Below, piece by piece: positions 1 to 64,000 of a stretch of DNA of 64,000 bases. A model generated the notes under the pieces. That model was not told the DNA's origin. It worked only from the letters and a program-made list of their open reading frames with translations, and ran no database searches. Within the stretch, counting starts at the first letter, position 1. The number at the start of each line of letters is the position of its first letter. Location of the stretch: positions 1,364,001-1,428,000 of the forward strand of contig NZ_JAARML010000001.1 of the NCBI RefSeq assembly GCF_011759375.1. The letters run 5' to 3'. The stretch is from Paraflavitalea devenefica (GTDB taxonomy: Bacteria > Bacteroidota > Bacteroidia > Chitinophagales > Chitinophagaceae). The position numbers and the translations under genes are program-made.

Positions 1-112
1 GTCAACACCCACTACACTTATAGGCAAAAGCACAAGTATGTAACTTGTTCTTTTTCACACGTATGATTTTTGTAAATTGTCGCTTTAAATTTTCATTACT
101 TTCTTTTAACGC

Positions 113-751
113 ATGTGGCAAGCCATCATCAATGGATTAATGCTGGGGTGTATCCTTGCTTTGTCAGTGGGGCCGGTAATTTTTACGGTGATCAAGCAAA
201 GCCTTAACAACGGACATACCGGTGGGTTCAGTTTCGTGGCAGGGGTGTGGATGAGCGATATTGTACTGGTGGTGATCAGCAATGCCTTTTCTGCGCTGGT
301 AAGTGAGCTGCTGGAGTACAAAGCTATCATCGGCTATATTGGCAGCGCTTTCCTGGTGATCATGGGCATCTTTTATCTTTTTTTTAAAAAGGTAACCTTG
401 CGTACGGATGCTGAGGGGAAAATAGTGCGCTTCCGTAAAAGGGACATGATCAAAATATTTTCCAGCGGCTTCCTGATCAATACCCTTAATCCCAGCGTAT
501 TCATTTTCTGGCTGGGCACGGCTACAGCCCTTGCTACCAAATTCAGTTTTCAGCAAAGGGTCATCATCTTCTCTGTTTGCGTGGCATTGAACATTGCTGC
601 CGATATTTTTAAGGTGCTGCTGGCAGGCAAATTGCGCAAGCGGCTTACCCTGCACAATATTTCTGTTATCAATAAAGTATCGGGCGTAATACTCGTTGGT
701 TTTGGCATGGCGCTCCTGTATGGCACTGTTTTTTTGGCGAAGGAAATGTAA
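113..751 (+). CDS. LysE-family amino-acid exporter
   Basis: A 212-residue, strongly hydrophobic protein with about six predicted membrane segments. The N-terminal stretch GPVIFTVIKQSL (about residues 20-31), followed by a glycine-rich segment and an Asp in a membrane helix, is typical of LysE/RhtB-type translocators. These inner-membrane proteins export amino acids or related small molecules; the substrate cannot be read from the sequence. The length matches the family (about 200-215 aa). It is transcribed alone, with about 100 bp before the next gene. The family call is firm, the substrate unknown. Confidence 0.85.
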   Translation: MWQAIINGLMLGCILALSVGPVIFTVIKQSLNNGHTGGFSFVAGVWMSDIVLVVISNAFSALVSELLEYKAIIGYIGSAFLVIMGIFYLFFKKVTLRTDAEGKIVRFRKRDMIKIFSSGFLINTLNPSVFIFWLGTATALATKFSFQQRVIIFSVCVALNIAADIFKVLLAGKLRKRLTLHNISVINKVSGVILVGFGMALLYGTVFLAKEM

Positions 752-857
752 GGCTGGGGTTGATGGTATAGAACTACGTTCCGGAATGACGCCTAACGTT
801 AGTCTTAACAAAACCTTAGTTCATTTAATTCACTTACCGCTGTAACTTGGTCCTTAC

Positions 858-1448
858 ATGAAAAAAACTATACTCCTTATAACGGTTTTGTTCTGTTCAC
901 TGCTTACTTTTTCCCAGCAATCGGATTTTATTGTACTCAAAAAATGGAACAACCGTACCATTAAAACCTTTTATCCCGGCGCTTTTATATCAGGCCAAAC
1001 CCATAGAGGATTTAACATTAATGGGTTTATTACCGCTATCCGTAATGATTCCATATATATCCGGCAGGAGGAAAGGCAGCTTATGGGTACTGAATTTGGC
1101 GTTGAACTGGACACGCTTGTTTACACCATTGGAATAGATTACCGGGAAATCAGCCGGTTCAATTATACCAAAAAATACAAATGGGGCGGTAAAAGAGGGT
1201 TTGTGCAGGTAGCATTGCCCAAATTAATGATGATCGGAGGCGTTGGATTTATTATACTGGAAACCGTTAATACCATATACCGTAAAGAATCTTTTAATGA
1301 TGATGGTAAGCTGGCAACCCTGGGTATAGCAGCGGGTGTAGCAGTGGCCGGTTATTTATGGGAACACATGCAAGAGAACAGGAACAAAGCCGGCGGGCGG
1401 TTTAAAGTAGTATACGTTAAAGTCAATGAACTGAAGAAAGCGTTCTGA
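858..1448 (+). CDS. Secreted protein of unknown function
   Basis: A 196-residue protein with a clear Sec signal peptide (MKKTILLITVLFCSLLTFSQ, cleavage near residue 20). The mature part starts beta-rich, and one hydrophobic segment lies at about residues 120-140 (roughly LMMIGGVGFIILETVNTIY), followed by a second weaker one (LGIAAGVAVAGYLWEHM). This suggests an envelope protein with a C-terminal membrane hairpin. I do not recognise a family. It sits between a LysE exporter and mtgA on the same strand with its own gap on each side, so it is probably monocistronic. Confidence 0.75.
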   Translation: MKKTILLITVLFCSLLTFSQQSDFIVLKKWNNRTIKTFYPGAFISGQTHRGFNINGFITAIRNDSIYIRQEERQLMGTEFGVELDTLVYTIGIDYREISRFNYTKKYKWGGKRGFVQVALPKLMMIGGVGFIILETVNTIYRKESFNDDGKLATLGIAAGVAVAGYLWEHMQENRNKAGGRFKVVYVKVNELKKAF

Positions 1449-1533
1449 TAACAGTTCCGGCAGGCTTCCCTCATCTGATATTCCCGACTTCCCCGACTTT
1501 CTATTATCTTGCACCCAAGCAATTTAACCCGGC

Positions 1534-2238
1534 ATGGCCATCAAAACCAGGGGATTGGGTCTTCGTATATGGCGAATCCTGAAACGAGTCTTCATCTTCC
1601 TCTTTATTTTCCAATTGTTTTATATTCTCCTGCTCAAGTGGGTGAATCCGCCGGTTACGCTTACACAACTGGGCAGCCTCATCAGTGGGAATGGTCTTAA
1701 ACGGGATTATGTGTCTATCAAAAACATGTCGCCCTATGCACGCCTGGCCGTTATATGCTCTGAAGATCAGTTGTTTCCGGATCACAACGGGTTTGACTGG
1801 AAGCATATCGAAAAGGCAATGAAGAATAATGAAAAGCGGCCTAACCGTATTAAAGGTGCTTCCACTATCAGTCAGCAGGTGGCCAAAAATGTTTTCTTGT
1901 GGCAGGGCCGCAGTTGGTTTCGCAAAGGGCTCGAAGTCTATTTTACTTTCATGATTGAACTGATATGGGGTAAAAAACGCATCCTGGAAATGTATCTCAA
2001 TGTGTCTGAAATGGGGAAAGGAGTTTTTGGAATAGAAGCAGCAGCACAGGCTTATTTTAAGAAGCCCGCCCAAAAACTCACTCGCCAGGAAGCTGCCATG
2101 GTCGCCGCCTCCCTGCCCAATCCCAAAGAATATACAGTAAAACCCGTTTCACGTTATGTAGCCGGAAAATATCCCTGGGTATTGCGGCAAATGAATAACC
2201 TGCAGGACGATGAGGATATTCAAGGACTGATACAGTAA
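1534..2238 (+). CDS. mtgA: Monofunctional peptidoglycan transglycosylase
   Basis: A 234-residue GT51 enzyme that polymerises lipid II into glycan strands in the periplasm without a transpeptidase domain. One N-terminal membrane anchor lies at about residues 18-36. The GT51 signature follows: [13 protein letters not shown] (about residues 75-87) carries the catalytic Glu; [13 protein letters not shown] (about 107-119) is the second conserved block; [14 protein letters not shown] (about 149-162) and a QAYF motif complete the fold. Length equals usual MtgA. It stops 11 bp before the convergent glycosyltransferase gene. Confidence 0.95.
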
Positions 2239-2249
2239 CTAACAACCCA

Positions 2250-3941
2250 CTACTCACTCACCTTAACTTTGCTTCCCGTACTGTTCATGGAAGGGATGCC
2301 CGGTATGCAATTGTTGACGGCAAAACGGAATGTATAATTACCGGCAGGAAGATTAACTGGCACCTGGAGGTAGAATGGCTGGCTGGCCTGTTGGATCTGC
2401 CCCACCGTGAAGCCTGTAGGAATGAGGGTAACTTTTCCATTCTCCTCTTTAAAAGCCAGTTGTATGCCTGTAGTATCATACGGCTTTTGCTGAAAAAAAG
2501 AAAGATAGAAAGCGGGCGATTTGATGATGCCCTGTACAGTGAATTGTTTATTTTTCAGTAAGGGTTTGCCTTCACAACGGATATCTACTTTAGAAAAAGA
2601 AAAATAAGGCTCATAAATATGGCTGGCATAATTGATCAATTGAGTAAACCTGTTATTCCTGGTTACACTGTCATAAGAACCCACCACCATTACCCGTTTT
2701 CCGATAAGTGAATCTTCCAGTGGCCAGAAGTTAAAATTGTTTCTCCGGTAGGTAATCGCATTCATGGACAGGGAGGGCGTTTGTGAATAGAACCAATACT
2801 TGGAAGCTTTCTGATAGGAGCCAATGAATACTGCCGGAATGCCCTGCGCACGTTCCTTTATCTCGCCCACCCATATTTTATTTTGATGGAACTCATCTTT
2901 GCGGATCCAGCTTACCCGTGGGATCACCGGGAACATGTAAATGCGCACCAGCAGGATGAGCACCAGGGTAACGGGAAGGCTTTTGTACAACCATTTGCGC
3001 CAGGAGGGCTGTTGCAATACACTTTGATGGCTCAACACTATTAATCCGATGAAAGCCGGAACGGTCCAGTTGGCTTCCACGCGTCCTTTGAAAGTACTGA
3101 TCAGAAAAAAGCCATATATCCCAATGAGTGTATACTTTAATGCCCGTTCAAGGTCTGAGGCAGGTTTATGAATAAAGGCGGCTTTCAGCAATAACCATCC
3201 TATCAGTGGCCCGGCCAATGCCAGTTGACCAACAAGGTACTCAATGGTATACTTGGTATCATAATAAGAAGCGCTTCGCTCAAACAAATGGAACTGAACA
3301 GAAGGAAACCCATGTGTATACTGCCAGTAAAGATGAGGCGCAAATACGAGTAAGGCCACCGCTGTTACAATATAAGTCTGATACCGGGCAAATAATTTAG
3401 GGTTTGATACCAATGTGCATAATACGATCAGTACCCCATGGTACTTGCTGTACATCATGAAAGCAATGCTCAGGCCCAGCCATACGGAATTCAGGATCGT
3501 CACCCGCTCTGTGAAACGCCGGTAGAGCCAGAAAAACAAGGCCACAAAGAATAGGAGCGGAATATCGGGAACAGCAATGATGCCGCCTATCTGTACAACG
3601 GCAATAGAGCAGGCGATTGCATAAAAAAGGTAATCATCTTTTTTAGCCAGCAGTTGCTGTGTTATGAAAATGGTAGCTGTATTCAGCAGCACAATAAAGA
3701 GACGGACACCTAATTCATTGGGGAAGAGCGCATAACCGGCTTTGATCAGCAGCGCCACCAGGGGAGGATGATCAAAATAACCCCAGTCGGGAAAACGGGA
3801 ATAGATCCAATAGTATGCTTCATCATCAAATAACTCTGTGTAAGCTGCCTGTATCAGGTTCAACAGGCACCAGGCAAGATAAAATAGCAGTTTATGATTT
3901 CTCCTGATAAAACTAAGCATATCCAATAAGCGAAGGCGCAA
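2250..3941 (-). CDS. GT39 (ArnT/PMT-like) glycosyltransferase
   Basis: A 563-residue polytopic membrane protein. The first periplasmic loop carries the DDEAYYW motif followed by WGYFDHPPL, the acidic catalytic motif of ArnT/PMT-like glycosyltransferases that use polyprenyl-phosphate sugars as donors. About ten membrane segments follow to roughly residue 350. The C-terminal 200 residues are soluble and beta-rich, as in bacterial PMT_2 proteins. The acceptor (lipid A, protein or glycan) cannot be told. An alternative start at the internal Met 8 (MLSFIRR) is plausible. It is followed on the minus side by mtgA in convergent orientation, and lies 15 bp downstream of the kinase gene, so it may be the last gene of the pnuC transcript. 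Confidence 0.85.
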   Translation of the reverse strand: MRLRLLDMLSFIRRNHKLLFYLAWCLLNLIQAAYTELFDDEAYYWIYSRFPDWGYFDHPPLVALLIKAGYALFPNELGVRLFIVLLNTATIFITQQLLAKKDDYLFYAIACSIAVVQIGGIIAVPDIPLLFFVALFFWLYRRFTERVTILNSVWLGLSIAFMMYSKYHGVLIVLCTLVSNPKLFARYQTYIVTAVALLVFAPHLYWQYTHGFPSVQFHLFERSASYYDTKYTIEYLVGQLALAGPLIGWLLLKAAFIHKPASDLERALKYTLIGIYGFFLISTFKGRVEANWTVPAFIGLIVLSHQSVLQQPSWRKWLYKSLPVTLVLILLVRIYMFPVIPRVSWIRKDEFHQNKIWVGEIKERAQGIPAVFIGSYQKASKYWFYSQTPSLSMNAITYRRNNFNFWPLEDSLIGKRVMVVGSYDSVTRNNRFTQLINYASHIYEPYFSFSKVDIRCEGKPLLKNKQFTVQGIIKSPAFYLSFFQQKPYDTTGIQLAFKEENGKVTLIPTGFTVGQIQQASQPFYLQVPVNLPAGNYTFRFAVNNCIPGIPSMNSTGSKVKVSE

Positions 3942-3956
3942 AGCTACAGCAAGTGA

Positions 3957-4505
3957 TCACTGTTTCAGCATTTCATCCACAGCTTTAACAGCCTTTTGAA
4001 GTCGTTGTTCGTAATTGCCTGAAATATTTGCCCATGGCACGGATTGGTTCACCAGTATATCTTTGTAAATATAATACAGTTCCCGCCGACTTTCGAGATC
4101 GGGATATTCACGGAGTTCGTCTTTCACCCATGGGAGGTCGGTATCACACAATAAATACAGGTGGTATTGTCTTTCCGCGATCTGGTCCAGTATCCAGGGA
4201 TGGCATTTGCCAAAAACATACTCACTCCATACTTTCATTACATACAGGTCTGTATCCACGAACAGTGCAGCATGTTTTTCATGACCCGGATCAAAAGATG
4301 AGATATGCTTTTCTTCTAATGTTACCTGTCCCTGTGCAATAATCAGGAGGTCGTCATAGGTATAGTTAGTACCATTTTTCAGCAGGTATTCCCGTGCATA
4401 CTCCGGCACCCAGGCCGTGGAATAATAACCGGCCAGTTGCTCACACAGGGTGCTTTTGCCTGTTGATTCAGGCCCTATCACTACCACTTTCTTTATCATG
4501 GACAT
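3957..4505 (-). CDS. NadR-type nicotinamide riboside kinase
   Basis: A 182-residue P-loop kinase. Walker A is GPESTGKST (about residues 11-19), followed by WVPEYAREYL, the typical NadR/RNK block that binds the nucleoside, and a VDTDLYVMKVWSEYVFG segment with the acidic Walker B region. The family phosphorylates nicotinamide riboside to NMN. Unlike E. coli NadR there is no HTH or adenylyltransferase domain, so this is a stand-alone kinase. It lies 23 bp downstream of pnuC on the same strand, which supports import-plus-phosphorylation of nicotinamide riboside. Confidence 0.85.
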   Translation of the reverse strand: MSMIKKVVVIGPESTGKSTLCEQLAGYYSTAWVPEYAREYLLKNGTNYTYDDLLIIAQGQVTLEEKHISSFDPGHEKHAALFVDTDLYVMKVWSEYVFGKCHPWILDQIAERQYHLYLLCDTDLPWVKDELREYPDLESRRELYYIYKDILVNQSVPWANISGNYEQRLQKAVKAVDEMLKQ

Positions 4506-4528
4506 CAGGATTCAAATATACAGCGGAA

Positions 4529-5185
4529 TCACGGAGCAGGGATATGCTTTGCCTGCCGGGCCCGTTTGTTCCATTCGGCCCATCCAAAACCTGCCATCAG
4601 GAGCAGGATAAAATAAAAAACACTGGTAAATACATACCCTTTTATAAAATACAGGGGAATGGAAGCAATGTTGGTAGCGATCCACCAGTACCAGCTCTCT
4701 ACTTTTTTCTTTGCCATCAGCCACATACCTGTATAGGCCGTGGCAGAGGCAAAAGCATCTGCCCAGGGAATGATCTCCGGCGAGAAAATGCTCTTCAGCC
4801 AGGTCAGTGCACTGAAAATACCTATATAGCATACCCCGAAGAACAGGAAATGCTGGCCCCATTCTTTTCGGATGGCATGTTGTATAACCACCACATGGTG
4901 CTGTGCAGCATCTTTTTTGGTCCAGAGAATCCAGCCATAAATGCTCATTATCGTATAGTAAACATTTACGCTGGCCTCACCCGGTAAATGGCCCATCAGG
5001 CTCAGGTAGGTATAGATGATGGTGCTGATCAATCCTATGGGATATACCAAAATATGCTCAATGCGGGAAAACCACACGCTTGCAATGCCTGTGAATACGG
5101 CAATGTATTCAAGGACAGTGGTGTGGCGCATACCATACAGAAACTGCTGATAGATTTCGGATAAACTCATGGCGACGGGCTGCAA
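4529..5185 (-). CDS. pnuC: Nicotinamide riboside transporter PnuC
   Basis: A 218-residue protein with about seven membrane segments. The segments EYIAVFTGIASVWFS (about residues 23-37) and NVYYTIMSIYGWILW (about 73-87, the conserved YYxxxxxYGWxxW block) identify the PnuC family, facilitators for vitamin-B-like nucleosides. The adjacent nicotinamide riboside kinase argues that the substrate is nicotinamide riboside rather than thiamine. I saw no thiamine or NAD riboswitch in the 60 bp between it and the upstream SRPBCC gene. Confidence 0.9.
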   Translation of the reverse strand: MQPVAMSLSEIYQQFLYGMRHTTVLEYIAVFTGIASVWFSRIEHILVYPIGLISTIIYTYLSLMGHLPGEASVNVYYTIMSIYGWILWTKKDAAQHHVVVIQHAIRKEWGQHFLFFGVCYIGIFSALTWLKSIFSPEIIPWADAFASATAYTGMWLMAKKKVESWYWWIATNIASIPLYFIKGYVFTSVFYFILLLMAGFGWAEWNKRARQAKHIPAP

Positions 5186-5244
5186 GATAGCCCATTGTGC
5201 GCATGCATGCAGCAGTGTACTGCCATCATGTATGCCAGGGGAAA

Positions 5245-5772
5245 TCAGGCACCTTCACACAGCTTTTTGAGGTTGCGGAGCCCTTCTTCAAACTGTTTGT
5301 TGAGGGTTTTATTTAAAACCGGCCCCATGAGCCTGACCATCGGGTAGGGCAGGTCGCCATTATTTTGCCAGGTTACCTTTGTTTCTCCATTGCCCCATTC
5401 TTCAAACATCCAGTTATCATTGGCAAAGCTTTTCCAGGGGCGTATAAATTCCAGGTCGAAGTGAACATGCTTGTGATCAATAGCGCGTAGTACAAGGCGC
5501 CCTTCACCGATTTTTTTACCATTCCACCAGTACTCATGGCCCGGTGTATGTGGCGTGCCTTTGATCTCCATTTTACTGCCGGGTTCCGTCATTTGCCAGG
5601 GATTCCAGCGGGCATAATAATTAAGGTCTGCCACCCTGCTCATCACCTCACGCACCGGTTTTAAAATGACTATTGATTTCTCAATATTGTATTTGGCAGG
5701 CAGGAAAAGCGCTATCACCAGTAAGGCTACGATGATGCCAATGATGCAATAAATGATGTACAATGCCAGCAT
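5245..5772 (-). CDS. Membrane-anchored SRPBCC (polyketide-cyclase-like) protein
   Basis: From the internal Met at 5772 the protein is 175 residues: a single N-terminal membrane helix (LYIIYCIIGIIVALLVIALF) and then a START/SRPBCC lipid-binding-type domain with the recognisable ARWNPWQ and HEYWWNGKKIG blocks. An in-frame upstream Met at 5820 would add 16 residues with no obvious signal function, so I prefer the later start. Such proteins bind hydrophobic ligands or act in stress responses; the ligand is unknown. It precedes pnuC by 59 bp on the same strand and may share its transcript. Confidence 0.75.
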   Translation of the reverse strand: MLALYIIYCIIGIIVALLVIALFLPAKYNIEKSIVILKPVREVMSRVADLNYYARWNPWQMTEPGSKMEIKGTPHTPGHEYWWNGKKIGEGRLVLRAIDHKHVHFDLEFIRPWKSFANDNWMFEEWGNGETKVTWQNNGDLPYPMVRLMGPVLNKTLNKQFEEGLRNLKKLCEGA

Positions 5773-6136
5773 AAGCAAGCAGTTTACCTGTAATTTACTG
5801 CAACCCGGCAATAAAGTCAAGCCGCAGGCATAAATAGTTGCTGTCCGGAATAGTTATAGTGGAAAGGAAAGAAAGTGGAAAAAGTGCGCTAAACCAGCGA
5901 ATATATAACTACCTGTAATAAACGAAATGAAGGAGAAATAGGGGGCGGAGACTTCATTAAAAAGCCTCCCTCCGCTTAATACGGGGAGAGGCCGGCGATA
6001 GTGCACGGAAAAAAACAGACCGTTGCTTGTATATACAGTACCTGATCAATAACTGACACTATGGCTATATACGGATAAAACCAACGGTTGGATTGTGCCG
6101 GAGGGCCGCCAGCCCCAAGAAACCTCCTGAAAGCAC
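5773..6136. other. Intergenic region with one orphan hairpin
   Basis: About 360 bp without a credible gene. The short open frames here lack family features. The only structure I see is a GC-rich hairpin at 5964-5992 (stem GCCTCCCTCC against GGGGAGAGGC, 9-nt loop) followed on the minus strand by five T, which is a terminator-like signal not attached to an obvious upstream gene. Confidence 0.5.
5959..5992 (-). terminator. Orphan terminator-like hairpin
   Basis: Stem 5964-5973 with 5983-5992 (one A-C mismatch, one wobble), loop GCTTAATAC on the plus strand, and TTTTT on the minus strand. It lies upstream of the SRPBCC gene and about 145 bp beyond the NifU terminator, so it ends either read-through or an unannotated short minus-strand transcript. 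Confidence 0.45.
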
Positions 6137-6166
6137 AAAACCTTCCCTTTGGGAGGGGAAGGTTTT
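6137..6166 (-). terminator. Terminator after the NifU-like gene
   Basis: Perfect 11-bp stem AAAACCTTCCC (6137-6147) with GGGAAGGTTTT (6156-6166) and an 8-nt loop, ending in TTTT on the minus strand 22 bp after the NifU stop codon. Confidence 0.7.
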
Positions 6167-6188
6167 GATATCAATAGTTTATCCGGTC

Positions 6189-6785
6189 TTATTCTGCTTC
6201 TGCCACCACTTCTTTCACCTCGGGTATCATGCGCTTCATCATCCCTTCAATGCCCGCTTTCAGCGTGATCATGGATGATGGGCAGCCGCTGCAGGAACCC
6301 TGCAACATAAGGTTTACCACGCCGGCATCATAGCTTTTGAACTGGATAGCGCCGCCATCCATTTCTACCGCTGGTTTCACGTAATTTTCCAGTAATTCCT
6401 TGATGCGTTTTACCACATCGTCATCGTCGGCCGATACAGTATTGCTGCTCTGTGGTACGATAACGGCCACTTCTTCCTCATTGATCACCACCTTGCTTTC
6501 TTCGAGGTATTCTTTCAGGAACTGGCGGATGGTAGGGATTACGTCCGTCCATTCTGTTTCGGCTGTTTTGGTCAGCGTCACAAAATTGCTTGCGATGAAT
6601 ACGGCCCTGATGAAAGGAAAACCGAACAACTCTGTAGCCAGGGGTGAAGGTTTCGCGCTCTCCACGTCCGGAAAATCAATGCTTTTGCCCGGATACAATA
6701 GTTTGTTGGCCACAAACTTCATAGTTTCCGGATTGGGTGTCATTTCTGTATAGATACTGATGACCGGACTGCCTGTTTTAATCAT
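6189..6785 (-). CDS. NifU/Nfu-type Fe-S cluster carrier
   Basis: With the start at 6785 the protein has 198 residues. An Nfu N-terminal domain (ISIYTEMTPNPETMKFVANK, about residues 8-27) is followed by a linker and the C-terminal NifU domain with GSCSGCPSS, the CxxC pair that holds a [4Fe-4S] cluster for delivery to apoproteins in the cytosol. The domain order is that of Nfu1. A longer frame reaching 6857 would add 24 residues outside the domain; a promoter -7 element at 6807-6814 on the minus strand (TATTTTTG) lies inside that extension, which favours 6785. Confidence 0.9.
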   Translation of the reverse strand: MIKTGSPVISIYTEMTPNPETMKFVANKLLYPGKSIDFPDVESAKPSPLATELFGFPFIRAVFIASNFVTLTKTAETEWTDVIPTIRQFLKEYLEESKVVINEEEVAVIVPQSSNTVSADDDDVVKRIKELLENYVKPAVEMDGGAIQFKSYDAGVVNLMLQGSCSGCPSSMITLKAGIEGMMKRMIPEVKEVVAEAE

Positions 6786-6844
6786 AATTCCCAGTATTTT
6801 ATAGTACAAAAATAACAAACACCAGCAAGGAATTGTTCTTTTTT

Positions 6845-7237
6845 TTAGTGATCGCAATCATCTGCATGGGCATGGTCATGTACCCGGCAGGCGCGATAGT
6901 TGATCACGTGGGCCGATACAATGAAAAGTACGGCAAAAGGAAGCAGCCAGAACTGGTAGTCGTGCCATATTTGCTTGGCAATCAGTAAAATGATGCCGAT
7001 AGAAAACACAATGGCCGGTATAAAACTATGGTGATGTTTCCGGTACCCGTGCCAAAAGGAGTACATACCAATCACAAAGGCCAACAGAATCATTCCATAT
7101 TCCAGGGTCACATTCTCAATGATATTGATGCCAAATACCGGCAGGCTCGTTAATAAAAGGGGGAGAATGGCACAATGAATGGCGCAGGCCACCGAAGTAG
7201 CAATTCCAAAGGCATCCCAGTTAAACCTGAAATTCAT
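6845..7237 (-). CDS. MerC-domain membrane protein
   Basis: A 130-residue four-helix membrane protein. The first helix contains SVACAIHCAILPLLL, the Cys/His pair typical of MerC domains that bind and move metal ions. The C-terminus is rich in His, Cys and Asp (RACRVHDHAHADDCDH), a likely metal-binding tail. MerC was named for mercury uptake; in Bacteroidota the domain is often linked to Fur/Zur-type regulators, so the metal here may be zinc or copper rather than mercury. It diverges from the SCO/Fur genes across a shared palindromic operator and appears leaderless. Confidence 0.85.
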   Translation of the reverse strand: MNFRFNWDAFGIATSVACAIHCAILPLLLTSLPVFGINIIENVTLEYGMILLAFVIGMYSFWHGYRKHHHSFIPAIVFSIGIILLIAKQIWHDYQFWLLPFAVLFIVSAHVINYRACRVHDHAHADDCDH

Positions 7238-7241
7238 GGCG

Positions 7242-7271
7242 CGAAGATAAGGGAAATTATTTCATATGCAA
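7242..7271 (-). promoter_or_regulatory. Promoter of the MerC-domain gene
   Basis: On the minus strand, TTG (7271-7269), a 19-bp spacer and TATCTTCG (7249-7242), one base off TAnnTTTG. The start codon at 7237 follows the -7 element by four bases, so the transcript is probably leaderless. The -33 TTG lies inside the palindrome at 7259-7289. Confidence 0.6.
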
Positions 7272-7289
7272 CTCAGTTGCAAACGAAAT
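7259..7289. promoter_or_regulatory. 31-bp palindromic operator, probable Fur/Zur-family box
   Basis: Centred on C7274: perfect inner arms TGCAACT (7267-7273) and AGTTGCA (7275-7281), then three unpaired bases each side, then outer arms ATTTC (7259-7263) and GAAAT (7285-7289). It sits between the divergent MerC and SCO genes and covers the -33 region of both. The Fur-family regulator encoded two genes away is the obvious candidate ligand. Assignment to that regulator is inference. Confidence 0.7.
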
Positions 7290-7304
7290 GTTTTTACAGT
7301 TTCC

Positions 7305-7312
7305 TAACTTTG
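7305..7312 (+). promoter_or_regulatory. -7 element of the SCO gene
   Basis: TAACTTTG matches TAnnTTTG exactly and ends five bases before the ATG at 7318, implying a leaderless or nearly leaderless mRNA. The expected -33 position falls within the operator at 7259-7289; no clear TTG is present at the usual spacing. Confidence 0.55.
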
Positions 7313-7317
7313 CAGCT

Positions 7318-7968
7318 ATGAACAGGAAATTGTTGTTTTATATCGGCTTTTTCGTTTTACTCGTTGTTGGTTTTTATGTAGTGCTTACCCGCGTAATTCC
7401 CGGCTATGGCAAGGTAAAGCTCCCCGTTTTGAGTTATGTGCTTCCTTTTCAATTTGTTAACCAGGATGGCAAAACTGTTTCCGAACGTGATCTGGAGGGG
7501 AAGGTGTATGTGGCAGAGTACTTTTTTACTACCTGTAAGAGCATCTGCCCCATTATGAATACCAACCTCAAACCCATCCATGAGGCCTTCCGTAATGAGC
7601 CCCGTTTTGTGATCGTTTCCCATACCTGTGATCCCGAAACGGACAGCAGCGCCCGCCTTAAGGTGTATGCCGATTCCATCAAAGCCGATACCCGGCAATG
7701 GTGGTTTTTGACAGGCCGGAAAGACAGCTTATACAGCACTGCCCGTAACAGTTATTTGCTTGATGACCCGAAGAATAACCTGCAAAGCATAGAGGACCAA
7801 TTCCTGCATACCCAGTTCTTTGCCCTTATTGATAAAAGTGGCCAGGTGCGGAAAATTTATGACGGATTAAAGAAAGACGAGCTTAAAGAACTGGAAAAGG
7901 ATATCAGGGGATTGTTGGATGAACCGGTTGCTCAAAAACGATTTAGTAATAACCTTTTTGGAAATTAA
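7318..7968 (+). CDS. SCO1/SenC-family protein
   Basis: A 216-residue, membrane-anchored thioredoxin-fold protein. One N-terminal helix (LLFYIGFFVLLVVGFYVVL) is followed by the SCO signature TCKSICPIMN with Cys 73 and Cys 77, and the distal copper ligand His 164 (FLHTQFF). SCO proteins chaperone copper to the CuA site of cytochrome oxidase or act as thiol reductases outside the cytoplasmic membrane. An ATG at 7288 is in frame but lies inside the operator and before the -7 element, so 7318 is preferred. It is followed by the Fur-family gene after 29 bp, likely one operon. Confidence 0.9.
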   Translation: MNRKLLFYIGFFVLLVVGFYVVLTRVIPGYGKVKLPVLSYVLPFQFVNQDGKTVSERDLEGKVYVAEYFFTTCKSICPIMNTNLKPIHEAFRNEPRFVIVSHTCDPETDSSARLKVYADSIKADTRQWWFLTGRKDSLYSTARNSYLLDDPKNNLQSIEDQFLHTQFFALIDKSGQVRKIYDGLKKDELKELEKDIRGLLDEPVAQKRFSNNLFGN

Positions 7969-7997
7969 GCTTTACTGGAAAACTAAAACAACATACC

Positions 7998-8417
7998 ATG
8001 GATTCACAGATTGATCATATCTTAAAGCGTAGTCAGCTAAGCGTCACCGGTAGCCGCAAAAAGATACTGGAGTTATTTTTGGCAACAAACGGTGGTGCGC
8101 TTGCTCATGGTGATATTGAAAAAAGGACCGGTGAAAAATTTGACCGTGTAACGGTGTACCGTACCCTGCAAACGTTCCTTGAAAAAGGGATCATTCACAG
8201 TATTCCGACCGCGGACAATTCTGTGCGTTATGCCATGTGTAAAGACACTTGCGCCGGCGGACATCACCATGACAATCACGTACATTTTGTATGCAGCGTT
8301 TGCGGAAATACTACCTGCCTGGACGATGTAATGGTTCCTGAAGTAAAATTACCTAAGGGATTTCAGCCGGAGCAATGGCAGATGGTGGTAACGGGTGTGT
8401 GTAAGGACTGCCAATAG
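7998..8417 (+). CDS. Fur-family metal-dependent repressor
   Basis: A 139-residue Fur-superfamily protein: N-terminal winged helix (residues about 10-85, with DRVTVYRTLQTFLEKGII as recognition region), then the metal-binding dimerisation domain with HHHDNHVHFVCSVCGNTTC and a C-terminal CKDC. The two CxxC pairs form the structural zinc site; the His cluster forms regulatory sites. Metal identity (Fe, Zn or other) is not decided by sequence alone; association with MerC and SCO makes a Zur-like or copper-linked role plausible. Probably controls its own operon through the palindrome at 7259-7289. Confidence 0.9.
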   Translation: MDSQIDHILKRSQLSVTGSRKKILELFLATNGGALAHGDIEKRTGEKFDRVTVYRTLQTFLEKGIIHSIPTADNSVRYAMCKDTCAGGHHHDNHVHFVCSVCGNTTCLDDVMVPEVKLPKGFQPEQWQMVVTGVCKDCQ

Positions 8418-8520
8418 ATACAGATCAATTTTTGTACCGTGAATTCCCTGTATGGCGCTGTTTTAGCAGAAAATACGATCCATTGTTTGACCTCTATCAA
8501 AGTGACCGGATACGGGTATA

Positions 8521-8557
8521 AAAAAGAAAGCCCCGATGTAGAAACACCGGGACTTTT
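8521..8557 (-). terminator. Terminator hairpin between fur and the M3 peptidase gene
   Basis: Stem AAGCCCCGATG against CACCGGGACTT with two mismatches around a short loop. The minus strand runs into CTTTCTTTTTTAT, the better U-tract, while the plus strand gives only ACTTTTGG. It could end the M3 peptidase transcript (stop at 8705), the fur transcript, or a short minus-strand RNA starting near 8630. Confidence 0.5.
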
Positions 8558-8643
8558 GGTTAAGGCTCTGATTAGTAGCTCTTTTATGATGTTCAGATGA
8601 TTGCTCATCTTACTATCGTAGACAACTATTCCTTACAAAGATA
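8523..8643 (-). ncRNA. Candidate short minus-strand transcript
   Basis: A perfect -7 element TATCTTTG (8643-8636 on the minus strand) lies about 110 bp before a terminator hairpin with a good U-tract. The -33 position shows TGG rather than TTG. If used, it would give an RNA of roughly 105 nt. No conserved protein is encoded. Low confidence because the hairpin can equally serve the M3 peptidase gene. Confidence 0.3.
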
Positions 8644-8704
8644 ATTGTTAGAACGATTAAACCATATACCACTAACTGGGTATTTTTTTCCTCCCACCTA
8701 TTGG

Positions 8705-10429
8705 TCAACGTTTTATCGCCTCCATTTCATCCTGCACAAACTTCATCAGAATTTTAATACGCTCCGGCGAAAAATTAAACTCGAGCCCCGCTGCTCTATA
8801 CAACTCCGGGAGTGTTTTGGTACCGCCCAGGCTTAAAGACCGTATATAGTTGTCTAACGCTGCATCTTTATTTTTTCTGAATTGCATCCATAATCCAATG
8901 GCGCCCAATTGAGCAATGCCGTATTCGATATAATACAGCGGAACTTCAAATAAATGTAACTGCCGCTGCCAGCTATAGGTGCGGTAATTATCCAGTCCAT
9001 TGAAATCGATTACATCCGAAGAGAACTCGTTCAGGATCTCCATCCAACGCGTAGCCCTTTCCGCTTCCGTGTGTCCAGGATGTTCATATACCCAATGTTG
9101 GAATTTATCTATCGTAGCAATCCAGGGAAATATCGTAATTACACGTTCCAGTTGATGTTCTTTGGCCCGTAATAGGTCTTCCTTATTGTCAAAAAAGACT
9201 TCCCATGCATCCATGCTGAACAATTCCATAGCCATACTGGCCACTTCGGCTATCTCCATCGGGTATTCCTTGAAAGCACTTAGTTCCAGCGGATGTGCCA
9301 GGAATGAATGGACAGCATGCCCGCCTTCATGAACCATTGTTGTAACATCGCTCATTTGGCCTGCCGCATTCATGAATATAAAAGGAGCGCCTGTTTCGGC
9401 TAGCGGGCAATTGTAACCGCCTGGTGCTTTGCCCTTCCGGCTATCCAGGTCGAACCGTTTCATTTCATTCATTTTTCGCAGGCAATCTGCAAAAAATGGG
9501 CGCACTTGCTCAAAACAAAGGATGCTTTTTTCCAGCAATTCATCTCCTGTTTTGAACGGCGTTAATGGCTTAATACCGTCGGGCTGGGCTTCCAGGTCCC
9601 AGGGCTTCAGGGTATCAAGGCCGAGTTTCTCTTTTTTCCTTTTGTAAATAGTATTGACCAGCGGAAGTACATGCTGTTTAACGGCTTCATGAAACTGGTA
9701 ACAATCTTCTTTTGTATAATCAAAACGCCCCAGTTCCTTGAACTTATAATCCCGGTAATTATCAAATCCGGCATTATTTGCTACCTGGTGTCGTTTTTCA
9801 ATGAGCTTGCTGTACAATTCATTTAAAGCGTCCTTATCCTGTATCCTTCTTTCATTTACTTTCCTGTACACTGTTTCACGCAAGGTGCGGTCGGGACTTT
9901 CCAGTAATTTGGCGGCTTGTTGTAAAGTATACTCCTGTCCATTCACCTCTACCGTCATCTTACCCGAGATCACACCATATTGTTGTTGCAGCACGCTTAA
10001 TTCCGATTGCAGGGGAATGTTCTTTTCACGGAACAGCTCAATGCTTTTCCGCACACCGCGCAGGTAGGTGAAATACTTTTGCTTGTCCAGTTGGGCTGTA
10101 TAAGGGTTTTCCACCAGTTTCCGGTTCAGCTTATCGGCATATACCTGTATCTGCGGTTGTAATTCGGTGACAAAAAATACGAATGCCTCTTCGAGGGACT
10201 TATTTTCTGTATCGCAGGTCATCTTTATTTGCCGCCAGCAGGCATCTTCACTCACCACCGCTTCCAGCTCGCTCATGTCCAGCAGCCATTTTTCCAGTTC
10301 CCCGTAATTGCCAATGGGACGCTCCAGGAGTTCTTTAAAATAAGGTTCCAGGTTTTTCCAGTCTGTTACTGTATAATCTGCCGGTAAAAAATGCCGGGGT
10401 AGTTTCTTAATATCTGCACTGTAGCTCAT
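8705..10429 (-). CDS. M3-family oligoendopeptidase
   Basis: A 574-residue cytosolic zinc metallopeptidase. The zinc motif HEGGH is at about residues 363-367, with the third ligand Glu in the following helix (EIAEVASMAMELF). The C-terminal segment YYIEYGIAQLGAIGLW is typical of PepF-type oligoendopeptidases, which degrade short peptides. Length matches M3B enzymes. It is transcribed after the DUF5606 gene but separated from it by a strong terminator, so it should have its own promoter. Confidence 0.9.
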   Translation of the reverse strand: MSYSADIKKLPRHFLPADYTVTDWKNLEPYFKELLERPIGNYGELEKWLLDMSELEAVVSEDACWRQIKMTCDTENKSLEEAFVFFVTELQPQIQVYADKLNRKLVENPYTAQLDKQKYFTYLRGVRKSIELFREKNIPLQSELSVLQQQYGVISGKMTVEVNGQEYTLQQAAKLLESPDRTLRETVYRKVNERRIQDKDALNELYSKLIEKRHQVANNAGFDNYRDYKFKELGRFDYTKEDCYQFHEAVKQHVLPLVNTIYKRKKEKLGLDTLKPWDLEAQPDGIKPLTPFKTGDELLEKSILCFEQVRPFFADCLRKMNEMKRFDLDSRKGKAPGGYNCPLAETGAPFIFMNAAGQMSDVTTMVHEGGHAVHSFLAHPLELSAFKEYPMEIAEVASMAMELFSMDAWEVFFDNKEDLLRAKEHQLERVITIFPWIATIDKFQHWVYEHPGHTEAERATRWMEILNEFSSDVIDFNGLDNYRTYSWQRQLHLFEVPLYYIEYGIAQLGAIGLWMQFRKNKDAALDNYIRSLSLGGTKTLPELYRAAGLEFNFSPERIKILMKFVQDEMEAIKR

Positions 10430-10449
10430 GGTTCATTGTTTAAATAGTA

Positions 10450-10496
10450 AAGCTACAACCCCGGTTGCAAAAGCAATTACCGGCAGGTTGTAGCTT
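10450..10496 (-). terminator. Long terminator hairpin after the DUF5606 gene
   Basis: Outer stem AAGCTACAACC (10450-10460) with GGTTGTAGCTT (10486-10496), a second stem CCGG/CCGG and an inner TTGC-AAAA-GCAA hairpin, making an almost continuous 47-nt structure. Lies 20 bp beyond the stop of the DUF5606 gene on the minus strand. Confidence 0.65.
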
Positions 10497-10515
10497 ATAA
10501 TAATACGTATAAAAA

Positions 10516-11151
10516 CTATTTTTTAGCCTTTTTCGCCGGCGCAGCCTTCTTTTTGGCAGGCTCTTCGTCTGCTTCCTCTTTTTTAGCCTTAGGGGCTGCT
10601 TTTTTCTTGGGTTTTTCTGCTGCCTCTGCTTTTTCCTCTGCTGGCTTTTCTTTTTTAGCGGCTGCCTTGGTAGCCGCTTTCTTAGCCGGCGCTTTAGCCG
10701 GCTCTTCTGCTACTGGTTCGGGCTTTTGGGCCTCGGCTACTGCTTCTTCGGCGGGCTCTTCAGTAAGCTCACGAAGCTTGATTTCCACGTTGTTAGCGTC
10801 CAGAATGCCCAACCATTTCACCATTTTCTTCATATCACTGGCGTACACCCGCTCAAAATCCAGGTCGGGGTATACTTTCTCAAAATACTTTTTCAGGGCA
10901 TTATTATCCTTACCGTCGGGCAATTTCTCTGAGCTGCCCTGCATAGCCTGGAAAATATCTGCCAGGTTCACATTATCGCGTACGGTATATATCTCAATGC
11001 TTTCCAAATGGGAGAAATTATGTACCCGGCTGGACACAAACCGGGTGGATTTATCATCCAGTGAACGGACAATAGCACCATCGCTTTTACTGCTTACTAA
11101 CTCGTACAATCCCGGTAACCCTGTTACCGCTATGATTTTTCCATATTCCAT
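10516..11151 (-). CDS. DUF5606 protein with Lys/Ala/Pro-rich tail
   Basis: From Met 11151 (MEYGKIIAVTGLPGLYEL) the protein has 211 residues. The first about 125 residues form the DUF5606 domain, a Bacteroidota-specific domain of unknown role. The last about 80 residues are low-complexity, with repeated PAKKAA, AAKKEKPAEE and KKKAAPK units, resembling the tails of bacterial histone-H1-like proteins. The upstream in-frame extension to 11211 lacks conservation features. A nucleic-acid-binding or scaffolding role is only a guess from composition. Confidence 0.75.
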   Translation of the reverse strand: MEYGKIIAVTGLPGLYELVSSKSDGAIVRSLDDKSTRFVSSRVHNFSHLESIEIYTVRDNVNLADIFQAMQGSSEKLPDGKDNNALKKYFEKVYPDLDFERVYASDMKKMVKWLGILDANNVEIKLRELTEEPAEEAVAEAQKPEPVAEEPAKAPAKKAATKAAAKKEKPAEEKAEAAEKPKKKAAPKAKKEEADEEPAKKKAAPAKKAKK

Positions 11152-11396
11152 ATCTGGCTGAAATTTTAAAGGATATGCAAGATAAACGGAATTCGGCAAA
11201 CCCTGTTCCAAAAATTACACCTCGCTTATTTAAACCCCATTTTGCCATTTATTCCGGGTCCCGGTCTCATACCCCCGTCCTGGTGAACCAATTGTTAACC
11301 GTCATAAATTTTGTTGGCCGGCGCCGCAGGTTTTTACCCCCCATTGCCTTCCAATTAAGAGCAGTCAATTATTAAATCACATAAACAATTATTGCA

Positions 11397-11801
11397 ATGA
11401 AAAAAGCAATCTTTCTGTTAATAACTGTAGCAATTGCCGGCATTTATACTGCCAATGCACAAGGCGGCGGCGGTTTTCAGCGTCGTACCCCCGAAGAACA
11501 ACTTAAGGCAGTAAAGGAAAAGCTGGTTGACCTTAAGCTTACGCCCGAACAAACTACCAAAGCAGATAGCGCTTTCATGAAATATTTCAGGACTCGTGAC
11601 AAGGCATTTGAAGAGATGCGTGCCGGTGGTGGCCAGATGGATCGTGATGCCATGCGTGAAAAGAATCAAAAAATGATGGCCGACAGAGATGATGAGCTGA
11701 AAAAGATATTTGATGAGGCCCAGTTCAAAAAATGGAAAGACGAAATTGAGCCTTCTTTACGTCCTCAGCGCCGGCAAGGCGGTGGTGGCGGGAACAACTA
11801 A
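11397..11801 (+). CDS. Small periplasmic Spy/CpxP-like protein
   Basis: A 134-residue protein with a signal peptide (cleavage after NAQ, about residue 21), a glycine run, and a helical core containing LKLTPEQTTKADSAFMKYF and two DREN/MREK-rich amphipathic helices, then a Gly/Arg tail. The LTxxQxxK pattern and size resemble Spy/CpxP-type periplasmic chaperones, but the exact LTxxQ repeats are imperfect, so this is a family-like call. It is monocistronic with a strong terminator directly after. Confidence 0.65.
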   Translation: MKKAIFLLITVAIAGIYTANAQGGGGFQRRTPEEQLKAVKEKLVDLKLTPEQTTKADSAFMKYFRTRDKAFEEMRAGGGQMDRDAMREKNQKMMADRDDELKKIFDEAQFKKWKDEIEPSLRPQRRQGGGGGNN

Positions 11802-11831
11802 TTTTGTTCTGATGCTCCTTGTTAACAGTAT

Positions 11832-11862
11832 AACCCTGGTGTCATTAGCGCCAGGGTTTTTT
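11832..11862 (+). terminator. Rho-independent terminator
   Basis: AACCCTGG (11832-11839) pairs with CCAGGGTT and is followed by a T-run to 11862. It ends the Spy-like gene, facing the convergent LytTR gene. Confidence 0.85.
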
Positions 11863-11884
11863 CGTGTATGCCAGATCCGGGACC

Positions 11885-12640
11885 TTATTGCCCCATCCAC
11901 TGTTTGAAGGCAGTGACATTTTCCTGGCTGATCACGATTTCTTCCTGTAAAGAGGGCTCTACCTCCAGCAATAATTTACTTTTCGGATAAGTTTTGATCC
12001 GCTTGATAGCACTCATATTGATGAGGTATTTGCGATTCACCCGGTAAAAGAGGGTAGTATCCAGTTGCATTTCAATATCGCTCAGTGACTGATCGAGAAT
12101 AAACTTCTGCCCTTTGTTATCCACCATGCAAACCAGTTTATGGGCGGCATAGAAGTAAGCAATGTCTTCTGTTTTGATACTGATGTAATCAGCCCCCCGC
12201 TTAACCAGGAATCGTTTTTTGTGGTTGGTCTCCGCTGGTTTTTCCTGCCAGTTTACCAGGTTTTGATAGTTCGTTGAAAAATACAGTTTGAGCTTCTCAT
12301 ATTTTTTCAGGGCTGCTTCCAGCTTCACCTGTTTGATAGGTTTTAACAAATAATCAATACTGTTATGTTCAAAAGCCTCCTGCCAATATTCATCATAAGC
12401 AGTGGTGAAAACAACCGGGCAATTGACCGTCACTTTTTCAAAGATCCTGAATGACAATCCATCACTCAACTCAATATCCATGAAAATGAGGGCAGGGGCA
12501 GGATGCTCTTTCAGCCAGGCGGCAGCCTGTTGTATACTGCCCAATATATTCAGCACCTGGATAGCGGGATCGCAGGCCAGTAGGGCTTTTCGTAGTTTTT
12601 CTGCGGCGGGCTTTTCGTCTTCAATGATTAAAACGTGCAT
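11885..12640 (-). CDS. LytTR-type response regulator
   Basis: From Met 12640 (MHVLIIEDEKPAAEKL) 251 residues. The receiver domain has the acidic pair EDE at the N-terminus, the phosphoacceptor Asp in FMDIELSDG (about residue 52), and the conserved Lys in LLKPIKQVK. The C-terminal LytTR DNA-binding domain (about residues 145-250) contains ISIKTEDIAYFYAAHKLV and YLINMSAIKRI. The gene follows the sensor kinase with its start at the kinase stop (12642), so the pair is translationally coupled. Target genes unknown. Confidence 0.92.
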   Translation of the reverse strand: MHVLIIEDEKPAAEKLRKALLACDPAIQVLNILGSIQQAAAWLKEHPAPALIFMDIELSDGLSFRIFEKVTVNCPVVFTTAYDEYWQEAFEHNSIDYLLKPIKQVKLEAALKKYEKLKLYFSTNYQNLVNWQEKPAETNHKKRFLVKRGADYISIKTEDIAYFYAAHKLVCMVDNKGQKFILDQSLSDIEMQLDTTLFYRVNRKYLINMSAIKRIKTYPKSKLLLEVEPSLQEEIVISQENVTAFKQWMGQ

Positions 12641-12641
12641 A

Positions 12642-13718
12642 TCAGGCAATTTTTAAAACAGGCAAAGAAACGGTAAAGTCTTCATCGGTTGCCTTTACCA
12701 CTACCTCTTTACCTGTAGTAAGTTTATAACGTTCATCGAGGTTATTCAATCCGATACGGGAAGAAGGCTTACGCAACATTTTTTTGTGTACCCGGTTATG
12801 GACGATCAGTACATCGTTTTGTAAATGGACGTCTATCATCAGTGGATCACTGTCTGAAAATTCATTGTGCTTGATGGCATTTTCTACCAATACCTGCAAT
12901 GAAATAGGAGGGATAAGAAACTGGTCTATCAAGTTATCCGGCAGGGAAAGGTTTAACTGTACAGCACTTTCAAACCGGATGACGAGCAGGGAAAAGTAAT
13001 CATTCAAAAACTGGATTTCTTCCCGTAACAGTACCAGTTCCCGCCTTTTATTCTGCAAAATATACCGGTATACATCGGCTAGGTTATCATTGAACTGCCT
13101 GGCTTTTTGCGGCTTCTCTTCTATGAGGTGCGATAAGGTATTGAGAGAATTAAAGATAAAATGCGGGTCAATCTGGTTCTTCAGGGCTTCCAGTTCTGCT
13201 TCCACTTTTGCCCTGGCCAGTTGCGCATTTTTTAGCATTTCATTCTCCGACTCTTTTACAAGGAAGAATGTTTCATATACATGCACAATGAAAACCACGC
13301 AGACCATGATGATAAGGCTTGATTCTGTAACCACATTCCAGTTGACCATACCGCCTTTGAAAATGTGGTACCATCCTATTAAGAGCAGTACGCTAACCGG
13401 GATAGTATAAAAAGAAACGGCAATGATAAGCACTGCCAGTTTTCGTATCGGGTGGTTGAACCAGTTGAAGTAACTGCGCAGGGTGAACAACAGGTAACGA
13501 TTACCTTCCCAGATAAGAAATGACAGGCCGATGGTATAGGCATAGCTGGCCTTGACATGCCAGTTGGAGAGCGCGCTATGGTCTACCATACCGGTGATCA
13601 GGGGAATGACAATACCAAAGAAGGGGATTAATATCAGCCGGAAGCCGATATCATTCACCTGGCTGGCAACCGGAACTTTCGTCGCCATGCTGTTTGGTTT
13701 CGTCACCCCATTTTCCAT
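12642..13718 (-). CDS. LytS/YehU-type sensor histidine kinase
   Basis: A 358-residue membrane kinase. Four to five helices occupy about residues 20-155, then a short coiled linker and the His_kinase domain: phosphoacceptor His in QIDPHFIFNSLNTL (about residues 200-213), the N-box VENAIKHNEF (about 278-287) and the G-box SSRIGLNNLDERY. No extracellular sensor domain is evident, so the signal is likely sensed in the membrane. It forms a two-gene operon with the LytTR regulator. Confidence 0.92.
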   Translation of the reverse strand: MENGVTKPNSMATKVPVASQVNDIGFRLILIPFFGIVIPLITGMVDHSALSNWHVKASYAYTIGLSFLIWEGNRYLLFTLRSYFNWFNHPIRKLAVLIIAVSFYTIPVSVLLLIGWYHIFKGGMVNWNVVTESSLIIMVCVVFIVHVYETFFLVKESENEMLKNAQLARAKVEAELEALKNQIDPHFIFNSLNTLSHLIEEKPQKARQFNDNLADVYRYILQNKRRELVLLREEIQFLNDYFSLLVIRFESAVQLNLSLPDNLIDQFLIPPISLQVLVENAIKHNEFSDSDPLMIDVHLQNDVLIVHNRVHKKMLRKPSSRIGLNNLDERYKLTTGKEVVVKATDEDFTVSLPVLKIA

Positions 13719-13805
13719 GCCGGTTCGCTTTTCGTTGGCACGGAAAAATTAGTGAAATAGATTCGATAAAAATAATCAATTTTAGAACCCTTAAAGTATA
13801 AGCAA

Positions 13806-14234
13806 ATGGACATGAGCTCAATCAACTGGCTGGCCGTACTGGTGGCTGGTATCTCCGCCTTTGTGTTAGGCGGGGTATGGTATTCTCCCGCTTTATTCGG
13901 AAAAGCCTGGATGAAAGAAAATAAAATAACGATGGAAGAAGTACAAAGTGGCAATAAAGCCAAAATATTCGGCTGGGCCTTTATTCTTTCGCTCATTATG
14001 GCAGCAAATCTTGCTATGTTCCTGGCAGAACCCAAAGAACCCTGCCCAGGCGCTCCTGTGGTGAATATTAGCTGGGGCGCCACCGCCGGCTTCCTGGCCG
14101 GCATTTGGGTCTTTTGCAGCATTGCCATCGTTGGATTGTTTGAACACAAAACGGCGCGGTACATATTTATCAATGGAGGTTATTGCGTAATAGCCCTTGT
14201 ACTAATGGGTGCAATTATTGGCGCCTGGCGCTGA
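13806..14234 (+). CDS. DUF1761 membrane protein
   Basis: A 142-residue protein with four membrane helices. INWLAVLVAGISAFVLGGVW followed by YSPALFGKAWMKEN is the hallmark N-terminus of DUF1761 proteins, whose function is unknown. Length fits the family (about 135-145 aa). It diverges from the LytS kinase gene and ends before a shared terminator. Confidence 0.85.
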   Translation: MDMSSINWLAVLVAGISAFVLGGVWYSPALFGKAWMKENKITMEEVQSGNKAKIFGWAFILSLIMAANLAMFLAEPKEPCPGAPVVNISWGATAGFLAGIWVFCSIAIVGLFEHKTARYIFINGGYCVIALVLMGAIIGAWR

Positions 14235-14250
14235 GTTTATTTATAGCCAT

Positions 14251-14310
14251 AAAAAAAACAACTGCCCGCCATGGGTTGCGTGAACAACGAACCCATGGCG
14301 GGCAGTTTTA
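14251..14310. terminator. Bidirectional terminator
   Basis: An 18-bp perfect stem: 14260-14277 (AACTGCCCGCCATGGGTT) with 14290-14307, 12-nt loop, flanked by eight A on the left and TTTTA on the right. It serves the convergent DUF1761 and DUF1579 genes. Confidence 0.9.
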
Positions 14311-14338
14311 TCCGGTATTCAATCGGGAAAATTATCCA

Positions 14339-15004
14339 CTATTTCTTGGTATACAGGATTTCCATGCTTTTATATTCTTTTGTTCCCGGCATGGTATTAT
14401 ACATTTCCATTTTCTGGGTTTTATCATCAATAAAGGTCATGATCTCACGGAGCTTACATTTTTTGCCAGTCATAGGATCAAGCATTTCACCAGTGAAAGT
14501 AATGCTTTTGGTTACTGGATCCCAGGGACCTTCCACTGTCATGATGCCTGTGCCCATGTTATCGATCCAGGTGCTTATAAAAACTTTTTTGGCATTGTCA
14601 TAGCCGACGATGCTCTCTCCCTCAAAGGGCATGTTATTGAAAGTACCGGTAAATTTTCCTTCCTGGTAGCGGCCACCCAGTATCATCCGGTTTACAACAG
14701 TGCCTTTGCTTTCTGTAGGTGGTGCATCAGGGGTCATCCACATGGTTATTTTTCCTTCCCATTTTCCATTCTGGGCCGCTAATAACTTATGCGGTTCGCC
14801 CGGCGTCATATATTCATTCCAGGCTTTCATCATAGCCGCTGAGTCCATGGGTGGTGTAGGCGCATCAGCCGTTGAGGCTGTTGTATCTGTTTTAGCAACA
14901 GCAGTGGAATCTCCTTTGGCAGCGCTATCGGTAGTAGCAGCATCATTACAACCGGCAATGGCCAGTGCAAGCAAAGAACAGAAAGTGACGGTTAGCCGTT
15001 TCAT
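14339..15004 (-). CDS. DUF1579 lipoprotein
   Basis: A 221-residue protein with lipobox LAIAGC (Cys about residue 19) and a Thr/Ala/Asp-rich linker, then a DUF1579 domain: MTPGEPHKLLAAQNGKWEG, GRYQEGKFTGTFNNMPFEG, and ISTWIDNMGTGIM. DUF1579 is a small beta-barrel domain of unknown function. Asp/Ser residues after the lipidated Cys (CNDAATTDSAA) may influence sorting to the outer membrane, but this is uncertain. Confidence 0.85.
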   Translation of the reverse strand: MKRLTVTFCSLLALAIAGCNDAATTDSAAKGDSTAVAKTDTTASTADAPTPPMDSAAMMKAWNEYMTPGEPHKLLAAQNGKWEGKITMWMTPDAPPTESKGTVVNRMILGGRYQEGKFTGTFNNMPFEGESIVGYDNAKKVFISTWIDNMGTGIMTVEGPWDPVTKSITFTGEMLDPMTGKKCKLREIMTFIDDKTQKMEMYNTMPGTKEYKSMEILYTKK

Positions 15005-15153
15005 AATAAATGTGTTTTCAGAAAGGTAAACAAATTCCCTGCCCGCGTTATCATCTGTTTAACGTAAAAACGATGATCCCGGAAATTTTCAGGATGAACT
15101 TTCGGCTACTGGTCCGGAAAAAGATTTTTTAGTGGCTGGTCAATGGTTGACCA

Positions 15154-16245
15154 TTATTCGGGGAATTGTGTTTTGTCTATATGGGGAATGATCCGCAAGG
15201 CATTTTTATAGTACACTTTTTTCAGTATGGCATCCGGTAATCCTATTCCATACATGCGCCAGAAAGCATGGTATTTTTTGTGATAAGGAAAATATTCGTC
15301 CTCCGTTTCCAATACCCGGAAATAAGTGGCATACTCTTCCGGTACCCAACTATCTTTTCCAAATAAAATGCGGTCCTGGTATTGCTCAAAGAATTTACGG
15401 GCAGCTTTGGGCTGACGGCCCAGTTCGGCAATGACCGCCCCAAATTCTACTACCACATTCGGCATTTCATTCATCAGCTTACCCAGCTTGTTCAGGTCGT
15501 TGGGGTACCAGCCGAAGTGGGCAGCAATGAAAGTGGTTTTAGGGTGTTTTTTAAACATGTGGTGTTGTTCGCCGATCAGGGTTTCCCAGGAAATAGGGTT
15601 GGTATCACTCCGCTTGCGGCCGGGGTGGGTAGCCAGTTCCAGCCAGCGTTCATTTTTTTCATCCTGTTCATCCCAAAAAGGTTTGGGATCGGCTGTATGA
15701 ATAAGTACAGGTATTTTCAATTCACCGCATTTCGCCCAGATGGCGTCCAGCCGCGAATCATCAACAGTTACCCGCTTTCCCTCCTTGTCTTTTACAGAAA
15801 AGCCGAGCGATTTGAAAATTTTGAGGCCATTGGCGCCATGCTGTACGTCTTCCTCCAACTGCTTTACAGCTTTCTCTGTCCAGCCCGCCTCACCAATACC
15901 GGAGAAGTTAATATTGGCAAATACGATAAACCGTTTGGGTGCGGCAGCGCGGACAGATCCTGTCATATCCTGCAGGCGGTCGCCGGTACCACCACTCAGG
16001 TTTACCATCACTTTCATATTCAGTTTGTCCATATCCTGCAGCAGGCGGTTAATATCATTCTCCCGCAGGCTGTTCTGGTGATTATGTACATCAATAAAAG
16101 GGAATTTGGCCCGGGTAAGCGGGTGTTCGGGCACCACCAACGTAGAAATGGGATTGTATTGTTCAAAATCCATTCCCCGGCCCGATTGGGCACAGGCAAC
16201 AGCACTCATGGTTATAAAAGACAGGAAAAAGGATAATTTTTGCAT
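15154..16245 (-). CDS. Secreted amidohydrolase (TIM-barrel metal hydrolase)
   Basis: From Met 16245 (MQKLSFFLSFITMSAVACAQ) 363 residues with an N-terminal signal sequence that contains a Cys and could be a lipobox (SAVAC). The amidohydrolase-2 fold is shown by FIDVHNHQ (metal HxH), LIHTADP, IAAHFGWYP and the distal Asp in FGKDSW. The 66-bp upstream in-frame extension is hydrophilic and would bury the signal peptide, so the later start is chosen. Substrate unknown; related proteins include aromatic decarboxylases and lactonases. Confidence 0.85.
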   Translation of the reverse strand: MQKLSFFLSFITMSAVACAQSGRGMDFEQYNPISTLVVPEHPLTRAKFPFIDVHNHQNSLRENDINRLLQDMDKLNMKVMVNLSGGTGDRLQDMTGSVRAAAPKRFIVFANINFSGIGEAGWTEKAVKQLEEDVQHGANGLKIFKSLGFSVKDKEGKRVTVDDSRLDAIWAKCGELKIPVLIHTADPKPFWDEQDEKNERWLELATHPGRKRSDTNPISWETLIGEQHHMFKKHPKTTFIAAHFGWYPNDLNKLGKLMNEMPNVVVEFGAVIAELGRQPKAARKFFEQYQDRILFGKDSWVPEEYATYFRVLETEDEYFPYHKKYHAFWRMYGIGLPDAILKKVYYKNALRIIPHIDKTQFPE

Positions 16246-16366
16246 GCGGAAGGTTTTGAGTTGGGCAGGCAATCTATGCGAACAAATATAAACCGGAAAA
16301 CCAGTCATCAAACTTTAACGAATTTCTGCCTCTATTCCGCAAATACCTCAGGCCACTTACTAATCG

Positions 16367-17305
16367 CTATTTATGGGCCACTTGTTTTTTAATCCATTCG
16401 TACAGGCGCAGCACATCCGTTTTCTTAAACAGTTGGGTACCTGCATTCATGGTGGCTGCCGTACCACAGGCAACACCAAAATATACGGCCTCCTGCAAAG
16501 ACTTGCCCTGCTGCAGCATCCAGGTGATTCCCGCCACCATACTATCACCGGCGCCCACCGTGCTTTGTTTTTTCACCACTGGCGCCGGAACTTGTCCCTG
16601 CCCATCCTTAGTTATCCACATGGCCCCGGCAGGCCCCATGGAAACCACCATCGCTTCACATTCTCCCTTATTAATCACTTGCCGTGCTGCATCATCCACT
16701 TCCTCCAGCTCCAGGAAGTCCTTTCCTACCAGGCTACACAATTCACTCATATTGGGCTTTAAGAGAAATACGCCTTCCTGTGCCGCCAGCAATAAGGGCT
16801 TTCCCGAAGTATCAGCAATAAAGCGGGCGCCCAGTTTTTTGGCTGTTGCCGCCAGTTGAGCAAAGAAATCCTCCGGTATGCCGGGTGGTAAGCTTCCGCT
16901 GGCGACGATAATCGTTGGCTTATCCGGTAATTGCTGCAATAAATGGAAGCAGGCATTGACTTCCCGCTGCGAAAGTTCTGCCCCAGGCATCACAAACCGG
17001 TACTGCGCATTAGTACTGCTTTCGCGTACCATTATATTTTCGCGTGTTTCATGGCCAATAGGGATCGTTTTATAGGCGACCTGCTTACCGGTCAAATAAT
17101 CTTCAATCAGTTTTCCGTTTATGCCGCCGCTGGGAAAAATGGCCAGCGATTCTCCGCCCAGTTCTTTAATGGCTTTACTGATGTTGATCCCTCCTCCGCC
17201 TGCTTCCGCCATCATGGCTGTGCAGCGCAGCTTTTTCTCTGGTACCAGCTTCTCTACCGAAGTGCTTTTGTCAATCGCCGGGTTCATCGTGATCGTAACA
17301 ATCAT
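16367..17305 (-). CDS. pfkB: PfkB-type 6-phosphofructokinase / hexose kinase
   Basis: A 312-residue ribokinase-fold enzyme. The N-terminal block GGGGINISKAIKELGG (about residues 37-52), QYRFVMPGAEL, SGSLPPG, VVSMGPAGA and the catalytic GAGDSMVAG with Asp as base follow the E. coli PfkB (phosphofructokinase 2) pattern more closely than 1-phosphofructokinase FruK or LacC, though substrate should be regarded as fructose-6-phosphate or a related sugar phosphate. It follows the DsbA-like gene by 11 bp and may be co-transcribed with it. Confidence 0.88.
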   Translation of the reverse strand: MIVTITMNPAIDKSTSVEKLVPEKKLRCTAMMAEAGGGGINISKAIKELGGESLAIFPSGGINGKLIEDYLTGKQVAYKTIPIGHETRENIMVRESSTNAQYRFVMPGAELSQREVNACFHLLQQLPDKPTIIVASGSLPPGIPEDFFAQLAATAKKLGARFIADTSGKPLLLAAQEGVFLLKPNMSELCSLVGKDFLELEEVDDAARQVINKGECEAMVVSMGPAGAMWITKDGQGQVPAPVVKKQSTVGAGDSMVAGITWMLQQGKSLQEAVYFGVACGTAATMNAGTQLFKKTDVLRLYEWIKKQVAHK

Positions 17306-17316
17306 CTGTACTCATT

Positions 17317-17970
17317 TTAGGAAGTTTGTGTAATCTCCTGTAATACAGTGCCTATTCGTGCTTTTAAGGCCTCGTAGTCTGTAAAGCCCCTTGCCAGCAG
17401 ATAGAATTTGGATTCTGATGCCTGCAGCAATACAGCCGGAAACCCGGTTACCTGTAGTTGCTTGCACAACGCAAACTCATAATAGGCCTTCTCTTTATAG
17501 AGTTCACTGTGCAGGGAAACATAAAAATCCTGTGCCGGGATTTGGTATTTTTCGAGCAGGTGCCGGTAGGCTTCATCATCACAAAGGTCCCGGCCCTCAT
17601 AATTCAGGGCATATTGAAGATCGGCGGCAAAGGCTACCTGCTTTTCCGGGTAGTATTCTTTGAAAACGCATAAGGCGATAGCCGGCTTTTCGGAACTGGG
17701 AAACCAGTCGCTATCATCGGGATTGTTGATATGCCAGAGAAAGTCGGACCCAAACAGGAGGCCTGTGCGTTCTTCTACCACTTTATAAGCCTGGCGTATA
17801 TAACCTGCCATAGCGCCAATAGGCCGGGGCTGATCAGTGATGATCATCCCACCGGAAAGCACTTCAAAAAAGATCCTGTCCTGATATTCCTGGGCGATAC
17901 GTTTAATAACAGGGCTGAAACCATAACACCATCCGCAATAGGCATCGTAACAATAATAGATTGTGATCAT
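17317..17970 (-). CDS. DsbA-family (thioredoxin-fold) protein
   Basis: From Met 17970 (MITIYYCYDAYCGWCYGF) 217 residues. The redox motif CGWC lies at about residues 12-15 and the cis-Pro region in QVTGFPAVLLQ (about residue 180). There is no signal peptide, so it acts in the cytoplasm, like FrnE-type DsbA homologues. The helical insertion is complete and length is normal. Directly upstream of pfkB on the same strand. Confidence 0.85.
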   Translation of the reverse strand: MITIYYCYDAYCGWCYGFSPVIKRIAQEYQDRIFFEVLSGGMIITDQPRPIGAMAGYIRQAYKVVEERTGLLFGSDFLWHINNPDDSDWFPSSEKPAIALCVFKEYYPEKQVAFAADLQYALNYEGRDLCDDEAYRHLLEKYQIPAQDFYVSLHSELYKEKAYYEFALCKQLQVTGFPAVLLQASESKFYLLARGFTDYEALKARIGTVLQEITQTS

Positions 17971-18140
17971 TTGGCTATACAATAAAGGGGGTAAAATTAC
18001 ATCCTAAAGGCAAGAACTGGCTTTTGACTTATTTTACGCATTACTCAATTTTAAAAAAAACAGTATTGCCTGATAGAATTTATTGGGGGGTCGTTTCGGG
18101 GTTTAATTGTGGAATACCTGCTACAACAAGGCACAAAAAA

Positions 18141-18252
18141 GAAACTGTCTTAAAAGTCTCTTCAGGTTGGAAGGGCAGCATTCGCTGGCCAATCCTCTTC
18201 TCTGTCCGAAATACTATTCCGGAACTCTCTTATCGACTTATAAGACAGTCTC
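18141..18252. mobile_element. 112-bp MITE-like element or IS remnant
   Basis: Terminal inverted repeats GAAACTGTCTTAAAAGTC (18141-18158) and, read on the minus strand, GAGACTGTCTTATAAGTC (18252-18235) match at 16 of 18 positions. The GAGACTGTC start resembles ends of several IS families. The interior carries no open frame of note. No target-site duplication is visible in the flanks. It lies in the gap between the DsbA-like and YtxH genes, a place without selection against insertion. Confidence 0.55.
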
Positions 18253-18298
18253 TGTACGATAAATAAGACTGATATATGTTGAGTAATTGTACTCTTGA

Positions 18299-18490
18299 TT
18301 AACCTACTTCCATTTCGCCGGTGGCGCTGTTTTTACGCAGGCCCTTCTTTACTTTATTCACAAGATCATCAGCAGAATCTTTAATCTTTCTCCTGGTCTC
18401 TGACCCTTTATCTGGTGCAAATAATGTGCCCACGAGGGCGCCTACAGCGGCGGCGGCAATCATCCCGGCAATAATATGTTTTGCTTTCAT
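18299..18490 (-). CDS. YtxH-domain small protein
   Basis: A 63-residue protein: one N-terminal membrane helix with a small-residue motif (IAGMIAAAAVGALVGTLFAPDKG) followed by an amphipathic, Lys-rich helix. The GxLFAPxxGxETRxxI pattern is diagnostic of YtxH proteins, which are often induced by general stress. Monocistronic. Confidence 0.85.
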   Translation of the reverse strand: MKAKHIIAGMIAAAAVGALVGTLFAPDKGSETRRKIKDSADDLVNKVKKGLRKNSATGEMEVG

Positions 18491-18630
18491 AGTCGTATAG
18501 TTTTAAGCATTAACAATAAATGACTCATCTTTGTAATTACCAACACTGTGCCAAACCAAAATGGCTCACCAGGTCTACATCGAAAATTAATTGTTAATGC
18601 CAATCGCATTAGTGATATGGCCTGTAATCA

Positions 18631-18659
18631 ATAATCCCCACCTGTCAGGCGGGGATTAC
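18631..18659 (-). terminator. Terminator-like hairpin after the large secreted protein gene
   Basis: AATCCCC and GGGGATT arms around CCTGTCAGG, starting 31 bp after the stop codon on the minus strand. The T-tract is weak (ATTATTGATT). Confidence 0.55.
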
Positions 18660-18689
18660 TGTATATATAGTGAAGTAAGAAAATTTATG

Positions 18690-21242
18690 TTATCCTCTTC
18701 TGCCAGGCCTTTCTCCACCACCGTTATGTTCACCGTTTCCACCTCTTGAAGGCCTGGAACTACCTCCGGGATTGCCGCCTCCGCGGTTGCCACCACCATT
18801 ATCCCGGCGTTCAAAGCTTCCCGGTTGAGATGGTGGTCTTTGTTGAGGAGCAGGCATTACCTGTCGCTGTTGAGGTTGTTGAGGCTGTATTACACGGCCA
18901 GGGCGTTCAGCACCTCCAGGCCTGTTTTGCCACTGACGGTTATCGTTATTATTGCGCGGCTGAATTACCCGTGGTTCGCGGTTAACTGGTGCTGGATTAT
19001 TATTCCGGTTGTTCCAGCGGTTATCATCCCGTGAACCTCCATTATTATCCCGTATTACACGCTCCCGGGTGCGGGGTTGTGTAATGGCGCCGGGAGTTCT
19101 GTTGCCATCACCGCCGCGGTTATTATCTATTGGTCTATACTCACGGTTGGGGCGCTGTGTGCCATTATTATCAGCGGGGCGCGGCCTGTTGCTGTTGTTA
19201 TTATTGCCAAAACGATTGTTGTTATCGCGGTTGCTGTTTTCGGGGCGCCTGTATATCCTGCTGCCATTATTGCCTGCACCTGGGCGGATGTCGTTGCCCT
19301 GACGGCCGTTGTTATTGTCAAAGCGACCGCTACGGTTGCCATTGCTGTTGTTGTAATTCCTGTTGGCATAACCCTGCCTGTTAAATTCACGTCCCCCCCT
19401 GTTATTGGGTACCACCATACGCTGATTATCCCTTGTTACTACACCACGGCCGCCACGATAATTATAAATATTATTGGTACGGTTGATCTGCACAATGTTT
19501 ACCTGTGTGCGGCTACGGTACCCGTTGCTGTAGTATCCACCGCCATAATAACCACCGTGGGTGCGATAAGGTGAATAACAGTAGGAGGGGCGATAAATCT
19601 GTGGACCCCACCAGCCGCCATAGCCATAACCCCAGGGCCTGTCAAAACCTACGCTGGCATGGAACCAGCCGGCGCTGTAATTAAAACCGAAGCCCCAGCC
19701 AAACCACGGGTTGTAACGTATGTTGAAACCCCAGGTATAAGGACGGGGGAAATAATAATGTCCATACCAGGGCCTGTAATAATAACCGGTACCATATACA
19801 ATAGTAGGTCCATAGATATAGGTATTCAGGTATCCGGGAGTATAACCCATCCACACATAATCGGGTGTTACATCATAGATGTACACATATTTCATGTTGT
19901 ATACAGGATAACGGGGAGGAATCAGGGCCACCATAGCAGGTCTTACAATAGCTACCATCCAAGGGCCTGAAGCGCTATAGGATTCAAACCAGATACCGTT
20001 GTCTACAGAATAATAGCGGCCTCTCCAGCGGATCACAGAAGCAGACGTATTCACCGCATAATCCATATCAGTACCATCAATATCTTCAAACTGCGGGTCA
20101 CCATCATATATTACATCGGCTTTGGCCTGTTGCCTGTCTACCTTGGCTGTCTGGGGAATCTCAGCTTCCTGCAGGGCTTCCTGTGACGCTTCAGTACCTG
20201 CCACACTGGCCAATACATTGTCTTTGGGTGAACCCTCCTGGATACGGGCAAAGTCTTGCGGCAGTTTATCCGAAGCTACAAATTGCCATTGGCCACTCAG
20301 GGTTTTGGATTTATACCAGCGACCTGAGATCAGCACATAATACTGCTGTGATTGTGTATCCATGAAAATATCATCCTCAGAATTGGACACATAGAGTAGC
20401 TCTGTTCCTGCTACCGGTGCAAAATTTGCTTCTCCACTGGATTGGATCAGCTCGGCAGGTTCCGTGCTTACTACTATTTTGTACATCTTGTTTTCATCGG
20501 TTTCTTTCTGTGTACCGTCATCCTTGCTGGCGTCATTTACCTGCTGGGCAATGCGCTCCATATTAGATGTAACATGTGTAGTTAAGCTATAAGGGCCTGT
20601 AGCGGAAGTTGCCGTATACCAATGTTTACCACCATAGAGGTAAAACTTGCCATCGTTATTTTTAACAATGGTAAAAGGCGTATTTACCACCGCATTTACC
20701 CCCCATTCACTGTTGCGCTGTAATTTTGGGGCGCCATCAATTAATACCAATATAGAGGGGGTATTGCTGTACAATACTTTGGGAGGCGTATTGCTGATCT
20801 GTTGAGAAAGTTGGGTTTGTTGGGTATTCAGGTTCAGGGATGATTGTAAGTCGCTCTGCGCAAAACCAATACCTCCCTGCCCGATATATTGTTCCAGGGC
20901 TTCAGCGTATTCATCCAGCTTGTCGTTGCTCTCTTCGCCCGGTAGCTTAATACTTTCTATATGTGCCTGCTGCACCTCTACCCGGCTCCCATTGCTGCTG
21001 GTAGTGGCTTTGATCCAGGTCATACCAAAAACAGGGTCTGTTTTACCGCTCTCCAATACAGAAATAGCAGCTTTGGCTTGTAGGGTATTACCAGAAAAAG
21101 ACTCCGGTTGCCACTGATGCAATTTGATCACCGTACCCTGCGCCGTAGTCACGGTTTTAGGCCATGCGTCCTGCGCTGAGACAGAAAAGCCGGACAGGAA
21201 AGTACCGCCCAGCACGCATAAGAAGGTATAGAATGCTTTCAT
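18690..21242 (-). CDS. Large secreted protein with three YY-x-G-x-W repeats and an Asn/Arg/Gly-rich tail
   Basis: An 850-residue protein with a signal peptide (cleavage after SAQ, about residue 24). Three copies of a roughly 40-residue repeat end in GKHWYTATSATGPY (about 203-216), GRWYKSKTLSGQW (about 305-317) and NGIWFESYSASGPW (about 415-428). Residues about 440-570 are extraordinarily rich in Tyr, Trp, Gly and Pro, and the last about 260 residues are an Asn/Arg/Gly low-complexity tail with many RNN, NNR and RGG units. Similar proteins are sometimes annotated 'carbohydrate-binding family V/XII', but that name rests on weak similarity. Function unknown; envelope or extracellular matrix location is likely. 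Confidence 0.75.
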   Translation of the reverse strand: MKAFYTFLCVLGGTFLSGFSVSAQDAWPKTVTTAQGTVIKLHQWQPESFSGNTLQAKAAISVLESGKTDPVFGMTWIKATTSSNGSRVEVQQAHIESIKLPGEESNDKLDEYAEALEQYIGQGGIGFAQSDLQSSLNLNTQQTQLSQQISNTPPKVLYSNTPSILVLIDGAPKLQRNSEWGVNAVVNTPFTIVKNNDGKFYLYGGKHWYTATSATGPYSLTTHVTSNMERIAQQVNDASKDDGTQKETDENKMYKIVVSTEPAELIQSSGEANFAPVAGTELLYVSNSEDDIFMDTQSQQYYVLISGRWYKSKTLSGQWQFVASDKLPQDFARIQEGSPKDNVLASVAGTEASQEALQEAEIPQTAKVDRQQAKADVIYDGDPQFEDIDGTDMDYAVNTSASVIRWRGRYYSVDNGIWFESYSASGPWMVAIVRPAMVALIPPRYPVYNMKYVYIYDVTPDYVWMGYTPGYLNTYIYGPTIVYGTGYYYRPWYGHYYFPRPYTWGFNIRYNPWFGWGFGFNYSAGWFHASVGFDRPWGYGYGGWWGPQIYRPSYCYSPYRTHGGYYGGGYYSNGYRSRTQVNIVQINRTNNIYNYRGGRGVVTRDNQRMVVPNNRGGREFNRQGYANRNYNNSNGNRSGRFDNNNGRQGNDIRPGAGNNGSRIYRRPENSNRDNNNRFGNNNNSNRPRPADNNGTQRPNREYRPIDNNRGGDGNRTPGAITQPRTRERVIRDNNGGSRDDNRWNNRNNNPAPVNREPRVIQPRNNNDNRQWQNRPGGAERPGRVIQPQQPQQRQVMPAPQQRPPSQPGSFERRDNGGGNRGGGNPGGSSRPSRGGNGEHNGGGERPGRRG

Positions 21243-21436
21243 AAAGAGGCAATTTGCTTGAATAAATCCCCGGTGGGTTTTGTTATCAATATCAAGTTAC
21301 ACCCGTTAGACGATGAAAGCTATTAAGGGTTTACAAAAAATGACAACGTTTACAAAACATTATCAAAACAGAGTGTTAAGAGCAGAATTCCGGACATGTA
21401 TAGGTATAGAGCCTGTTAAAGCTCATCTGCTAAAAA

Positions 21437-21553
21437 TAGAAAAAGGCCCTCGTCAGGGCCCTTTTCATCCCATATAACCATTAAACCAGTAATGCTAACC
21501 AACCAAAGCCTTAGAACCGTGACTAGTGATAAAAGAAAAGCTGGTCAAATATA
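21437..21553 (-). ncRNA. Candidate small RNA or conditional leader upstream of the large secreted protein gene
   Basis: On the minus strand a -7 element TATATTTG (21553-21546) is followed about 80-100 nt later by a strong terminator (stem 21441-21466, loop GACG, then TTTTTCTATTTTT). No gene lies before it on that strand, since the neighbour at 21757 diverges. The RNA would be about 100 nt. It lies 195 bp upstream of the start codon at 21242, so it is either an independent sRNA or an attenuated leader. No good -33 element is present. Confidence 0.4.
21441..21466 (-). terminator. Orphan terminator
   Basis: AAAAGGCCCT and AGGGCCCTTTT arms with a four-base loop CGTC on the plus strand; the minus strand continues into a long T-rich tract. 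It is not downstream of any annotated gene on either strand. Confidence 0.7.
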
Positions 21554-21756
21554 GGATAAATAGCGGTAATATATAACCTCTATTAAAAATATTTTTTCCC
21601 CAATTCATCCTCTATTTCCCTCAATTCATTCCTCTTACGCATTTGCTTATTATGCTATCCTTTCATCTTTGCGCTCCATTTGCTTCACGGGTATCATGGT
21701 AGTTAGCCATCAATTTATACCCTCAGAAGTTTAATCTTAAAATAAAAAAGTATAAC

Positions 21757-22533
21757 ATGAAAAAGCTATTCTTACTCGCAGGCATGCTGTCTGCACTCGT
21801 ATTCACTTCCTGCAAAAAAGACAAAGACGACAACAATAACGGGGGTGGAAACAATCCGGCTACCAAGCTGATTAAGAAAATGACCGAAACAGAAAACGGC
21901 GTCACCAGGGTCTACAATTTTACTTATGACAATGCCAAAAAACTGACAGGTTTTGCCAGCACTGATGGGGAAGAACATACAACTTTTACTTATGATGCTG
22001 CAGGCAATCTGACCAAGGTAGAATCAGTAGAAGATGAGTTCAAAAATATTTACACTTATACCTATGCCAATGGGGTTCCTGTATCCGGTACTTTTAAGAG
22101 CTGGCAAAAGCACGGTAGTGAACCTGATGAACTTATTGAAGACGATGAACTGACTTATACTGTAGCCAATGGTCAGGTGTCAAAGATCAAACTCTACATG
22201 AAACAGGACGATGAAGAAATGAATATGGACCTTGCCTATGCCAATGGGATGCTGTCGAAAGTAGAATCTGCAGCCGGCAGCCCCTACTCCTACAAAGCCA
22301 CCTTTGTATTCGGCACCAAAAAATCACCTTTCCCGCAAATTTCTAAATATGTACTGGACCAGGCTGGTTTTTCACTCTTGTTCAGTTCAAAGAATGAGTT
22401 GATTACTTCTGCGTTTGATTTCCCTGGTACAGATTATGACTACACCATTACCCAGCAATACACGTATGATGCAAGCGGCTACCCGCTTACTTCTAATGAT
22501 GGTGAAACACAACTGAAATACGAATACCAATAA
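21757..22533 (+). CDS. Lipoprotein with YD/RHS-like repeats
   Basis: A 258-residue lipoprotein: lipobox LVFTSC (Cys about residue 21), followed by KKDKDDNNNGGGNN, an acidic/polar linker. The body has repeats of the form YNFTYDNAKKLTGF, TTFTYDAAGNLTKVE and YTYDASGYPLTSND, which resemble YD repeats of RHS proteins and form beta-sheets. Such cell-surface lipoproteins are common in Bacteroidota; the ligand is unknown. It carries its own strong terminator. Confidence 0.75.
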   Translation: MKKLFLLAGMLSALVFTSCKKDKDDNNNGGGNNPATKLIKKMTETENGVTRVYNFTYDNAKKLTGFASTDGEEHTTFTYDAAGNLTKVESVEDEFKNIYTYTYANGVPVSGTFKSWQKHGSEPDELIEDDELTYTVANGQVSKIKLYMKQDDEEMNMDLAYANGMLSKVESAAGSPYSYKATFVFGTKKSPFPQISKYVLDQAGFSLLFSSKNELITSAFDFPGTDYDYTITQQYTYDASGYPLTSNDGETQLKYEYQ

Positions 22534-22553
22534 TCATTGAACCTTACTCCAGC

Positions 22554-22590
22554 AAAAAGCCTCTTCCGCAGTATGCAGAAGAGGCTTTTC
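22554..22590 (+). terminator. Terminator, possibly bidirectional
   Basis: A 12-bp perfect stem AAAAGCCTCTTC with GAAGAGGCTTTT and an 11-nt loop. It ends the lipoprotein gene and can also serve the convergent peptidase gene. Confidence 0.9.
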
Positions 22591-22638
22591 ATTATGATAG
22601 CCTATGATTTAAAGTAGGTAATACCTAACAGGAAAGCA

Positions 22639-24039
22639 TCAGCAATTCCTGAGTGCTTCAATTTCTTCTGCCGACTTTGGCAGGAATTTCCCCAGCTTGC
22701 GATTGCCATCGGCCGTTACCAGGAAATTATCTTCTACCCGGATGCCACTGAAATTACGGTAGCTTTCGAGCACCGTATAATTAATGAAGTTGGTATGTTT
22801 CTTTTCTGCCATCCATTGGTCTATGAGGGAAGGAATAATATAGACTCCGGGCTCAATAGTGAGCACGTACCCTGGCTCCACTGCACGTCCCAGCCTCAGC
22901 GACTTCCAGCCAAATTCTTTGCTCTTTTGTAGGTCGTCGGAGTAACCAACATACTGCTCGCCCAGGTCTTCCATATCATGCACGTCCATACCCATCATAT
23001 GACCCAGCCCGCACTGGAAAAACAAGGTATGTGCCCCGGCTGCTACGGCTTCTGCTGCATTGCCTTTCATAATGCCGATAGCCGTGAGCCCTTCTACCAG
23101 TTTCTCGCAGGCGCCTGCATGTACATCACGAAAACGAATGCCCGGCTTCAGTAAGCTGATGGCATGATCCAGGGCATTCAATACTGTATTGTATATCTCT
23201 TTTTGCTGCGTCGTAAATCGCTTGCCTACAGGAAAAGTGCGGGTGAGGTCGCCGGCATAATGCAGGTCATTTTCTGCGCCTGCATCCAATAACAACATTT
23301 GCCCTTCCCGGATCGTATTGCCGTAATAATGATTGTGCAGGGTTTCTCCATTTACCGTGCAGATGATAGGATAGGAGAGCCTTCCACCCGCAGCAAAAGC
23401 TACCTCCTGCACTTTCGCGGCTACCTCATACTCTTTCATTCCCGGCCGGGCATATTGTATGCCTGCCAGGTGCATATCGGCGCTGATAGAAACGGCCTTC
23501 TCTATCTCGGCCACTTCTACCGCTTCTTTAATAACCCGTTGGCGTATCACTGCCTTGACCAGCTTCAGGGATACCCGGCTGTCCACATCCTGCACAGGGA
23601 TCTGCATCCATTCGGCCAGTTTGATCCGGTTTTCCGGGCGGTAAGGTGGTAAAATATGCACGGTGCGCCCGGCAAAAAGTGCCTTGCGTATCCAGGTGGC
23701 TATATCAGCGTAAGGAGCGGTAGTGGAAACGCCTACCGTAGCTGCCATTTCCTTCACCGAAGGCAGCGGGCCTGTCCATACGATATCATCAATACTTAGC
23801 TCATTGCCGAAAATTACGATCTCCCCGCTTTCTGCATCCAATACAGCCGCCAGTCCGGCCACATCCAGCCCGAAATAATATAGAAATGTGCTGTCCTGTC
23901 TGAATGGGTACCAGTTGTCCTTATAATTCATGCTGCTCTCTTCATTACCCATCAACACAATAAGGCCAGATCCCATATTTTGCAGCAACGCCTGTCGCCT
24001 GCTTTTGTATACTGCGGTATCGAATAATGTAAAATGCAT
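22639..24039 (-). CDS. Aminopeptidase P-family (M24B) peptidase
   Basis: From Met 24039 (MHFTLFDTAVYKSRRQALL) 466 residues. An N-terminal AMP_N domain (about residues 1-140) is followed by a pita-bread M24 domain with metal ligands in LLLDAGAENDLHYAGDLTRTF (two Asp), GLGHMMGMDVHD (His), TIEPGVY (Glu) and VEDNFLVT (Glu). All five ligands are present. These cytosolic dinuclear-metal enzymes remove N-terminal residues before proline. The 13-residue upstream extension is not needed. Confidence 0.92.
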   Translation of the reverse strand: MHFTLFDTAVYKSRRQALLQNMGSGLIVLMGNEESSMNYKDNWYPFRQDSTFLYYFGLDVAGLAAVLDAESGEIVIFGNELSIDDIVWTGPLPSVKEMAATVGVSTTAPYADIATWIRKALFAGRTVHILPPYRPENRIKLAEWMQIPVQDVDSRVSLKLVKAVIRQRVIKEAVEVAEIEKAVSISADMHLAGIQYARPGMKEYEVAAKVQEVAFAAGGRLSYPIICTVNGETLHNHYYGNTIREGQMLLLDAGAENDLHYAGDLTRTFPVGKRFTTQQKEIYNTVLNALDHAISLLKPGIRFRDVHAGACEKLVEGLTAIGIMKGNAAEAVAAGAHTLFFQCGLGHMMGMDVHDMEDLGEQYVGYSDDLQKSKEFGWKSLRLGRAVEPGYVLTIEPGVYIIPSLIDQWMAEKKHTNFINYTVLESYRNFSGIRVEDNFLVTADGNRKLGKFLPKSAEEIEALRNC

Positions 24040-24186
24040 CCGGCAATTTATTGAGAAATCCCGAATTAGATACAACACATATTATCCTCTCATTGATGCA
24101 TCTGTGTAAAAAGGCCTGTGGGAGTTGGCGGGGCTTTTTCTAAGAGAGCTTAACCTGTGTAAGCTTTATGGGAGCTAGGTTATTTT

Positions 24187-24240
24187 CGTGGTGTGGGGCA
24201 GGATCGAACCGTCGACACAAGGATTTTCAGTCCTTTGCTC
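24187..24240 (-). repeat. tRNA-Phe 3'-half relic 1 (outer att-like repeat)
   Basis: The minus strand reads GAGC, anticodon arm AAAGGA-CTGAAAA-TCCTT, variable loop, T arm and the CCACACCA end of tRNA-Phe, with two substitutions against the intact gene. No acceptor 5' strand or D arm is present. The T stem no longer pairs fully (GACGG with CTGCC), so it has decayed. Confidence 0.85.
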
Positions 24241-24267
24241 CCGATTTTTCATCAGGCAAATTTAATT

Positions 24268-24282
24268 CAGTACTTTGTACTG
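24268..24282. promoter_or_regulatory. Short perfect palindrome before the methyltransferase
   Basis: CAGTAC-TTT-GTACTG, 15 bp, 43 bp before the methyltransferase start. Possible operator; no regulator is adjacent. Confidence 0.35.
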
Positions 24283-24324
24283 ATAAAACACACCCGACTA
24301 TCCTGTATTACTGAAAAGTATTGT

Positions 24325-25005
24325 ATGATAAAGACACTGGCTAAGGGAATTAATTTTTTATTGGGTCATAGCTTACAAAAAAGAAAGTTGTTTATTGGAA
24401 GTTCTCTCGACTATTTACAAAGGGAAAGGGAATTGGATAAAAATTACTTGGACTATGTCAGGCTTGCTTCCCTTGAATTAATCAGCTTTGAAATAAACAA
24501 CAAAAAACTTGAAGGGAACGTGGCTGAGTTGGGAGTGTACAAGGGGAAATTTGCCAGGTATATCAACCAGTACTTTCCTGGCAGAACACTTTACCTCTTT
24601 GATACTTTTGAAGGATTCAATAAGGCTGATGTGGCAAAAGAAAAGCAATACAATTTTTCCGGCGGCGATCAGAACTTCTCCGATACTTCTGTGGAAGTTG
24701 TATTAAAACAAATGCCCTACCCCGCTCAATGCAAACCTTTTAAGGGGTTTTTCCCTGAATCCGCCAAAGGGATAGAGGATAAATTTGTTTTTGTAAGTCT
24801 CGATGCCGATCTCTATGATCCTTTATACGCCGGGTTGAATTTCTTCTATCCAAAACTGGTGCAGGGCGGGTATATTTTTGTGCATGACTTTAATAATGAA
24901 AGCTACAAAGGAGCCAGGAAAGCCGTGGAAACTTTTTGTAAGGAACAGCACATCAACTACCTGCCATTACCCGATTCTGGCGGTTCTGCGGTGATCATGA
25001 AATAA
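24325..25005 (+). CDS. TylF/MycF-type SAM-dependent O-methyltransferase
   Basis: From Met 24325 (MIKTLAKGINFLLGHSL) 226 residues. The SAM-binding motif VAELGVYKGKFARYINQYFPG (about residues 65-85) begins the Rossmann fold; TLYLFDTFEGF, FVSLDADLYDPLYAGL (metal-binding Asp residues) and IFVHDFNNE are characteristic of the TylF/MycF family, which methylates sugars. In a non-macrolide producer the likely target is a surface polysaccharide or O-antigen sugar. An in-frame upstream extension to 24193 would translate the tRNA relic and is rejected. The gene sits alone between two tRNA-Phe relics and has its own terminator. Confidence 0.85.
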   Translation: MIKTLAKGINFLLGHSLQKRKLFIGSSLDYLQRERELDKNYLDYVRLASLELISFEINNKKLEGNVAELGVYKGKFARYINQYFPGRTLYLFDTFEGFNKADVAKEKQYNFSGGDQNFSDTSVEVVLKQMPYPAQCKPFKGFFPESAKGIEDKFVFVSLDADLYDPLYAGLNFFYPKLVQGGYIFVHDFNNESYKGARKAVETFCKEQHINYLPLPDSGGSAVIMK

Positions 25006-25009
25006 ATAA

Positions 25010-25040
25010 AAAAAGGCTATGTGAAAACATAGTCTTTTTT
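25010..25040. terminator. Bidirectional terminator within the tRNA-Phe repeat array
   Basis: GGCTATGT-GAAA-ACATAGTC stem with A-run before and T-run after. It ends the methyltransferase transcript and lies immediately 3' of tRNA relic 2, in the same relative place where the intact tRNA has its own terminator. Confidence 0.85.
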
Positions 25041-25094
25041 CTTCGTGGTGTGGGGCGGGATCGAACCGCCGACACAAGGATTTTCAGTCCTTTG
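25037..25094 (-). repeat. tRNA-Phe 3'-half relic 2 (inner att-like repeat)
   Basis: These 58 bp are identical to 26414-26471 in the intact tRNA-Phe gene and its 3' flank: anticodon arm, variable loop, T arm, 3' acceptor strand and the first bases beyond. Identity starts exactly at the anticodon stem, as expected for a tyrosine-recombinase attachment core of the anticodon-loop class. The stop codon of the acyltransferase lies inside it. Confidence 0.9.
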
Positions 25095-26241
25095 TGCTAT
25101 CCGGAGCGCTTTGAGATACAAGGCTTAGTGAGATTGTTGAGTTGGCCTCTGCCGTATTTTTAGTTTCCTTATACTCGAAATATTTTTTTAGAAATAGGAA
25201 CTTTTTTTCAATAAAGACGAAAGAGAGCCAGGAAATAAAGATCAGTAAGATTGTATTTTCAGCTAAAAATAGTTCACCCCAATATCTTTTAAATAAGATG
25301 TCGGGCAACAAAGGATTGATATATACATTAATAACTTTTGAATTGAGGGTTGGTATCAGGTTGTGGTATAAATAAAGTCCGTAGCTTATTTTGCCCAGAA
25401 AAATTAAAATCCTATTATCCCAGACAAATTTGAATAAAGGTTTATTGCTGTCAGCATTAATAACAATATAAGTGATAAGCCATAAAGAAATAATTGAAAT
25501 AATAGTTCTTTCGGGAAAATATATTGTTTTGTTCGACGCTAAATGCCAAAGGAAAAGTATAGTCGAAACTCCAGCGCAAAGTGATAAAATTTGGTAAAAT
25601 CTTTTTAAGGATACCAAGCCATAACTAACCTGCCATGCTAATAATGCACCAAGACCGAAAGCATCAAAACAAGTAAAGGGTAGCACGTAACCCAGGCGTA
25701 TTCCCCTCAATAGAAAACTACTGATCAAACCAGTTAAGATGAAACCGCCTATTACATGCGGGAGATACTTTTTATTTATAAATAAAATGATCCAGGGCCA
25801 CAAAAGGTAAAACTGTTCTTCAACAGCTAATGACCATAAATGAGAAAGCATCCCATCCCAGGCATCCGTATGTAAAAAATAAAAATTAGAAGCATAGGTG
25901 GCATAAAATATAAAAGCCGATTTAATATGTGTGTCCGTTGCTGTATTAAAAGCCAGCAGAATAAAAATCGTTAAATAATAAATGGGAAAAATTCGAAGTG
26001 ATCTTCGTACATAAAAGTTTTTTAGTATTGTTCCTTTTGAAATGCCATAATTAACATGGTTTTTATTATCAAATAATATTTTCGATATCAAGAAACCGCT
26101 TAAGACGAAGAAGATGGTGACACCTATTGCTCCATTGGGCGTGAAACGATTAATAATATTTGATGCAGGTAACCAATGACTGACGATTACCAAAAGAACC
26201 GCAATTGCTCTCAGGCTGTCTAATTGTTTTATATATTTCAT
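25084..26241 (-). CDS. Acyltransferase-3 family (OafA/YrhL-like) membrane O-acyltransferase
   Basis: A 385-residue membrane protein with about ten helices. The N-terminus MKYIKQLDSLRAIAVLLVIVSHW carries the conserved R and H of acyltransferase-3 proteins (RAxAxxxVxxxH), and GAIGVTIFFVLSGFLIS plus RRSLRIFPIYYL are family blocks. Such enzymes add acetyl or other acyl groups to sugars of O-antigen, capsule or peptidoglycan. The gene is visibly AT-richer than its neighbours, suggesting transfer. Its last four codons before the stop and the stop itself come from the tRNA-Phe relic. Confidence 0.88.
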   Translation of the reverse strand: MKYIKQLDSLRAIAVLLVIVSHWLPASNIINRFTPNGAIGVTIFFVLSGFLISKILFDNKNHVNYGISKGTILKNFYVRRSLRIFPIYYLTIFILLAFNTATDTHIKSAFIFYATYASNFYFLHTDAWDGMLSHLWSLAVEEQFYLLWPWIILFINKKYLPHVIGGFILTGLISSFLLRGIRLGYVLPFTCFDAFGLGALLAWQVSYGLVSLKRFYQILSLCAGVSTILFLWHLASNKTIYFPERTIISIISLWLITYIVINADSNKPLFKFVWDNRILIFLGKISYGLYLYHNLIPTLNSKVINVYINPLLPDILFKRYWGELFLAENTILLIFISWLSFVFIEKKFLFLKKYFEYKETKNTAEANSTISLSLVSQSAPDSTKD

Positions 26242-26381
26242 TCAGGCTGTTTTAGGGGGTACTGTGAGAGGCTTGTATTAGGATTTAGTAAGCTGAAATA
26301 CATTGGAAATTTTTAGAAATGGATGTGAAGAAAATCTTAACCCCTTGAGTTCCTGTTTTTTTGTTTGAACCTTTATGAAAA

Positions 26382-26411
26382 AAGCGACTATAACTTTCGT
26401 CATAATCGCTT
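26382..26411 (-). terminator. Terminator of tRNA-Phe
   Basis: Arms 26382-26394 and 26399-26411 (AAGCGACTATAAC with GTCATAATCGCTT, two wobble positions), loop TTTC on the plus strand, and TTTTTT on the minus strand just beyond. Confidence 0.75.
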
Positions 26412-26422
26412 CATTTTCTTCG

Positions 26423-26495
26423 TGGTGTGGGGCGGGATCGAACCGCCGACACAAGGATTTTCAGTCCTTTGCTCTACCGACTGAGCTACCGCACC
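26423..26495 (-). tRNA. tRNA-Phe (GAA)
   Basis: Full cloverleaf on the minus strand: acceptor GGTGCGG, TA, D arm GCTC-AGTCGGTA-GAGC, anticodon arm AAGGA-CTGAAAA-TCCTT with anticodon GAA, variable GTGTC, T arm GGCGG-TTCGATC-CCGCC, acceptor CCACACC, discriminator A. CCA is not encoded. One acceptor pair is C5-A68 instead of a Watson-Crick pair. Two partial copies of its 3' half lie downstream at 25037-25094 and 24187-24240. Confidence 0.95.
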
Positions 26496-26670
26496 TCCTG
26501 TTTCCCGGCCTCTTACATAAGGACCAAAAATCCTTGTGCTTGATTAGGGGTTGCAAAAATAGCAAATCCGTGTAAATCAAAAAATTAATTATTGATTTTG
26601 TTGTACTTATTTATGGATAGCTGTTCATAGACCTTATTACACAATAACTCCCTCAATTTCAATGTGTCGG

Positions 26671-28968
26671 TTACATACCGTACTGCGCCAGGAACTTGAT
26701 ACGCATGATCTTCAACTGCTCCCAGTTGTAATTGCCATCGCTCAATTCTTCTGCCGCAACCTGTAAAGAGGATGTTTCGCAGCCTTTAAAGTATTCCAGG
26801 ATTTCGTCTTGCTCATGGTCATCCAGCATTTCATCAATGGCATAATCCAGGTTCAGTTTCGTGCCACTCGCTGCAATGGTCTCCATTTCTTCCAACATCT
26901 CATCCATGCGCCAGCTTTTATTGCGGGCAATGGTCTCCAGCGGGATCTTCTTATCGGTTTGCTGTATGATATATACCTTATTGCCGCTCTTATTCACCAC
27001 GCTCTTCATCACAAAATCATCCGGCCGCTCAATATTGTTATCCTCCACATACTTGGCAATCATCTCTATAAAAGGTTTGCCATAGCGCAATGCCTTGCCC
27101 TTACTCACGCCGGAACATTTTTCCAGCTCCTGCATGTTGGTAGGATACAAAGTGGCCATGTCCTGCAAAGAAGTTTCCAGGAAGATCACAAAAGGCGGTA
27201 ATGCTTTTTTCTTGGCTTCTTTCTGGCGCAGTTCTTTCAGCATCTCAAACAGCTTCTCATCAGTAGCGGCAGTGCCCGACGGGCTTTCGGCCCCTTCATC
27301 ATCATCTGCATTCGCCTCTTCATAGAGGTTATTCAGGACGATCTTGAATGATTTCGGCTTCTTTGCAAATGCTTCACCTGCTTTGGTAATTTTCAGTACA
27401 CCATAATCCTCAATTTCCTTGCTCAGCAGACCTGCCAGCAATAACTGACGGATCAAGGTACTCCAGTAATGATCCGGCTCATCCTTGCCAATACCAAATT
27501 CTGCAATACCCTCATGGCGGAACATGCTGATATTGGGTGTAAGTCGGCCTATAATAATATTAACGGTATAATCAGTAGCAAAACGCTCATCCAGCGCTTT
27601 TACGGTCTTCAATACCTTCACAGCATTGTCTTTGGCCTCTACCTCTTCTTTGGGATGCAGGCAGTTATCGCACTCCCCGCAATTCTTATCCGTATACTCT
27701 TCTCCAAAATAACTCATCAGCACCTTCCGGCGGCATACCCCGCTTTCGGCATAAGCTACGGTTTCATTGATCAACTGGGCGCCCACCTCGCGTTCACTCA
27801 AAGGTTTATCCCGCATCAGGTGTTCCAGCTTGGCTACATCCTTGTGGGAATAATACAGGATACACTTGCCTTCCAGGCCATCACGTCCGGCGCGACCGGT
27901 TTCCTGGTAATAATTTTCAATGCTCTTGGGAATATTATAATGGATCACAAAACGGATATCCGGTTTGTCAATACCCATACCAAACGCAATGGTAGCTACA
28001 ATCACCTGCACTTCTTCATTCAGGAACAGGTCCTGGCGCTCCGCACGCAGCTTGCTGTCCAGTCCCGCGTGATAGGCCACTGCTTTAATGCCATTGGCCA
28101 TCAGCATATCGGCCAGCTCTTCTGTTGTTTTACGGTTCAGCGTATAAACAATACCGCTTTTACCCTTCATCTGTACAATAAAACGTACAATATTCTTGAT
28201 TGTCTGATCCTTCTTGATCTTGGGTTGGATCTCGTAATAAAGGTTCGGACGGTTAAAAGAAGAAATATAAATGGCAGGATCGCGCAGGTCTAAGTTCTTG
28301 ATAATATCGCTCTGTACTTTTGGGGTAGCGGTAGCGGTGAGCGCAATGACCGGTATGTCCGGATTAATCTGGGTCATCATCTCCCGCAGGCGCCGGTATT
28401 CCGGGCGGAAATCGTGCCCCCATTCAGAAATACAGTGGGCTTCATCAACAGCGAAAAAAGATATCTTCAGATCAGCAAAAAACTCCAGGTTCTCCTGTTT
28501 GGTCAGGGTTTCAGGTGCCACGTACAACATCTTTGTGCGTCCGCTTGTCAGGTCATCCTGTACTTCCCTAATTTCTTTTTTGCTTAATGTGGAGTTGAGA
28601 AAGTGTGCTACATCGTCCTTGCTGCTATAGCTGCGTACCAGGTCTACCTGGTTTTTCATGAGGGCGATCAGCGGGCTTACAATAATGGCCACCCCTTCAC
28701 TGATCATAGCGGGCAACTGGTAGCATAAGCTTTTACCGCCGCCGGTGGGTTTGATCACAAATGTATCCTTGCCACCCAATAAACTTTTAATGATAGCTTC
28801 CTGGTTGCCTTTAAAACCGTTGAAGCCAAAATGTTCCTGCAATGCTTCCTGCAGATAAGAACTGGTAATGCTGCCATTGGACTTGGTGGTCCCGGCTTTT
28901 TTACTAACAGCGCCGTTTTTAGATCTTTTCTCTGTCTTCGTTGCCGTTTTCTTGGTTGTTGTTCCCAT
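26671..28968 (-). CDS. recQ: ATP-dependent DNA helicase RecQ
   Basis: From Met 28968 (MGTTTKKTATKTEKRSK) 765 residues. A Lys/Thr/Ser-rich N-terminal tail of about 45 residues precedes the helicase core: FVIKPTGGGKSLCYQLPA (Walker A), VDEAHCISEWGHDFR (DEAH box plus the RecQ aromatic loop), QETGRAGRDG (motif VI). Then the zinc site CRRKVLMSYFGE...CGECDNC, a winged-helix RQC domain, and an HRDC region (about residues 535-610). A C-terminal extension of about 150 residues with repeated E/D-rich helices exceeds E. coli RecQ (about 610 aa) and is common in Bacteroidota. The 33-residue upstream frame is not conserved in type. Confidence 0.95.
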   Translation of the reverse strand: MGTTTKKTATKTEKRSKNGAVSKKAGTTKSNGSITSSYLQEALQEHFGFNGFKGNQEAIIKSLLGGKDTFVIKPTGGGKSLCYQLPAMISEGVAIIVSPLIALMKNQVDLVRSYSSKDDVAHFLNSTLSKKEIREVQDDLTSGRTKMLYVAPETLTKQENLEFFADLKISFFAVDEAHCISEWGHDFRPEYRRLREMMTQINPDIPVIALTATATPKVQSDIIKNLDLRDPAIYISSFNRPNLYYEIQPKIKKDQTIKNIVRFIVQMKGKSGIVYTLNRKTTEELADMLMANGIKAVAYHAGLDSKLRAERQDLFLNEEVQVIVATIAFGMGIDKPDIRFVIHYNIPKSIENYYQETGRAGRDGLEGKCILYYSHKDVAKLEHLMRDKPLSEREVGAQLINETVAYAESGVCRRKVLMSYFGEEYTDKNCGECDNCLHPKEEVEAKDNAVKVLKTVKALDERFATDYTVNIIIGRLTPNISMFRHEGIAEFGIGKDEPDHYWSTLIRQLLLAGLLSKEIEDYGVLKITKAGEAFAKKPKSFKIVLNNLYEEANADDDEGAESPSGTAATDEKLFEMLKELRQKEAKKKALPPFVIFLETSLQDMATLYPTNMQELEKCSGVSKGKALRYGKPFIEMIAKYVEDNNIERPDDFVMKSVVNKSGNKVYIIQQTDKKIPLETIARNKSWRMDEMLEEMETIAASGTKLNLDYAIDEMLDDHEQDEILEYFKGCETSSLQVAAEELSDGNYNWEQLKIMRIKFLAQYGM

Positions 28969-29185
28969 GCTCAAATAGTTTCCTTCACACAATAAGTGAC
29001 ATAATTGTCCATAAGAGATAAGGTTATAAAGTTTAATAACAGCGTAATAGCTGCTTTGGACACACACCCGTTATAAGCGGATGTCATAGTAGAAACTCAT
29101 GTTTGGCCAGGTCGTCAGATCGGTGGTTAGTATTGGTTAGATGCCGTTCCTGCTTTAATGGAACCGGGTTTCTTTCAAAGGGTTG

Positions 29186-29215
29186 CGAATTTAACTCATT
29201 TTAGCCGTTTGCCAA
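29186..29215 (-). promoter_or_regulatory. Promoter candidate for recQ
   Basis: On the minus strand TTG (29215-29213), 19-bp spacer, TAAATTCG (29193-29186), one base off consensus. It would give a leader of about 210 nt. Confidence 0.45.
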
Positions 29216-29395
29216 TCAATAACGCAGGGTTTAACAAATATGATATAATATATACGTGCTGATTTTCCGGCTATTACCATGTAAATCACTTAAGTTACTG
29301 AAATTTAACTGTTTTACAAGCGGTTGATTTTAACTGTTTACCGGCTTAAGTCCGGATACGTTTGTTAAAGCCTGGTGATATCATAAACCAGTGGT

Positions 29396-29426
29396 TTTGT
29401 GAGGAAACAATTTTCAAGTAGGTTTG
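29396..29426 (+). promoter_or_regulatory. Promoter of the KpsF-family gene
   Basis: TTTG (29396-29399), 19-bp spacer, TAGGTTTG (29419-29426): an exact match to the Bacteroidota vegetative promoter. The ATG at 29440 is only 13 bases beyond, so the leader is a few nucleotides at most. Confidence 0.75.
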
Positions 29427-29439
29427 TCATTTATTAATT

Positions 29440-30420
29440 ATGTCTGTAGCATCTACCATTGATATTAAATCAGTTGCGATCAGGACCATCACCCGGGAAG
29501 CCGAAGCCATAGCCTCCCTCCGGCCGATGATCAATGATGATTTTGAAAAAGCCGTCCGGGCCATCCTTGAAACCAGGGGCCGCCTTGTTATAAGCGGCAT
29601 TGGCAAAAGCGCCATCATTGCTCAAAAGATCGTGGCCACCCTCAATTCCACTGGAACGCCGGCCATTTTTTTACATGCTGCCGATGCGATCCATGGCGAT
29701 CTAGGGATGATTCAGCAAAATGACGTCGTGCTTATCATCAGCAAGAGTGGCGAAAGTCCGGAGATCAAAGTGCTGGTACCTCTTGTCAGGAACTTTGGCA
29801 ATACCCTCATCGCCATGGTAGGGAATATAGATGCTTACCTGGCCAGACAGGCCGATATCATACTAAATACCACTGTTTCCCAGGAGGCATGCCCCAATAA
29901 CCTGGCGCCTACCTCCAGTACCACGGCACAACTGGTGATGGGTGATGCGCTGGCAGTAGTATTGATGGAGCTCAAAGGTTTCGGCTCCGATGACTTTGCC
30001 CGCTTTCATCCGGGGGGCACACTGGGCAAGAAACTATACCTGCATGTATCCGATCTGTATGTAAACAATGAATGCCCCAAAGTATTATCTACAGCAACGT
30101 TGAAGCAGGTGATCGTAGAGATATCTAAAAAAAGATTAGGCGCTACTGCCGTTGTTGATACGAATGATGAACTGCTTGGCGTTATTACGGACGGTGACCT
30201 GCGCCGTATGCTGGAGAAAAGCATTACCCTGGAGCTGGATAATATAAAGGCGACAGACATTATGACGAAGAACCCGAAAACCATAGAGGCAGATGCATTG
30301 GCCGTGGAAGCACTGGACCTCTTGCGTCAATATGATATCACACAATTGGTGGTAACCACAGGCTCCACCTATCTTGGCATAATACATTTGCACGATCTCG
30401 TAAGAGAAGGACTCATTTAG
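29440..30420 (+). CDS. kdsD: Arabinose-5-phosphate isomerase (KpsF/GutQ family)
   Basis: A 326-residue enzyme that converts ribulose-5-phosphate to arabinose-5-phosphate, the first step of Kdo synthesis for LPS. An N-terminal SIS domain (VISGIGKSAIIAQKIVATLNSTG about residues 49-71; ISKSGESPEIKVL; the family motif NLAPTSSTTAQLVMGDAL) is followed by two CBS domains (about 205-326). Domain order and length match KdsD. Followed after 9 bp by the mannose-1-phosphate guanylyltransferase gene, so both are likely one operon for surface-glycan precursors. Confidence 0.93.
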   Translation: MSVASTIDIKSVAIRTITREAEAIASLRPMINDDFEKAVRAILETRGRLVISGIGKSAIIAQKIVATLNSTGTPAIFLHAADAIHGDLGMIQQNDVVLIISKSGESPEIKVLVPLVRNFGNTLIAMVGNIDAYLARQADIILNTTVSQEACPNNLAPTSSTTAQLVMGDALAVVLMELKGFGSDDFARFHPGGTLGKKLYLHVSDLYVNNECPKVLSTATLKQVIVEISKKRLGATAVVDTNDELLGVITDGDLRRMLEKSITLELDNIKATDIMTKNPKTIEADALAVEALDLLRQYDITQLVVTTGSTYLGIIHLHDLVREGLI

Positions 30421-30429
30421 ACTTGAACT

Positions 30430-31542
30430 ATGACAAAATCACAAATTCCTGCAATGGGCAGCGGTAAACATCACTATGTGGCAATTATGGCAGGAGGTAT
30501 CGGCAGCCGTTTCTGGCCGATGAGCCGGACCAACTATCCCAAGCAATTCCTGGACATTCTGAATACCGGCAAAACGCTCATTCAAGCTACCTACGACCGC
30601 TTTGCTGCTTTCATTCCCAAAGAGAACATCTATGTTGTTACGTCCAATGAATACATCAACATTGTAAAGCACCAATTGCCGGAGTTACCCCTGCAGAACA
30701 TCCTGGGCGAGCCTTCCCGGAAAAATACAGCTCCCTGTATTGCCTATATATCCTTCAAGCTTCAGCAGCTTGACCCGCAGGCTTCCCTCATTGTAGCGCC
30801 ATCAGACCACCTCATCCTGGACCCGGTTGCTTTCAATAAAGTATGCCTGGAAGCATTGAGTTTTGTCAATAAACACAATGCCTTTATTACACTCGGCATC
30901 AAACCTACTTATCCCAATACAGGGTATGGCTATATCCAATACGAGCAGCATGCCGTAACGGATAATGTGTATAAAGTGAAAACTTTTACCGAAAAGCCCA
31001 ATCTCGAACTGGCCAAGACTTTCCTGGCCAGCGGGGAATTCCTCTGGAATGCCGGCATCTTCGTATGGCAGGTCAAGAATATCATATCTGCCTTCGAAAA
31101 GTACCTGCCGGAAATGTATGATGTCTTTGCTGCAGAAAAAGATAAGTTTAATACCACCCAGGAAATAGCCGCACTTAATAATATATATCCGCTTTGTACC
31201 AATATTTCCATTGACTTTGGTATCATGGAAAAGGCAGACAATGTATACCTCATCCCTTCCTCATTCGGCTGGAGTGATCTCGGAACCTGGAATAGCGCCT
31301 ATGAAAACCTGGAGAAAGATTATCTCGGCAATGCCGTAGCCGGCGACCAGGTAATGGTATTTGATGCCCATAATAATATGGTGCATGCCAAAGACGACAG
31401 GCTGGTACTGTTGCAGGGACTGGAAGGCTTCATTGTGGTGGATACCAAAGACGTGCTCCTCATCTGTAAGAAAGACAAAGAGCAGGAAATTAAAGAATAC
31501 GTGGCCGAAGTAAAAAGGAACAAAGGCGATAAATTCCTGTAA
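30430..31542 (+). CDS. manC: Mannose-1-phosphate guanylyltransferase
   Basis: A 370-residue nucleotidyltransferase producing GDP-mannose from mannose-1-phosphate and GTP. The signature YVAIMAGGIGSRFWPMSRTNYPKQFLD (positions about 16-42) contains the nucleotide-binding GGxGxRFWPxSR and the PKQF block; the metal-binding APSDHLI and TFTEKPN blocks follow, and GWSDLGTW is typical for mannose-1-phosphate enzymes. There is no C-terminal phosphomannose isomerase domain, so this is the short type. Operon with the isomerase gene. Confidence 0.93.
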   Translation: MTKSQIPAMGSGKHHYVAIMAGGIGSRFWPMSRTNYPKQFLDILNTGKTLIQATYDRFAAFIPKENIYVVTSNEYINIVKHQLPELPLQNILGEPSRKNTAPCIAYISFKLQQLDPQASLIVAPSDHLILDPVAFNKVCLEALSFVNKHNAFITLGIKPTYPNTGYGYIQYEQHAVTDNVYKVKTFTEKPNLELAKTFLASGEFLWNAGIFVWQVKNIISAFEKYLPEMYDVFAAEKDKFNTTQEIAALNNIYPLCTNISIDFGIMEKADNVYLIPSSFGWSDLGTWNSAYENLEKDYLGNAVAGDQVMVFDAHNNMVHAKDDRLVLLQGLEGFIVVDTKDVLLICKKDKEQEIKEYVAEVKRNKGDKFL

Positions 31543-31630
31543 TAAGGGGGCACCACCTGATGTGCACATTTGGGGAGGCAAAGATCAATAAGTTTCTTTA
31601 CCTTTTACCCTTCATTTGCACATTACCATT

Positions 31631-32347
31631 ATGCTTGCAGCCTTAAATAACATTCTGTTTCTCGACATCGAAACCGTTTCTCAATACGCTACCTGGGAAG
31701 AAGTGCCGGAGGAGTGGAAAGAATTGTGGGGCCTCAAAGCAGCGTACCTTATACGCAATAAGGAAGAAGAAACCTTTGAAACCATCTACAACCGCGCAGC
31801 TATTTATGCTGAATTCGGCAAGATTGTTTGCATCAGTTGCGGTATCATACACGGTAACGGGGAATCAAAAAAACTGGTACTAAAATCTTTCACTGGCCAT
31901 AATGAAAAGGAATTGTTGCAGCAGTTTACCGATATGTTGCGGCGATGGGCTACAGACAATCATAAATACCTCTGCGCCCATAATGGCAAAGAGTTCGACT
32001 TTCCCTATCTCTGCCGCCGCCTTATCATTAACGGATTAAGTATTCCGCCCCTGTTGCACATCAGCGGCAAAAAACCCTGGGAAATAGCCCATCTCGATAC
32101 CATGGAATTATGGAAATTTGGTGATTATAAAAACTATACCTCGCTCAACCTGCTCGCTCATACCCTCGGTATTCCTACACCTAAAGACGATATGGATGGC
32201 AAAATGGTAGGGGAGGTATACTGGAAAGAAAATAACCTGGAGCGAATTGCTACCTATTGCCAGAAAGACGTAGTGACTGCAGCCCAGGTCTATCTCCGGT
32301 TCAATGGCGAAAGCCTTATAAAGCCGGAGCTGATTGAGATTAAATAA
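31631..32347 (+). CDS. PolB-like 3'-5' exonuclease
   Basis: From Met 31631 (MLAALNNILFLDIETVS) 238 residues. DEDD exonuclease motifs: Exo I FLDIETV (about residues 9-15), Exo II HNGKEFDFPYLCRR (about 118-131), Exo III YCQKDV (Tyr/Asp, about 208-213). This is the stand-alone 'predicted PolB exonuclease-like' family (PF10108), of unknown in vivo role in DNA or RNA processing. An upstream Met at 31616 is also in frame. Followed by the RidA gene after 17 bp. Confidence 0.85.
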   Translation: MLAALNNILFLDIETVSQYATWEEVPEEWKELWGLKAAYLIRNKEEETFETIYNRAAIYAEFGKIVCISCGIIHGNGESKKLVLKSFTGHNEKELLQQFTDMLRRWATDNHKYLCAHNGKEFDFPYLCRRLIINGLSIPPLLHISGKKPWEIAHLDTMELWKFGDYKNYTSLNLLAHTLGIPTPKDDMDGKMVGEVYWKENNLERIATYCQKDVVTAAQVYLRFNGESLIKPELIEIK

Positions 32348-32364
32348 TTCAAAAGCATTATACC

Positions 32365-32757
32365 ATGTCTAATCGCATCAACATCTCTTCCGGGGCCAAA
32401 TGGGAGGACATTGTCGGGTATAGCCGGGCTGTTAAGGTCGGCAATACCATTGAAGTAACAGGAACCGTAGCAGCAGATGAAAACGGCCAACTTGTTGGCA
32501 AAGGAGACGCTTACCAGCAAACCCACTTCATCATTGGCAAAATTGAGAAAGTATTACAACAGGCCGGCGCTTCCCTGAAAGATGTAGTGCGCACCCGGAT
32601 GTTTGTAACCGACATCAGCCGCTGGGAGGAATATGGAAAAGCTCACGGGGAATACTTCAGCACCATAAAGCCCTGCACCTCCATGATAGAAGTAAAGGGA
32701 CTGATAGAACCCGATTATCTTATTGAAATTGAAGCCACCGCTATTATCGGCGGATAG
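32365..32757 (+). CDS. RidA-family (YjgF) protein
   Basis: A 130-residue YjgF/RidA protein. GTVAADENGQLVGKGDAYQQ, VVRTRMFVTDIS and the C-terminal PCTSMIEVKGLIEPDYLIEIEATA match the fold. Canonical RidA hydrolyses enamine/imine by-products of PLP enzymes with an Arg equivalent to Arg105 and a Glu near the end. Here the segment RTRMFV holds the conserved Arg region, while the 'RxxVxVxxLP' motif is altered, so it may belong to another Rid subfamily. It sits 12 bp before a PLP aminotransferase gene, a meaningful pairing. Confidence 0.85.
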   Translation: MSNRINISSGAKWEDIVGYSRAVKVGNTIEVTGTVAADENGQLVGKGDAYQQTHFIIGKIEKVLQQAGASLKDVVRTRMFVTDISRWEEYGKAHGEYFSTIKPCTSMIEVKGLIEPDYLIEIEATAIIGG

Positions 32758-32769
32758 TTATATTGTTGT

Positions 32770-33912
32770 ATGCATATCCAATCTAAGCTACCCGAGGTTG
32801 GCACTACCATCTTTACGGTTATGAGTGCCCTGGCTACGGAACACAAAGCGGTGAATCTTGGACAGGGATTTCCTGATTATCCCATGCCGGAGGCATTGAT
32901 AGTGGCGGTAAACAAAGCCATGCAGGATGGTTTCAACCAATATGCGCCTATGCCCGGCTGGATGCCGCTACGCGAGTCCCTCGCAGTCAAAATAAACTTT
33001 CTGTACAATACGACAGTCAATCCTGATACCGAAATAACCATTACGCCCGGCGGCACCTATGCTATTTATACAGCACTGACCACCGTTTTACAGCCCGGCG
33101 ATGAAGTGATCGTTTTTGAACCGGCTTATGATAGTTATATCCCCAACATCCAGGTGAACGGCGCCATACCGGTATTAATAGACCTGCAATTTCCGGACTA
33201 CCGGATTGACTGGAATGAGGTGCGCAGCAAAATAACGCCCCGCACCCGCATGATCATGCTGAATACGCCGCACAATCCTACCGGGGCTGTATTGCGGGAA
33301 GATGATATACAACAACTACGTGCTGTGGTGAAGGATACCAATATCCTCATTCTTTCTGATGAGGTATATGAGCATCTCATTTTTGATCAGTTGCCGCACC
33401 AAAGCATGCTGCGTTACCCCGATCTGCTCAGCTGCAGTTTTGTATGCTTTTCTTTTGGGAAAGTGTACCATTGCACGGGTTGGAAACTGGGCTACTGTGT
33501 AGCGCCTGCAGCCTTTACCAAAGAGTTCAGGAAAGTGCACCAGTTCAACTGCTTCAGTTGCCATACACCTTCGCAGGTGGCGCTGGCCGGCTTCCTGAAA
33601 AACCGGGAATCGTACCTGCAGTTATCACCGGAAATGCAACAAAAGCGGGATTACTTCAGCCGGCTCATGGCAGATACCCGTTTTACGTCTTTACCCAGTT
33701 ATGGCAGCTATTTCCAGTGCTATAAATATGACCGTATCAGTGAAGAGGGCGATAAAGACTTTGCTATCCGCATCACCAAAGAATATGGTATTGCCACCAT
33801 ACCGGTATCTGCTTTCTACCAGTCGGGGGAGGACAACAAGGTCATCCGTTTTTGTTTCGCTAAAAAAGAATCTACGCTGGAGCAGGCGGTAGAACGGTTA
33901 CGGAAGATCTAA
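32770..33912 (+). CDS. PLP-dependent methionine-type aminotransferase
   Basis: A 380-residue class I/II aminotransferase. LGQGFPDYPMPEALI (substrate region), NTPHNPTGAVL (PLP-contact), SDEVYEHLIFD (PLP pyridine Asp) and the Schiff-base Lys in FSFGKVYHCTGWKLGY identify the YbdL/KAT-type subgroup, used for methionine and aromatic amino acids. Directly downstream of RidA, whose usual job is to quench PLP-enzyme intermediates. The stop codon overlaps by four bases with the stop of the convergent gene. Confidence 0.9.
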   Translation: MHIQSKLPEVGTTIFTVMSALATEHKAVNLGQGFPDYPMPEALIVAVNKAMQDGFNQYAPMPGWMPLRESLAVKINFLYNTTVNPDTEITITPGGTYAIYTALTTVLQPGDEVIVFEPAYDSYIPNIQVNGAIPVLIDLQFPDYRIDWNEVRSKITPRTRMIMLNTPHNPTGAVLREDDIQQLRAVVKDTNILILSDEVYEHLIFDQLPHQSMLRYPDLLSCSFVCFSFGKVYHCTGWKLGYCVAPAAFTKEFRKVHQFNCFSCHTPSQVALAGFLKNRESYLQLSPEMQQKRDYFSRLMADTRFTSLPSYGSYFQCYKYDRISEEGDKDFAIRITKEYGIATIPVSAFYQSGEDNKVIRFCFAKKESTLEQAVERLRKI

Positions 33913-35492
33913 GCCGTTTGTTTCCTGAGTTCTTCTATTTCCGCATACCTGCGCCTGCGGCGTTTGAGGTATTTGTTATAAATGATCTCGCTCATCGGTT
34001 TGCCCGATACCTTACTCTCTACCCAGGAAATAACGTCCAGGTAAGCGAAGGCCCGGGTCTCATACCGGTCCTTTTCAAGGTGCCTGATCTTTTCCAGGAA
34101 TTTTTCCAGTTCGGGCTTCAATTGACGGGGAGATACACCGAAAGAGTGGCGTAAAAATCGGAACATCTCTTCCTCTACCACCGTCAGGTTTTCCATTTTG
34201 GCCATAAAGCGGTATACTGATTTGGTCAGCGACTCCATCAGTTCATAGTTACCCAGCTCATAGTGTGCCATCAGATGCAGCAGCCGGGCATAACATTGCA
34301 GATCATTCCGCATTTCCGTATTGCCGTTGATGATTTTTTGTACGTAGTCAATGGACTTATCGTAATCGCCGCTGCCAAAATACAGGGTGGCTATCTTATA
34401 GGTGAACACCATGATGCGGTGCCCATCCACATACAAAGCATATTCTTCCAGGTCTTTCTCGATCTGGGGAACCTCGGTCAGCCCATCCCGGAAAGTACCC
34501 CGCATCAGGTTCCAGTTCAGCTTGGCGCTGTTGATGTAAATAGAAGTATGGGTCCTGAAATTATCGTGGATATTGGCCACTGGTGTTTTTGCATATTCCT
34601 CAAACTTGCGCAGGGTGATCTCGAACTTCTCAAAGTTGCGCAGGTCAAAATGTGCATTCAGGAGGTTGTGCATGCCTTTGATGTAGTGACCGGTTTCTAC
34701 CGTGATCATAAACGGATCTGCATCAAACAGGTCAATCCATTTCTGGCTATAGCGGTAATACATTAAGAAATCCTGCCGTACGAAAGCATACCAGCAATAA
34801 CTTTGATACAGGTATAGCTTTTCATAAAAGCCGGTGATCTCATCACTGGGAGGAAGGTTATTGATAAAGAACTCCCGGATACCTGCTTCATCTTTTTCAT
34901 TGCGCACATGTCCATTCCTGATATACCAGCGGTACAGTTTCAGGGCCAGGTTCGAGAGGCGCGTTACGCGGTCAATATGTCCGCTGATCTCCAGTGATTC
35001 TTCTACCAGTTGATCAGTTTTCTCCTGTGAGCTGCGCGTGATGTGCAGTGTCTCGATCTTTTTCTCCAGTGATATTACCTGTGCCAGGAAATTGAACTTC
35101 TGGTTCGTGCGGGCAATTTCCTTCACACGCTCCAGGATCTTCAATGCCTGGATCTTTAATCCCTTGGTGTATAAAATGCGGGCATAATCCAGTTGCTCTG
35201 TTAATTGGAGATCTACATTCTCGGCGGTTTTCAATAGCCGCAGGCTTGCTAACAACTGTTTGTAAAGATGCGTCTTAAGATTATTAAGCTGCGGTTTCTG
35301 AATAGAAGGGAGTTTTTTCAATAACAGTTTCTCATCATATTCGTTCAACTTGTCCAATGCATCAAATAACTGTATGATTTTCAGGTCTTCATTACCTGAA
35401 CTTCTTTTTATATAGAGTTTAAAATGCCGCTTCTCCGACTTCTCTAAAGAATGAACTAATTGGAATAAGGTATCTGTTAATCTGTTGGCCAT
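33909..35492 (-). CDS. Large alpha-helical protein of unknown function
   Basis: About 527 residues from the internal Met 35492 (MANRLTDTLFQLVHSLEK). The sequence is almost all helix, with TPR-like pairs (AQVISLEKKIETLH, YLYQSYCWYAFVR) and no signal peptide. I do not recognise a named family; such proteins recur in Bacteroidota. The start is uncertain: Met codons at 35492 and 35495 are adjacent and 35516 is a further option. Its strand and length suggest a cytosolic scaffold or regulator. Confidence 0.65.
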   Translation of the reverse strand: MANRLTDTLFQLVHSLEKSEKRHFKLYIKRSSGNEDLKIIQLFDALDKLNEYDEKLLLKKLPSIQKPQLNNLKTHLYKQLLASLRLLKTAENVDLQLTEQLDYARILYTKGLKIQALKILERVKEIARTNQKFNFLAQVISLEKKIETLHITRSSQEKTDQLVEESLEISGHIDRVTRLSNLALKLYRWYIRNGHVRNEKDEAGIREFFINNLPPSDEITGFYEKLYLYQSYCWYAFVRQDFLMYYRYSQKWIDLFDADPFMITVETGHYIKGMHNLLNAHFDLRNFEKFEITLRKFEEYAKTPVANIHDNFRTHTSIYINSAKLNWNLMRGTFRDGLTEVPQIEKDLEEYALYVDGHRIMVFTYKIATLYFGSGDYDKSIDYVQKIINGNTEMRNDLQCYARLLHLMAHYELGNYELMESLTKSVYRFMAKMENLTVVEEEMFRFLRHSFGVSPRQLKPELEKFLEKIRHLEKDRYETRAFAYLDVISWVESKVSGKPMSEIIYNKYLKRRRRRYAEIEELRKQTA

Positions 35493-35516
35493 CATTATGA
35501 AATTTTCCTGAAACAC

Positions 35517-35986
35517 AGTGCCAGCAAGGGTTCTGCGCTGGCGTCACCCATTTTGGCGTAATCAAATCCCTCATAAGATGTTTTGAATTAAGTGAAACCT
35601 CATCTTATTTTTGTATGGACAAGAACAAGATGAGGCTTTTGAGTATCGCAGGCAAGTGAGTTAGAGGCCGAGGGTGAACAAGCAAAAATACATCACCCAA
35701 ACAAAAAGAGATAGATTTTATTACCTTTTTTCATATGGCAAGCAATCGTTAGAGGTCAGCTGTTTCTACAGTGGACCTTTTTTCTTTTTAGGCGGTGCGA
35801 ATATAGCTGATAAATAAATTCCATGTTAATTTTTATTTAAAATCAGCAAATATCCTTGTTCATACCGTATTTTCTGCAGTATACCCACCTGATAAATAAC
35901 AGCTTACCTACCCCTAAACGATAAAATCACACCAAATTATTGCGTCATCACACCTTAAATTGTAGCCTGATTTCTAAATTCGGGTT
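35517..35986. other. Divergent intergenic region with promoter-plus-terminator unit
   Basis: About 470 bp. It contains the plus-strand unit described at 35582-35790. Also a hairpin CCTCATCTT (35598-35606) with AAGATGAGG (35627-35635) overlapping that promoter. From 35800 to the GNAT start it is AT-rich without a supported feature. Confidence 0.5.
35582..35790 (+). ncRNA. Candidate small RNA or attenuated leader
   Basis: TTTG (35582-35585), 20-bp spacer, TATTTTTG (35606-35613) is an exact promoter match; about 140 nt further lies the terminator stem AGGTC-AG-CTG (35753-35762) with CAG-TG-GACCT (35769-35778), loop TTTCTA, then TTTTTCTTTTT. No protein longer than a few codons is encoded (for example MRLLSIAGK). 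The transcript would be about 170 nt, ending 200 bp before the GNAT gene. It could be a free RNA or a leader controlling that gene. Confidence 0.5.
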
Positions 35987-36478
35987 ATGATCACCATTGA
36001 ACCGATGCAAACTGCACAGGCTCCTATACTGCTGGATATTTACCGCCAGGGTATTGCCTCTGGTATGGCCACCTTTGAAACTTCGGTACCGGAATGGCCG
36101 GTCTTCAATGCCAAGTACCTGCCTCACTCACGCATCATGGCCAAAGAAGGAGATGAAATTACAGGCTGGGCAGCGTTGTCACCTGTTTCCTCGCGTGAAT
36201 GCTACCAGGGGGTGGCCGAAGTGAGCGTGTATGTGGCAGAAGCCCACCAGCGCAAAGGCATTGGCCGTTTGTTACTGATGGCGCTCATTGAGGAAAGCGA
36301 GAAAAACAACATCTGGTCACTGCTGAGTGTCATCCATGAAGAAAACCGGGCCAGTATACACCTGCATGAGCAGTGCGGCTTCCGGTACATTGGCTATCGG
36401 GAACGTATTGCCCAGTTGGATGGTGTTTGGAGAACCACTGTTATGATGGAAAGACGCAGCAACATGGTAGGGGTTTAA
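35987..36478 (+). CDS. GNAT N-acetyltransferase (phosphinothricin acetyltransferase-like)
   Basis: A 163-residue GNAT protein. VAEVSVYVAEAHQRKGIGRLLLMALI (about residues 76-101) carries the acetyl-CoA motif RxxGxG/A; the N-terminal DIYRQGIASGMATFETSVP and the LHEQCGFRYIGYRERI block are typical of the PAT/MddA group, which acetylates methionine sulfone/sulfoximine-like amines. Substrate uncertain. Followed after 30 bp by the HAD gene, possibly one operon. Confidence 0.85.
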   Translation: MITIEPMQTAQAPILLDIYRQGIASGMATFETSVPEWPVFNAKYLPHSRIMAKEGDEITGWAALSPVSSRECYQGVAEVSVYVAEAHQRKGIGRLLLMALIEESEKNNIWSLLSVIHEENRASIHLHEQCGFRYIGYRERIAQLDGVWRTTVMMERRSNMVGV

Positions 36479-36508
36479 GTATTAATTTCGCGGCACAATC
36501 AGCAAAGC

Positions 36509-37123
36509 ATGAGCCGTATAGATACCATTGTTTTTGATCTGGGAGGTGTATTGGTAGACTGGAATCCAGAATACGTATACAGGACCATTTTTGACAATGA
36601 AGAAGACATGCGCTGGTTTTTTAAGAACATTACCACCAGCGATTGGAATGAAGAGCAGGATGCCGGTCGCACATTGGCAGAAGGCACGGAGATACTGGTA
36701 AAACAATTCCCGCATCACGAAGACAATATCCGGGCTTATTATGGCCGCTGGGAAGAAATGCTGGGTGGACCTATCCAAGGAACGGTAGAGATCCTTCGTC
36801 ACCTGAAACACAAAACCAATTACCGGTTATATGCCCTCACCAACTGGAGTGCAGAAACCTTTCCCATAGCTTTAAAAAAATACGAGTTCCTGCATTGGTT
36901 TGAAGGCATCGTGGTATCGGGCGATGAAAAGACCCGGAAACCTTTCCTGCCCATCTATCAAACCCTCATCAGCCGGTTTAACATTGACCCTGCCCGGGCG
37001 GTGTACACAGATGATAATGTACGCAACCTCCATCCTGCCAAAGAACTGGGCCTGCATACTGTACACTTCCAGTCACCTGAACAGTTCAAAAGAGACCTGC
37101 AGGTATTGGGAGTAACTGTCTGA
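36509..37123 (+). CDS. HAD-superfamily phosphatase (YihX-like)
   Basis: A 204-residue HAD hydrolase. Motif I FDLGGVLVDW (nucleophile Asp at about residue 10), motif II TNWS, motif III Lys in KTRKPFLPIY, and motif IV YTDDNVRNL (two Asp). The alpha-helical cap between residues 20 and 90 is the subclass I type seen in haloacid dehalogenase-like sugar phosphatases such as YihX. Physiological substrate unknown. Same strand as the GNAT gene. Confidence 0.88.
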   Translation: MSRIDTIVFDLGGVLVDWNPEYVYRTIFDNEEDMRWFFKNITTSDWNEEQDAGRTLAEGTEILVKQFPHHEDNIRAYYGRWEEMLGGPIQGTVEILRHLKHKTNYRLYALTNWSAETFPIALKKYEFLHWFEGIVVSGDEKTRKPFLPIYQTLISRFNIDPARAVYTDDNVRNLHPAKELGLHTVHFQSPEQFKRDLQVLGVTV

Positions 37124-37375
37124 TTACAGCTCCCAGACCCACCATGCAGCCAAGATGCAGCGTATTTATATAAGTAGGTTGCTTCTACACTGGGTGTACG
37201 CTCTATATACGCTGGATCTCATCCTAACTCATTGATTTCCTATAAAAGGTTCTATCCCTATTCAGGGGCAATACCAGCTACTTCCTCCCACCGGTTGTTT
37301 AGGCAACTATTTTAAGAATCCCCTAACAATCTTTTGTCCCCTTTTATAGTCAGAAGAGGGAAGGAGATTTAATTT

Positions 37376-38518
37376 ATGAAACACCTGATAACCTCTATGT
37401 CGCTCGCCGTGGTATTGTTATCAGCCTGCGGCACCCGGAAATTCCAGGCTTCTTTTACGGAAGACAAACCCCTGTATGCAGCCGTGAATGAACTGGTTAA
37501 GCGCCCTAACAACATTAAAGCGCAGAATGACCTGAAAGAGCTATATGCCTTATCTGTACAACGTCACGAACAGGCGGTAGCCGTGTACAGGACCAGTAGT
37601 GATGAAAGGCGGTGGGATAAAATGCTGTATGAGCTCAATGCCCTACAGGAAATGTACACCCACGCTCAGTCGGTACCTGCTTTGCTGAAACTGATACACC
37701 CCAATAACTATTTACAGCAGTTACAGGACATCCGTGAAGAAGCTGCTGCCTACTACTACGGGAAAGGGGCGGACCTGATGGTGGCCAACGATCGTGCGCA
37801 AAGCCTGCAGGCCAATGACGCTTTCCGAAAAGCCAATTACTATGTAAATGGTTACAAGGATACAAAGCAATTGATAGAACAATCTTATGAACAAAGTGTG
37901 GTGAACGTAGTCGTTAACCGCATAGATGATGATAACCTTTTCTTTAATACCTGGGGCAATACAGGTATCCGCTACCGCCCGGAAGATTACCAGGAATCAC
38001 TGGTGCGTGAACTGGGTGGCCGTAATGCCAATATTGTACCGGCCCGTTTTTATACCGACCGTGATGCAAACCGTGAGAACATCAATCCCGACTGGATCGT
38101 GGATGTAAGATGGAGGAACGTAGATGCTAATGGTTCCGTACCCTATAAATATACCCGCACAGTATCGCGCGATATCCAGATTGGAAAAGATACTGCCGGT
38201 AAGCCTGTATACAAAACAGTGTACGCTACCCTGCACATCACGCGCCGCACCTTTACCGTGAATGGCGCCCTTGATTACCGGGTAAGTGATGTGGTAAATA
38301 ACAAGAGCGTGGACCAGGGTTTAATATCCGATAACCTTAGCTGGGACGATAGCTATGCTACCTATACCGGCGACTCCCGTGCACTGGACAACAATGACTG
38401 GTTACTGGTACGCAACAGGAACAGCAACTTTGGTCCGTCGAAAGAAGAGGTATTGAACACACTGATGAAAAGAATGTATCCCGATTTACGCCGTCGCCTG
38501 GAACAGGCTACCAGTTAA
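37376..38518 (+). CDS. Lipoprotein of unknown function
   Basis: A 380-residue protein with lipobox LLSAC (Cys about residue 18). Residues 20-150 are helical (TPR-like, ELYALSVQRHEQAVAVYR), the remainder beta-rich with PDWIVDVRWRNVDANG and DISTTYR-like stretches (YTRTVSRDIQIGKD). I do not recognise a family. An AT-rich 250-bp gap precedes it, containing an inverted repeat (37158-37214). A hairpin terminator follows. Confidence 0.7.
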   Translation: MKHLITSMSLAVVLLSACGTRKFQASFTEDKPLYAAVNELVKRPNNIKAQNDLKELYALSVQRHEQAVAVYRTSSDERRWDKMLYELNALQEMYTHAQSVPALLKLIHPNNYLQQLQDIREEAAAYYYGKGADLMVANDRAQSLQANDAFRKANYYVNGYKDTKQLIEQSYEQSVVNVVVNRIDDDNLFFNTWGNTGIRYRPEDYQESLVRELGGRNANIVPARFYTDRDANRENINPDWIVDVRWRNVDANGSVPYKYTRTVSRDIQIGKDTAGKPVYKTVYATLHITRRTFTVNGALDYRVSDVVNNKSVDQGLISDNLSWDDSYATYTGDSRALDNNDWLLVRNRNSNFGPSKEEVLNTLMKRMYPDLRRRLEQATS

Positions 38519-38573
38519 TAAATTTCATTTGGATGGATGGTTACTCAACCTGGGTTTAAATGGGTGGAAAAGA

Positions 38574-38602
38574 GAAAGGAGCTCCTTCGTTGGGCTCCTT
38601 TC
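38574..38602 (+). terminator. Terminator between convergent genes
   Basis: GAAAGGAGC (38574-38582) with GCTCCTTTC (38594-38602), 11-nt loop. Lies between the 380-residue lipoprotein gene and the convergent secreted protein gene. No long T-tract follows. Confidence 0.6.
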
Positions 38603-38647
38603 ATGTTAATTGTGGGTTGTGTTGAAAATAATCGTTAGAGATCAATA

Positions 38648-39256
38648 TTATTGGCGCATGGCCGAGCTCATTACCGGTGCGGCGCCCCTGGTTTTTACCA
38701 GCAATGATTTTTCTCCTGTCTTTACCACTTCTCTGCTCAGCATCGTTTGCACAGTGGGCGATCTTCTTCTACTCACATAATAGCCGGCGAAAATATCGTT
38801 CTGCTTCTCTTCGAATGAAGCATTGTATAAGTTCAATTGACGCCACTTGCCGGGTGCGTCTTCTATATAAAAACTAATGTCATCAAAATAGAAGCTGCCA
38901 TTACCATTGACAGAGGCGTAGAACCAAAGCTTTTTTGCTTCGGGGTTCACAGTACCAATTACCGTGTAAATAGTCCACTCCTGTTCATTTCTCGTTTCAA
39001 CAGTAAATGGGCTGTTCAGGAAATCTTCATGACCTTTACCTACACCAATGCCATGGATACGTACTTTGGAAAGTGTATCTGCCGGATCGGCTTTAACCGC
39101 AATTTCATACCGGAAATTCTTGCCCTGCAGGGCAGCAGCCGGCACTTCTTTAACGAAATAGAATTCTTCTGTGTAATGGTACCAGGCGGCTGGTATTTGG
39201 CCGTAAGAAGTTAATACACACAGGATTGCAAAAAAGATAGAATATATCTTTTTCAT
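38648..39256 (-). CDS. Secreted protein of unknown function
   Basis: A 202-residue protein with a signal peptide (cleavage near YGQ, about residue 20). The mature part is beta-rich with a jelly-roll-like alternation (YEIAVKADPADTL, WFYASVNGNGSFYFDDISFY). The FYFDDISF segment resembles the calcium-binding edge of carbohydrate-binding modules, but the similarity is weak. No family name can be supported. Confidence 0.7.
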   Translation of the reverse strand: MKKIYSIFFAILCVLTSYGQIPAAWYHYTEEFYFVKEVPAAALQGKNFRYEIAVKADPADTLSKVRIHGIGVGKGHEDFLNSPFTVETRNEQEWTIYTVIGTVNPEAKKLWFYASVNGNGSFYFDDISFYIEDAPGKWRQLNLYNASFEEKQNDIFAGYYVSRRRSPTVQTMLSREVVKTGEKSLLVKTRGAAPVMSSAMRQ

Positions 39257-39444
39257 AGGGACGGGATTTAGGGTGATGCTAATAACGGATAACCGGGCAT
39301 CTTGTTGCCTTAAAACAGCGGCGCCTACTCATTATTGACATCGCTCAATCCGTTAAATTCATTGCTAATATGTAAGAAAGAATTACTAAACAGCCGTCAA
39401 ACGCTGTTTGCTCGTAGCCTTAATGCCTTTGTGCCTTGTTGCCT

Positions 39445-41562
39445 TTATTTAAATAACTGAAAAACGATCAGGCTCATGATATAAGCCAGTCCGGTCATGT
39501 AGATCAATTGGACCGTTGGCCATTTCCAGCTCCGGGTTTCCCGTTTTACTACAGCCAGCGTGCTCATGCACTGCATCGCAAAAACATAAAAAACCATCAG
39601 GGAAAGTCCCGATGCCAGGGTATATACTTTACTGCCATCCGGTTTCACAGATGAGTGCATCCTTTCGTTGAGTGTAGCATTATCATCCTGTTCCACGCTA
39701 TACAGGGTGGCCATGGTGCCTACAAATACTTCCCTGGCGGCAAAAGAAGTGATCAGGGCAATGCCAATCTTCCAGTCGAATCCCAGCGGAGCGATGGCCG
39801 GTTCAATGCTTTTGCCCAGGATGCCTGCGTATGAGTTTTCCAGCAGGGCCGTTCCTTGCTCTCTTTTCAGCTCCTTCAACTTATCTTCATCCTTTTCCTG
39901 ACTGATCAACTGTTCATACTTAGTATGGACGGCTGTCATTCTTTCGCCAGGTCCGTACGTGCTCAATACCCATAAAATGAGGCTGATGACAATGATCACT
40001 TTACCGGCGTCCACCACAAAGATCCTGGCCTTGCTTACCATGGTAACCAGTACATTTTTCCAGCGGGGGCTTCGATAAACAGGTAGTTCAAGAATAAAAT
40101 AACTTTTCTCTTTGACCTTAATGAACCATTTGGCAACATAGGCGGTAACCAGGGCCATGACCAGCCCCAACAGGTACAGGCACATCATCACCAGGCCCTG
40201 TAAGCTGATAAAGCCCCACAAAAGTTGCTTGGGGATCACCAGCCCAATGAGAAGGCCATACACTGGCAGGCGGGCGCTGCAGCTCATCAATGGCGTAACA
40301 AAAATGGTGAGTAACCGTTCCTTCTTGTTCTCAATATTGCGGGCGCTCATAATGGCGGGCACGGCACAGGCAAACCCACTGATCATGGGCATCACGCTTT
40401 TCCCGTTCAGTCCGGCTTTGCGCATCAGTTTGTCCGTCAAAAAGCTGATGCGGGCCATATAGCCGGTATCTTCCAGGATCGTGATCAGGCCAAAAAGGAT
40501 CATGATCTGCGGGATGAACACGACAATGCCGCCAATCCCGGCGATCAATCCGTTGATCAGCAGATCGCTCCAGGAAGCCTTCGGCAATACTGCGGTAAGG
40601 TAATCGTTAAATGCATTGAACCCCGTTTCAATCCAGCTCATGGGATAATCGGCCAGCCAGAACACACTCTGGAATAACAGGAATAATACAGACAACAAAA
40701 TCAAATAACCCCAGCGACGGTGCAGCAGTACATCATCCAGCTTTTCGGTAAACAATGTTTTCTGCAACGGGGAGGGCTCTGATACTGATTGCTTCAGGAT
40801 GGTCCCAATGCGCTGGTAACGCTGCAGGATCTCTTCTGCCTGCGTTTTGGTATGATTGAACTTATTGGCTACTTCAATAGCTTCGATCTTTTCCTGCAAT
40901 CCATTGTGCAGGGCGAAAGATTCATGGTTAATAAGGTAGTGGATCGCTTTATAATCGCTCAGATTGGCTACTGTTTCCTTTACTTCTTTTACTGCATTGG
41001 GCGCCAGTGCTTCATTATTGATGAAATCGCGCACCGGCATTTTGTAGAGGTGCAGGGCTGTTTGTTCAATGGCCTTTTTAAGCTGGGGAATGCCTTTATT
41101 CTTGCGGGGGTTGATGGGGATGATGGGCACGCCCAGTTCTCTCTCCAGTTCGGCCACATCAATCTTGATCCCCTTTTGCTTGGCCAGGTCCATCATAGTA
41201 AGGCCAATTACCACCGGTATTTTAAGGTCAATGATCTGGGAAGCGAATAACAGGTTGCGCTTCAGGTTGCTGGCGTCCGCTATCAGCACCACCATTTCCG
41301 GGTCTACCTCCTTGTCCTGTTGCATCAGCACCCGGTAAGCTACCCATTCGTCTTCCCGGCGGGGATACAGGCTATAGGTACCGGGCAGGTCAATAATGGT
41401 GGCAGTCATCGTAGCTGAAATAGCCGAGCTGCCTACCTTCTTATCTACCGTCACCCCCGGAAAGTTCCCTACTTTCTGGTTCAACCCGGTCAGGGCGTTG
41501 AACAGTGAGCTTTTGCCACTGTTGGGGTTGCCTACCAATGCAATATGAATCGTTTCCCTCAT
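39445..41562 (-). CDS. feoB: Ferrous iron transporter FeoB
   Basis: From Met 41562 (MRETIHIALVGNPNSGKSS) 705 residues. The N-terminal G protein has G1 GNPNSGKS (residues 11-18), G3 DLPGTYSL, and G4 TMMD, then a GDI-like helical region and the membrane part with the two Gate motifs. FeoB imports Fe(II) using GTP. Many Bacteroidota fuse FeoA to FeoB or encode it adjacent; no FeoA is visible here, and the C-terminus shows no SH3-like FeoA domain. An upstream Met at 41583 is in frame but adds only a hydrophobic stub. Confidence 0.95.
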   Translation of the reverse strand: MRETIHIALVGNPNSGKSSLFNALTGLNQKVGNFPGVTVDKKVGSSAISATMTATIIDLPGTYSLYPRREDEWVAYRVLMQQDKEVDPEMVVLIADASNLKRNLLFASQIIDLKIPVVIGLTMMDLAKQKGIKIDVAELERELGVPIIPINPRKNKGIPQLKKAIEQTALHLYKMPVRDFINNEALAPNAVKEVKETVANLSDYKAIHYLINHESFALHNGLQEKIEAIEVANKFNHTKTQAEEILQRYQRIGTILKQSVSEPSPLQKTLFTEKLDDVLLHRRWGYLILLSVLFLLFQSVFWLADYPMSWIETGFNAFNDYLTAVLPKASWSDLLINGLIAGIGGIVVFIPQIMILFGLITILEDTGYMARISFLTDKLMRKAGLNGKSVMPMISGFACAVPAIMSARNIENKKERLLTIFVTPLMSCSARLPVYGLLIGLVIPKQLLWGFISLQGLVMMCLYLLGLVMALVTAYVAKWFIKVKEKSYFILELPVYRSPRWKNVLVTMVSKARIFVVDAGKVIIVISLILWVLSTYGPGERMTAVHTKYEQLISQEKDEDKLKELKREQGTALLENSYAGILGKSIEPAIAPLGFDWKIGIALITSFAAREVFVGTMATLYSVEQDDNATLNERMHSSVKPDGSKVYTLASGLSLMVFYVFAMQCMSTLAVVKRETRSWKWPTVQLIYMTGLAYIMSLIVFQLFK

Positions 41563-41696
41563 GATAAAAAATAGCCCGCCCACCTCAGGCGGGATATAAG
41601 GCGGCGAAATTACCGAAATGAATGGGGAGGGGCTTACGAATTGAGTAAAAAAGACACAGGTATGCCTTATTTGTGAGATTGTTAAGATCTTGTTTA

Positions 41697-42677
41697 TCAG
41701 ATCTTATTCTTTAGCGGCTTTCCCTGCTCAAAATCGCTGATACTCTGCATCGTCGTTTGGGCAATCTGGGTCAGGGCCTCATCGGTAAAGAAACCCTGGT
41801 GGGCAGTGACCAGCACATTGGGAAAGCTCATCAGCCGCATGATCATATCGTCATGAATGATCTCTTCCGACAGATTATGGAAAAACAGCTTTTCCTCCTG
41901 TTCGTATACGTCAATGCCCAGGTAACCCAGCCGGCCGCTTTTCAGGGCATCAATGGCTGCCCGGGTATCCATCAATCCGCCCCGGCTGGTATTGATCAGC
42001 ATGACGCCCTGCTTCATCATGCCAAGAGTCTGGGCATTGATAATATGTTTGGTTTGCTCATTGAGCGGGCAATGCAGGGAAATTATGTCGCATTCGGGCA
42101 GTAGTTTGATCAGCGGCAGGTATTCCACACCTCTGGCTTCCATATCCCTGTTGGCAATTACATCAAATGCCAGCACCCGGCAGCCAAAACCCTGCATAAT
42201 GCCGGCAAATACCTGCCCGATCTGGCCGGTACCAATTACGCCCACCGTTTTTCCATGCAGGTCAAAACCCGTTAACCGCTCCAGGGAGAAATTACCTTCC
42301 CGCACCCGGTTATAGGCTTTATGGGTTTTGCGGTTAAGGGCCAGGATCAGGGCCACGGCGTGTTCGGCTACTGCGTAAGGAGAGTAGGCAGGCACCCGCA
42401 CTACGGGAATGTGATGCGCCCTGGCGGCTGCCAGGTCAACATTATTGTACCCGGCACACCGCATGGCGATCAGTTGCACGCCCTGCGCCGCCAGTTGGTC
42501 AATCACTGTGGCCGACAAAATATCATTCACAAAGGCGCAGACAGTCCCGAAGCCGGCGGCCAGGTTCACCGTCTGTTCATTCAGCGGTGCTTCAAAAAAT
42601 ACCAGCTCATGTCCTGTATTATAGTGGTTGAAATAGTGACGATCGTAAGATTGGGTGGAGAAGAAGGCTATTTTCAT
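41697..42677 (-). CDS. D-2-hydroxyacid dehydrogenase (D-lactate dehydrogenase type)
   Basis: A 326-residue NAD-dependent enzyme. The Rossmann motif GVIGTGQIGQVFA (about residues 148-160), the RCAGYNNVD block and the catalytic set Arg (NTSRGGLMD), Glu (DVYEQEE) and His (VTAHQGFFT) follow the LdhA/VanH pattern. It likely reduces pyruvate to D-lactate in fermentation or overflow. Divergent from asnS across 57 bp. Confidence 0.9.
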   Translation of the reverse strand: MKIAFFSTQSYDRHYFNHYNTGHELVFFEAPLNEQTVNLAAGFGTVCAFVNDILSATVIDQLAAQGVQLIAMRCAGYNNVDLAAARAHHIPVVRVPAYSPYAVAEHAVALILALNRKTHKAYNRVREGNFSLERLTGFDLHGKTVGVIGTGQIGQVFAGIMQGFGCRVLAFDVIANRDMEARGVEYLPLIKLLPECDIISLHCPLNEQTKHIINAQTLGMMKQGVMLINTSRGGLMDTRAAIDALKSGRLGYLGIDVYEQEEKLFFHNLSEEIIHDDMIMRLMSFPNVLVTAHQGFFTDEALTQIAQTTMQSISDFEQGKPLKNKI

Positions 42678-42708
42678 ATAAGAACCGGCATTTTATAGCA
42701 GCAGTGGT

Positions 42709-42716
42709 TATCTTTG
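42709..42716 (+). promoter_or_regulatory. -7 element of asnS
   Basis: TATCTTTG, exact consensus, 18 bases before the asnS ATG. No convincing -33 TTG at the usual distance. Confidence 0.4.
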
Positions 42717-42734
42717 CCGTCCTAAAATTAGGTT

Positions 42735-44171
42735 ATGTTCAACAAACGGGTAAAGATCAAGGAACTGCTGGTTGCTGAGACAACAGGCCACGAGGTAACA
42801 GTAATGGGTTGGGTGCGCACTTTCCGCAACAACCAATTTATAGCGCTGAATGACGGTTCCACCAATAATAACCTGCAGATCGTTGTTGAACTGGGTATGC
42901 TGGACGAAGCTACGCTCAAGCGTATTACTACCAGCGCCTCCCTGAAGGTAACGGGCCAGGTAGTTCCCTCTCAGGGTAAAGGGCAAAAAGTAGAAGTAAA
43001 AGCTACGTCCATTGAAATATTGGGCGACAGTGACGCGGAGAAATACCCGTTGCAACCCAAAAAGCACAGCCTGGAGTTCTTGCGGGAAATCGCCCACCTG
43101 CGTTTCCGTACCAATACCTTTGGCGCTGTATTCCGGGTGCGCCACTCGCTGGCTTTTGCTGTTCACCAATTCTTCCATGAAAAAGGATTTGTGTACATGC
43201 ATACGCCCATCATCACGGCCAGTGATGCCGAAGGCGCCGGTGAGATGTTTCGGGTAACCACCCTGCCGGCTGATAATCCGCCAAAGGATGAGGACGGTTC
43301 CATCAACTTCAAGGAAGACTTCTTTGGCCGTGCCACCAACCTGACCGTGAGCGGACAACTGGAAGGCGAGCTGGCAGCAATGGCCTTTAGTGAGATCTAT
43401 ACGTTCGGCCCTACTTTCCGCGCCGAAAATTCCAATACGGCCCGTCACTTGGCTGAGTTTTGGATGATAGAACCGGAGATGGCTTTCTATGACCTGGAAG
43501 ATAACATGAACCTGGCCGAGGAATTTATCAAATACCTCATCCGCTTTGCGATGGAGAACAACCGGGAAGACCTGGAGTTCCTGGCACAGCGGCTGGCCGA
43601 AGAAGAAAAGCAACTGCCGCAGGACAAGCGCAGTGAAATGGGGCTCATAGAAAAGCTGGAGTTTGTACTCAACAACAATTTTGAACGCATCACTTATACA
43701 GAAGCCATTGATATCTTACTCAATTCACCGGCCTACAAAAAGAAGAAATTCCAGTATGAAGTGAAATGGGGTGTGGATATGCAAAGTGAGCATGAACGCT
43801 ACCTGGTGGAAAAACATTTCAAGAAACCGGTTATCGTTACCGGTTATCCCAAGGCCATCAAATCATTCTACATGCGCGAGAATGAGGATGGCAAAACGGT
43901 AGCAGCGATGGATATCCTGGCTCCGGGCATTGGTGAAATTGTAGGTGGTTCACAACGGGAAGAGCGCCTGGATAAGCTCACCGAAAGGATGAAAGAAATG
44001 AACATCCCTGCCGAAGAAATGTGGTGGTTCCTCGATACCCGCCGTTTTGGTACCGTGCCACACGCCGGCTTTGGATTAGGCTTTGAGCGGATGGTGTTAT
44101 TCGTTACCGGCATGACCAATATCCGCGATGTGATTGCCTTCCCGCGTACCCCAAAGAATGCGGAGTTTTAA
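42735..44171 (+). CDS. asnS: Asparaginyl-tRNA synthetase
   Basis: A 478-residue class IIb synthetase. The N-terminal OB fold ([22 protein letters not shown]) binds the anticodon; motif 2 ([25 protein letters not shown]) and motif 3 ([12 protein letters not shown]) define the class II core. [12 protein letters not shown] with Ala/Glu choice is AsnRS rather than AspRS. An insertion of about 70 residues after motif 2 ([20 protein letters not shown]), seen in many Bacteroidota AsnRS, is present. Terminator directly after. Confidence 0.96.
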
Positions 44172-44215
44172 CAGGGCCATAGATTGCACAGATAACACAA
44201 ATGAATATAGGAAAG

Positions 44216-44239
44216 AGCTGCCGCCAGGCGGCTTTTTTT
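44216..44239 (+). terminator. Terminator of asnS
   Basis: AGCTGCC (44216-44222), loop GCCA, GGCGGCT (44227-44233), then T-run. Confidence 0.8.
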
Positions 44240-44285
44240 ATTATGGAAAGTTTTTGCTGCTGCGTCTCACTGTAAACAAACACTT

Positions 44286-44843
44286 ATGGCTGAAATAAAT
44301 ACCGCCACCACCGGTGATAAACCCGGTGTGCGGCGCAGTAAAAAACTGTCTACCCGCGTGGACCTCACGCCCATGGTAGACCTTGGATTCCTGCTCATCA
44401 CCTTTTTTATTTTCACTTTTACCATATCAAAGCCGGCAGCCATGAAATTGAATATGCCCGATGACACCAAGCCAGTGATAAAAGACATGAACGTTGGCGA
44501 AAGCTCGGCACTGACGGTGCTGCCACTGGCCAATGATAAGGTATTTTATTACCACGGAACACTGGCGGTAGCCATGAAAAATGGCACCTATGGCATCGTT
44601 AATTATTCTTTTAAAGACGGCTTGGGCCAGGTGATCCGCGACAAACAGGTGGCCATGGACAGATCGGGCAAAGTACCCCGGAAAGATCTTACCCTCATGA
44701 TCAAGCCAACCGGAGAAGCTACTTATCAGAATGTCGTTGACGTTCTTGACGAAGTGAAGATCAATGATGTGAAGATCTACGCATTGATGAATATTACCGA
44801 AGAAGAAAAAGCCATACTCCGGGAAAGGAAGGCAGGATTATAA
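44286..44843 (+). CDS. ExbD/TolR-family protein
   Basis: A 185-residue protein with one membrane helix (DLGFLLITFFIFTFTIS) preceded by TRVDLTPMVDLGF, which carries the ExbD motif with the conserved Asp in the membrane. The periplasmic part (about residues 55-185) has the NLPTDDT-like start and the TLMIKPTGEATYQNVVDVLDEV block of the dimeric ExbD domain. ExbD works with ExbB to harness the proton gradient for TonB. No exbB or tonB gene is next to it in this window, so it stands alone. Confidence 0.88.
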   Translation: MAEINTATTGDKPGVRRSKKLSTRVDLTPMVDLGFLLITFFIFTFTISKPAAMKLNMPDDTKPVIKDMNVGESSALTVLPLANDKVFYYHGTLAVAMKNGTYGIVNYSFKDGLGQVIRDKQVAMDRSGKVPRKDLTLMIKPTGEATYQNVVDVLDEVKINDVKIYALMNITEEEKAILRERKAGL

Positions 44844-44953
44844 TGGAAATGGGTAGGGCCTGTTTCAGCAGCAACCGCTGCCATCAGGGCGGTTGATCTA
44901 TACTGCCGGTTAAGGAATCATAAATAGTTGTGCACAATAGCCAAATGAATTTC

Positions 44954-44969
44954 GTAAATTGTAATTTAC
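44954..44969. promoter_or_regulatory. 16-bp palindrome before the oxygenase gene
   Basis: GTAAATT-GT-AATTTAC, perfect, 47 bp before the start codon at 45016. A CCCG/CGGG mini-hairpin (44972-44988 region) follows. Possible operator; regulator unknown. Confidence 0.4.
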
Positions 44970-45015
44970 ATCCCCGTTAAAAAAGCGGGCTGCATTTAAC
45001 AATAAAACGTTTGTT

Positions 45016-45960
45016 ATGGCTATACCTGTCGTTAACCTCGCCGACTTTACTTCCGGCGATCCGCAACTGAAACAAGCTTTCGTGAACCAGTTAGGAAAAG
45101 CTTATGAAGAAGTAGGCTTTGTAGCTGTAAAGAATCACGGTATACCCGATGACCTCATTGCCGATCTGTATAAATATGTACAGCAGTTCTTTGCCCTGCC
45201 GTCCGATACCAAAAGGCAATATGAAGTACCCGGACTGGCAGGTCAGCGCGGGTATACTTCCTTTGGCAAGGAACATGCAAAGGGGAGTGATGCACCCGAT
45301 CTGAAGGAATTCTTCCAGTATGGACAGATCGTGGAAGACAATGATCCTGTAAAAAGTGAGTACCCCGACAATGTGAAAGTTAAAGATGTGGCCGCTTTCA
45401 ATGTTACCTTTGAGAAAGCCTACCGCGCTTTTGAAAAATCGGGCAAAGCACTCCTGCAGGCCATTGCCTTATACCTGGGAATGGATGAACATTATTTTGA
45501 TAAGCATATCCATAATGGCAACTCTATTTTACGTGCCATACATTATCCGCCCATTACCCAGGAGCCTAAGTCGGCCATCCGGGCAGAACAGCATGAGGAT
45601 ATCAACCTCATTACCCTGCTGGTAGGCGCTTCTGCGGATGGATTGCAAATTCTCACCAAGCAAAATGAATGGGTAGGTGTTACCTCTCTGCCGGAGCAGA
45701 TCGTAGTGAATGTGGGGGATATGCTGCAAAGGCTCACCAACAACAAACTCAAGAGCACCACACACCGGGTAGTAAATCCACCCCGGGAAATGTGGCATAC
45801 TTCCCGCTTCTCCATCCCTTTCTTCCTGCATCCCAAAGGGGAAATGAGCCTTGCCAGCCTGGAAAGCTGTATAGATGCCAGTCACCCCAAAGCCTATCCC
45901 GATGCCACCGCCGGCGAATACCTCGATGAGCGCCTGCGGGAGATTGGGTTGAAGAAATAA
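45016..45960 (+). CDS. Isopenicillin-N-synthase-like 2OG-Fe(II) oxygenase
   Basis: A 314-residue jelly-roll oxygenase. The iron ligands are His and Asp in EQHEDINLITLL (about residues 195-206) and the distal His in TTHRVVNP (about 252); the 2OG-binding Arg lies in SRFSIPFF (about 263-270). The N-terminal VNLADFTSG and VGFVAVKNHGIP are family hallmarks. Bacterial members act on diverse small molecules, so no substrate is named. Monocistronic with a palindrome upstream. Confidence 0.88.
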   Translation: MAIPVVNLADFTSGDPQLKQAFVNQLGKAYEEVGFVAVKNHGIPDDLIADLYKYVQQFFALPSDTKRQYEVPGLAGQRGYTSFGKEHAKGSDAPDLKEFFQYGQIVEDNDPVKSEYPDNVKVKDVAAFNVTFEKAYRAFEKSGKALLQAIALYLGMDEHYFDKHIHNGNSILRAIHYPPITQEPKSAIRAEQHEDINLITLLVGASADGLQILTKQNEWVGVTSLPEQIVVNVGDMLQRLTNNKLKSTTHRVVNPPREMWHTSRFSIPFFLHPKGEMSLASLESCIDASHPKAYPDATAGEYLDERLREIGLKK

Positions 45961-46118
45961 CACCCTCACCCTCACATAAACATGTATTTTTATGCGTATG
46001 GCTTGTGTAAACTGATGTTTAACATTACCTTGCATCAGTAAGGACCGATTTAACGCCCGGTTAACGCATTGCTGATTAGTTTTGTAGTGTTAATTGGTTA
46101 CCTCTAAAAGCTATAACT

Positions 46119-46550
46119 ATGAAAAGTATTTTACTTACAGCTTCACTTGTTGTGGTATCCGCTCTTACCAGCACAGCACAAGACAATTCCTTGGCGCAGC
46201 AAAATCCCAGTTATATGGTGAGCCAGGCCCGTTATATGAAAATGGCCGACTCTATCAATAGCTGGCATGGCACCACAATACAGGACACTTACAAAGCGAT
46301 AGATTACCTGGAAGATAAAAGGGAACAAAGGGCCAACCGCAGGGCATGGCGCCACGAACTCCGCATGGAACGGGCACGCAACAGCGGCTGGTACAACAAT
46401 GGATATTATAACGACTACTATCCCTCTTATGGCAATGGCTATTATTACAACCGCCCCTGGGGATATCGTAATAACCGTAATAACTGGGACAACTACCTCT
46501 GGAATACGCTGCCCCTGGCTGCTACCATAGGCTTATGGTGGTGCCGTTAA
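46119..46550 (+). CDS. Secreted Tyr/Asn-rich protein, first gene of the LpoB cluster
   Basis: A 143-residue protein: signal peptide MKSILLTASLVVVSALTSTAQ, a helical Arg-rich middle (DKREQRANRRAWRHELRMERARN), and a C-terminal tract of Tyr, Asn and Gly (NNGYYNDYYPSYGNGYYYN) ending in a hydrophobic Trp/Cys tail. No family recognised. It lies 54 bp before lpoB on the same strand and may be co-expressed. It shares compositional style with the 850-residue protein at 18690. Confidence 0.65.
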   Translation: MKSILLTASLVVVSALTSTAQDNSLAQQNPSYMVSQARYMKMADSINSWHGTTIQDTYKAIDYLEDKREQRANRRAWRHELRMERARNSGWYNNGYYNDYYPSYGNGYYYNRPWGYRNNRNNWDNYLWNTLPLAATIGLWWCR

Positions 46551-46604
46551 TAGTTTACATCTCTCATATTATCATTAACCCATTTTACAAATAACTCGCT
46601 TTAT

Positions 46605-47195
46605 ATGAAAAGAATTTTATGGATTGTTACAGCCGTCGTAGCTGTAAGCGCTATAACTGTATCCTGCTCTCGAAAAGTGACCCGTATCGATCCGGGCGAA
46701 CAAATTGACCTCAGCGGACGCTGGAATAATACGGACTCCCGCCTAACGGCTGAAAAAATGATTGATGACATCCTGAAAGAAAAGTGGGTAGGCGACTACC
46801 AGGAAGGACATAATGGCCAGCGGCCTGTGGTGATCGTAGGTTTTGTCACCAACAAAAGCCATGAGCATATTGATGCGGAAACTTTTGTGAAAGATGTAGA
46901 ACAGTCCTTTATAAAAACAGGCCGGGTAAGACTGGTACAGGGTGGCAAGAAACGCGAAGAGCTCCGCGCTGAAAAAGCCGATCAGCAAACCAATGCTACT
47001 ACTGCCAGCATGAAGAAATTCGGCATGGAGCAAGGCGCTGACTTTATTCTGCAAGGCTCCATCAACTCAATTGTGGATTCCCAGAAACGTAAGAAAGTAG
47101 TATACTACCAGGTAAACCTGGAGCTGACAAATATCCAAAGCAATGAAGTAGTGTGGATTGGCGACAAGAAGATTGCCAAATACGTGACCAACTGA
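46605..47195 (+). CDS. lpoB: LpoB-like penicillin-binding-protein activator lipoprotein
   Basis: A 196-residue lipoprotein, lipobox AITVSC (Cys about residue 21). The LpoB domain is shown by DLSGRWNNTDSRLTAEKMIDDIL, PVVIVGFVTNKSHEHID and GADFILQGSINSIVDSQKRKKVVYYQVNLEL, the last being the conserved beta-hairpin. In E. coli LpoB activates PBP1b from the outer membrane; the Bacteroidota partner PBP is not known. Together with the following COG3014 gene this forms a repeated envelope cluster. Confidence 0.88.
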   Translation: MKRILWIVTAVVAVSAITVSCSRKVTRIDPGEQIDLSGRWNNTDSRLTAEKMIDDILKEKWVGDYQEGHNGQRPVVIVGFVTNKSHEHIDAETFVKDVEQSFIKTGRVRLVQGGKKREELRAEKADQQTNATTASMKKFGMEQGADFILQGSINSIVDSQKRKKVVYYQVNLELTNIQSNEVVWIGDKKIAKYVTN

Positions 47196-47238
47196 TCATT
47201 GTCAGAACTCAAACAGGTGAACTGCAGATCCTACCGGC

Positions 47239-48654
47239 ATGGCATTATCATGTAAACATATGGTAAGAGCATCGGCTGTTCTGTCGCTGATGCTCTTTTT
47301 ATTTTCATGCGCTACTTACAATACCCGCATTGGCAGTTACTATTCCCAAATGGTGAAAGGTAATTACAGCCAGGCCGATGCGGCTTTGGAGAGCAATAAG
47401 CTGCTCAAAGCGAGACGCAACCAGTTACTCTACCTCCTGGAAAAAGGCAAAATGACCCACCTGCTGAAGCAATACGACAGCAGTAACAACTATTTCAACC
47501 AGGCCGATCTTTTCATGGAAGATGTACGTACCTCCGCCGCCGATGTGGCCCTGGGTACTTTGCTGAATCCTATGATGCAGACTTATAAAGGCGAGGACTT
47601 TGAAAAGTTCATGGTGCATTATTACAAAGCTCTCAACTACCTCTACCTCGGAAAGCCGGATGAAGCCATGGTAGAGGCGCGCCGCATCTCCCTTCAGAGT
47701 TATGAGCAGCAGGATAAGAGCAAACGCGAAAACCGCTATTCCGATGATGTTTTTTCCCTCATGTTGCAAGGCATTATTTATGAGCGGGGCCATGACATCA
47801 ACAATGCTTTCATCTCTTACCGCAATGCAGTAGATATTTTTCTGAAGAACAATAACCAGTATTATGGCGTTGCCATCCCCGATCAGCTTAAAAGAGACCT
47901 GCTGCGTACGGCCGAACTCAATGGTTTTACTGATGAGGTACAGCGCTATGAAAATTTGCTCAATACCAGGTTCCGGTCTTCAGCGCCGTCAGAAGGCGGA
48001 GAGTTGGTGCTTTTCTGGGAAAATGGACTGGCGCCGGTAAAGCAGCAACAGGATTTCTTTTTTGCCCTTACCAAAGATGGGCTAGGCAACTTTGTATTTA
48101 GTGATCCTTCCGGCGCGTTTAATATCCCGTTTGATTTTGCCAGTACCCATGCCAACAGGGACGACCTGAAACTGGATGACCTGCGTTCCCTGCGGGTAGC
48201 CTTCCCCCGGTACCAGGAACAGCCGGTCTTTTACAGGAGCGCTGCAGTGGCCCTCAACAATACCGACTACCAGTTTGAGCCTGCCGAAAACATCAATACC
48301 ATTGCTTTTGCTACCCTGAAAGAGCGCTTTTTGAAAGAAATGTCAACCGCCCTGAGCCGGCTGGCCGTTAAAAAGCTGGCAGAAGCCGCCGCCAGGCCCA
48401 AAAAAGACGATAAAAATAAAGACACCAAAGAGGCCATAGCCCTCGCCATACAAGTTTTCAACTTCGCCTCCGAAAAGGCCGATACCCGCAACTGGCAGAG
48501 TCTGCCCCATACTATCTCCTACATGCGCGTGCCCCTCAACCGGGGCGTTAATGTGCTGCAACTGACCTTCTCCGGACAAACCGCCAAAACCATCAATATA
48601 GTGGCGGAAGGAAATGGAACACTACAGTTGCAGAACGTTTGCACCTTACGGTAA
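47239..48654 (+). CDS. COG3014-type TPR lipoprotein
   Basis: A 471-residue lipoprotein (lipobox LFSC, Cys about residue 28; Met 47260 is an alternative start). Residues about 40-230 are TPR-like (YNTRIGSYYSQMVKGNYSQADAAL, YLYLGKPDEAMVEARRI); the C-terminal half is beta-rich (GELVLFWENGLAPVKQQQDFFFAL). COG3014 proteins neighbour LpoB homologues in several phyla and are thought to work with cell-wall synthesis, but a direct role is unproven. 43 bp after lpoB. Confidence 0.8.
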   Translation: MALSCKHMVRASAVLSLMLFLFSCATYNTRIGSYYSQMVKGNYSQADAALESNKLLKARRNQLLYLLEKGKMTHLLKQYDSSNNYFNQADLFMEDVRTSAADVALGTLLNPMMQTYKGEDFEKFMVHYYKALNYLYLGKPDEAMVEARRISLQSYEQQDKSKRENRYSDDVFSLMLQGIIYERGHDINNAFISYRNAVDIFLKNNNQYYGVAIPDQLKRDLLRTAELNGFTDEVQRYENLLNTRFRSSAPSEGGELVLFWENGLAPVKQQQDFFFALTKDGLGNFVFSDPSGAFNIPFDFASTHANRDDLKLDDLRSLRVAFPRYQEQPVFYRSAAVALNNTDYQFEPAENINTIAFATLKERFLKEMSTALSRLAVKKLAEAAARPKKDDKNKDTKEAIALAIQVFNFASEKADTRNWQSLPHTISYMRVPLNRGVNVLQLTFSGQTAKTINIVAEGNGTLQLQNVCTLR

Positions 48655-48705
48655 AAATGAAGAATCAGCAGGCGTCATATTGAAATAAATCAATATGTCA
48701 ATAGC

Positions 48706-48749
48706 TACAGAGAACTTACAGAGAATTTACAGGGAACCTACAGAGAACA
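48706..48749. repeat. Four tandem 11-bp repeats
   Basis: Units TACAGAGAACT, TACAGAGAATT, TACAGGGAACC, TACAGAGAACA in direct tandem. One helical turn per unit places identical faces on one side of the DNA. They lie just after the COG3014 gene and about 300 bp before the PadR promoter. Confidence 0.7.
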
Positions 48750-48983
48750 TAAGGAGAATGCCATCTTGGGACCACCTGGGGATCAGCCGGGGATCACCTA
48801 TGGGTTACCCGACCCTCAGGTATGGGTGCCAGCACCATTTTCTTCCCACTCATCCTTCTTTTGGAGCCATTCATCCAATCACTCAAAATTTATTTATCCA
48901 GGTACCGGCACCTAAAATGCTTATCCAGACTGCATTTCAGACAAAACTTATTAGTAGCCTATAAAAATTACTGTGATAAAATA

Positions 48984-49006
48984 AGTACTGTGTGTTGCAT
49001 AGTACT
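48984..49006. promoter_or_regulatory. Inverted repeat AGTACT-N11-AGTACT over the padR promoter
   Basis: Two AGTACT boxes, 48984-48989 and 49001-49006, with the inner bases GTG and CAT continuing the symmetry with one mismatch. The right box covers the spacer just downstream of the -33 TTG. PadR proteins often repress their own gene from such a site, so autoregulation is likely. Confidence 0.6.
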
Positions 49007-49025
49007 AATATTTGCCCTACATTTG
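48995..49025 (+). promoter_or_regulatory. Promoter of the padR-pspC operon
   Basis: TTG (48995-48997), 20-bp spacer, TACATTTG (49018-49025): exact consensus. It gives a leader of about 140 nt before the PadR start codon. Confidence 0.75.
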
Positions 49026-49172
49026 TATTGTCAATGTAACATAACACTGGTAGCGAGAGGTTCAAACGAGTATAGCCAAACCCTGTATAGCCAGCTTGAA
49101 AAGCAATCAGAACAAAAAGGGACCGTATAGCCATGAAGCCTCCGCTACCAGTTTTTAAAACAGCAGAATAGT

Positions 49173-49595
49173 ATGAATATTGAGAACACACAGAGCCAGA
49201 TGCGGAAGGGAATTTTGGAGTTCTGTATTCTTTCCATCATCCGCCGGGGGGAAGCTTACCCCAGTGACATTGTGGATGAAATGCGGGGCTGTAACCTGCA
49301 GATACTGGAAGGAACCCTTTACCCCCTATTGACCCGGCTTAAAAATTCGGACATGCTCACTTACCGATGGGTAGAAAGCAACTCCGGGCCACCCCGCAAA
49401 TACTTTTCCCTTACTCCCAAAGGCGAAGAGTTTTACAAAGAACTGGAAGCCACCTGGAATGAACTGGCCAACGCTGTCAACAAGCTTACCAGTAAAAAAG
49501 AATCGCTGGTATCAACAGCCGGCAATGTTTCCTTTGGTTCCGAATCTACCAACATACCAACTAACACTTCAACCGACAAACTCGAAGAACAATGA
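49173..49595 (+). CDS. PadR-family transcriptional regulator
   Basis: A 140-residue protein with the PadR winged helix: MRKGILEFCILSIIRRGEAYPSDIVDEM (helices 1-2), ILEGTLYPLLTRLKNSDML (recognition helix and wing) and the KYFSLTPKGEEFYKELEATWNEL helix 4. Its ATG stop overlaps the start of the PspC gene by four bases, so both are one translationally coupled operon. The preceding promoter carries a putative operator. Confidence 0.92.
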   Translation: MNIENTQSQMRKGILEFCILSIIRRGEAYPSDIVDEMRGCNLQILEGTLYPLLTRLKNSDMLTYRWVESNSGPPRKYFSLTPKGEEFYKELEATWNELANAVNKLTSKKESLVSTAGNVSFGSESTNIPTNTSTDKLEEQ

Positions 49596-51841
49596 AAAAG
49601 GTAATCAACATAAATTTTCAGGGCAGGGTGATCCCCATTGAGGAGACCGCTTTTGACCTCCTGAAGCAGTATATTGATAGTTTGCGAAGGTACTTTGCCA
49701 ATGAGGACGGACGTGATGAGATCATCAATGATATCGAGAGCCGCATTGCCGAGTTGTTTTCCGAACGCATCAAAAAAGGCGCTACCTGTATCACCGACGA
49801 AGACGTGAATGCAGTGATTGCCAGCATGGGCCGCCCGGAAGATTTTGAAGCAGAGGCAGCCGGCAGCACGGAGCCCAATAGCGGCGGCAACAGCGGTAAA
49901 CAACAGCAGTCTTCCCAGCAGCAACATACTTCCGGCAGCTATACCGGTAGCAGCCGCCCCGGCCGCGGTCGCCTGTACAGGAATGCGGATGATAAAATAG
50001 TAGGTGGTGTAGCCAGCGGTCTGGCCAACTACTTCGGCATAGACCCGGTGGTGATGCGTATCCTCTTTGTATTGTTCATCGTGCCTTTGTTCTGGGTATA
50101 CATCCTCTTATGGATCATCATCCCCTCTCAGTCAATAGAAACCAACATTACCAAGCGCCTGTATCGCAGCGCTGATGATAAAGTCATCTCCGGGGTATGT
50201 GGCGGCCTGGCAGTTTACCTCAATATAGCTCCCTGGGTTCCCCGCCTCATCTTTGCCCTGCCCTTTATCATCGGGCTCATTTCCGGGCCTTTTGATATGT
50301 GGTGGAGCAATGACTGGGATTTCTGGTGGGGCCCTAAGGTCTTCACTGGATCATTGGGCAGCGCCTTATTCTTTGGTTATATCATCTTATGGATCACCGT
50401 TCCGGTAGCCGTTACTTCGGCCGAGAAGCTGGAAATGCGGGGAGAGAAAGTAGACCTCAACTCTATCCGGGATACTGTGAAAGAAGACCTGGAGGGGTTT
50501 AAAGCCAAGGCCGAAAAATGGGGCAAAGAAGTAAAAGAGTCTGCCCAGCAGTGGGGTGAAAAGGCCAAAGAATTTGGCCAGACAGCCGGTACCCGTGCCA
50601 AAACATTCTCGGCAGAGGCTGGTCCTGCAGCCCGCAGTGCAGGCAGTGGTATCGGTCATGTGATAGGTGTGCTGTTTAAAGCCTTCTTCCTCATCATAGC
50701 AGCTATCATTGTCATCAGCTTGTTCGGTCTTATCATAGGCATCATATTCGGTGGATTTACCATGTTCCCTGTAAAAGACTTTATACTGGACGGCTTTTGG
50801 CAAAATCTGCTGGCCTGGGGTACCCTGATACTCTTCCTGGGCGTACCGCTGATAGCCCTTATTACCTGGCTGATCCGCAGGATCATGGGTGTACGTTCCC
50901 GCAATCACTACCTCGGTTATGTGTTTGGTACCTTGTGGGTGATCGGACTTGTTTGTGCGCTCATCCTGGGCGGCGTGGTGGCCCGCAACTTTAAAACAGT
51001 AGCGCCGGTAGAAGACGCCGTCAACATTACGCAACCTGCCAATGGTAAAATGCATATTGATGTAACTAGTAATTATACCCGCTTCTATGGTGGCGACTGG
51101 TTCGGTATTCCCTGGGAAGAATGGCCTTTTTATGCCATCAACCAGGATACCATTATGCTCAACACCGTAAGGGTGAACATTGCAAAAAGTAAAGATGATA
51201 ACTTCCACGTTTCCCGTGTACGGTTCAGCCGCGGTAATAATCCGGAAATAGCTAAGAGCCTCGCAGAGCGGATCAGTTTTAACGTTGAGCAGCAAGACAG
51301 TGTGCTCTTATTGCCCAAAGGATTTGCCATCAGCCGCCATGAGAAATTCAGGAACCAGCAGGTGCTGGTCATTGTGGAAGTGCCGGTAGGAAAACGTATC
51401 CAGATCGACCGGAATGTGGACGATTATGAATGGTTCAGCATCAACTATGGCCGCCGCCGTGGCTGGGATTATGATGATCATTGGGAAAATTCCTATGGCT
51501 GGCAAAGCGACAAGGAATACATTATGACGCCCGACAATGGTCTGCAACGGGTAGATAAGTATGATCAACTGGAGCTGAAGAGCGGTAAGTTCAAACTGAA
51601 AGTAAAAGAAGGGGATCACGAAATACACCTGGAAGGCGAACTCAAAACAAAGGAAAAGGATACTACCAATGAATACCGTTACCGCCGGGATAGGAAAAAA
51701 ACGGTGGATAGTACCAGGGACAGCATTCAAAAAGTATCGGTTTTCAATACAGAAGGGCAAGACGAATCAAGAGGAGGCTCTTCCAGAAAGCTGGTGGCTG
51801 AACTCAATGGTCCGGTAGCTACCTTAACGAAACTCATTTAA
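49592..51841 (+). CDS. PspC-domain membrane protein with large C-terminal extension
   Basis: A 749-residue protein. After a Lys/Asp/Ser-rich N-terminus of about 115 residues come two PspC domains (RLYRNADDKIVGGVASGLA at about 127 and RLYRSADDKVISGVCGGLA at about 190), each with a membrane helix pair. A third membrane region lies at about 360-420. Residues 450-749 are soluble, probably outside the membrane, with a long beta-rich stretch (INITQPANGKMHIDVTSNYTRFYGGDWFG) and an Arg/Lys-rich tail. The doubled PspC domain and large extracellular part are unlike E. coli PspC and suggest a membrane-stress sensor or scaffold. Cotranscribed with PadR. Confidence 0.85.
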   Translation: MKKVININFQGRVIPIEETAFDLLKQYIDSLRRYFANEDGRDEIINDIESRIAELFSERIKKGATCITDEDVNAVIASMGRPEDFEAEAAGSTEPNSGGNSGKQQQSSQQQHTSGSYTGSSRPGRGRLYRNADDKIVGGVASGLANYFGIDPVVMRILFVLFIVPLFWVYILLWIIIPSQSIETNITKRLYRSADDKVISGVCGGLAVYLNIAPWVPRLIFALPFIIGLISGPFDMWWSNDWDFWWGPKVFTGSLGSALFFGYIILWITVPVAVTSAEKLEMRGEKVDLNSIRDTVKEDLEGFKAKAEKWGKEVKESAQQWGEKAKEFGQTAGTRAKTFSAEAGPAARSAGSGIGHVIGVLFKAFFLIIAAIIVISLFGLIIGIIFGGFTMFPVKDFILDGFWQNLLAWGTLILFLGVPLIALITWLIRRIMGVRSRNHYLGYVFGTLWVIGLVCALILGGVVARNFKTVAPVEDAVNITQPANGKMHIDVTSNYTRFYGGDWFGIPWEEWPFYAINQDTIMLNTVRVNIAKSKDDNFHVSRVRFSRGNNPEIAKSLAERISFNVEQQDSVLLLPKGFAISRHEKFRNQQVLVIVEVPVGKRIQIDRNVDDYEWFSINYGRRRGWDYDDHWENSYGWQSDKEYIMTPDNGLQRVDKYDQLELKSGKFKLKVKEGDHEIHLEGELKTKEKDTTNEYRYRRDRKKTVDSTRDSIQKVSVFNTEGQDESRGGSSRKLVAELNGPVATLTKLI

Positions 51842-51891
51842 TAGTTTGGTCTGGGATCTCCATCCGGAGACCTGGTTGAAGTTGGAACAAC

Positions 51892-51921
51892 GGGGCCGGT
51901 CACACTACGGCCCCTTTTTTA
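51892..51921 (+). terminator. Terminator after the padR-pspC operon
   Basis: GGGGCCG (51892-51898) with CGGCCCC (51908-51914) followed by T-run. Confidence 0.85.
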
Positions 51922-52030
51922 TTGGCTGATGGAGAATGGCGGGTAGCATAGTGTAAGAAATACTCATTCTCCCTGTCCTGGACCGTGGTAACACAATAGT
52001 AAACCTTTTTACATGCCTGTCTTCTTTTTA

Positions 52031-52061
52031 TTGGTGACCTTGGCGGCAACCTTTATTTTTG
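52031..52061 (+). promoter_or_regulatory. Promoter of gcvT
   Basis: TTG (52031-52033), 20-bp spacer, TATTTTTG (52054-52061). It sits 17 bases before the ATG at 52079, which decides the start against an upstream in-frame Met at 52013. Confidence 0.7.
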
Positions 52062-52078
52062 CGGCTCAAAATCATCAA

Positions 52079-53164
52079 ATGAAGAATACTCCTTTCACGC
52101 AAAAACACATCGCGCTGGGCGCTAAAATGGCGGAGTTTGCCGGCTACAATATGCCGATCTCCTACAGCGGTATCAATGACGAACATGCTGCCGTGCGCAC
52201 CAATGCCGGCATCTTTGATGTAAGCCATATGGGTGAGTTTATCCTGAAAGGAGAACATGCGCTGGACCTTATTCAGCGGGTAACTTCCAATGATGCTTCC
52301 AAACTTACAGCCGGTAAAGCGCAGTACAGTTGCCTGCCTAATAACAAGGCTGGTATTGTAGATGACCTGCTGGTATATTGCATAGAAGAGAACAAAGTAT
52401 ACATGCTGGTAGTGAATGCTTCCAATATTGAAAAAGACTGGAACTGGATCAGCCGGCACAACACCAGGAATGTTGAAATGCACAACGTAAGCGATAAAAC
52501 CTGCCTGCTGGCCATACAGGGGCCCAATGCCACTAAAATGCTGCAGCCGCTTACTGATATGGATATTCTGAACCTGAAATATTACACCTTCACCAAGGGC
52601 AAATTTGCAGGCGTAGACAATGTGCTGGTGAGCGCTACCGGTTATACCGGCGCCGGTGGGGTAGAGATCTACTTTGAAGACAAAGACGGGGCTGCTGATA
52701 AAATATGGGAGGCCATCTTTGCGGCCGGCGGTTCCCAGGGCCTGAAACCCATTGGCCTGGGCGCCCGCGATACCCTGCGCCTCGAAATGGGCTTCTGCTT
52801 ATATGGCAACGATATTGATGATACCACTTCTCCGCTGGAAGCGGGCCTGGGATGGATCACCAAATTCACCAAAGATTTCACCGCAAAAGACAAGCTGGAA
52901 CAGCAAAAGAAAGCCGGTGTGGGCCGCAAGCTGGTTGGCTTTGAAATGATAGACAAAGGTATTCCCCGCCACGACTATGAGATCATGGATGCCGGTGGTA
53001 AGCCCATTGGGAAAGTAACCTCCGGCACACAGGCCCCCAGCCTGGGCAAGGCCGTAGGCATGGGTTATGTGGAAAGCGCCTTTGCACAACTGGATAGCAT
53101 CATCTACATCAAAGTGCGGGATAAGCTGTTACAGGCCAAAGTGGTGAAATTTCCGTTTGTATAG
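52079..53164 (+). CDS. gcvT: Glycine cleavage system T protein (aminomethyltransferase)
   Basis: From Met 52079 ([23 protein letters not shown]) 361 residues, the usual GcvT length. [29 protein letters not shown] is the folate-binding N-terminal signature; [15 protein letters not shown] and [21 protein letters not shown] follow. With the P and H proteins (not in this window) it moves the aminomethyl group of glycine to tetrahydrofolate. Monocistronic here. Confidence 0.94.
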
Positions 53165-53220
53165 TGGTTTTCTTGGCTTGTTTCTTGCTATTTACATAGC
53201 TCCTCAGAAACCGACAGGCC

Positions 53221-53694
53221 ATGCCCACTATCCACCTTACCACCTTTATAGCCGCCCCTGTTGAAAGGGTATTCAATCTTAGCCGCAGTATTGAGTTGCA
53301 CAAAAAGGCCATGACACATACCGGCGAGCAGGCCGTAGCGGGCACTACCATGGGATTGATCGGGCTGCATGAAACAGTGACCTGGAAAGCAAAGCACCTG
53401 TATAAAATACGGATCATGAAGGTAAAAGTGACTGCCATGGAGCAGCCTTTTTCCTTTACCGATGAAATGGTGGAAGGCGCTTTCAAAAGCATGAAACATG
53501 AGCATCACTTCAAGCCTATTGAAAATGGTACGCTGGCCATTGATATCTTTTCCTTTGAAACCCCTTATGGTGCCATCGGAAAAATGATCAACACCTTTTA
53601 CCTGCGCAAGTACATGGAACAATTGCTGGAATTGCGCAACAAGGTGATCCGGGAATATGCAGAAAGCGACAAGTGGAAATTCATATTGCAATAG
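53221..53694 (+). CDS. SRPBCC-fold protein
   Basis: A 157-residue protein with the SRPBCC fold: TTFIAAPVERVFNLSRSIELHKKAM at the N-terminus, a central beta-sheet, and the C-terminal helix YLRKYMEQLLELRNKVIREYAE typical of the SRPBCC/CHU_P2812-like group. Ligand unknown. Unlike the copy at 5245 it has no membrane anchor. Confidence 0.75.
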   Translation: MPTIHLTTFIAAPVERVFNLSRSIELHKKAMTHTGEQAVAGTTMGLIGLHETVTWKAKHLYKIRIMKVKVTAMEQPFSFTDEMVEGAFKSMKHEHHFKPIENGTLAIDIFSFETPYGAIGKMINTFYLRKYMEQLLELRNKVIREYAESDKWKFILQ

Positions 53695-53827
53695 CCCCGC
53701 TTATTTTTGCAAATAATTAACGGCAGCCGACCCTTGCATACTGAACTCCCGGTTTCATATTTTGTTTTTTTAGCTGGTATCTGCTCCTTAACATTGCAGC
53801 AGATTTCCTAAAATAGTTTTCCCTGGC

Positions 53828-54571
53828 ATGACGATGACGAACAACAAACCTACGCTGTACACCTCCTTATCCCCCGCCTTGTTGCACTTGTATGATCTCA
53901 ATAACGCTGTAGTGGTGATCATTGATGTATTAAGAGCCACTTCCACCATTGCTACAGCTTTGTATAACGGTGCCAAATGCGTGATACCGGTAGATAGCGT
54001 GGCCAGGTGTATTGAACTGGGCAGAAGGATTGATTCCATTACGGCTGGCGAGCGTGACGGACAGATCGCTGAAGGCCTGGAATATGGCAACTCACCTTTT
54101 GAATACCCGGAATCATTCATCCGTGCAAAGACGCTGGTGCTGACCACTACCAATGGCACGAAATTATTACACATGGCATTGGAGCGGGGAGCGGGGCAGA
54201 TTGTGACGGGTTCCTTCCCCAACTTGTCTGCGGTATGTGATTACATCATGGATCAGCAGTTGCCGGTAATATTGGGATGTGCAGCGTGGAAAGACCGTGT
54301 AAACATTGAAGATACGCTCTTTGCCGGTGCAGTCATCAACCGGGTAAAAGACCATTTTTCCATCAATTGTGACTCTTCACAGATGGCCGAAACTATGTAT
54401 ATAAAGGCTAAGAAAGACCTTTATGGCTTCATGCGGGACAAAAACGCTTCCCATTATCACCGCCTTACCGGGTTTGGGCTGGAAAAGGATATACGCTATT
54501 GTTTAACAGAAGATATAGCGAATATTTTGCCCTTTTATGAAGACGGGAAGCTGGTAGTGCATACCCGCTAA
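53828..54571 (+). CDS. comB: 2-phosphosulfolactate phosphatase ComB
   Basis: A 247-residue ComB-family protein. The N-terminal VVIIDVLRATSTIATALYNGA carries the Mg-binding Asp and the family signature RAT(S/T)T; LTTTNGTKLLHMALE and LGCAAWKDRVNIEDTLFAGA are further ComB blocks. ComB removes phosphate from 2-phosphosulfolactate in coenzyme M synthesis in methanogens; bacterial members are widespread and the physiological substrate in Bacteroidota is open. Met 53834 is an equally good start. Confidence 0.8.
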   Translation: MTMTNNKPTLYTSLSPALLHLYDLNNAVVVIIDVLRATSTIATALYNGAKCVIPVDSVARCIELGRRIDSITAGERDGQIAEGLEYGNSPFEYPESFIRAKTLVLTTTNGTKLLHMALERGAGQIVTGSFPNLSAVCDYIMDQQLPVILGCAAWKDRVNIEDTLFAGAVINRVKDHFSINCDSSQMAETMYIKAKKDLYGFMRDKNASHYHRLTGFGLEKDIRYCLTEDIANILPFYEDGKLVVHTR

Positions 54572-54811
54572 AAAGGGGCTGTTTTTTACCACTTATTACA
54601 GGAAAGCCTTACCCGGCGGGCCAAAAATTTTTGCTTTTTGTAAATTTGATGTATTATTGTGCCGGAATAGGACTGATAAGTCATACCCGATTCTCTGCTA
54701 ACTCATCAGTTTTTGTGCATTCCAACTCAATATAAACTCAATTCAAAGATTTTTTTTCAACACACACAAAGATTGGTCTTCTGATCAAGTGTTAAACTCT
54801 CAAGTTTTGTT
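54572..54811 (+). promoter_or_regulatory. Leader region of rho
   Basis: A -7 element TAAATTTG at 54641-54648 with no good -33 gives a leader of about 155 nt. Within it ACTGAT (54672-54677) can pair with ATCAGT (54705-54710), followed by TTTT, a weak attenuator-like hairpin. Rho autoregulation by attenuation is known in other bacteria; here it is only a suggestion. Confidence 0.35.
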
Positions 54812-56497
54812 ATGTATGATATTCTCCAACTGAACGACATGCTCGTTCCCGAACTGCTTGATATAGCGGAGCAGTTAAAAATTCCTAACTCCAAGAAGCT
54901 CGACAAGCAGGGTCTCATCTACAAAATCCTCGACAAACAAGCCGTCCTGGCCAGTGATGAAAAAGGTGCATCAACTGAAGATAAAGGCAAGCGCAAACGC
55001 ATTATAAAAACCACTACCGCCAATGCTACAGAAGAAGCAGATGTGATGAGTACAGGCGAAGAGAAGAATAAAAAAGAAGTTAAAAAAGAAGCGCCGAAGA
55101 AAAAAGCCGCTGAGAAGGTAGTAGTAGCTAAAAAAGCCGCCCGCAAAAAAACCGACGACGATCAACAGGTGCTGGACCTGCCCCCGGTCATACAAGAGGA
55201 AGAAGATGATGAGGATGATGATGAAAGGTCAATGCAGCCGGCCCAACAGCAATCCGGCAATGTAATGACCCAGGAAGATGAAGGTGGCCCCGAAGATCAG
55301 CCATCCAATGGCAATGGCGGCGGTCAGGACCAGCAACACAAGGCATACCCCCGTCATCGTGAAACAGCCTTCAACATTGAGTTTGACGGTGTTATCCTCG
55401 CAGAAGGCGTATTGGAAATGATGCCCGACGGTTATGGTTTCCTGCGCTCTTCCGATTACAACTACCTTTCTTCTCCCGACGATATTTATGTGTCACCTTC
55501 ACAGATAAAACTGTTTGGTTTAAAAACCGGTGATACCGTATATGGCGCTGTACGTCCTCCCAAGGAAGGCGAAAAATACTTTGCCTTATTGAAAGTGGAA
55601 ACCATCAATGGTAAAGCGCCGGAAGATGTGCGTGACAGGGTTCCTTTTGATTACCTCACGCCTTTATTCCCATATGAGAAGCTGAACATCTTCACAGCAC
55701 CCAATGCTTACAGCACCCGTATCATGGACCTGTTCACACCCATTGGTAAAGGACAGCGTGGATTGATCGTGGCGCAACCTAAAACAGGTAAAACAGTATT
55801 GCTGAAGGAAGTGGCCAACGCCATCGCCGCCAACCACCCGGAATGCTATCTCATGGTAGTCCTGGTAGATGAGCGCCCTGAGGAAGTTACTGATATGGAA
55901 CGTAGTGTGAAAGCAGAAGTAATTGCTTCCACCTTCGATGAGCCTGCTGAAAAGCACGTAAAAGTATCTACCATCGCTTTGCAGAAAGCCAAGCGCCTGG
56001 TAGAGTGCGGTCACGATGTAGTGATCCTGCTCGATTCCATCACCCGTCTGGCCCGTGCCCACAATACGGTGGCGCCTGCTTCCGGTAAAGTACTTTCCGG
56101 TGGTGTGGAAGCCAATGCCATGCAGAAGCCCAAACAATTCTTTGGCGCTGCCCGTAAAATTGAAAATGGCGGTTCTCTGACCATCCTGGCTACGGCCCTT
56201 ATTGATACCGGCTCTAAAATGGATGAAGTGATCTTTGAGGAATTTAAAGGTACCGGTAATATGGAATTGCAACTGGACCGTCGCCTGGCCAACAGGAGGA
56301 TCTTCCCGGCTATTGACCTGGTAGCTTCTTCTACCCGCCGTGACGACCTGCTGCTGGAAAAAGAGGTGCTCCAGCGTATGAACCTGCTCCGTGTATATCT
56401 CACAGATATGAATACGGAAGAAGCCATGCATGAGCTGCTGCGCCGTATGCGTGGCACCAAGGACAACCAGGAATTCCTGGCCAGCATGAATGGATAA
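54812..56497 (+). CDS. rho: Transcription termination factor Rho
   Basis: A 561-residue Rho. Rho-N domain at residues 1-40 ([23 protein letters not shown]), then about 145 residues of Lys/Glu/Gln/Asp low complexity ([31 protein letters not shown]) that replace the short linker of E. coli Rho. The CSD RNA-binding fold ([13 protein letters not shown]...[10 protein letters not shown], about 206-230) and the RecA-like core with Walker A QPKTGKT (about 323-330) and RLARAHN/Q-loop and R-loop [19 protein letters not shown] follow. Long N-terminal inserts are known in Bacteroidota Rho. Confidence 0.96.
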
Positions 56498-56533
56498 TTG
56501 TAATGTCAGAGCTTCTCGAAGCCTTAAAATAAT

Positions 56534-56562
56534 AGACCCCGCTGAGTGCGGGGTCTTTTTAT
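56534..56562 (+). terminator. Terminator of rho
   Basis: AGACCCCGC (56534-56542) with GCGGGGTCT (56548-56556), loop TGAGT, then TTTTATTT. Confidence 0.85.
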
Positions 56563-56587
56563 TTCGGGTAATTCGTTCTGATTCGTG

Positions 56588-57289
56588 TTATTTAATCTCC
56601 ACATTCTTTAACCGCTCTGTTCTCCAGTAACCCATGAGCGGGCCAGCTACCGTAGTATCCGGGATTTCGTAGAGATAATAGGTTTTGGTAGGTATATGGA
56701 AACGCCATAGTGTGGCTGTTTTAGCGCCTTTTTCATTTTCCTGTACACCCATCAGCACCAGGGTATTATTGTCCAGCCACGTAGCATCTTCTATGGAACC
56801 GCCCGGCCCCAGGAATACCAGGCGCGTTTTTGTTTTGTCGTCTACATCTACCAGGCTTACCTCGCAATCGGGCCCTATTTCATGGCCAATCAGGCGCCCC
56901 TTGCTATCTTTCGTGATATCAATATTATAACTGTCCAGGTCAATAAATAGGGAGCTGTCGGGTGAATATTTGAGAAAGGGGCCATAAGAAGCAAAATAAT
57001 CTTTATCCGGCGTAAAAGCAGCTACCAGCATGGAGTCTTCCTGCCAGGAGCTTACCATCCTGAACTTGCTCCAGTCAAAACCCGCCGCCTTCTTTTTGGC
57101 ATAACCGGAAAAGCCGGAAGTGCTGAACGATTGGATCGCTTCTGCAGATAACAGCGTGTCGAGCGTTTCCGTTACGGAATCTTCCCCCGGTGGCGTAACT
57201 GCCTGAGGTTCTTTTTTCGTCTTGTCCTTACAGGATACAACGATCAATGCAACAGCTATAAAGGTGTATAGGAAATACCTCATACGCAT
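56588..57289 (-). CDS. Lipoprotein of unknown function
   Basis: From Met 57289 (MRMRYFLYTFIAVALIVVSCKDK) 233 residues; lipobox IVVSC. After a charged linker come beta-strand-rich segments (KFRMVSSWQEDSMLVAAFTPDKDYFASYGPFLKYSPDSS; VFLGPGGSIEDATWLDNNTLVLMG) resembling WD40/beta-propeller blades but without clear repeats. No family assigned. An upstream in-frame stretch to 57382 is hydrophilic and not used. Confidence 0.7.
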   Translation of the reverse strand: MRMRYFLYTFIAVALIVVSCKDKTKKEPQAVTPPGEDSVTETLDTLLSAEAIQSFSTSGFSGYAKKKAAGFDWSKFRMVSSWQEDSMLVAAFTPDKDYFASYGPFLKYSPDSSLFIDLDSYNIDITKDSKGRLIGHEIGPDCEVSLVDVDDKTKTRLVFLGPGGSIEDATWLDNNTLVLMGVQENEKGAKTATLWRFHIPTKTYYLYEIPDTTVAGPLMGYWRTERLKNVEIK

Positions 57290-57339
57290 AGATTCTGTTC
57301 TTTCAAGGTACCAATTCTCCCGCAAAACCACATACTTAT

Positions 57340-57354
57340 GCGATAGTTTATCGC
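57340..57354. promoter_or_regulatory. 15-bp palindrome in a divergent gap
   Basis: GCGATA-GTT-TATCGC, perfect, between the lipoprotein gene (start 57289, minus) and the small open frame at 57384 (plus). A possible operator. Confidence 0.35.
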
Positions 57355-57383
57355 TGTTGCAAATCCTTTCTTTGCCCACCAAA

Positions 57384-57509
57384 ATGCTGCTAACGGTTAT
57401 GGCTAAAATCAGGTACAGGAGAACCAGGAAACGACGGTTGTTAATTTTTTATGGCATTGCGCTCATTATAATGATCATGCTGGTGCTCATAACCACTTTT
57501 CTTTCTTAG
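57384..57509 (+). CDS. Possible small basic membrane protein
   Basis: A 41-residue open frame (a later Met at 57399 gives 36): Lys/Arg-rich start MAKIRYRRTRKRRLL followed by one membrane helix (IFYGIALIIMIMLVLITTFL). It lies in an otherwise empty gap and has the positive-inside arrangement expected of a real small membrane protein. No homologue known to me. Low confidence. Confidence 0.4.
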   Translation: MLLTVMAKIRYRRTRKRRLLIFYGIALIIMIMLVLITTFLS

Positions 57510-57549
57510 AAAAAGACACATCCAGCCTTAGCTTTCACCTTTATCGTCT

Positions 57550-57789
57550 TTATCCCTTATCTACCAGGGCATCAATCTTTGAAGACAGCTTCCGGTCTTT
57601 ATCGGTTACCACATCACCTGCGTCATGCGTGGAAAGCCAGATATCCACGCGGTTATAGACATTTGTCCATAATGGATGGTGGTTCATCTTTTCCGCTTCT
57701 ATGGCCACCCGGGTCATAAAGGCAAATGCTTCGGAAAAATTCCGGAACTCAAACTTCCGGTAGAGCGAGTTATTTTCTTCCTGCCACAT
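57550..57789 (-). CDS. phhB: Pterin-4a-carbinolamine dehydratase
   Basis: A 79-residue PCD/DCoH protein. FRNFSEAFAFMTRVAIEAEKMNHHPLWTN with the catalytic His-His pair (NHHP), then YNRVDIWLSTHDAGDVVTDKD, matches the family core. It regenerates the pterin cofactor of aromatic amino acid hydroxylases. Unusually short N-terminus but complete core. 16 bp before the IPExxxVDY gene start on the same strand. Confidence 0.9.
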   Translation of the reverse strand: MWQEENNSLYRKFEFRNFSEAFAFMTRVAIEAEKMNHHPLWTNVYNRVDIWLSTHDAGDVVTDKDRKLSSKIDALVDKG

Positions 57790-57805
57790 ATAGCAAATGT
57801 TTAAG

Positions 57806-58240
57806 TTAAAATATCAGGTGCCCCTTGTTCTTGATCTTCTCATTCGTAAGTTCTGTTACCAGTTGTACAGCGCCAATACCTTTAATGGCCCCTATCAGGT
57901 CGTGCAGGAAATCATCGGCCACCAGGTCGCCTTTCAGGAGCCACAGGAAATCCAGGTGCCTGAATTCCGGCAGCAGGTACTCTCCGTCATTCTGGTTATT
58001 GTATAAATAATGTACCAGGGAGCTGTTGGGTTCACGGTACTCGAAAATGGAAAAGTAATAATGCCGTTGTTTTTTGAACAACTGGATCTCAATATCATTA
58101 TTAATGCGGAAATCGAAGCGCAGCAACTGGTTAAGCTGCCAGCAGAACTGGTAATTCTTTACCGGCGCCACAATACCCATCAGGCGGGTATTGTCGAAAA
58201 AATCATCGGCCAGATCATCAAAGTCGAGCTTCAGTTTCAT
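57806..58240 (-). CDS. IPExxxVDY-family protein
   Basis: A 144-residue protein of the Bacteroidota IPExxxVDY family; the eponymous motif appears as LPEFRHLDFLWLLKGD (about residues 92-107). The remainder (LIGAIKGIGAVQLVTELTNEKI) fits the short alpha/beta fold. Function unknown; the family is a useful phylum marker. It follows the M28 peptidase by 14 bp. Confidence 0.82.
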   Translation of the reverse strand: MKLKLDFDDLADDFFDNTRLMGIVAPVKNYQFCWQLNQLLRFDFRINNDIEIQLFKKQRHYYFSIFEYREPNSSLVHYLYNNQNDGEYLLPEFRHLDFLWLLKGDLVADDFLHDLIGAIKGIGAVQLVTELTNEKIKNKGHLIF

Positions 58241-58254
58241 GGTGAGTTAGGTTA

Positions 58255-59916
58255 TTAAAACTCCACCTCTGTTTCCAGGGTTTCTTCACCCCTTTTATAC
58301 TTCACCCTTGCCTTGTCTCCCTTTTTAAACTTTGAAAGCGCCTGCATATAGCCTTCCATCGAAGTCGTGGAGAAATCACCCAGTTGTACAATAACGTCGC
58401 CGGTTTTAATACCCGCTTTCTTGGCTGGCCGGTTGTCGCTTACGCCATCCACCCGCACACCGCTGCCGCTGAAAGTATAATCCGGCATAATGCCCATCGT
58501 AACGCTGAAGCGGGTGGAAGTGCTGGTTTGTACTTCACGGGTTTTGGTGAAAGCCAGTTTCCCTTTGGGACCGGCTGCCTGTATAATTTCTTCAATCAGC
58601 TTAATGATCTGCCACTCGCCGGTATAATTGATCTTGTCAGCATCGTCGGAAGGGCGGTGGTAATCGTTGTGCAGTCCGGTGAAGAAGAACAACACCGGTA
58701 GATCTTTCCGGTAAAAAGAAGTATGGTCGCTGGGGCCGGTGCCGCTGCTGTCAAACTTCAGGGTCAAAGGTTGTTTTTTCGTGGTCAGTTTGCCAAGCGC
58801 TTCACCCCAGAAAGGAGAAGTGCCATAGCCGCCTACCGTTACTGTTTTACTGGAATCATTCAGCCGGCCCACCATATCCATATTGATCATATAACTTACC
58901 TGTTGCAGGTCAACAGTAGGATGTTCCGTAAAGTATTTGGAGCCATTCAGGCCCAGCTCTTCCCCCGAAAAGGCGATTAGTAAATAATTATTGCTTTTGT
59001 TTTTGGAAACCTTCAGCAGCTTGCCCAGCTCTATCAGGGCGGCCGTGCCGCTGGCATTGTCATCGGCGCCGTTGTGGATCAGCTTTTCACCGGTGCGCAG
59101 CATGGAGTTATTATCTTCTCCATAGCCCAGGTGGTCATAATGGGCGCCCAGCACCACCGTGGTGGTGGCCCCGTTGTCAATATATCCTGCTACATTGTGG
59201 CCGGTGCGTTTTTTATCGCCGATAGCCACCTTGATCTTAATATCATAGGTAGCCGATTCATCCTTCAGGTGCGTCTGCTTTACCTTATTGGCGATATAAA
59301 TAACAGGAATACGAGCGGTTTCTGCACGGTCTTTCCCATCAAACTTTAAACCATCTGCAATAGCCGAACTGTTATAAATAATCAGGGCGTTGGCGCCTTT
59401 ATCGGCCACCTTCGCTGCTTTTGTTCTGATGGCCTGCATCAGGTCAAAATGAGGGTTGTCTTTCTGCTCTTCCAGTATTTCTTTCAGGTCAAAGAACCAG
59501 GGCACACCCTGTTCGGGCAAAGCAATAGAAACGGCTTCCTCCAGGCTGGTGTTGGGACTGCCGGCCAGGGGGAAAAATTCGTCATTCAGCTTCAGCTCAT
59601 GGTTATTGATAAAGAAAAAAGTATTGCTGTTAATTTGCTTGCCATCATTGATCTCAAAAGCCTGGAACCAGCTACTGTTGTCGCCTTTGGGTTGAAGGCC
59701 TGCCTGCTGGAATTGAGTGCTGATATATTCCCGGGCGAGTTTTTCCCCGTTTGTGCCTGCCCGGCGCCCTTCCAGTTTGTCATCTGCCAGAAAACTGATA
59801 TGTGCCTGCAGGTTGGCAATGGCTGCTTTATCAGCTTTTTTTAACTTTTGAGCAAAAGAGTGGGTACTAAATAGCAAGAAGGCAAGAATCAAACGCAAGG
59901 TTCGGGTCTTCGTCAT
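58255..59916 (-). CDS. Secreted M28 zinc peptidase with PDZ domain
   Basis: A 553-residue protein: signal peptide (cleavage after SFA, about residue 22); protease-associated insert (about 110-230); M28 catalytic domain with GAHYDHLGYG (zinc His and Asp), HNGADDNASGTAAL (bridging Asp), FSGEELGLNGSKYF (Glu base and zinc Glu), INMDMVGRL (Asp) and NDYHRPSDDADKINY (His). A C-terminal PDZ domain (about 455-545) contains GVRVDGVSDNRPAKKAGIKTGDVIVQLG. Acts in the periplasm or outside as aminopeptidase; the PDZ domain suggests substrate or partner binding. An exact promoter lies upstream. Confidence 0.92.
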   Translation of the reverse strand: MTKTRTLRLILAFLLFSTHSFAQKLKKADKAAIANLQAHISFLADDKLEGRRAGTNGEKLAREYISTQFQQAGLQPKGDNSSWFQAFEINDGKQINSNTFFFINNHELKLNDEFFPLAGSPNTSLEEAVSIALPEQGVPWFFDLKEILEEQKDNPHFDLMQAIRTKAAKVADKGANALIIYNSSAIADGLKFDGKDRAETARIPVIYIANKVKQTHLKDESATYDIKIKVAIGDKKRTGHNVAGYIDNGATTTVVLGAHYDHLGYGEDNNSMLRTGEKLIHNGADDNASGTAALIELGKLLKVSKNKSNNYLLIAFSGEELGLNGSKYFTEHPTVDLQQVSYMINMDMVGRLNDSSKTVTVGGYGTSPFWGEALGKLTTKKQPLTLKFDSSGTGPSDHTSFYRKDLPVLFFFTGLHNDYHRPSDDADKINYTGEWQIIKLIEEIIQAAGPKGKLAFTKTREVQTSTSTRFSVTMGIMPDYTFSGSGVRVDGVSDNRPAKKAGIKTGDVIVQLGDFSTTSMEGYMQALSKFKKGDKARVKYKRGEETLETEVEF

Positions 59917-59949
59917 ATATAGCTTTTTAATCGGGAGAATAGACGCTCA

Positions 59950-59979
59950 CAAAGGTATAGCTGGCAAAGGCCATACCAA
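59950..59979 (-). promoter_or_regulatory. Promoter of the M28 peptidase
   Basis: On the minus strand TTG (59979-59977), 19-bp spacer, TACCTTTG (59957-59950). It gives a leader of about 25 nt before the ATG at 59916. Confidence 0.72.
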
Positions 59980-60149
59980 TAAATGTTAGAGGTTTTTTAT
60001 AAAGAAATTACCCTTTTCACAAATCTTGAAAGAGGCCTATTGCATTGATCCGCAGTCATAAACAGCCGCAAATGATTACCCGCCCATGAATAATCATGAA
60101 TTTGGCATTAATAATTGCTTTTGTCCTTCATAAGCTCGTCTTTTTTCCT

Positions 60150-60293
60150 TTACTTTTGCAGATTGCCCTTTTGGGAACGGGCAGTTGACAATGAGCAGTG
60201 GCAGTTTGGCGCAAGCCACTGATAGTAAACCGCTACTGTAAACTGATAAACTGCCAACGGCGACAGGAGCAACTGTAAATAACAACGCAAAGC
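60150..60293 (+). promoter_or_regulatory. Leader of the SNF2 helicase with alternative hairpins
   Basis: A -7 element TACTTTTG (60150-60157), with TTC near the -33 position. The leader of about 130 nt can form hairpin (a) CAGTGGC (60196-60202) with GCCACTG (60215-60221), or hairpin (b) TGGCAGTTT (60199-60207) with AAACTGCCA (60248-60256). The two share 60199-60202 and exclude each other, the arrangement of a conditional leader. Confidence 0.4.
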
Positions 60294-63200
60294 ATGGCAC
60301 TACCCCATCTCATAAAATATGTGTATACCAATGGCACAGATGAAGTAATCCGTCGCGGTAAAAAAATACATGCTATCGGGTATGTGGAATTGGTGGACTA
60401 TGATGAGCTTACGGACTCTGTTGTTTTTCGGGTGAAAGACGATAGCTATTCCACCTACTACAAAGTCAATATCCAAAAGTTCAAAGATCCCCGCACCTTA
60501 TCTGTCCGTTGCGCCTGCCCTTATAACCTGGGCGATATCTGTCGTCATGAGGCGGCCGCGCTCATCCAGTTGCAGGAAATGCTGGATAAGAACATGCTGA
60601 AAGCCGAGGCGGTGGATTATGACCAACGGCATACCGTGGTCAAAATGAAAGTCATTGACCTTAAAACGCTGCGCCTGCTTTGTTCTCCGGAAAGCTATAC
60701 AACTGCCGAAAAACACCTGCGTACGCAAAGGGCTGATATTGAATATGCTAAAGACGAAGTGGTAAAGGCCACCGTCAATATCGAAGACAAGGACTGGAAA
60801 GTGGTCATCCGTAAAAATGAAGAGCGCAACTTCGATACCAGTTGTGAATATGAAGACCGCCAGCATCCACTCTGCCTGCCCAAGGTCATTGTATTCCTCC
60901 AATTGCTCAATGCCTATGGTCCCTTTTATTTTGATACCATCCGCAACTGGGACAAGGAAAAAAATAAACTGCTGGAAGCGTACGGCTACAGCCTGAGTGA
61001 TAACCTGGAAGGGAAATTTGAATTTACCTATAAAGAGGGTAAACCCTTCCTGCGGGTACTGGATACCAGCATCAAGCGGATTACGCCACCGGCATCTGCC
61101 AAACCGGTTTCCAAACCGCTGCCTGTGGAGGCAGAAATGCCCGAGCAACAACGTCTTGAAGTCGGAGAAGCGGCAGTGAAAATAGAGGTACCTGCCCAGC
61201 GTCTCGGGATCGTGTTCAACTTTAACCAGCAGGGATACCCCGGCTTTTCTATTGATGCCGTAACCGGCGAATCCAATGAAGATATCTCGGCCTATGTGGG
61301 GAAAGTAGAAAAGGTCGACCTGTCGAAATTCATCAATGTAGACGTTTACAATGACAATGATAAACACCTGATCGCCCCGCTGCGGAAAATGCAGGAGGGG
61401 GAGATCACCAAATACCTCAACCGCAACTCTCCGTTCAGTGGCATTTGGGAAAACATCATTCACCATGAGGAAGATGACCTGCCCGAGGAAACCAAGGCCC
61501 TCATGGTGGAATACCTGCATCCAAAGCTCAAAAAACTGTTTTCAGATATTGCGGCCAGCCCCTTTGTATTCTATCTCAATGGTAAAAAGGTGTTCAAAAC
61601 CGAGAACCTCCATACCGTTGGTGTGGTTACCGATCATATTACGCCCTATTTTAAAATAGCGGTCGGTAAAACCCAGTATGAAATAGAATGCTGGGTGAAG
61701 CTCAATGGCCAGCATGTGCCGGTTACAGAAAATGCGCTCAACAGCAGCCTGCTTTTCTTCTACCAGGACAATCTCTTCCTCTGGAATACCGCGGAAGAAG
61801 TGAACCTGGTTACCCGTTTTCATGGCAAGGGGAAACTCTCTGTTCCTAAAAACCAGTGGCCCGAGCAATTGCGCCAGTTTGTGCTGCCGCTGACCAAAGA
61901 ATACCATGTTGAGTTTGATACATCGCTCATCAGTGAAATAAAAGAAGGCGATCCGGAAAAACGCATCATCCTGCAGGAAAAAGGCGATTACCTCGTATTC
62001 CAGCCCCTGTTCTCCTACAAGGGTTTTGAAACAAAGCCCGGTGGTAAGGATGAGCTCATCATTCCCGATGGCGATAAAGTGCTCATCGTGCACCGCGATA
62101 AGGAGAAGGAGCAGCAATTCATACAAAAGCTGGAAGCGCTGCATTCCAACTTCATCCGCCCGGAAGGTGGTCAGCAACTGGCGCTTAAAGGCAATGATGT
62201 GCTCAAGAACAACTGGTTCTTCCTTTTTGTAGATGCCATGAAGGAAATGAAAGTGCCGGTGTATGGATTTGAGGCGCTGAAGAACTTCCGTTTCAATACG
62301 GCCAAGCCGCAAACAAAGATCCACATCAGCAGCAATACCGACTGGTTCGATGCGCGGGTAGACATCCTGTTTGGCGAACAGAAAGTAACCGTGGCCGATG
62401 TAAAGAAAGCCCTGGCCAACCGCCAGCAGTTTGTACAACTCAATGATGGCACTCTCGGTATCCTGCCCGAGGAATGGATCAAGAAATACTCCTTGCTCTT
62501 CAGGGTAGGGGAAGGCAAGCAAAACCAGTTGCGCCTTTCCAAATACCATATGAGCGTTATTGATGAGCTGTATGACGGCCGCAGTGAAGAAGAACTGGTA
62601 TTACGCCTCGAAGAGAAATACGATCAGCTAAAGAGCTTTAACAAGATCAAAGAAATACCGGTACCGGAGCACCTGGCGCATATCCTGCGCCCTTACCAGG
62701 AGCATGGCTTTCACTGGCTCAACTACCTGGCCGAGATCGGGTGGGGCGGTATCCTGGCCGATGACATGGGTTTGGGTAAAACCGTACAGGCTTTGTCTTA
62801 CATGCATTACTACCGCAAGCACCACGGAAAACTGAAAGCCCTGGTAGTATGTCCTACCACCCTTATGTTCAACTGGGAAAATGAGATCAAGAAATTCACG
62901 CCGGAGCTTACCTGGTATATTCACCATGGTGGCGAGCGCACCCGTAATAAAGAGCAGTTTTCCCATGCAGAGGTCATGATCACGACTTACGGAACCCTAC
63001 GCAGTGATATCAAACTGCTGGTGGATATTCCGTTCGACTATGTGATATTGGATGAATCGCAGGCCATTAAAAACCCTGCCAGCAAGGTTACCCGGGCAGC
63101 CTGCCTGCTCAATGCAAAGCACCGTATATGCCTCAGTGGTACTCCACTGCAGAATAATACCTTCGACATCTTTGCACAGATGAACTTTCTCAACCCGGGC

Positions 63201-64000
63201 ATGCTGGGCAGCATAGAATTCTTCCGCCAGGAATTTGCTATACCCATTGATAAGTTCGGGGAAGCCGACCGCAAAGACCATTTGCGCAAGTTGCTCTATC
63301 CTTTCATCCTGCGCCGTACTAAAGAACAGGTGGCGAAGGACCTGCCCGATAAAACAGAGACCATCCTCTATTGTGAAATGGACGATGAGCAACGTAATAT
63401 CTATGATGCTTACCGCAATGATTTCAGGGATAAGATACTTGGCACTATCGAGCAGCAGGGCATTCAACGTTCACAGCTCACCATCTTACAGGGGCTTATG
63501 AAACTGCGCCAGATCTGCGATTCGCCGGCCATCCTCAATGAAACAGAAAAGTTCCCCAACCATTCCATCAAGCTGGAAGAGCTGGGACGTGAGATCACAG
63601 AGAACATCAGCGACCACAAAGCGCTCGTATTTTCTCAGTTCCTCGGTATGCTGGCATTGATTAGGGAAAAACTGAAGGAGCTGGAGGTGGACTATGAATA
63701 CTTTGATGGCAGCACTTCTGCTATTGACCGGGAAAAAGCCATCCAGCGTTTTCAGAATGATAAGAACTGCCGGGTATTCCTGATCTCGCTTAAAGCCGGT
63801 GGTGTGGGCTTGAACCTTACCGCGGCCGATTATGTGTACATCGTTGACCCCTGGTGGAACCCCGCTGTGGAACAACAGGCCATTGACCGTACACACCGGA
63901 TTGGTCAAACGAAAAACATCTTTGCCTACCGCATGATCTGTAAGGATACTATTGAAGATAAGATCCTGCAGTTACAGGACAGGAAGCGGTTGCTGGCCAA
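60294..64000 (+). CDS. SWIM zinc-finger SNF2-family helicase (truncated by window edge)
   Basis: From Met 60294 (MALPHLIKYVYTNGTDEV) 1235 residues are visible and the frame runs off the right edge, so the gene is longer. A SWIM zinc finger (RCACPYNLGDICRHEAAALI, about residues 72-91, CxCx(n)CxH) is followed by a long region without known motifs (about 130-780), then the SNF2 core: Walker A DDMGLGKT (about 823-830), DESQ (about 919-922) in the Walker B position, SGTPLQNN, and motif VI QAIDRTHRIGQ. Such proteins are DNA translocases; bacterial SWIM-SNF2 proteins have unclear roles in repair or transcription. The many open frames on the opposite strand are shadows. Confidence 0.93.
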   Translation, partial: MALPHLIKYVYTNGTDEVIRRGKKIHAIGYVELVDYDELTDSVVFRVKDDSYSTYYKVNIQKFKDPRTLSVRCACPYNLGDICRHEAAALIQLQEMLDKNMLKAEAVDYDQRHTVVKMKVIDLKTLRLLCSPESYTTAEKHLRTQRADIEYAKDEVVKATVNIEDKDWKVVIRKNEERNFDTSCEYEDRQHPLCLPKVIVFLQLLNAYGPFYFDTIRNWDKEKNKLLEAYGYSLSDNLEGKFEFTYKEGKPFLRVLDTSIKRITPPASAKPVSKPLPVEAEMPEQQRLEVGEAAVKIEVPAQRLGIVFNFNQQGYPGFSIDAVTGESNEDISAYVGKVEKVDLSKFINVDVYNDNDKHLIAPLRKMQEGEITKYLNRNSPFSGIWENIIHHEEDDLPEETKALMVEYLHPKLKKLFSDIAASPFVFYLNGKKVFKTENLHTVGVVTDHITPYFKIAVGKTQYEIECWVKLNGQHVPVTENALNSSLLFFYQDNLFLWNTAEEVNLVTRFHGKGKLSVPKNQWPEQLRQFVLPLTKEYHVEFDTSLISEIKEGDPEKRIILQEKGDYLVFQPLFSYKGFETKPGGKDELIIPDGDKVLIVHRDKEKEQQFIQKLEALHSNFIRPEGGQQLALKGNDVLKNNWFFLFVDAMKEMKVPVYGFEALKNFRFNTAKPQTKIHISSNTDWFDARVDILFGEQKVTVADVKKALANRQQFVQLNDGTLGILPEEWIKKYSLLFRVGEGKQNQLRLSKYHMSVIDELYDGRSEEELVLRLEEKYDQLKSFNKIKEIPVPEHLAHILRPYQEHGFHWLNYLAEIGWGGILADDMGLGKTVQALSYMHYYRKHHGKLKALVVCPTTLMFNWENEIKKFTPELTWYIHHGGERTRNKEQFSHAEVMITTYGTLRSDIKLLVDIPFDYVILDESQAIKNPASKVTRAACLLNAKHRICLSGTPLQNNTFDIFAQMNFLNPGMLGSIEFFRQEFAIPIDKFGEADRKDHLRKLLYPFILRRTKEQVAKDLPDKTETILYCEMDDEQRNIYDAYRNDFRDKILGTIEQQGIQRSQLTILQGLMKLRQICDSPAILNETEKFPNHSIKLEELGREITENISDHKALVFSQFLGMLALIREKLKELEVDYEYFDGSTSAIDREKAIQRFQNDKNCRVFLISLKAGGVGLNLTAADYVYIVDPWWNPAVEQQAIDRTHRIGQTKNIFAYRMICKDTIEDKILQLQDRKRLLA

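Follow-up and report, generated by a model that had tools for sequence, protein, structure and literature searches.

How did two segments, each holding a single gene and no integrase, come to lie in tandem beyond a tRNA-Phe gene, bounded by displaced copies of the 3' half of that same gene? This question is raised by a locus of Paraflavitalea devenefica, which was analyzed within a window of 64 kb (the whole stretch of DNA presented here) and compared with genomes of its own genus (g1), of the sister genus g3, taken as close from a RecQ identity of 88-91%, and of the wider family. The host genome (G000) comprises 8.7 Mb in 21 contigs.

A tRNA-Phe gene with two displaced 3' halves

ARAGORN located one tRNA gene in the window, tRNA-Phe(gaa), at positions 26422-26495 on the minus strand; this prediction and the genus comparison identify it as a functional tRNA with a GAA anticodon and as the target of integration. 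A repeat search of the window recovered three copies (24180-24242, 25037-25099 and 26414-26476), confirming the two 3'-half repeats that the first-pass annotation had reported beyond the gene. The inner relic (25037-25094, minus strand) consists of the 3' half of the tRNA from the anticodon stem plus eight downstream bases, and over its 58 bp no difference from 26414-26471 was found, the identity extending 8 bases beyond the 3' end of the tRNA. The outer relic (24187-24240, minus strand), delimited by repeat search and matching, is a 3' half with two substitutions in 50. Matched against the last 50 bases of the tRNA, the relics score 50/50 (25045-25094) and 48/50 (24188-24237), while the next best 50-mer of the same orientation in the 64 kb reaches 27/50 and the maximum in 100 base-shuffled windows is 30/50. 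Both relics have a sharp 5' end at the anticodon arm, where unbroken identity extends no more than 7 and 10 bases past the anticodon-loop motif CTGAAAA on that side. Also, two terminator-like hairpins were recognized by eye, one directly 3' of the tRNA, between it and the acyltransferase gene (26384-26409), and the other directly 3' of the inner relic, past the methyltransferase gene (25015-25034).

Among the 45 tRNA genes of the genome, surveyed in stretches of up to about 10 kb on each side, 3'-half relics were found only at tRNA-Phe. A covariance model search with RF00005 (E up to 10, 150 of 348 candidates scored) proved an insensitive way of finding relics, since the inner one fell below the cut-off and the outer one was not listed.

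Gene content of the two segments

The locus is framed by a RecQ helicase gene (26671-29067, minus strand), the fixed flank upstream of the tRNA, and by a gene for an M24 aminopeptidase P-type protease (22639-24078, minus strand), the distal flank common to the genus, both assigned by Pfam and genus comparison. Between them, the relics bound segments of 857 and 1377 bp with one gene per segment. The sole gene of the inner segment (25084-26241, minus strand) encodes a 385-aa protein of the acyltransferase-3 family (PF01757, E 5.2e-24), and its stop codon falls within the inner relic. That of the outer segment (24325-25005, plus strand) encodes a TylF-type methyltransferase (PF05711, E 2.7e-16); its long ORF begins within the outer relic, the ATG at 24325, giving a protein of 226 aa, being the likelier start. 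G+C content is 30-36% in the acyltransferase segment, 37-43% in the TylF segment and 44-54% in the flanking genes. The best relative of the acyltransferase in the family is 50% identical, and 46 of the 394 family genomes contain a match at E<=1e-40. The protein also matches a PHROG named O-antigen acetylase, a match that on its own is no demonstration of phage origin. The two enzymes are predicted from their sequences to O-acylate and O-methylate, respectively, a glycan of the cell surface, so that phage receptors may change.

No integrase was recovered from six-frame fragments of positions 24100-26600 (best E 1.5). Together with the Pfam assignments, this agrees with the earlier description of one gene of glycan-modifying type per segment (TylF; acyltransferase-3) and no integrase. 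The segments have the hallmarks of a CIME, that is, att flanks (recognized by sequence only) without integrase or transfer genes. The intact tRNA gene and displaced fragment of the same orientation sought by the standard island finder Islander are present at tRNA-Phe; the tyrosine integrase that it expects within the island is missing from both segments, and neither reaches its minimum length of 2 kb. As Islander is described as discarding units that lack an integrase or are shorter than 2 kb (PMC4383910), one-gene segments are easily overlooked.

A remnant of a serotype-converting prophage was also considered and was rejected, given the single gene per segment and the lack of phage genes beside the glycan gene.

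The same site in genus relatives

The 5' half of tRNA-Phe is identical across the five genus genomes, and its 3' half occurs in three versions. In three of the four genus relatives the locus is unbroken, with RecQ upstream and M24 downstream in each. Between tRNA-Phe and M24, G001 carries NamZ; G002 carries NamZ together with two more ORFs, one judged by eye to be RRM-like and the other of 107 aa; and G004 carries a different acyltransferase-3, 34% identical and in opposite orientation. Gapped comparison with shuffles revealed no relic in these three genomes. Rather than being common to all relatives, the arrangement of the window was found in none of the four.

In the fourth relative, G003, the contig breaks off where the tRNA ends on its 3' side, so the point at which the element meets the tRNA is out of view; this terminal tRNA-Phe combines an altered 3' half with an unaltered 5' half. 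On contig C145, across the break, M24 and NamZ are followed by a decayed relic and then by a lone RCC1-like gene, beyond which lie a better relic and an intact tyrosine integrase with PF00589, SAM-like and arm-binding domains. The decayed relic matches at 24/24 bases plus a 3-base insertion (score 39 versus a best of 25 in 300 shuffles), and the better one ends at the anticodon loop (score 66 versus a best of 34 in 300 shuffles). A second species therefore has, at the same tRNA, a one-gene segment bounded by relics and an element bearing an integrase. The comparison of relatives downstream of tRNA-Phe, which had been put forward as a check, thus revealed another single cargo between relics, and the different, RCC1-like gene means that cargo differs among sister species. 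The host genome and G003 together display the features of an additive tRNA cassette island: the same site, differing small cargo and repeats of a tRNA fragment. The TylF and RCC1 segments have a common layout, consisting of a gene reading toward the tRNA, a terminator-like hairpin and a relic.

NamZ occurs at this site also in G105, a member of g3, so its absence from the window and from G004 would represent a loss; elsewhere in the host genome, NamZ gives weaker, partial matches only. As for M24, 33 of 80 loci from named genomes were scanned and L242 alone has tRNA-Phe nearby, so that M24 serves as a flank within the genus only.

History of the TylF gene

Relatives of the TylF protein are patchily distributed, occurring in 43 of the 394 family genomes at E<=1e-20 and in none of the four genus relatives at that threshold. 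In a tree of 21 sequences, which besides the TylF of the window comprised a pair from g3 and 18 of the 29 other loci retrieved, the window protein forms a group with the g3 pair (support 97/94). Both members of the pair (G227, G006) adjoin tRNA-Phe and are broken or truncated, and no relic is detectable beside them by gapped comparison with shuffles. At the 29 other loci, which exclude G227 and G006, no tRNA-Phe half lies within about 1.5 kb of a TylF homologue; the same is true of 29 other loci of acyltransferase homologues. Third-codon identity between the window's TylF and that of G227 is 36%, compared with 44-48% for RecQ and KdsD (the RecQ comparison being made without G002 and G004, whose rows were out of frame). 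As the TylF value does not exceed those of RecQ and KdsD, there has been no recent exchange between the two genera. The gene is either a long-time resident of the site or a separate acquisition from an unsampled source, and a recent arrival is not clear.

The first-pass annotation had read the divergence of the repeats as an older outer and a younger inner event. This dating is not supported, as 2/50 versus 0/50 substitutions are too few for it, and either copy could be refreshed by gene conversion or re-insertion. The genes themselves point in the same direction as an older outer event, TylF kin being found at the tRNA in g3 and no acyltransferase kin near tRNA-Phe elsewhere.

Search for a helper integrase or phage source

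A tyrosine recombinase elsewhere in the genome had been raised as a possibility. Four PF00589 genes are indeed present, two of which look Xer-like; none is of the G003 type (best E 1.8e-7, 24% identity). As helpers these four were discarded, none falling inside the clades of the relic-side integrases described below; two of them, own_L003 and own_L004, have long branches and an uncertain position in the integrase tree. A potential helper for mobilisation of the G003 type is therefore found, intact and at the same site, in G003 and not in the host genome, and without the arrival of a helper the segments probably cannot move. In viral contigs, 38 stretches matched by pattern yielded no confirmed relative of the G003 integrase, and the exact 42-nt tRNA-Phe half had no match.

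tRNA-Phe relics and integrases across the family

A 31-nt core of the tRNA-Phe 3' half was matched in 354 of the 394 family genomes, and in 56 of them (hand count) at two or more places, part of these multi-copy cases being whole tRNA duplicates. Loci were retrieved from 46 of the 56, that is, from all but G111, G115, G165, G176, G195, G219, G226, G295, G298 and G348. A tyrosine integrase with its start toward the relic was found in 15 of the 19 relic-end-only loci, at 81-362 bp in 14 cases and at 1,093 bp in one; the remaining four have no integrase near the relic. In loci with a relic-side integrase, identity to the tRNA mostly begins at CTGAAAA or at the stem bases just before it; it begins farther up, in the D loop, in L048 and L081, which belong to a group with a 375-aa integrase. 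The breaks of the window relics lie within this range, and that of the inner relic recurs in two genomes that have a relic-side integrase, G171 and G017.

Fully fetched relic-ended segments number 21, one duplicate locus having been removed and the decayed segment of G003 being counted outside the set. Fifteen of them, both window segments included, are shorter than 5 kb and not one of these has an intact integrase; among the short ones are four GIY-YIG units and the 264-bp unit of G301, whose distal copy retains most of the 5' half. One of the 15, in G268, is a relic-bounded element of 4.4 kb with its integrase in three fragments. An integrase is present in three of the six longer segments, beside the relic in two of those.

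Cargo of the site

Ten cargo proteins were picked by hand from other family members; seven match anti-phage models and three match none. The relic-bounded segments contribute Lamassu LmuA/LmuB (G035), SIR2-HerA (G331) and, in G381, a SoFic-like Fic protein as well as a partial match to a pAgo model; in the element of G364 a full-length pAgo adjoins tRNA-Phe. Among six other proteins, taken outside the genus from within such segments or at their margins (G105, three from G033, G303, G025), the GIY-YIG gene alone has a Pfam match. Annotated cargo elsewhere at tRNA-Phe thus consists of defence genes, GIY-YIG genes or genes with no Pfam match, and glycan genes were seen only in the host's own and the neighbour genus. 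The earlier suggestion that a locus stacking single surface-sugar genes could be a general route to glycan variation is not supported in that form: the tRNA-Phe site is a general hot spot, not one for glycan genes only. If the two enzymes of the window do modify surface glycans, the site would bring together a means of altering receptors and the anti-phage systems that several relatives carry at this tRNA.

Origin of the segments

The two segments are probably the remains of elements that inserted in turn at the anticodon loop of tRNA-Phe and then lost their integrases. At each insertion, attP would provide the tRNA with a new 3' half and the old half would move outward to become a relic. Insertion of the TylF segment would have preceded that of the acyltransferase segment, and what remained once later deletion had taken the integrases and the adjacent NamZ (muramidase) gene would be remnants of cis-mobilizable type. 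Serial integration at an anticodon-loop site, as originally proposed, is supported by the relics with adjacent integrases in relatives, whose break points agree or nearly agree with those of the window, and by the one-gene, relic-bounded segment with other cargo in the sister species. Decay of small elements is supported by the fragmented integrase of G268. Since neither window segment retains an integrase fragment, the case for decay in the window comes from relatives, and several observations speak against it. The genes neatly fill their segments and the TylF and RCC1 layouts are shared, which random deletion would not predict, and the integrase is missing or away from the relic in four of the five fully fetched relic-ended segments of 5-13 kb (absent in three, not adjacent in one). 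Also, the TylF kin at the same tRNA in g3 fit a long residence, yet relics are undetectable there, and an outer relic of such age ought no longer to match at 48/50. Its two changes in 50 leave it too well preserved for an old insertion that has stayed undisturbed, and suggest re-insertion, separate acquisition or gene conversion with the tRNA.

The same observations bear on the alternative that the segments are one-gene cassettes, small circles with the tRNA-Phe 3' half and terminator as their site, inserted in trans and never provided with an integrase of their own. Such an origin is unlikely, even though in the window and in G003 three segments have each a single gene filling the interval, two of them sharing the gene, hairpin and relic order, relic-bounded units of 0.26-4.7 kb without an integrase are met repeatedly in the family, and an integrase of helper type is present in the genus (G003). 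The decaying integrase in the small element of G268 tells against it, as do the two g3 TylF copies, which lie beside tRNA-Phe without a distal relic; no cassette with either cargo gene turned up elsewhere (0/29 loci each for TylF and the acyltransferase), and circles are beyond demonstration from sequence. Integrase decay is taken as the likelier origin. That the Chitinophagaceae possess a trans-mobilised cassette system, with G003-type integrases stacking one-gene circles and the relic being renewed from the live 3' half at each re-insertion, is quite doubtful; if true, the tRNA-Phe site would function like an integron with a tRNA gene as its attachment site.

Two further readings were weighed. 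Whole duplicates of tRNA-Phe do occur in the family (94 bp apart in G102, 750 bp in G117 and 2.1 kb in G160), but it is very improbable that the relics are leftovers of an ordinary tandem array, the case that the first-pass annotation had named as fatal to its proposal. Their 3' halves match at 50/50 and 48/50, whereas nothing of the 5' half is recognizable past the anticodon arm. This abrupt break speaks against complete or evenly decayed copies and coincides with the break of integrase-adjacent relics; moreover, all four genus relatives have a single tRNA-Phe match in a strict search, a looser one adding the G003 relic alone. The ~370-bp intervals of G153, G364, G025 and G216, with one GIY-YIG-like gene between two tRNA-Phe 3' halves (the domain being verified by Pfam in G025 only), would suit a homing-type process in which cleavage of the tRNA gene by a GIY-YIG endonuclease was repaired by copying the segments in, with 3' halves left on both sides. 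Judged by eye, however, the ORFs of the window segments and of the genus loci read include no GIY-YIG gene, and the distal copy of the GIY-YIG units differs from the window relics in retaining the first nine bases of the tRNA and in having a hairpin where the D arm would be. Homing is thus a highly improbable source of the window segments.

Comparison with known systems

No published account of this tRNA-Phe site in Chitinophagaceae or Bacteroidetes was found among the matches listed, as judged from titles and abstract openings. A tRNA-based route to envelope-sugar variation, which had been offered as a general possibility, has already been published for another phylum (PMC7771536). In 'Ca. 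Actinomarinales', small tRNA-targeted cassettes lie in an envelope-sugar island and are betrayed by repeats of tRNA fragments; the cargo concerns the cell envelope, as it would here, and tRNA-Phe is named among the tRNAs used. However, several tRNAs share one large polysaccharide island in that account, whereas a single tRNA amid housekeeping-type genes is involved in the window (PMC7771536).

The fGI-2 of 'Ca. Methylopumilus' at tRNA-Lys is described as an additive island, between 330 bp (one gene) and 42 kb (63 genes) in size, and resembles the tRNA-Phe site in its recurrent repeats of the tRNA 3' end and in a content that varies among relatives. Its repeats comprise 20 nt of the tRNA end and its genes are mostly unknown according to that description, whereas the repeats here span 50-58 nt from the anticodon arm (PMC10872708). 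Tycheposons, treated in the same source, are like the G003-type elements in combining tRNA-bounded cargo units with a tyrosine recombinase, but are given as 4-200 kb; the window segments are far smaller and have no recombinase (PMC10872708).

Glycan-modifying genes, an O-antigen acetylase among them, are also carried by the serotype-converting phages of Shigella flexneri, which are said to integrate at tRNA genes, except Sf101. Those are active phages, whereas the window segments are devoid of any phage gene (PMC4159516). At ssrA of Dehalococcoides, serial integration has similarly left many 3'-end repeats, and 15 islands without an integration module are read there as possible cis-mobilizable elements. 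They differ in their tmRNA target, their serine recombinase and their larger, multi-gene units (PMC3146451). The window locus is a well-supported further case of this known stacking at tRNA sites, and the comparison maps the anticodon loop of tRNA-Phe as a recurrent integration site in one family, with occupants that range from large integrase-bearing elements to one-gene remnants.

Variation and cargo at tRNA-Phe in other genomes

Among the five genomes of the genus, the 3' halves of tRNA-Phe occur in three versions and the 5' halves are constant, a combination that results in acceptor-stem mismatches, located at position 4 in relative G003 and at position 5 in P. devenefica itself, G002 and G004. 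The 3'-half version of G001 is also found in G105, a genome of another genus.

Relatives of the TylF-type methyltransferase gene of the outer segment adjoin tRNA-Phe in two sister-genus genomes (L219 in G227 and L220 in G006), and both are disrupted. One terminates prematurely, with a second short reading frame after it, and the other has an internal loss and then continues into an unrelated reading frame. In G268, a relic-bounded element of 4.4 kb (L225) carries an integrase split into three open fragments and, from its sequence, appears to stand halfway between an active element and a remnant with no integrase.

Anti-phage genes are carried in segments or elements at tRNA-Phe in four further genomes, encoding Lamassu LmuA/LmuB (G035, L060/L239), a full-length pAgo (G364, L070), a SoFic-like Fic protein (G381, L074) and SIR2-HerA (G331, L229), and tRNA-Phe may therefore be a hot spot for defence genes in Chitinophagaceae.

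Relics and tRNA-like copies of other types

On contig C5 of P. devenefica, the first 51 bases of tRNA-Lys are repeated (L185:4733-4783); this copy and the intact gene (L185:9418-9491) lie about 4.6 kb apart, the copy being on the downstream side. This partial copy ends in the T arm and, as read from the sequence, is a 5'-part relic, the opposite of the tRNA-Phe case, where 3' halves are repeated.

At four loci (L069, L071, L076 and L079, in G153, G364, G025 and G216, respectively), a lone GIY-YIG-like gene, with a Pfam match for the one tested, that of G025, is bounded by tRNA-Phe or a relic and by a tRNA-Phe-like copy lying ~370 bp downstream. In all four copies the acceptor strand is kept and the D arm is replaced by a short palindromic stretch, which is GC-rich in three of them (TCCGCC..GGCGGA). 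ARAGORN calls the copies as tRNA-Phe, and the minimum-energy fold of the one copy folded is cloverleaf-like. The GIY-YIG-like gene and its flanking copy look like a tiny homing-type unit.
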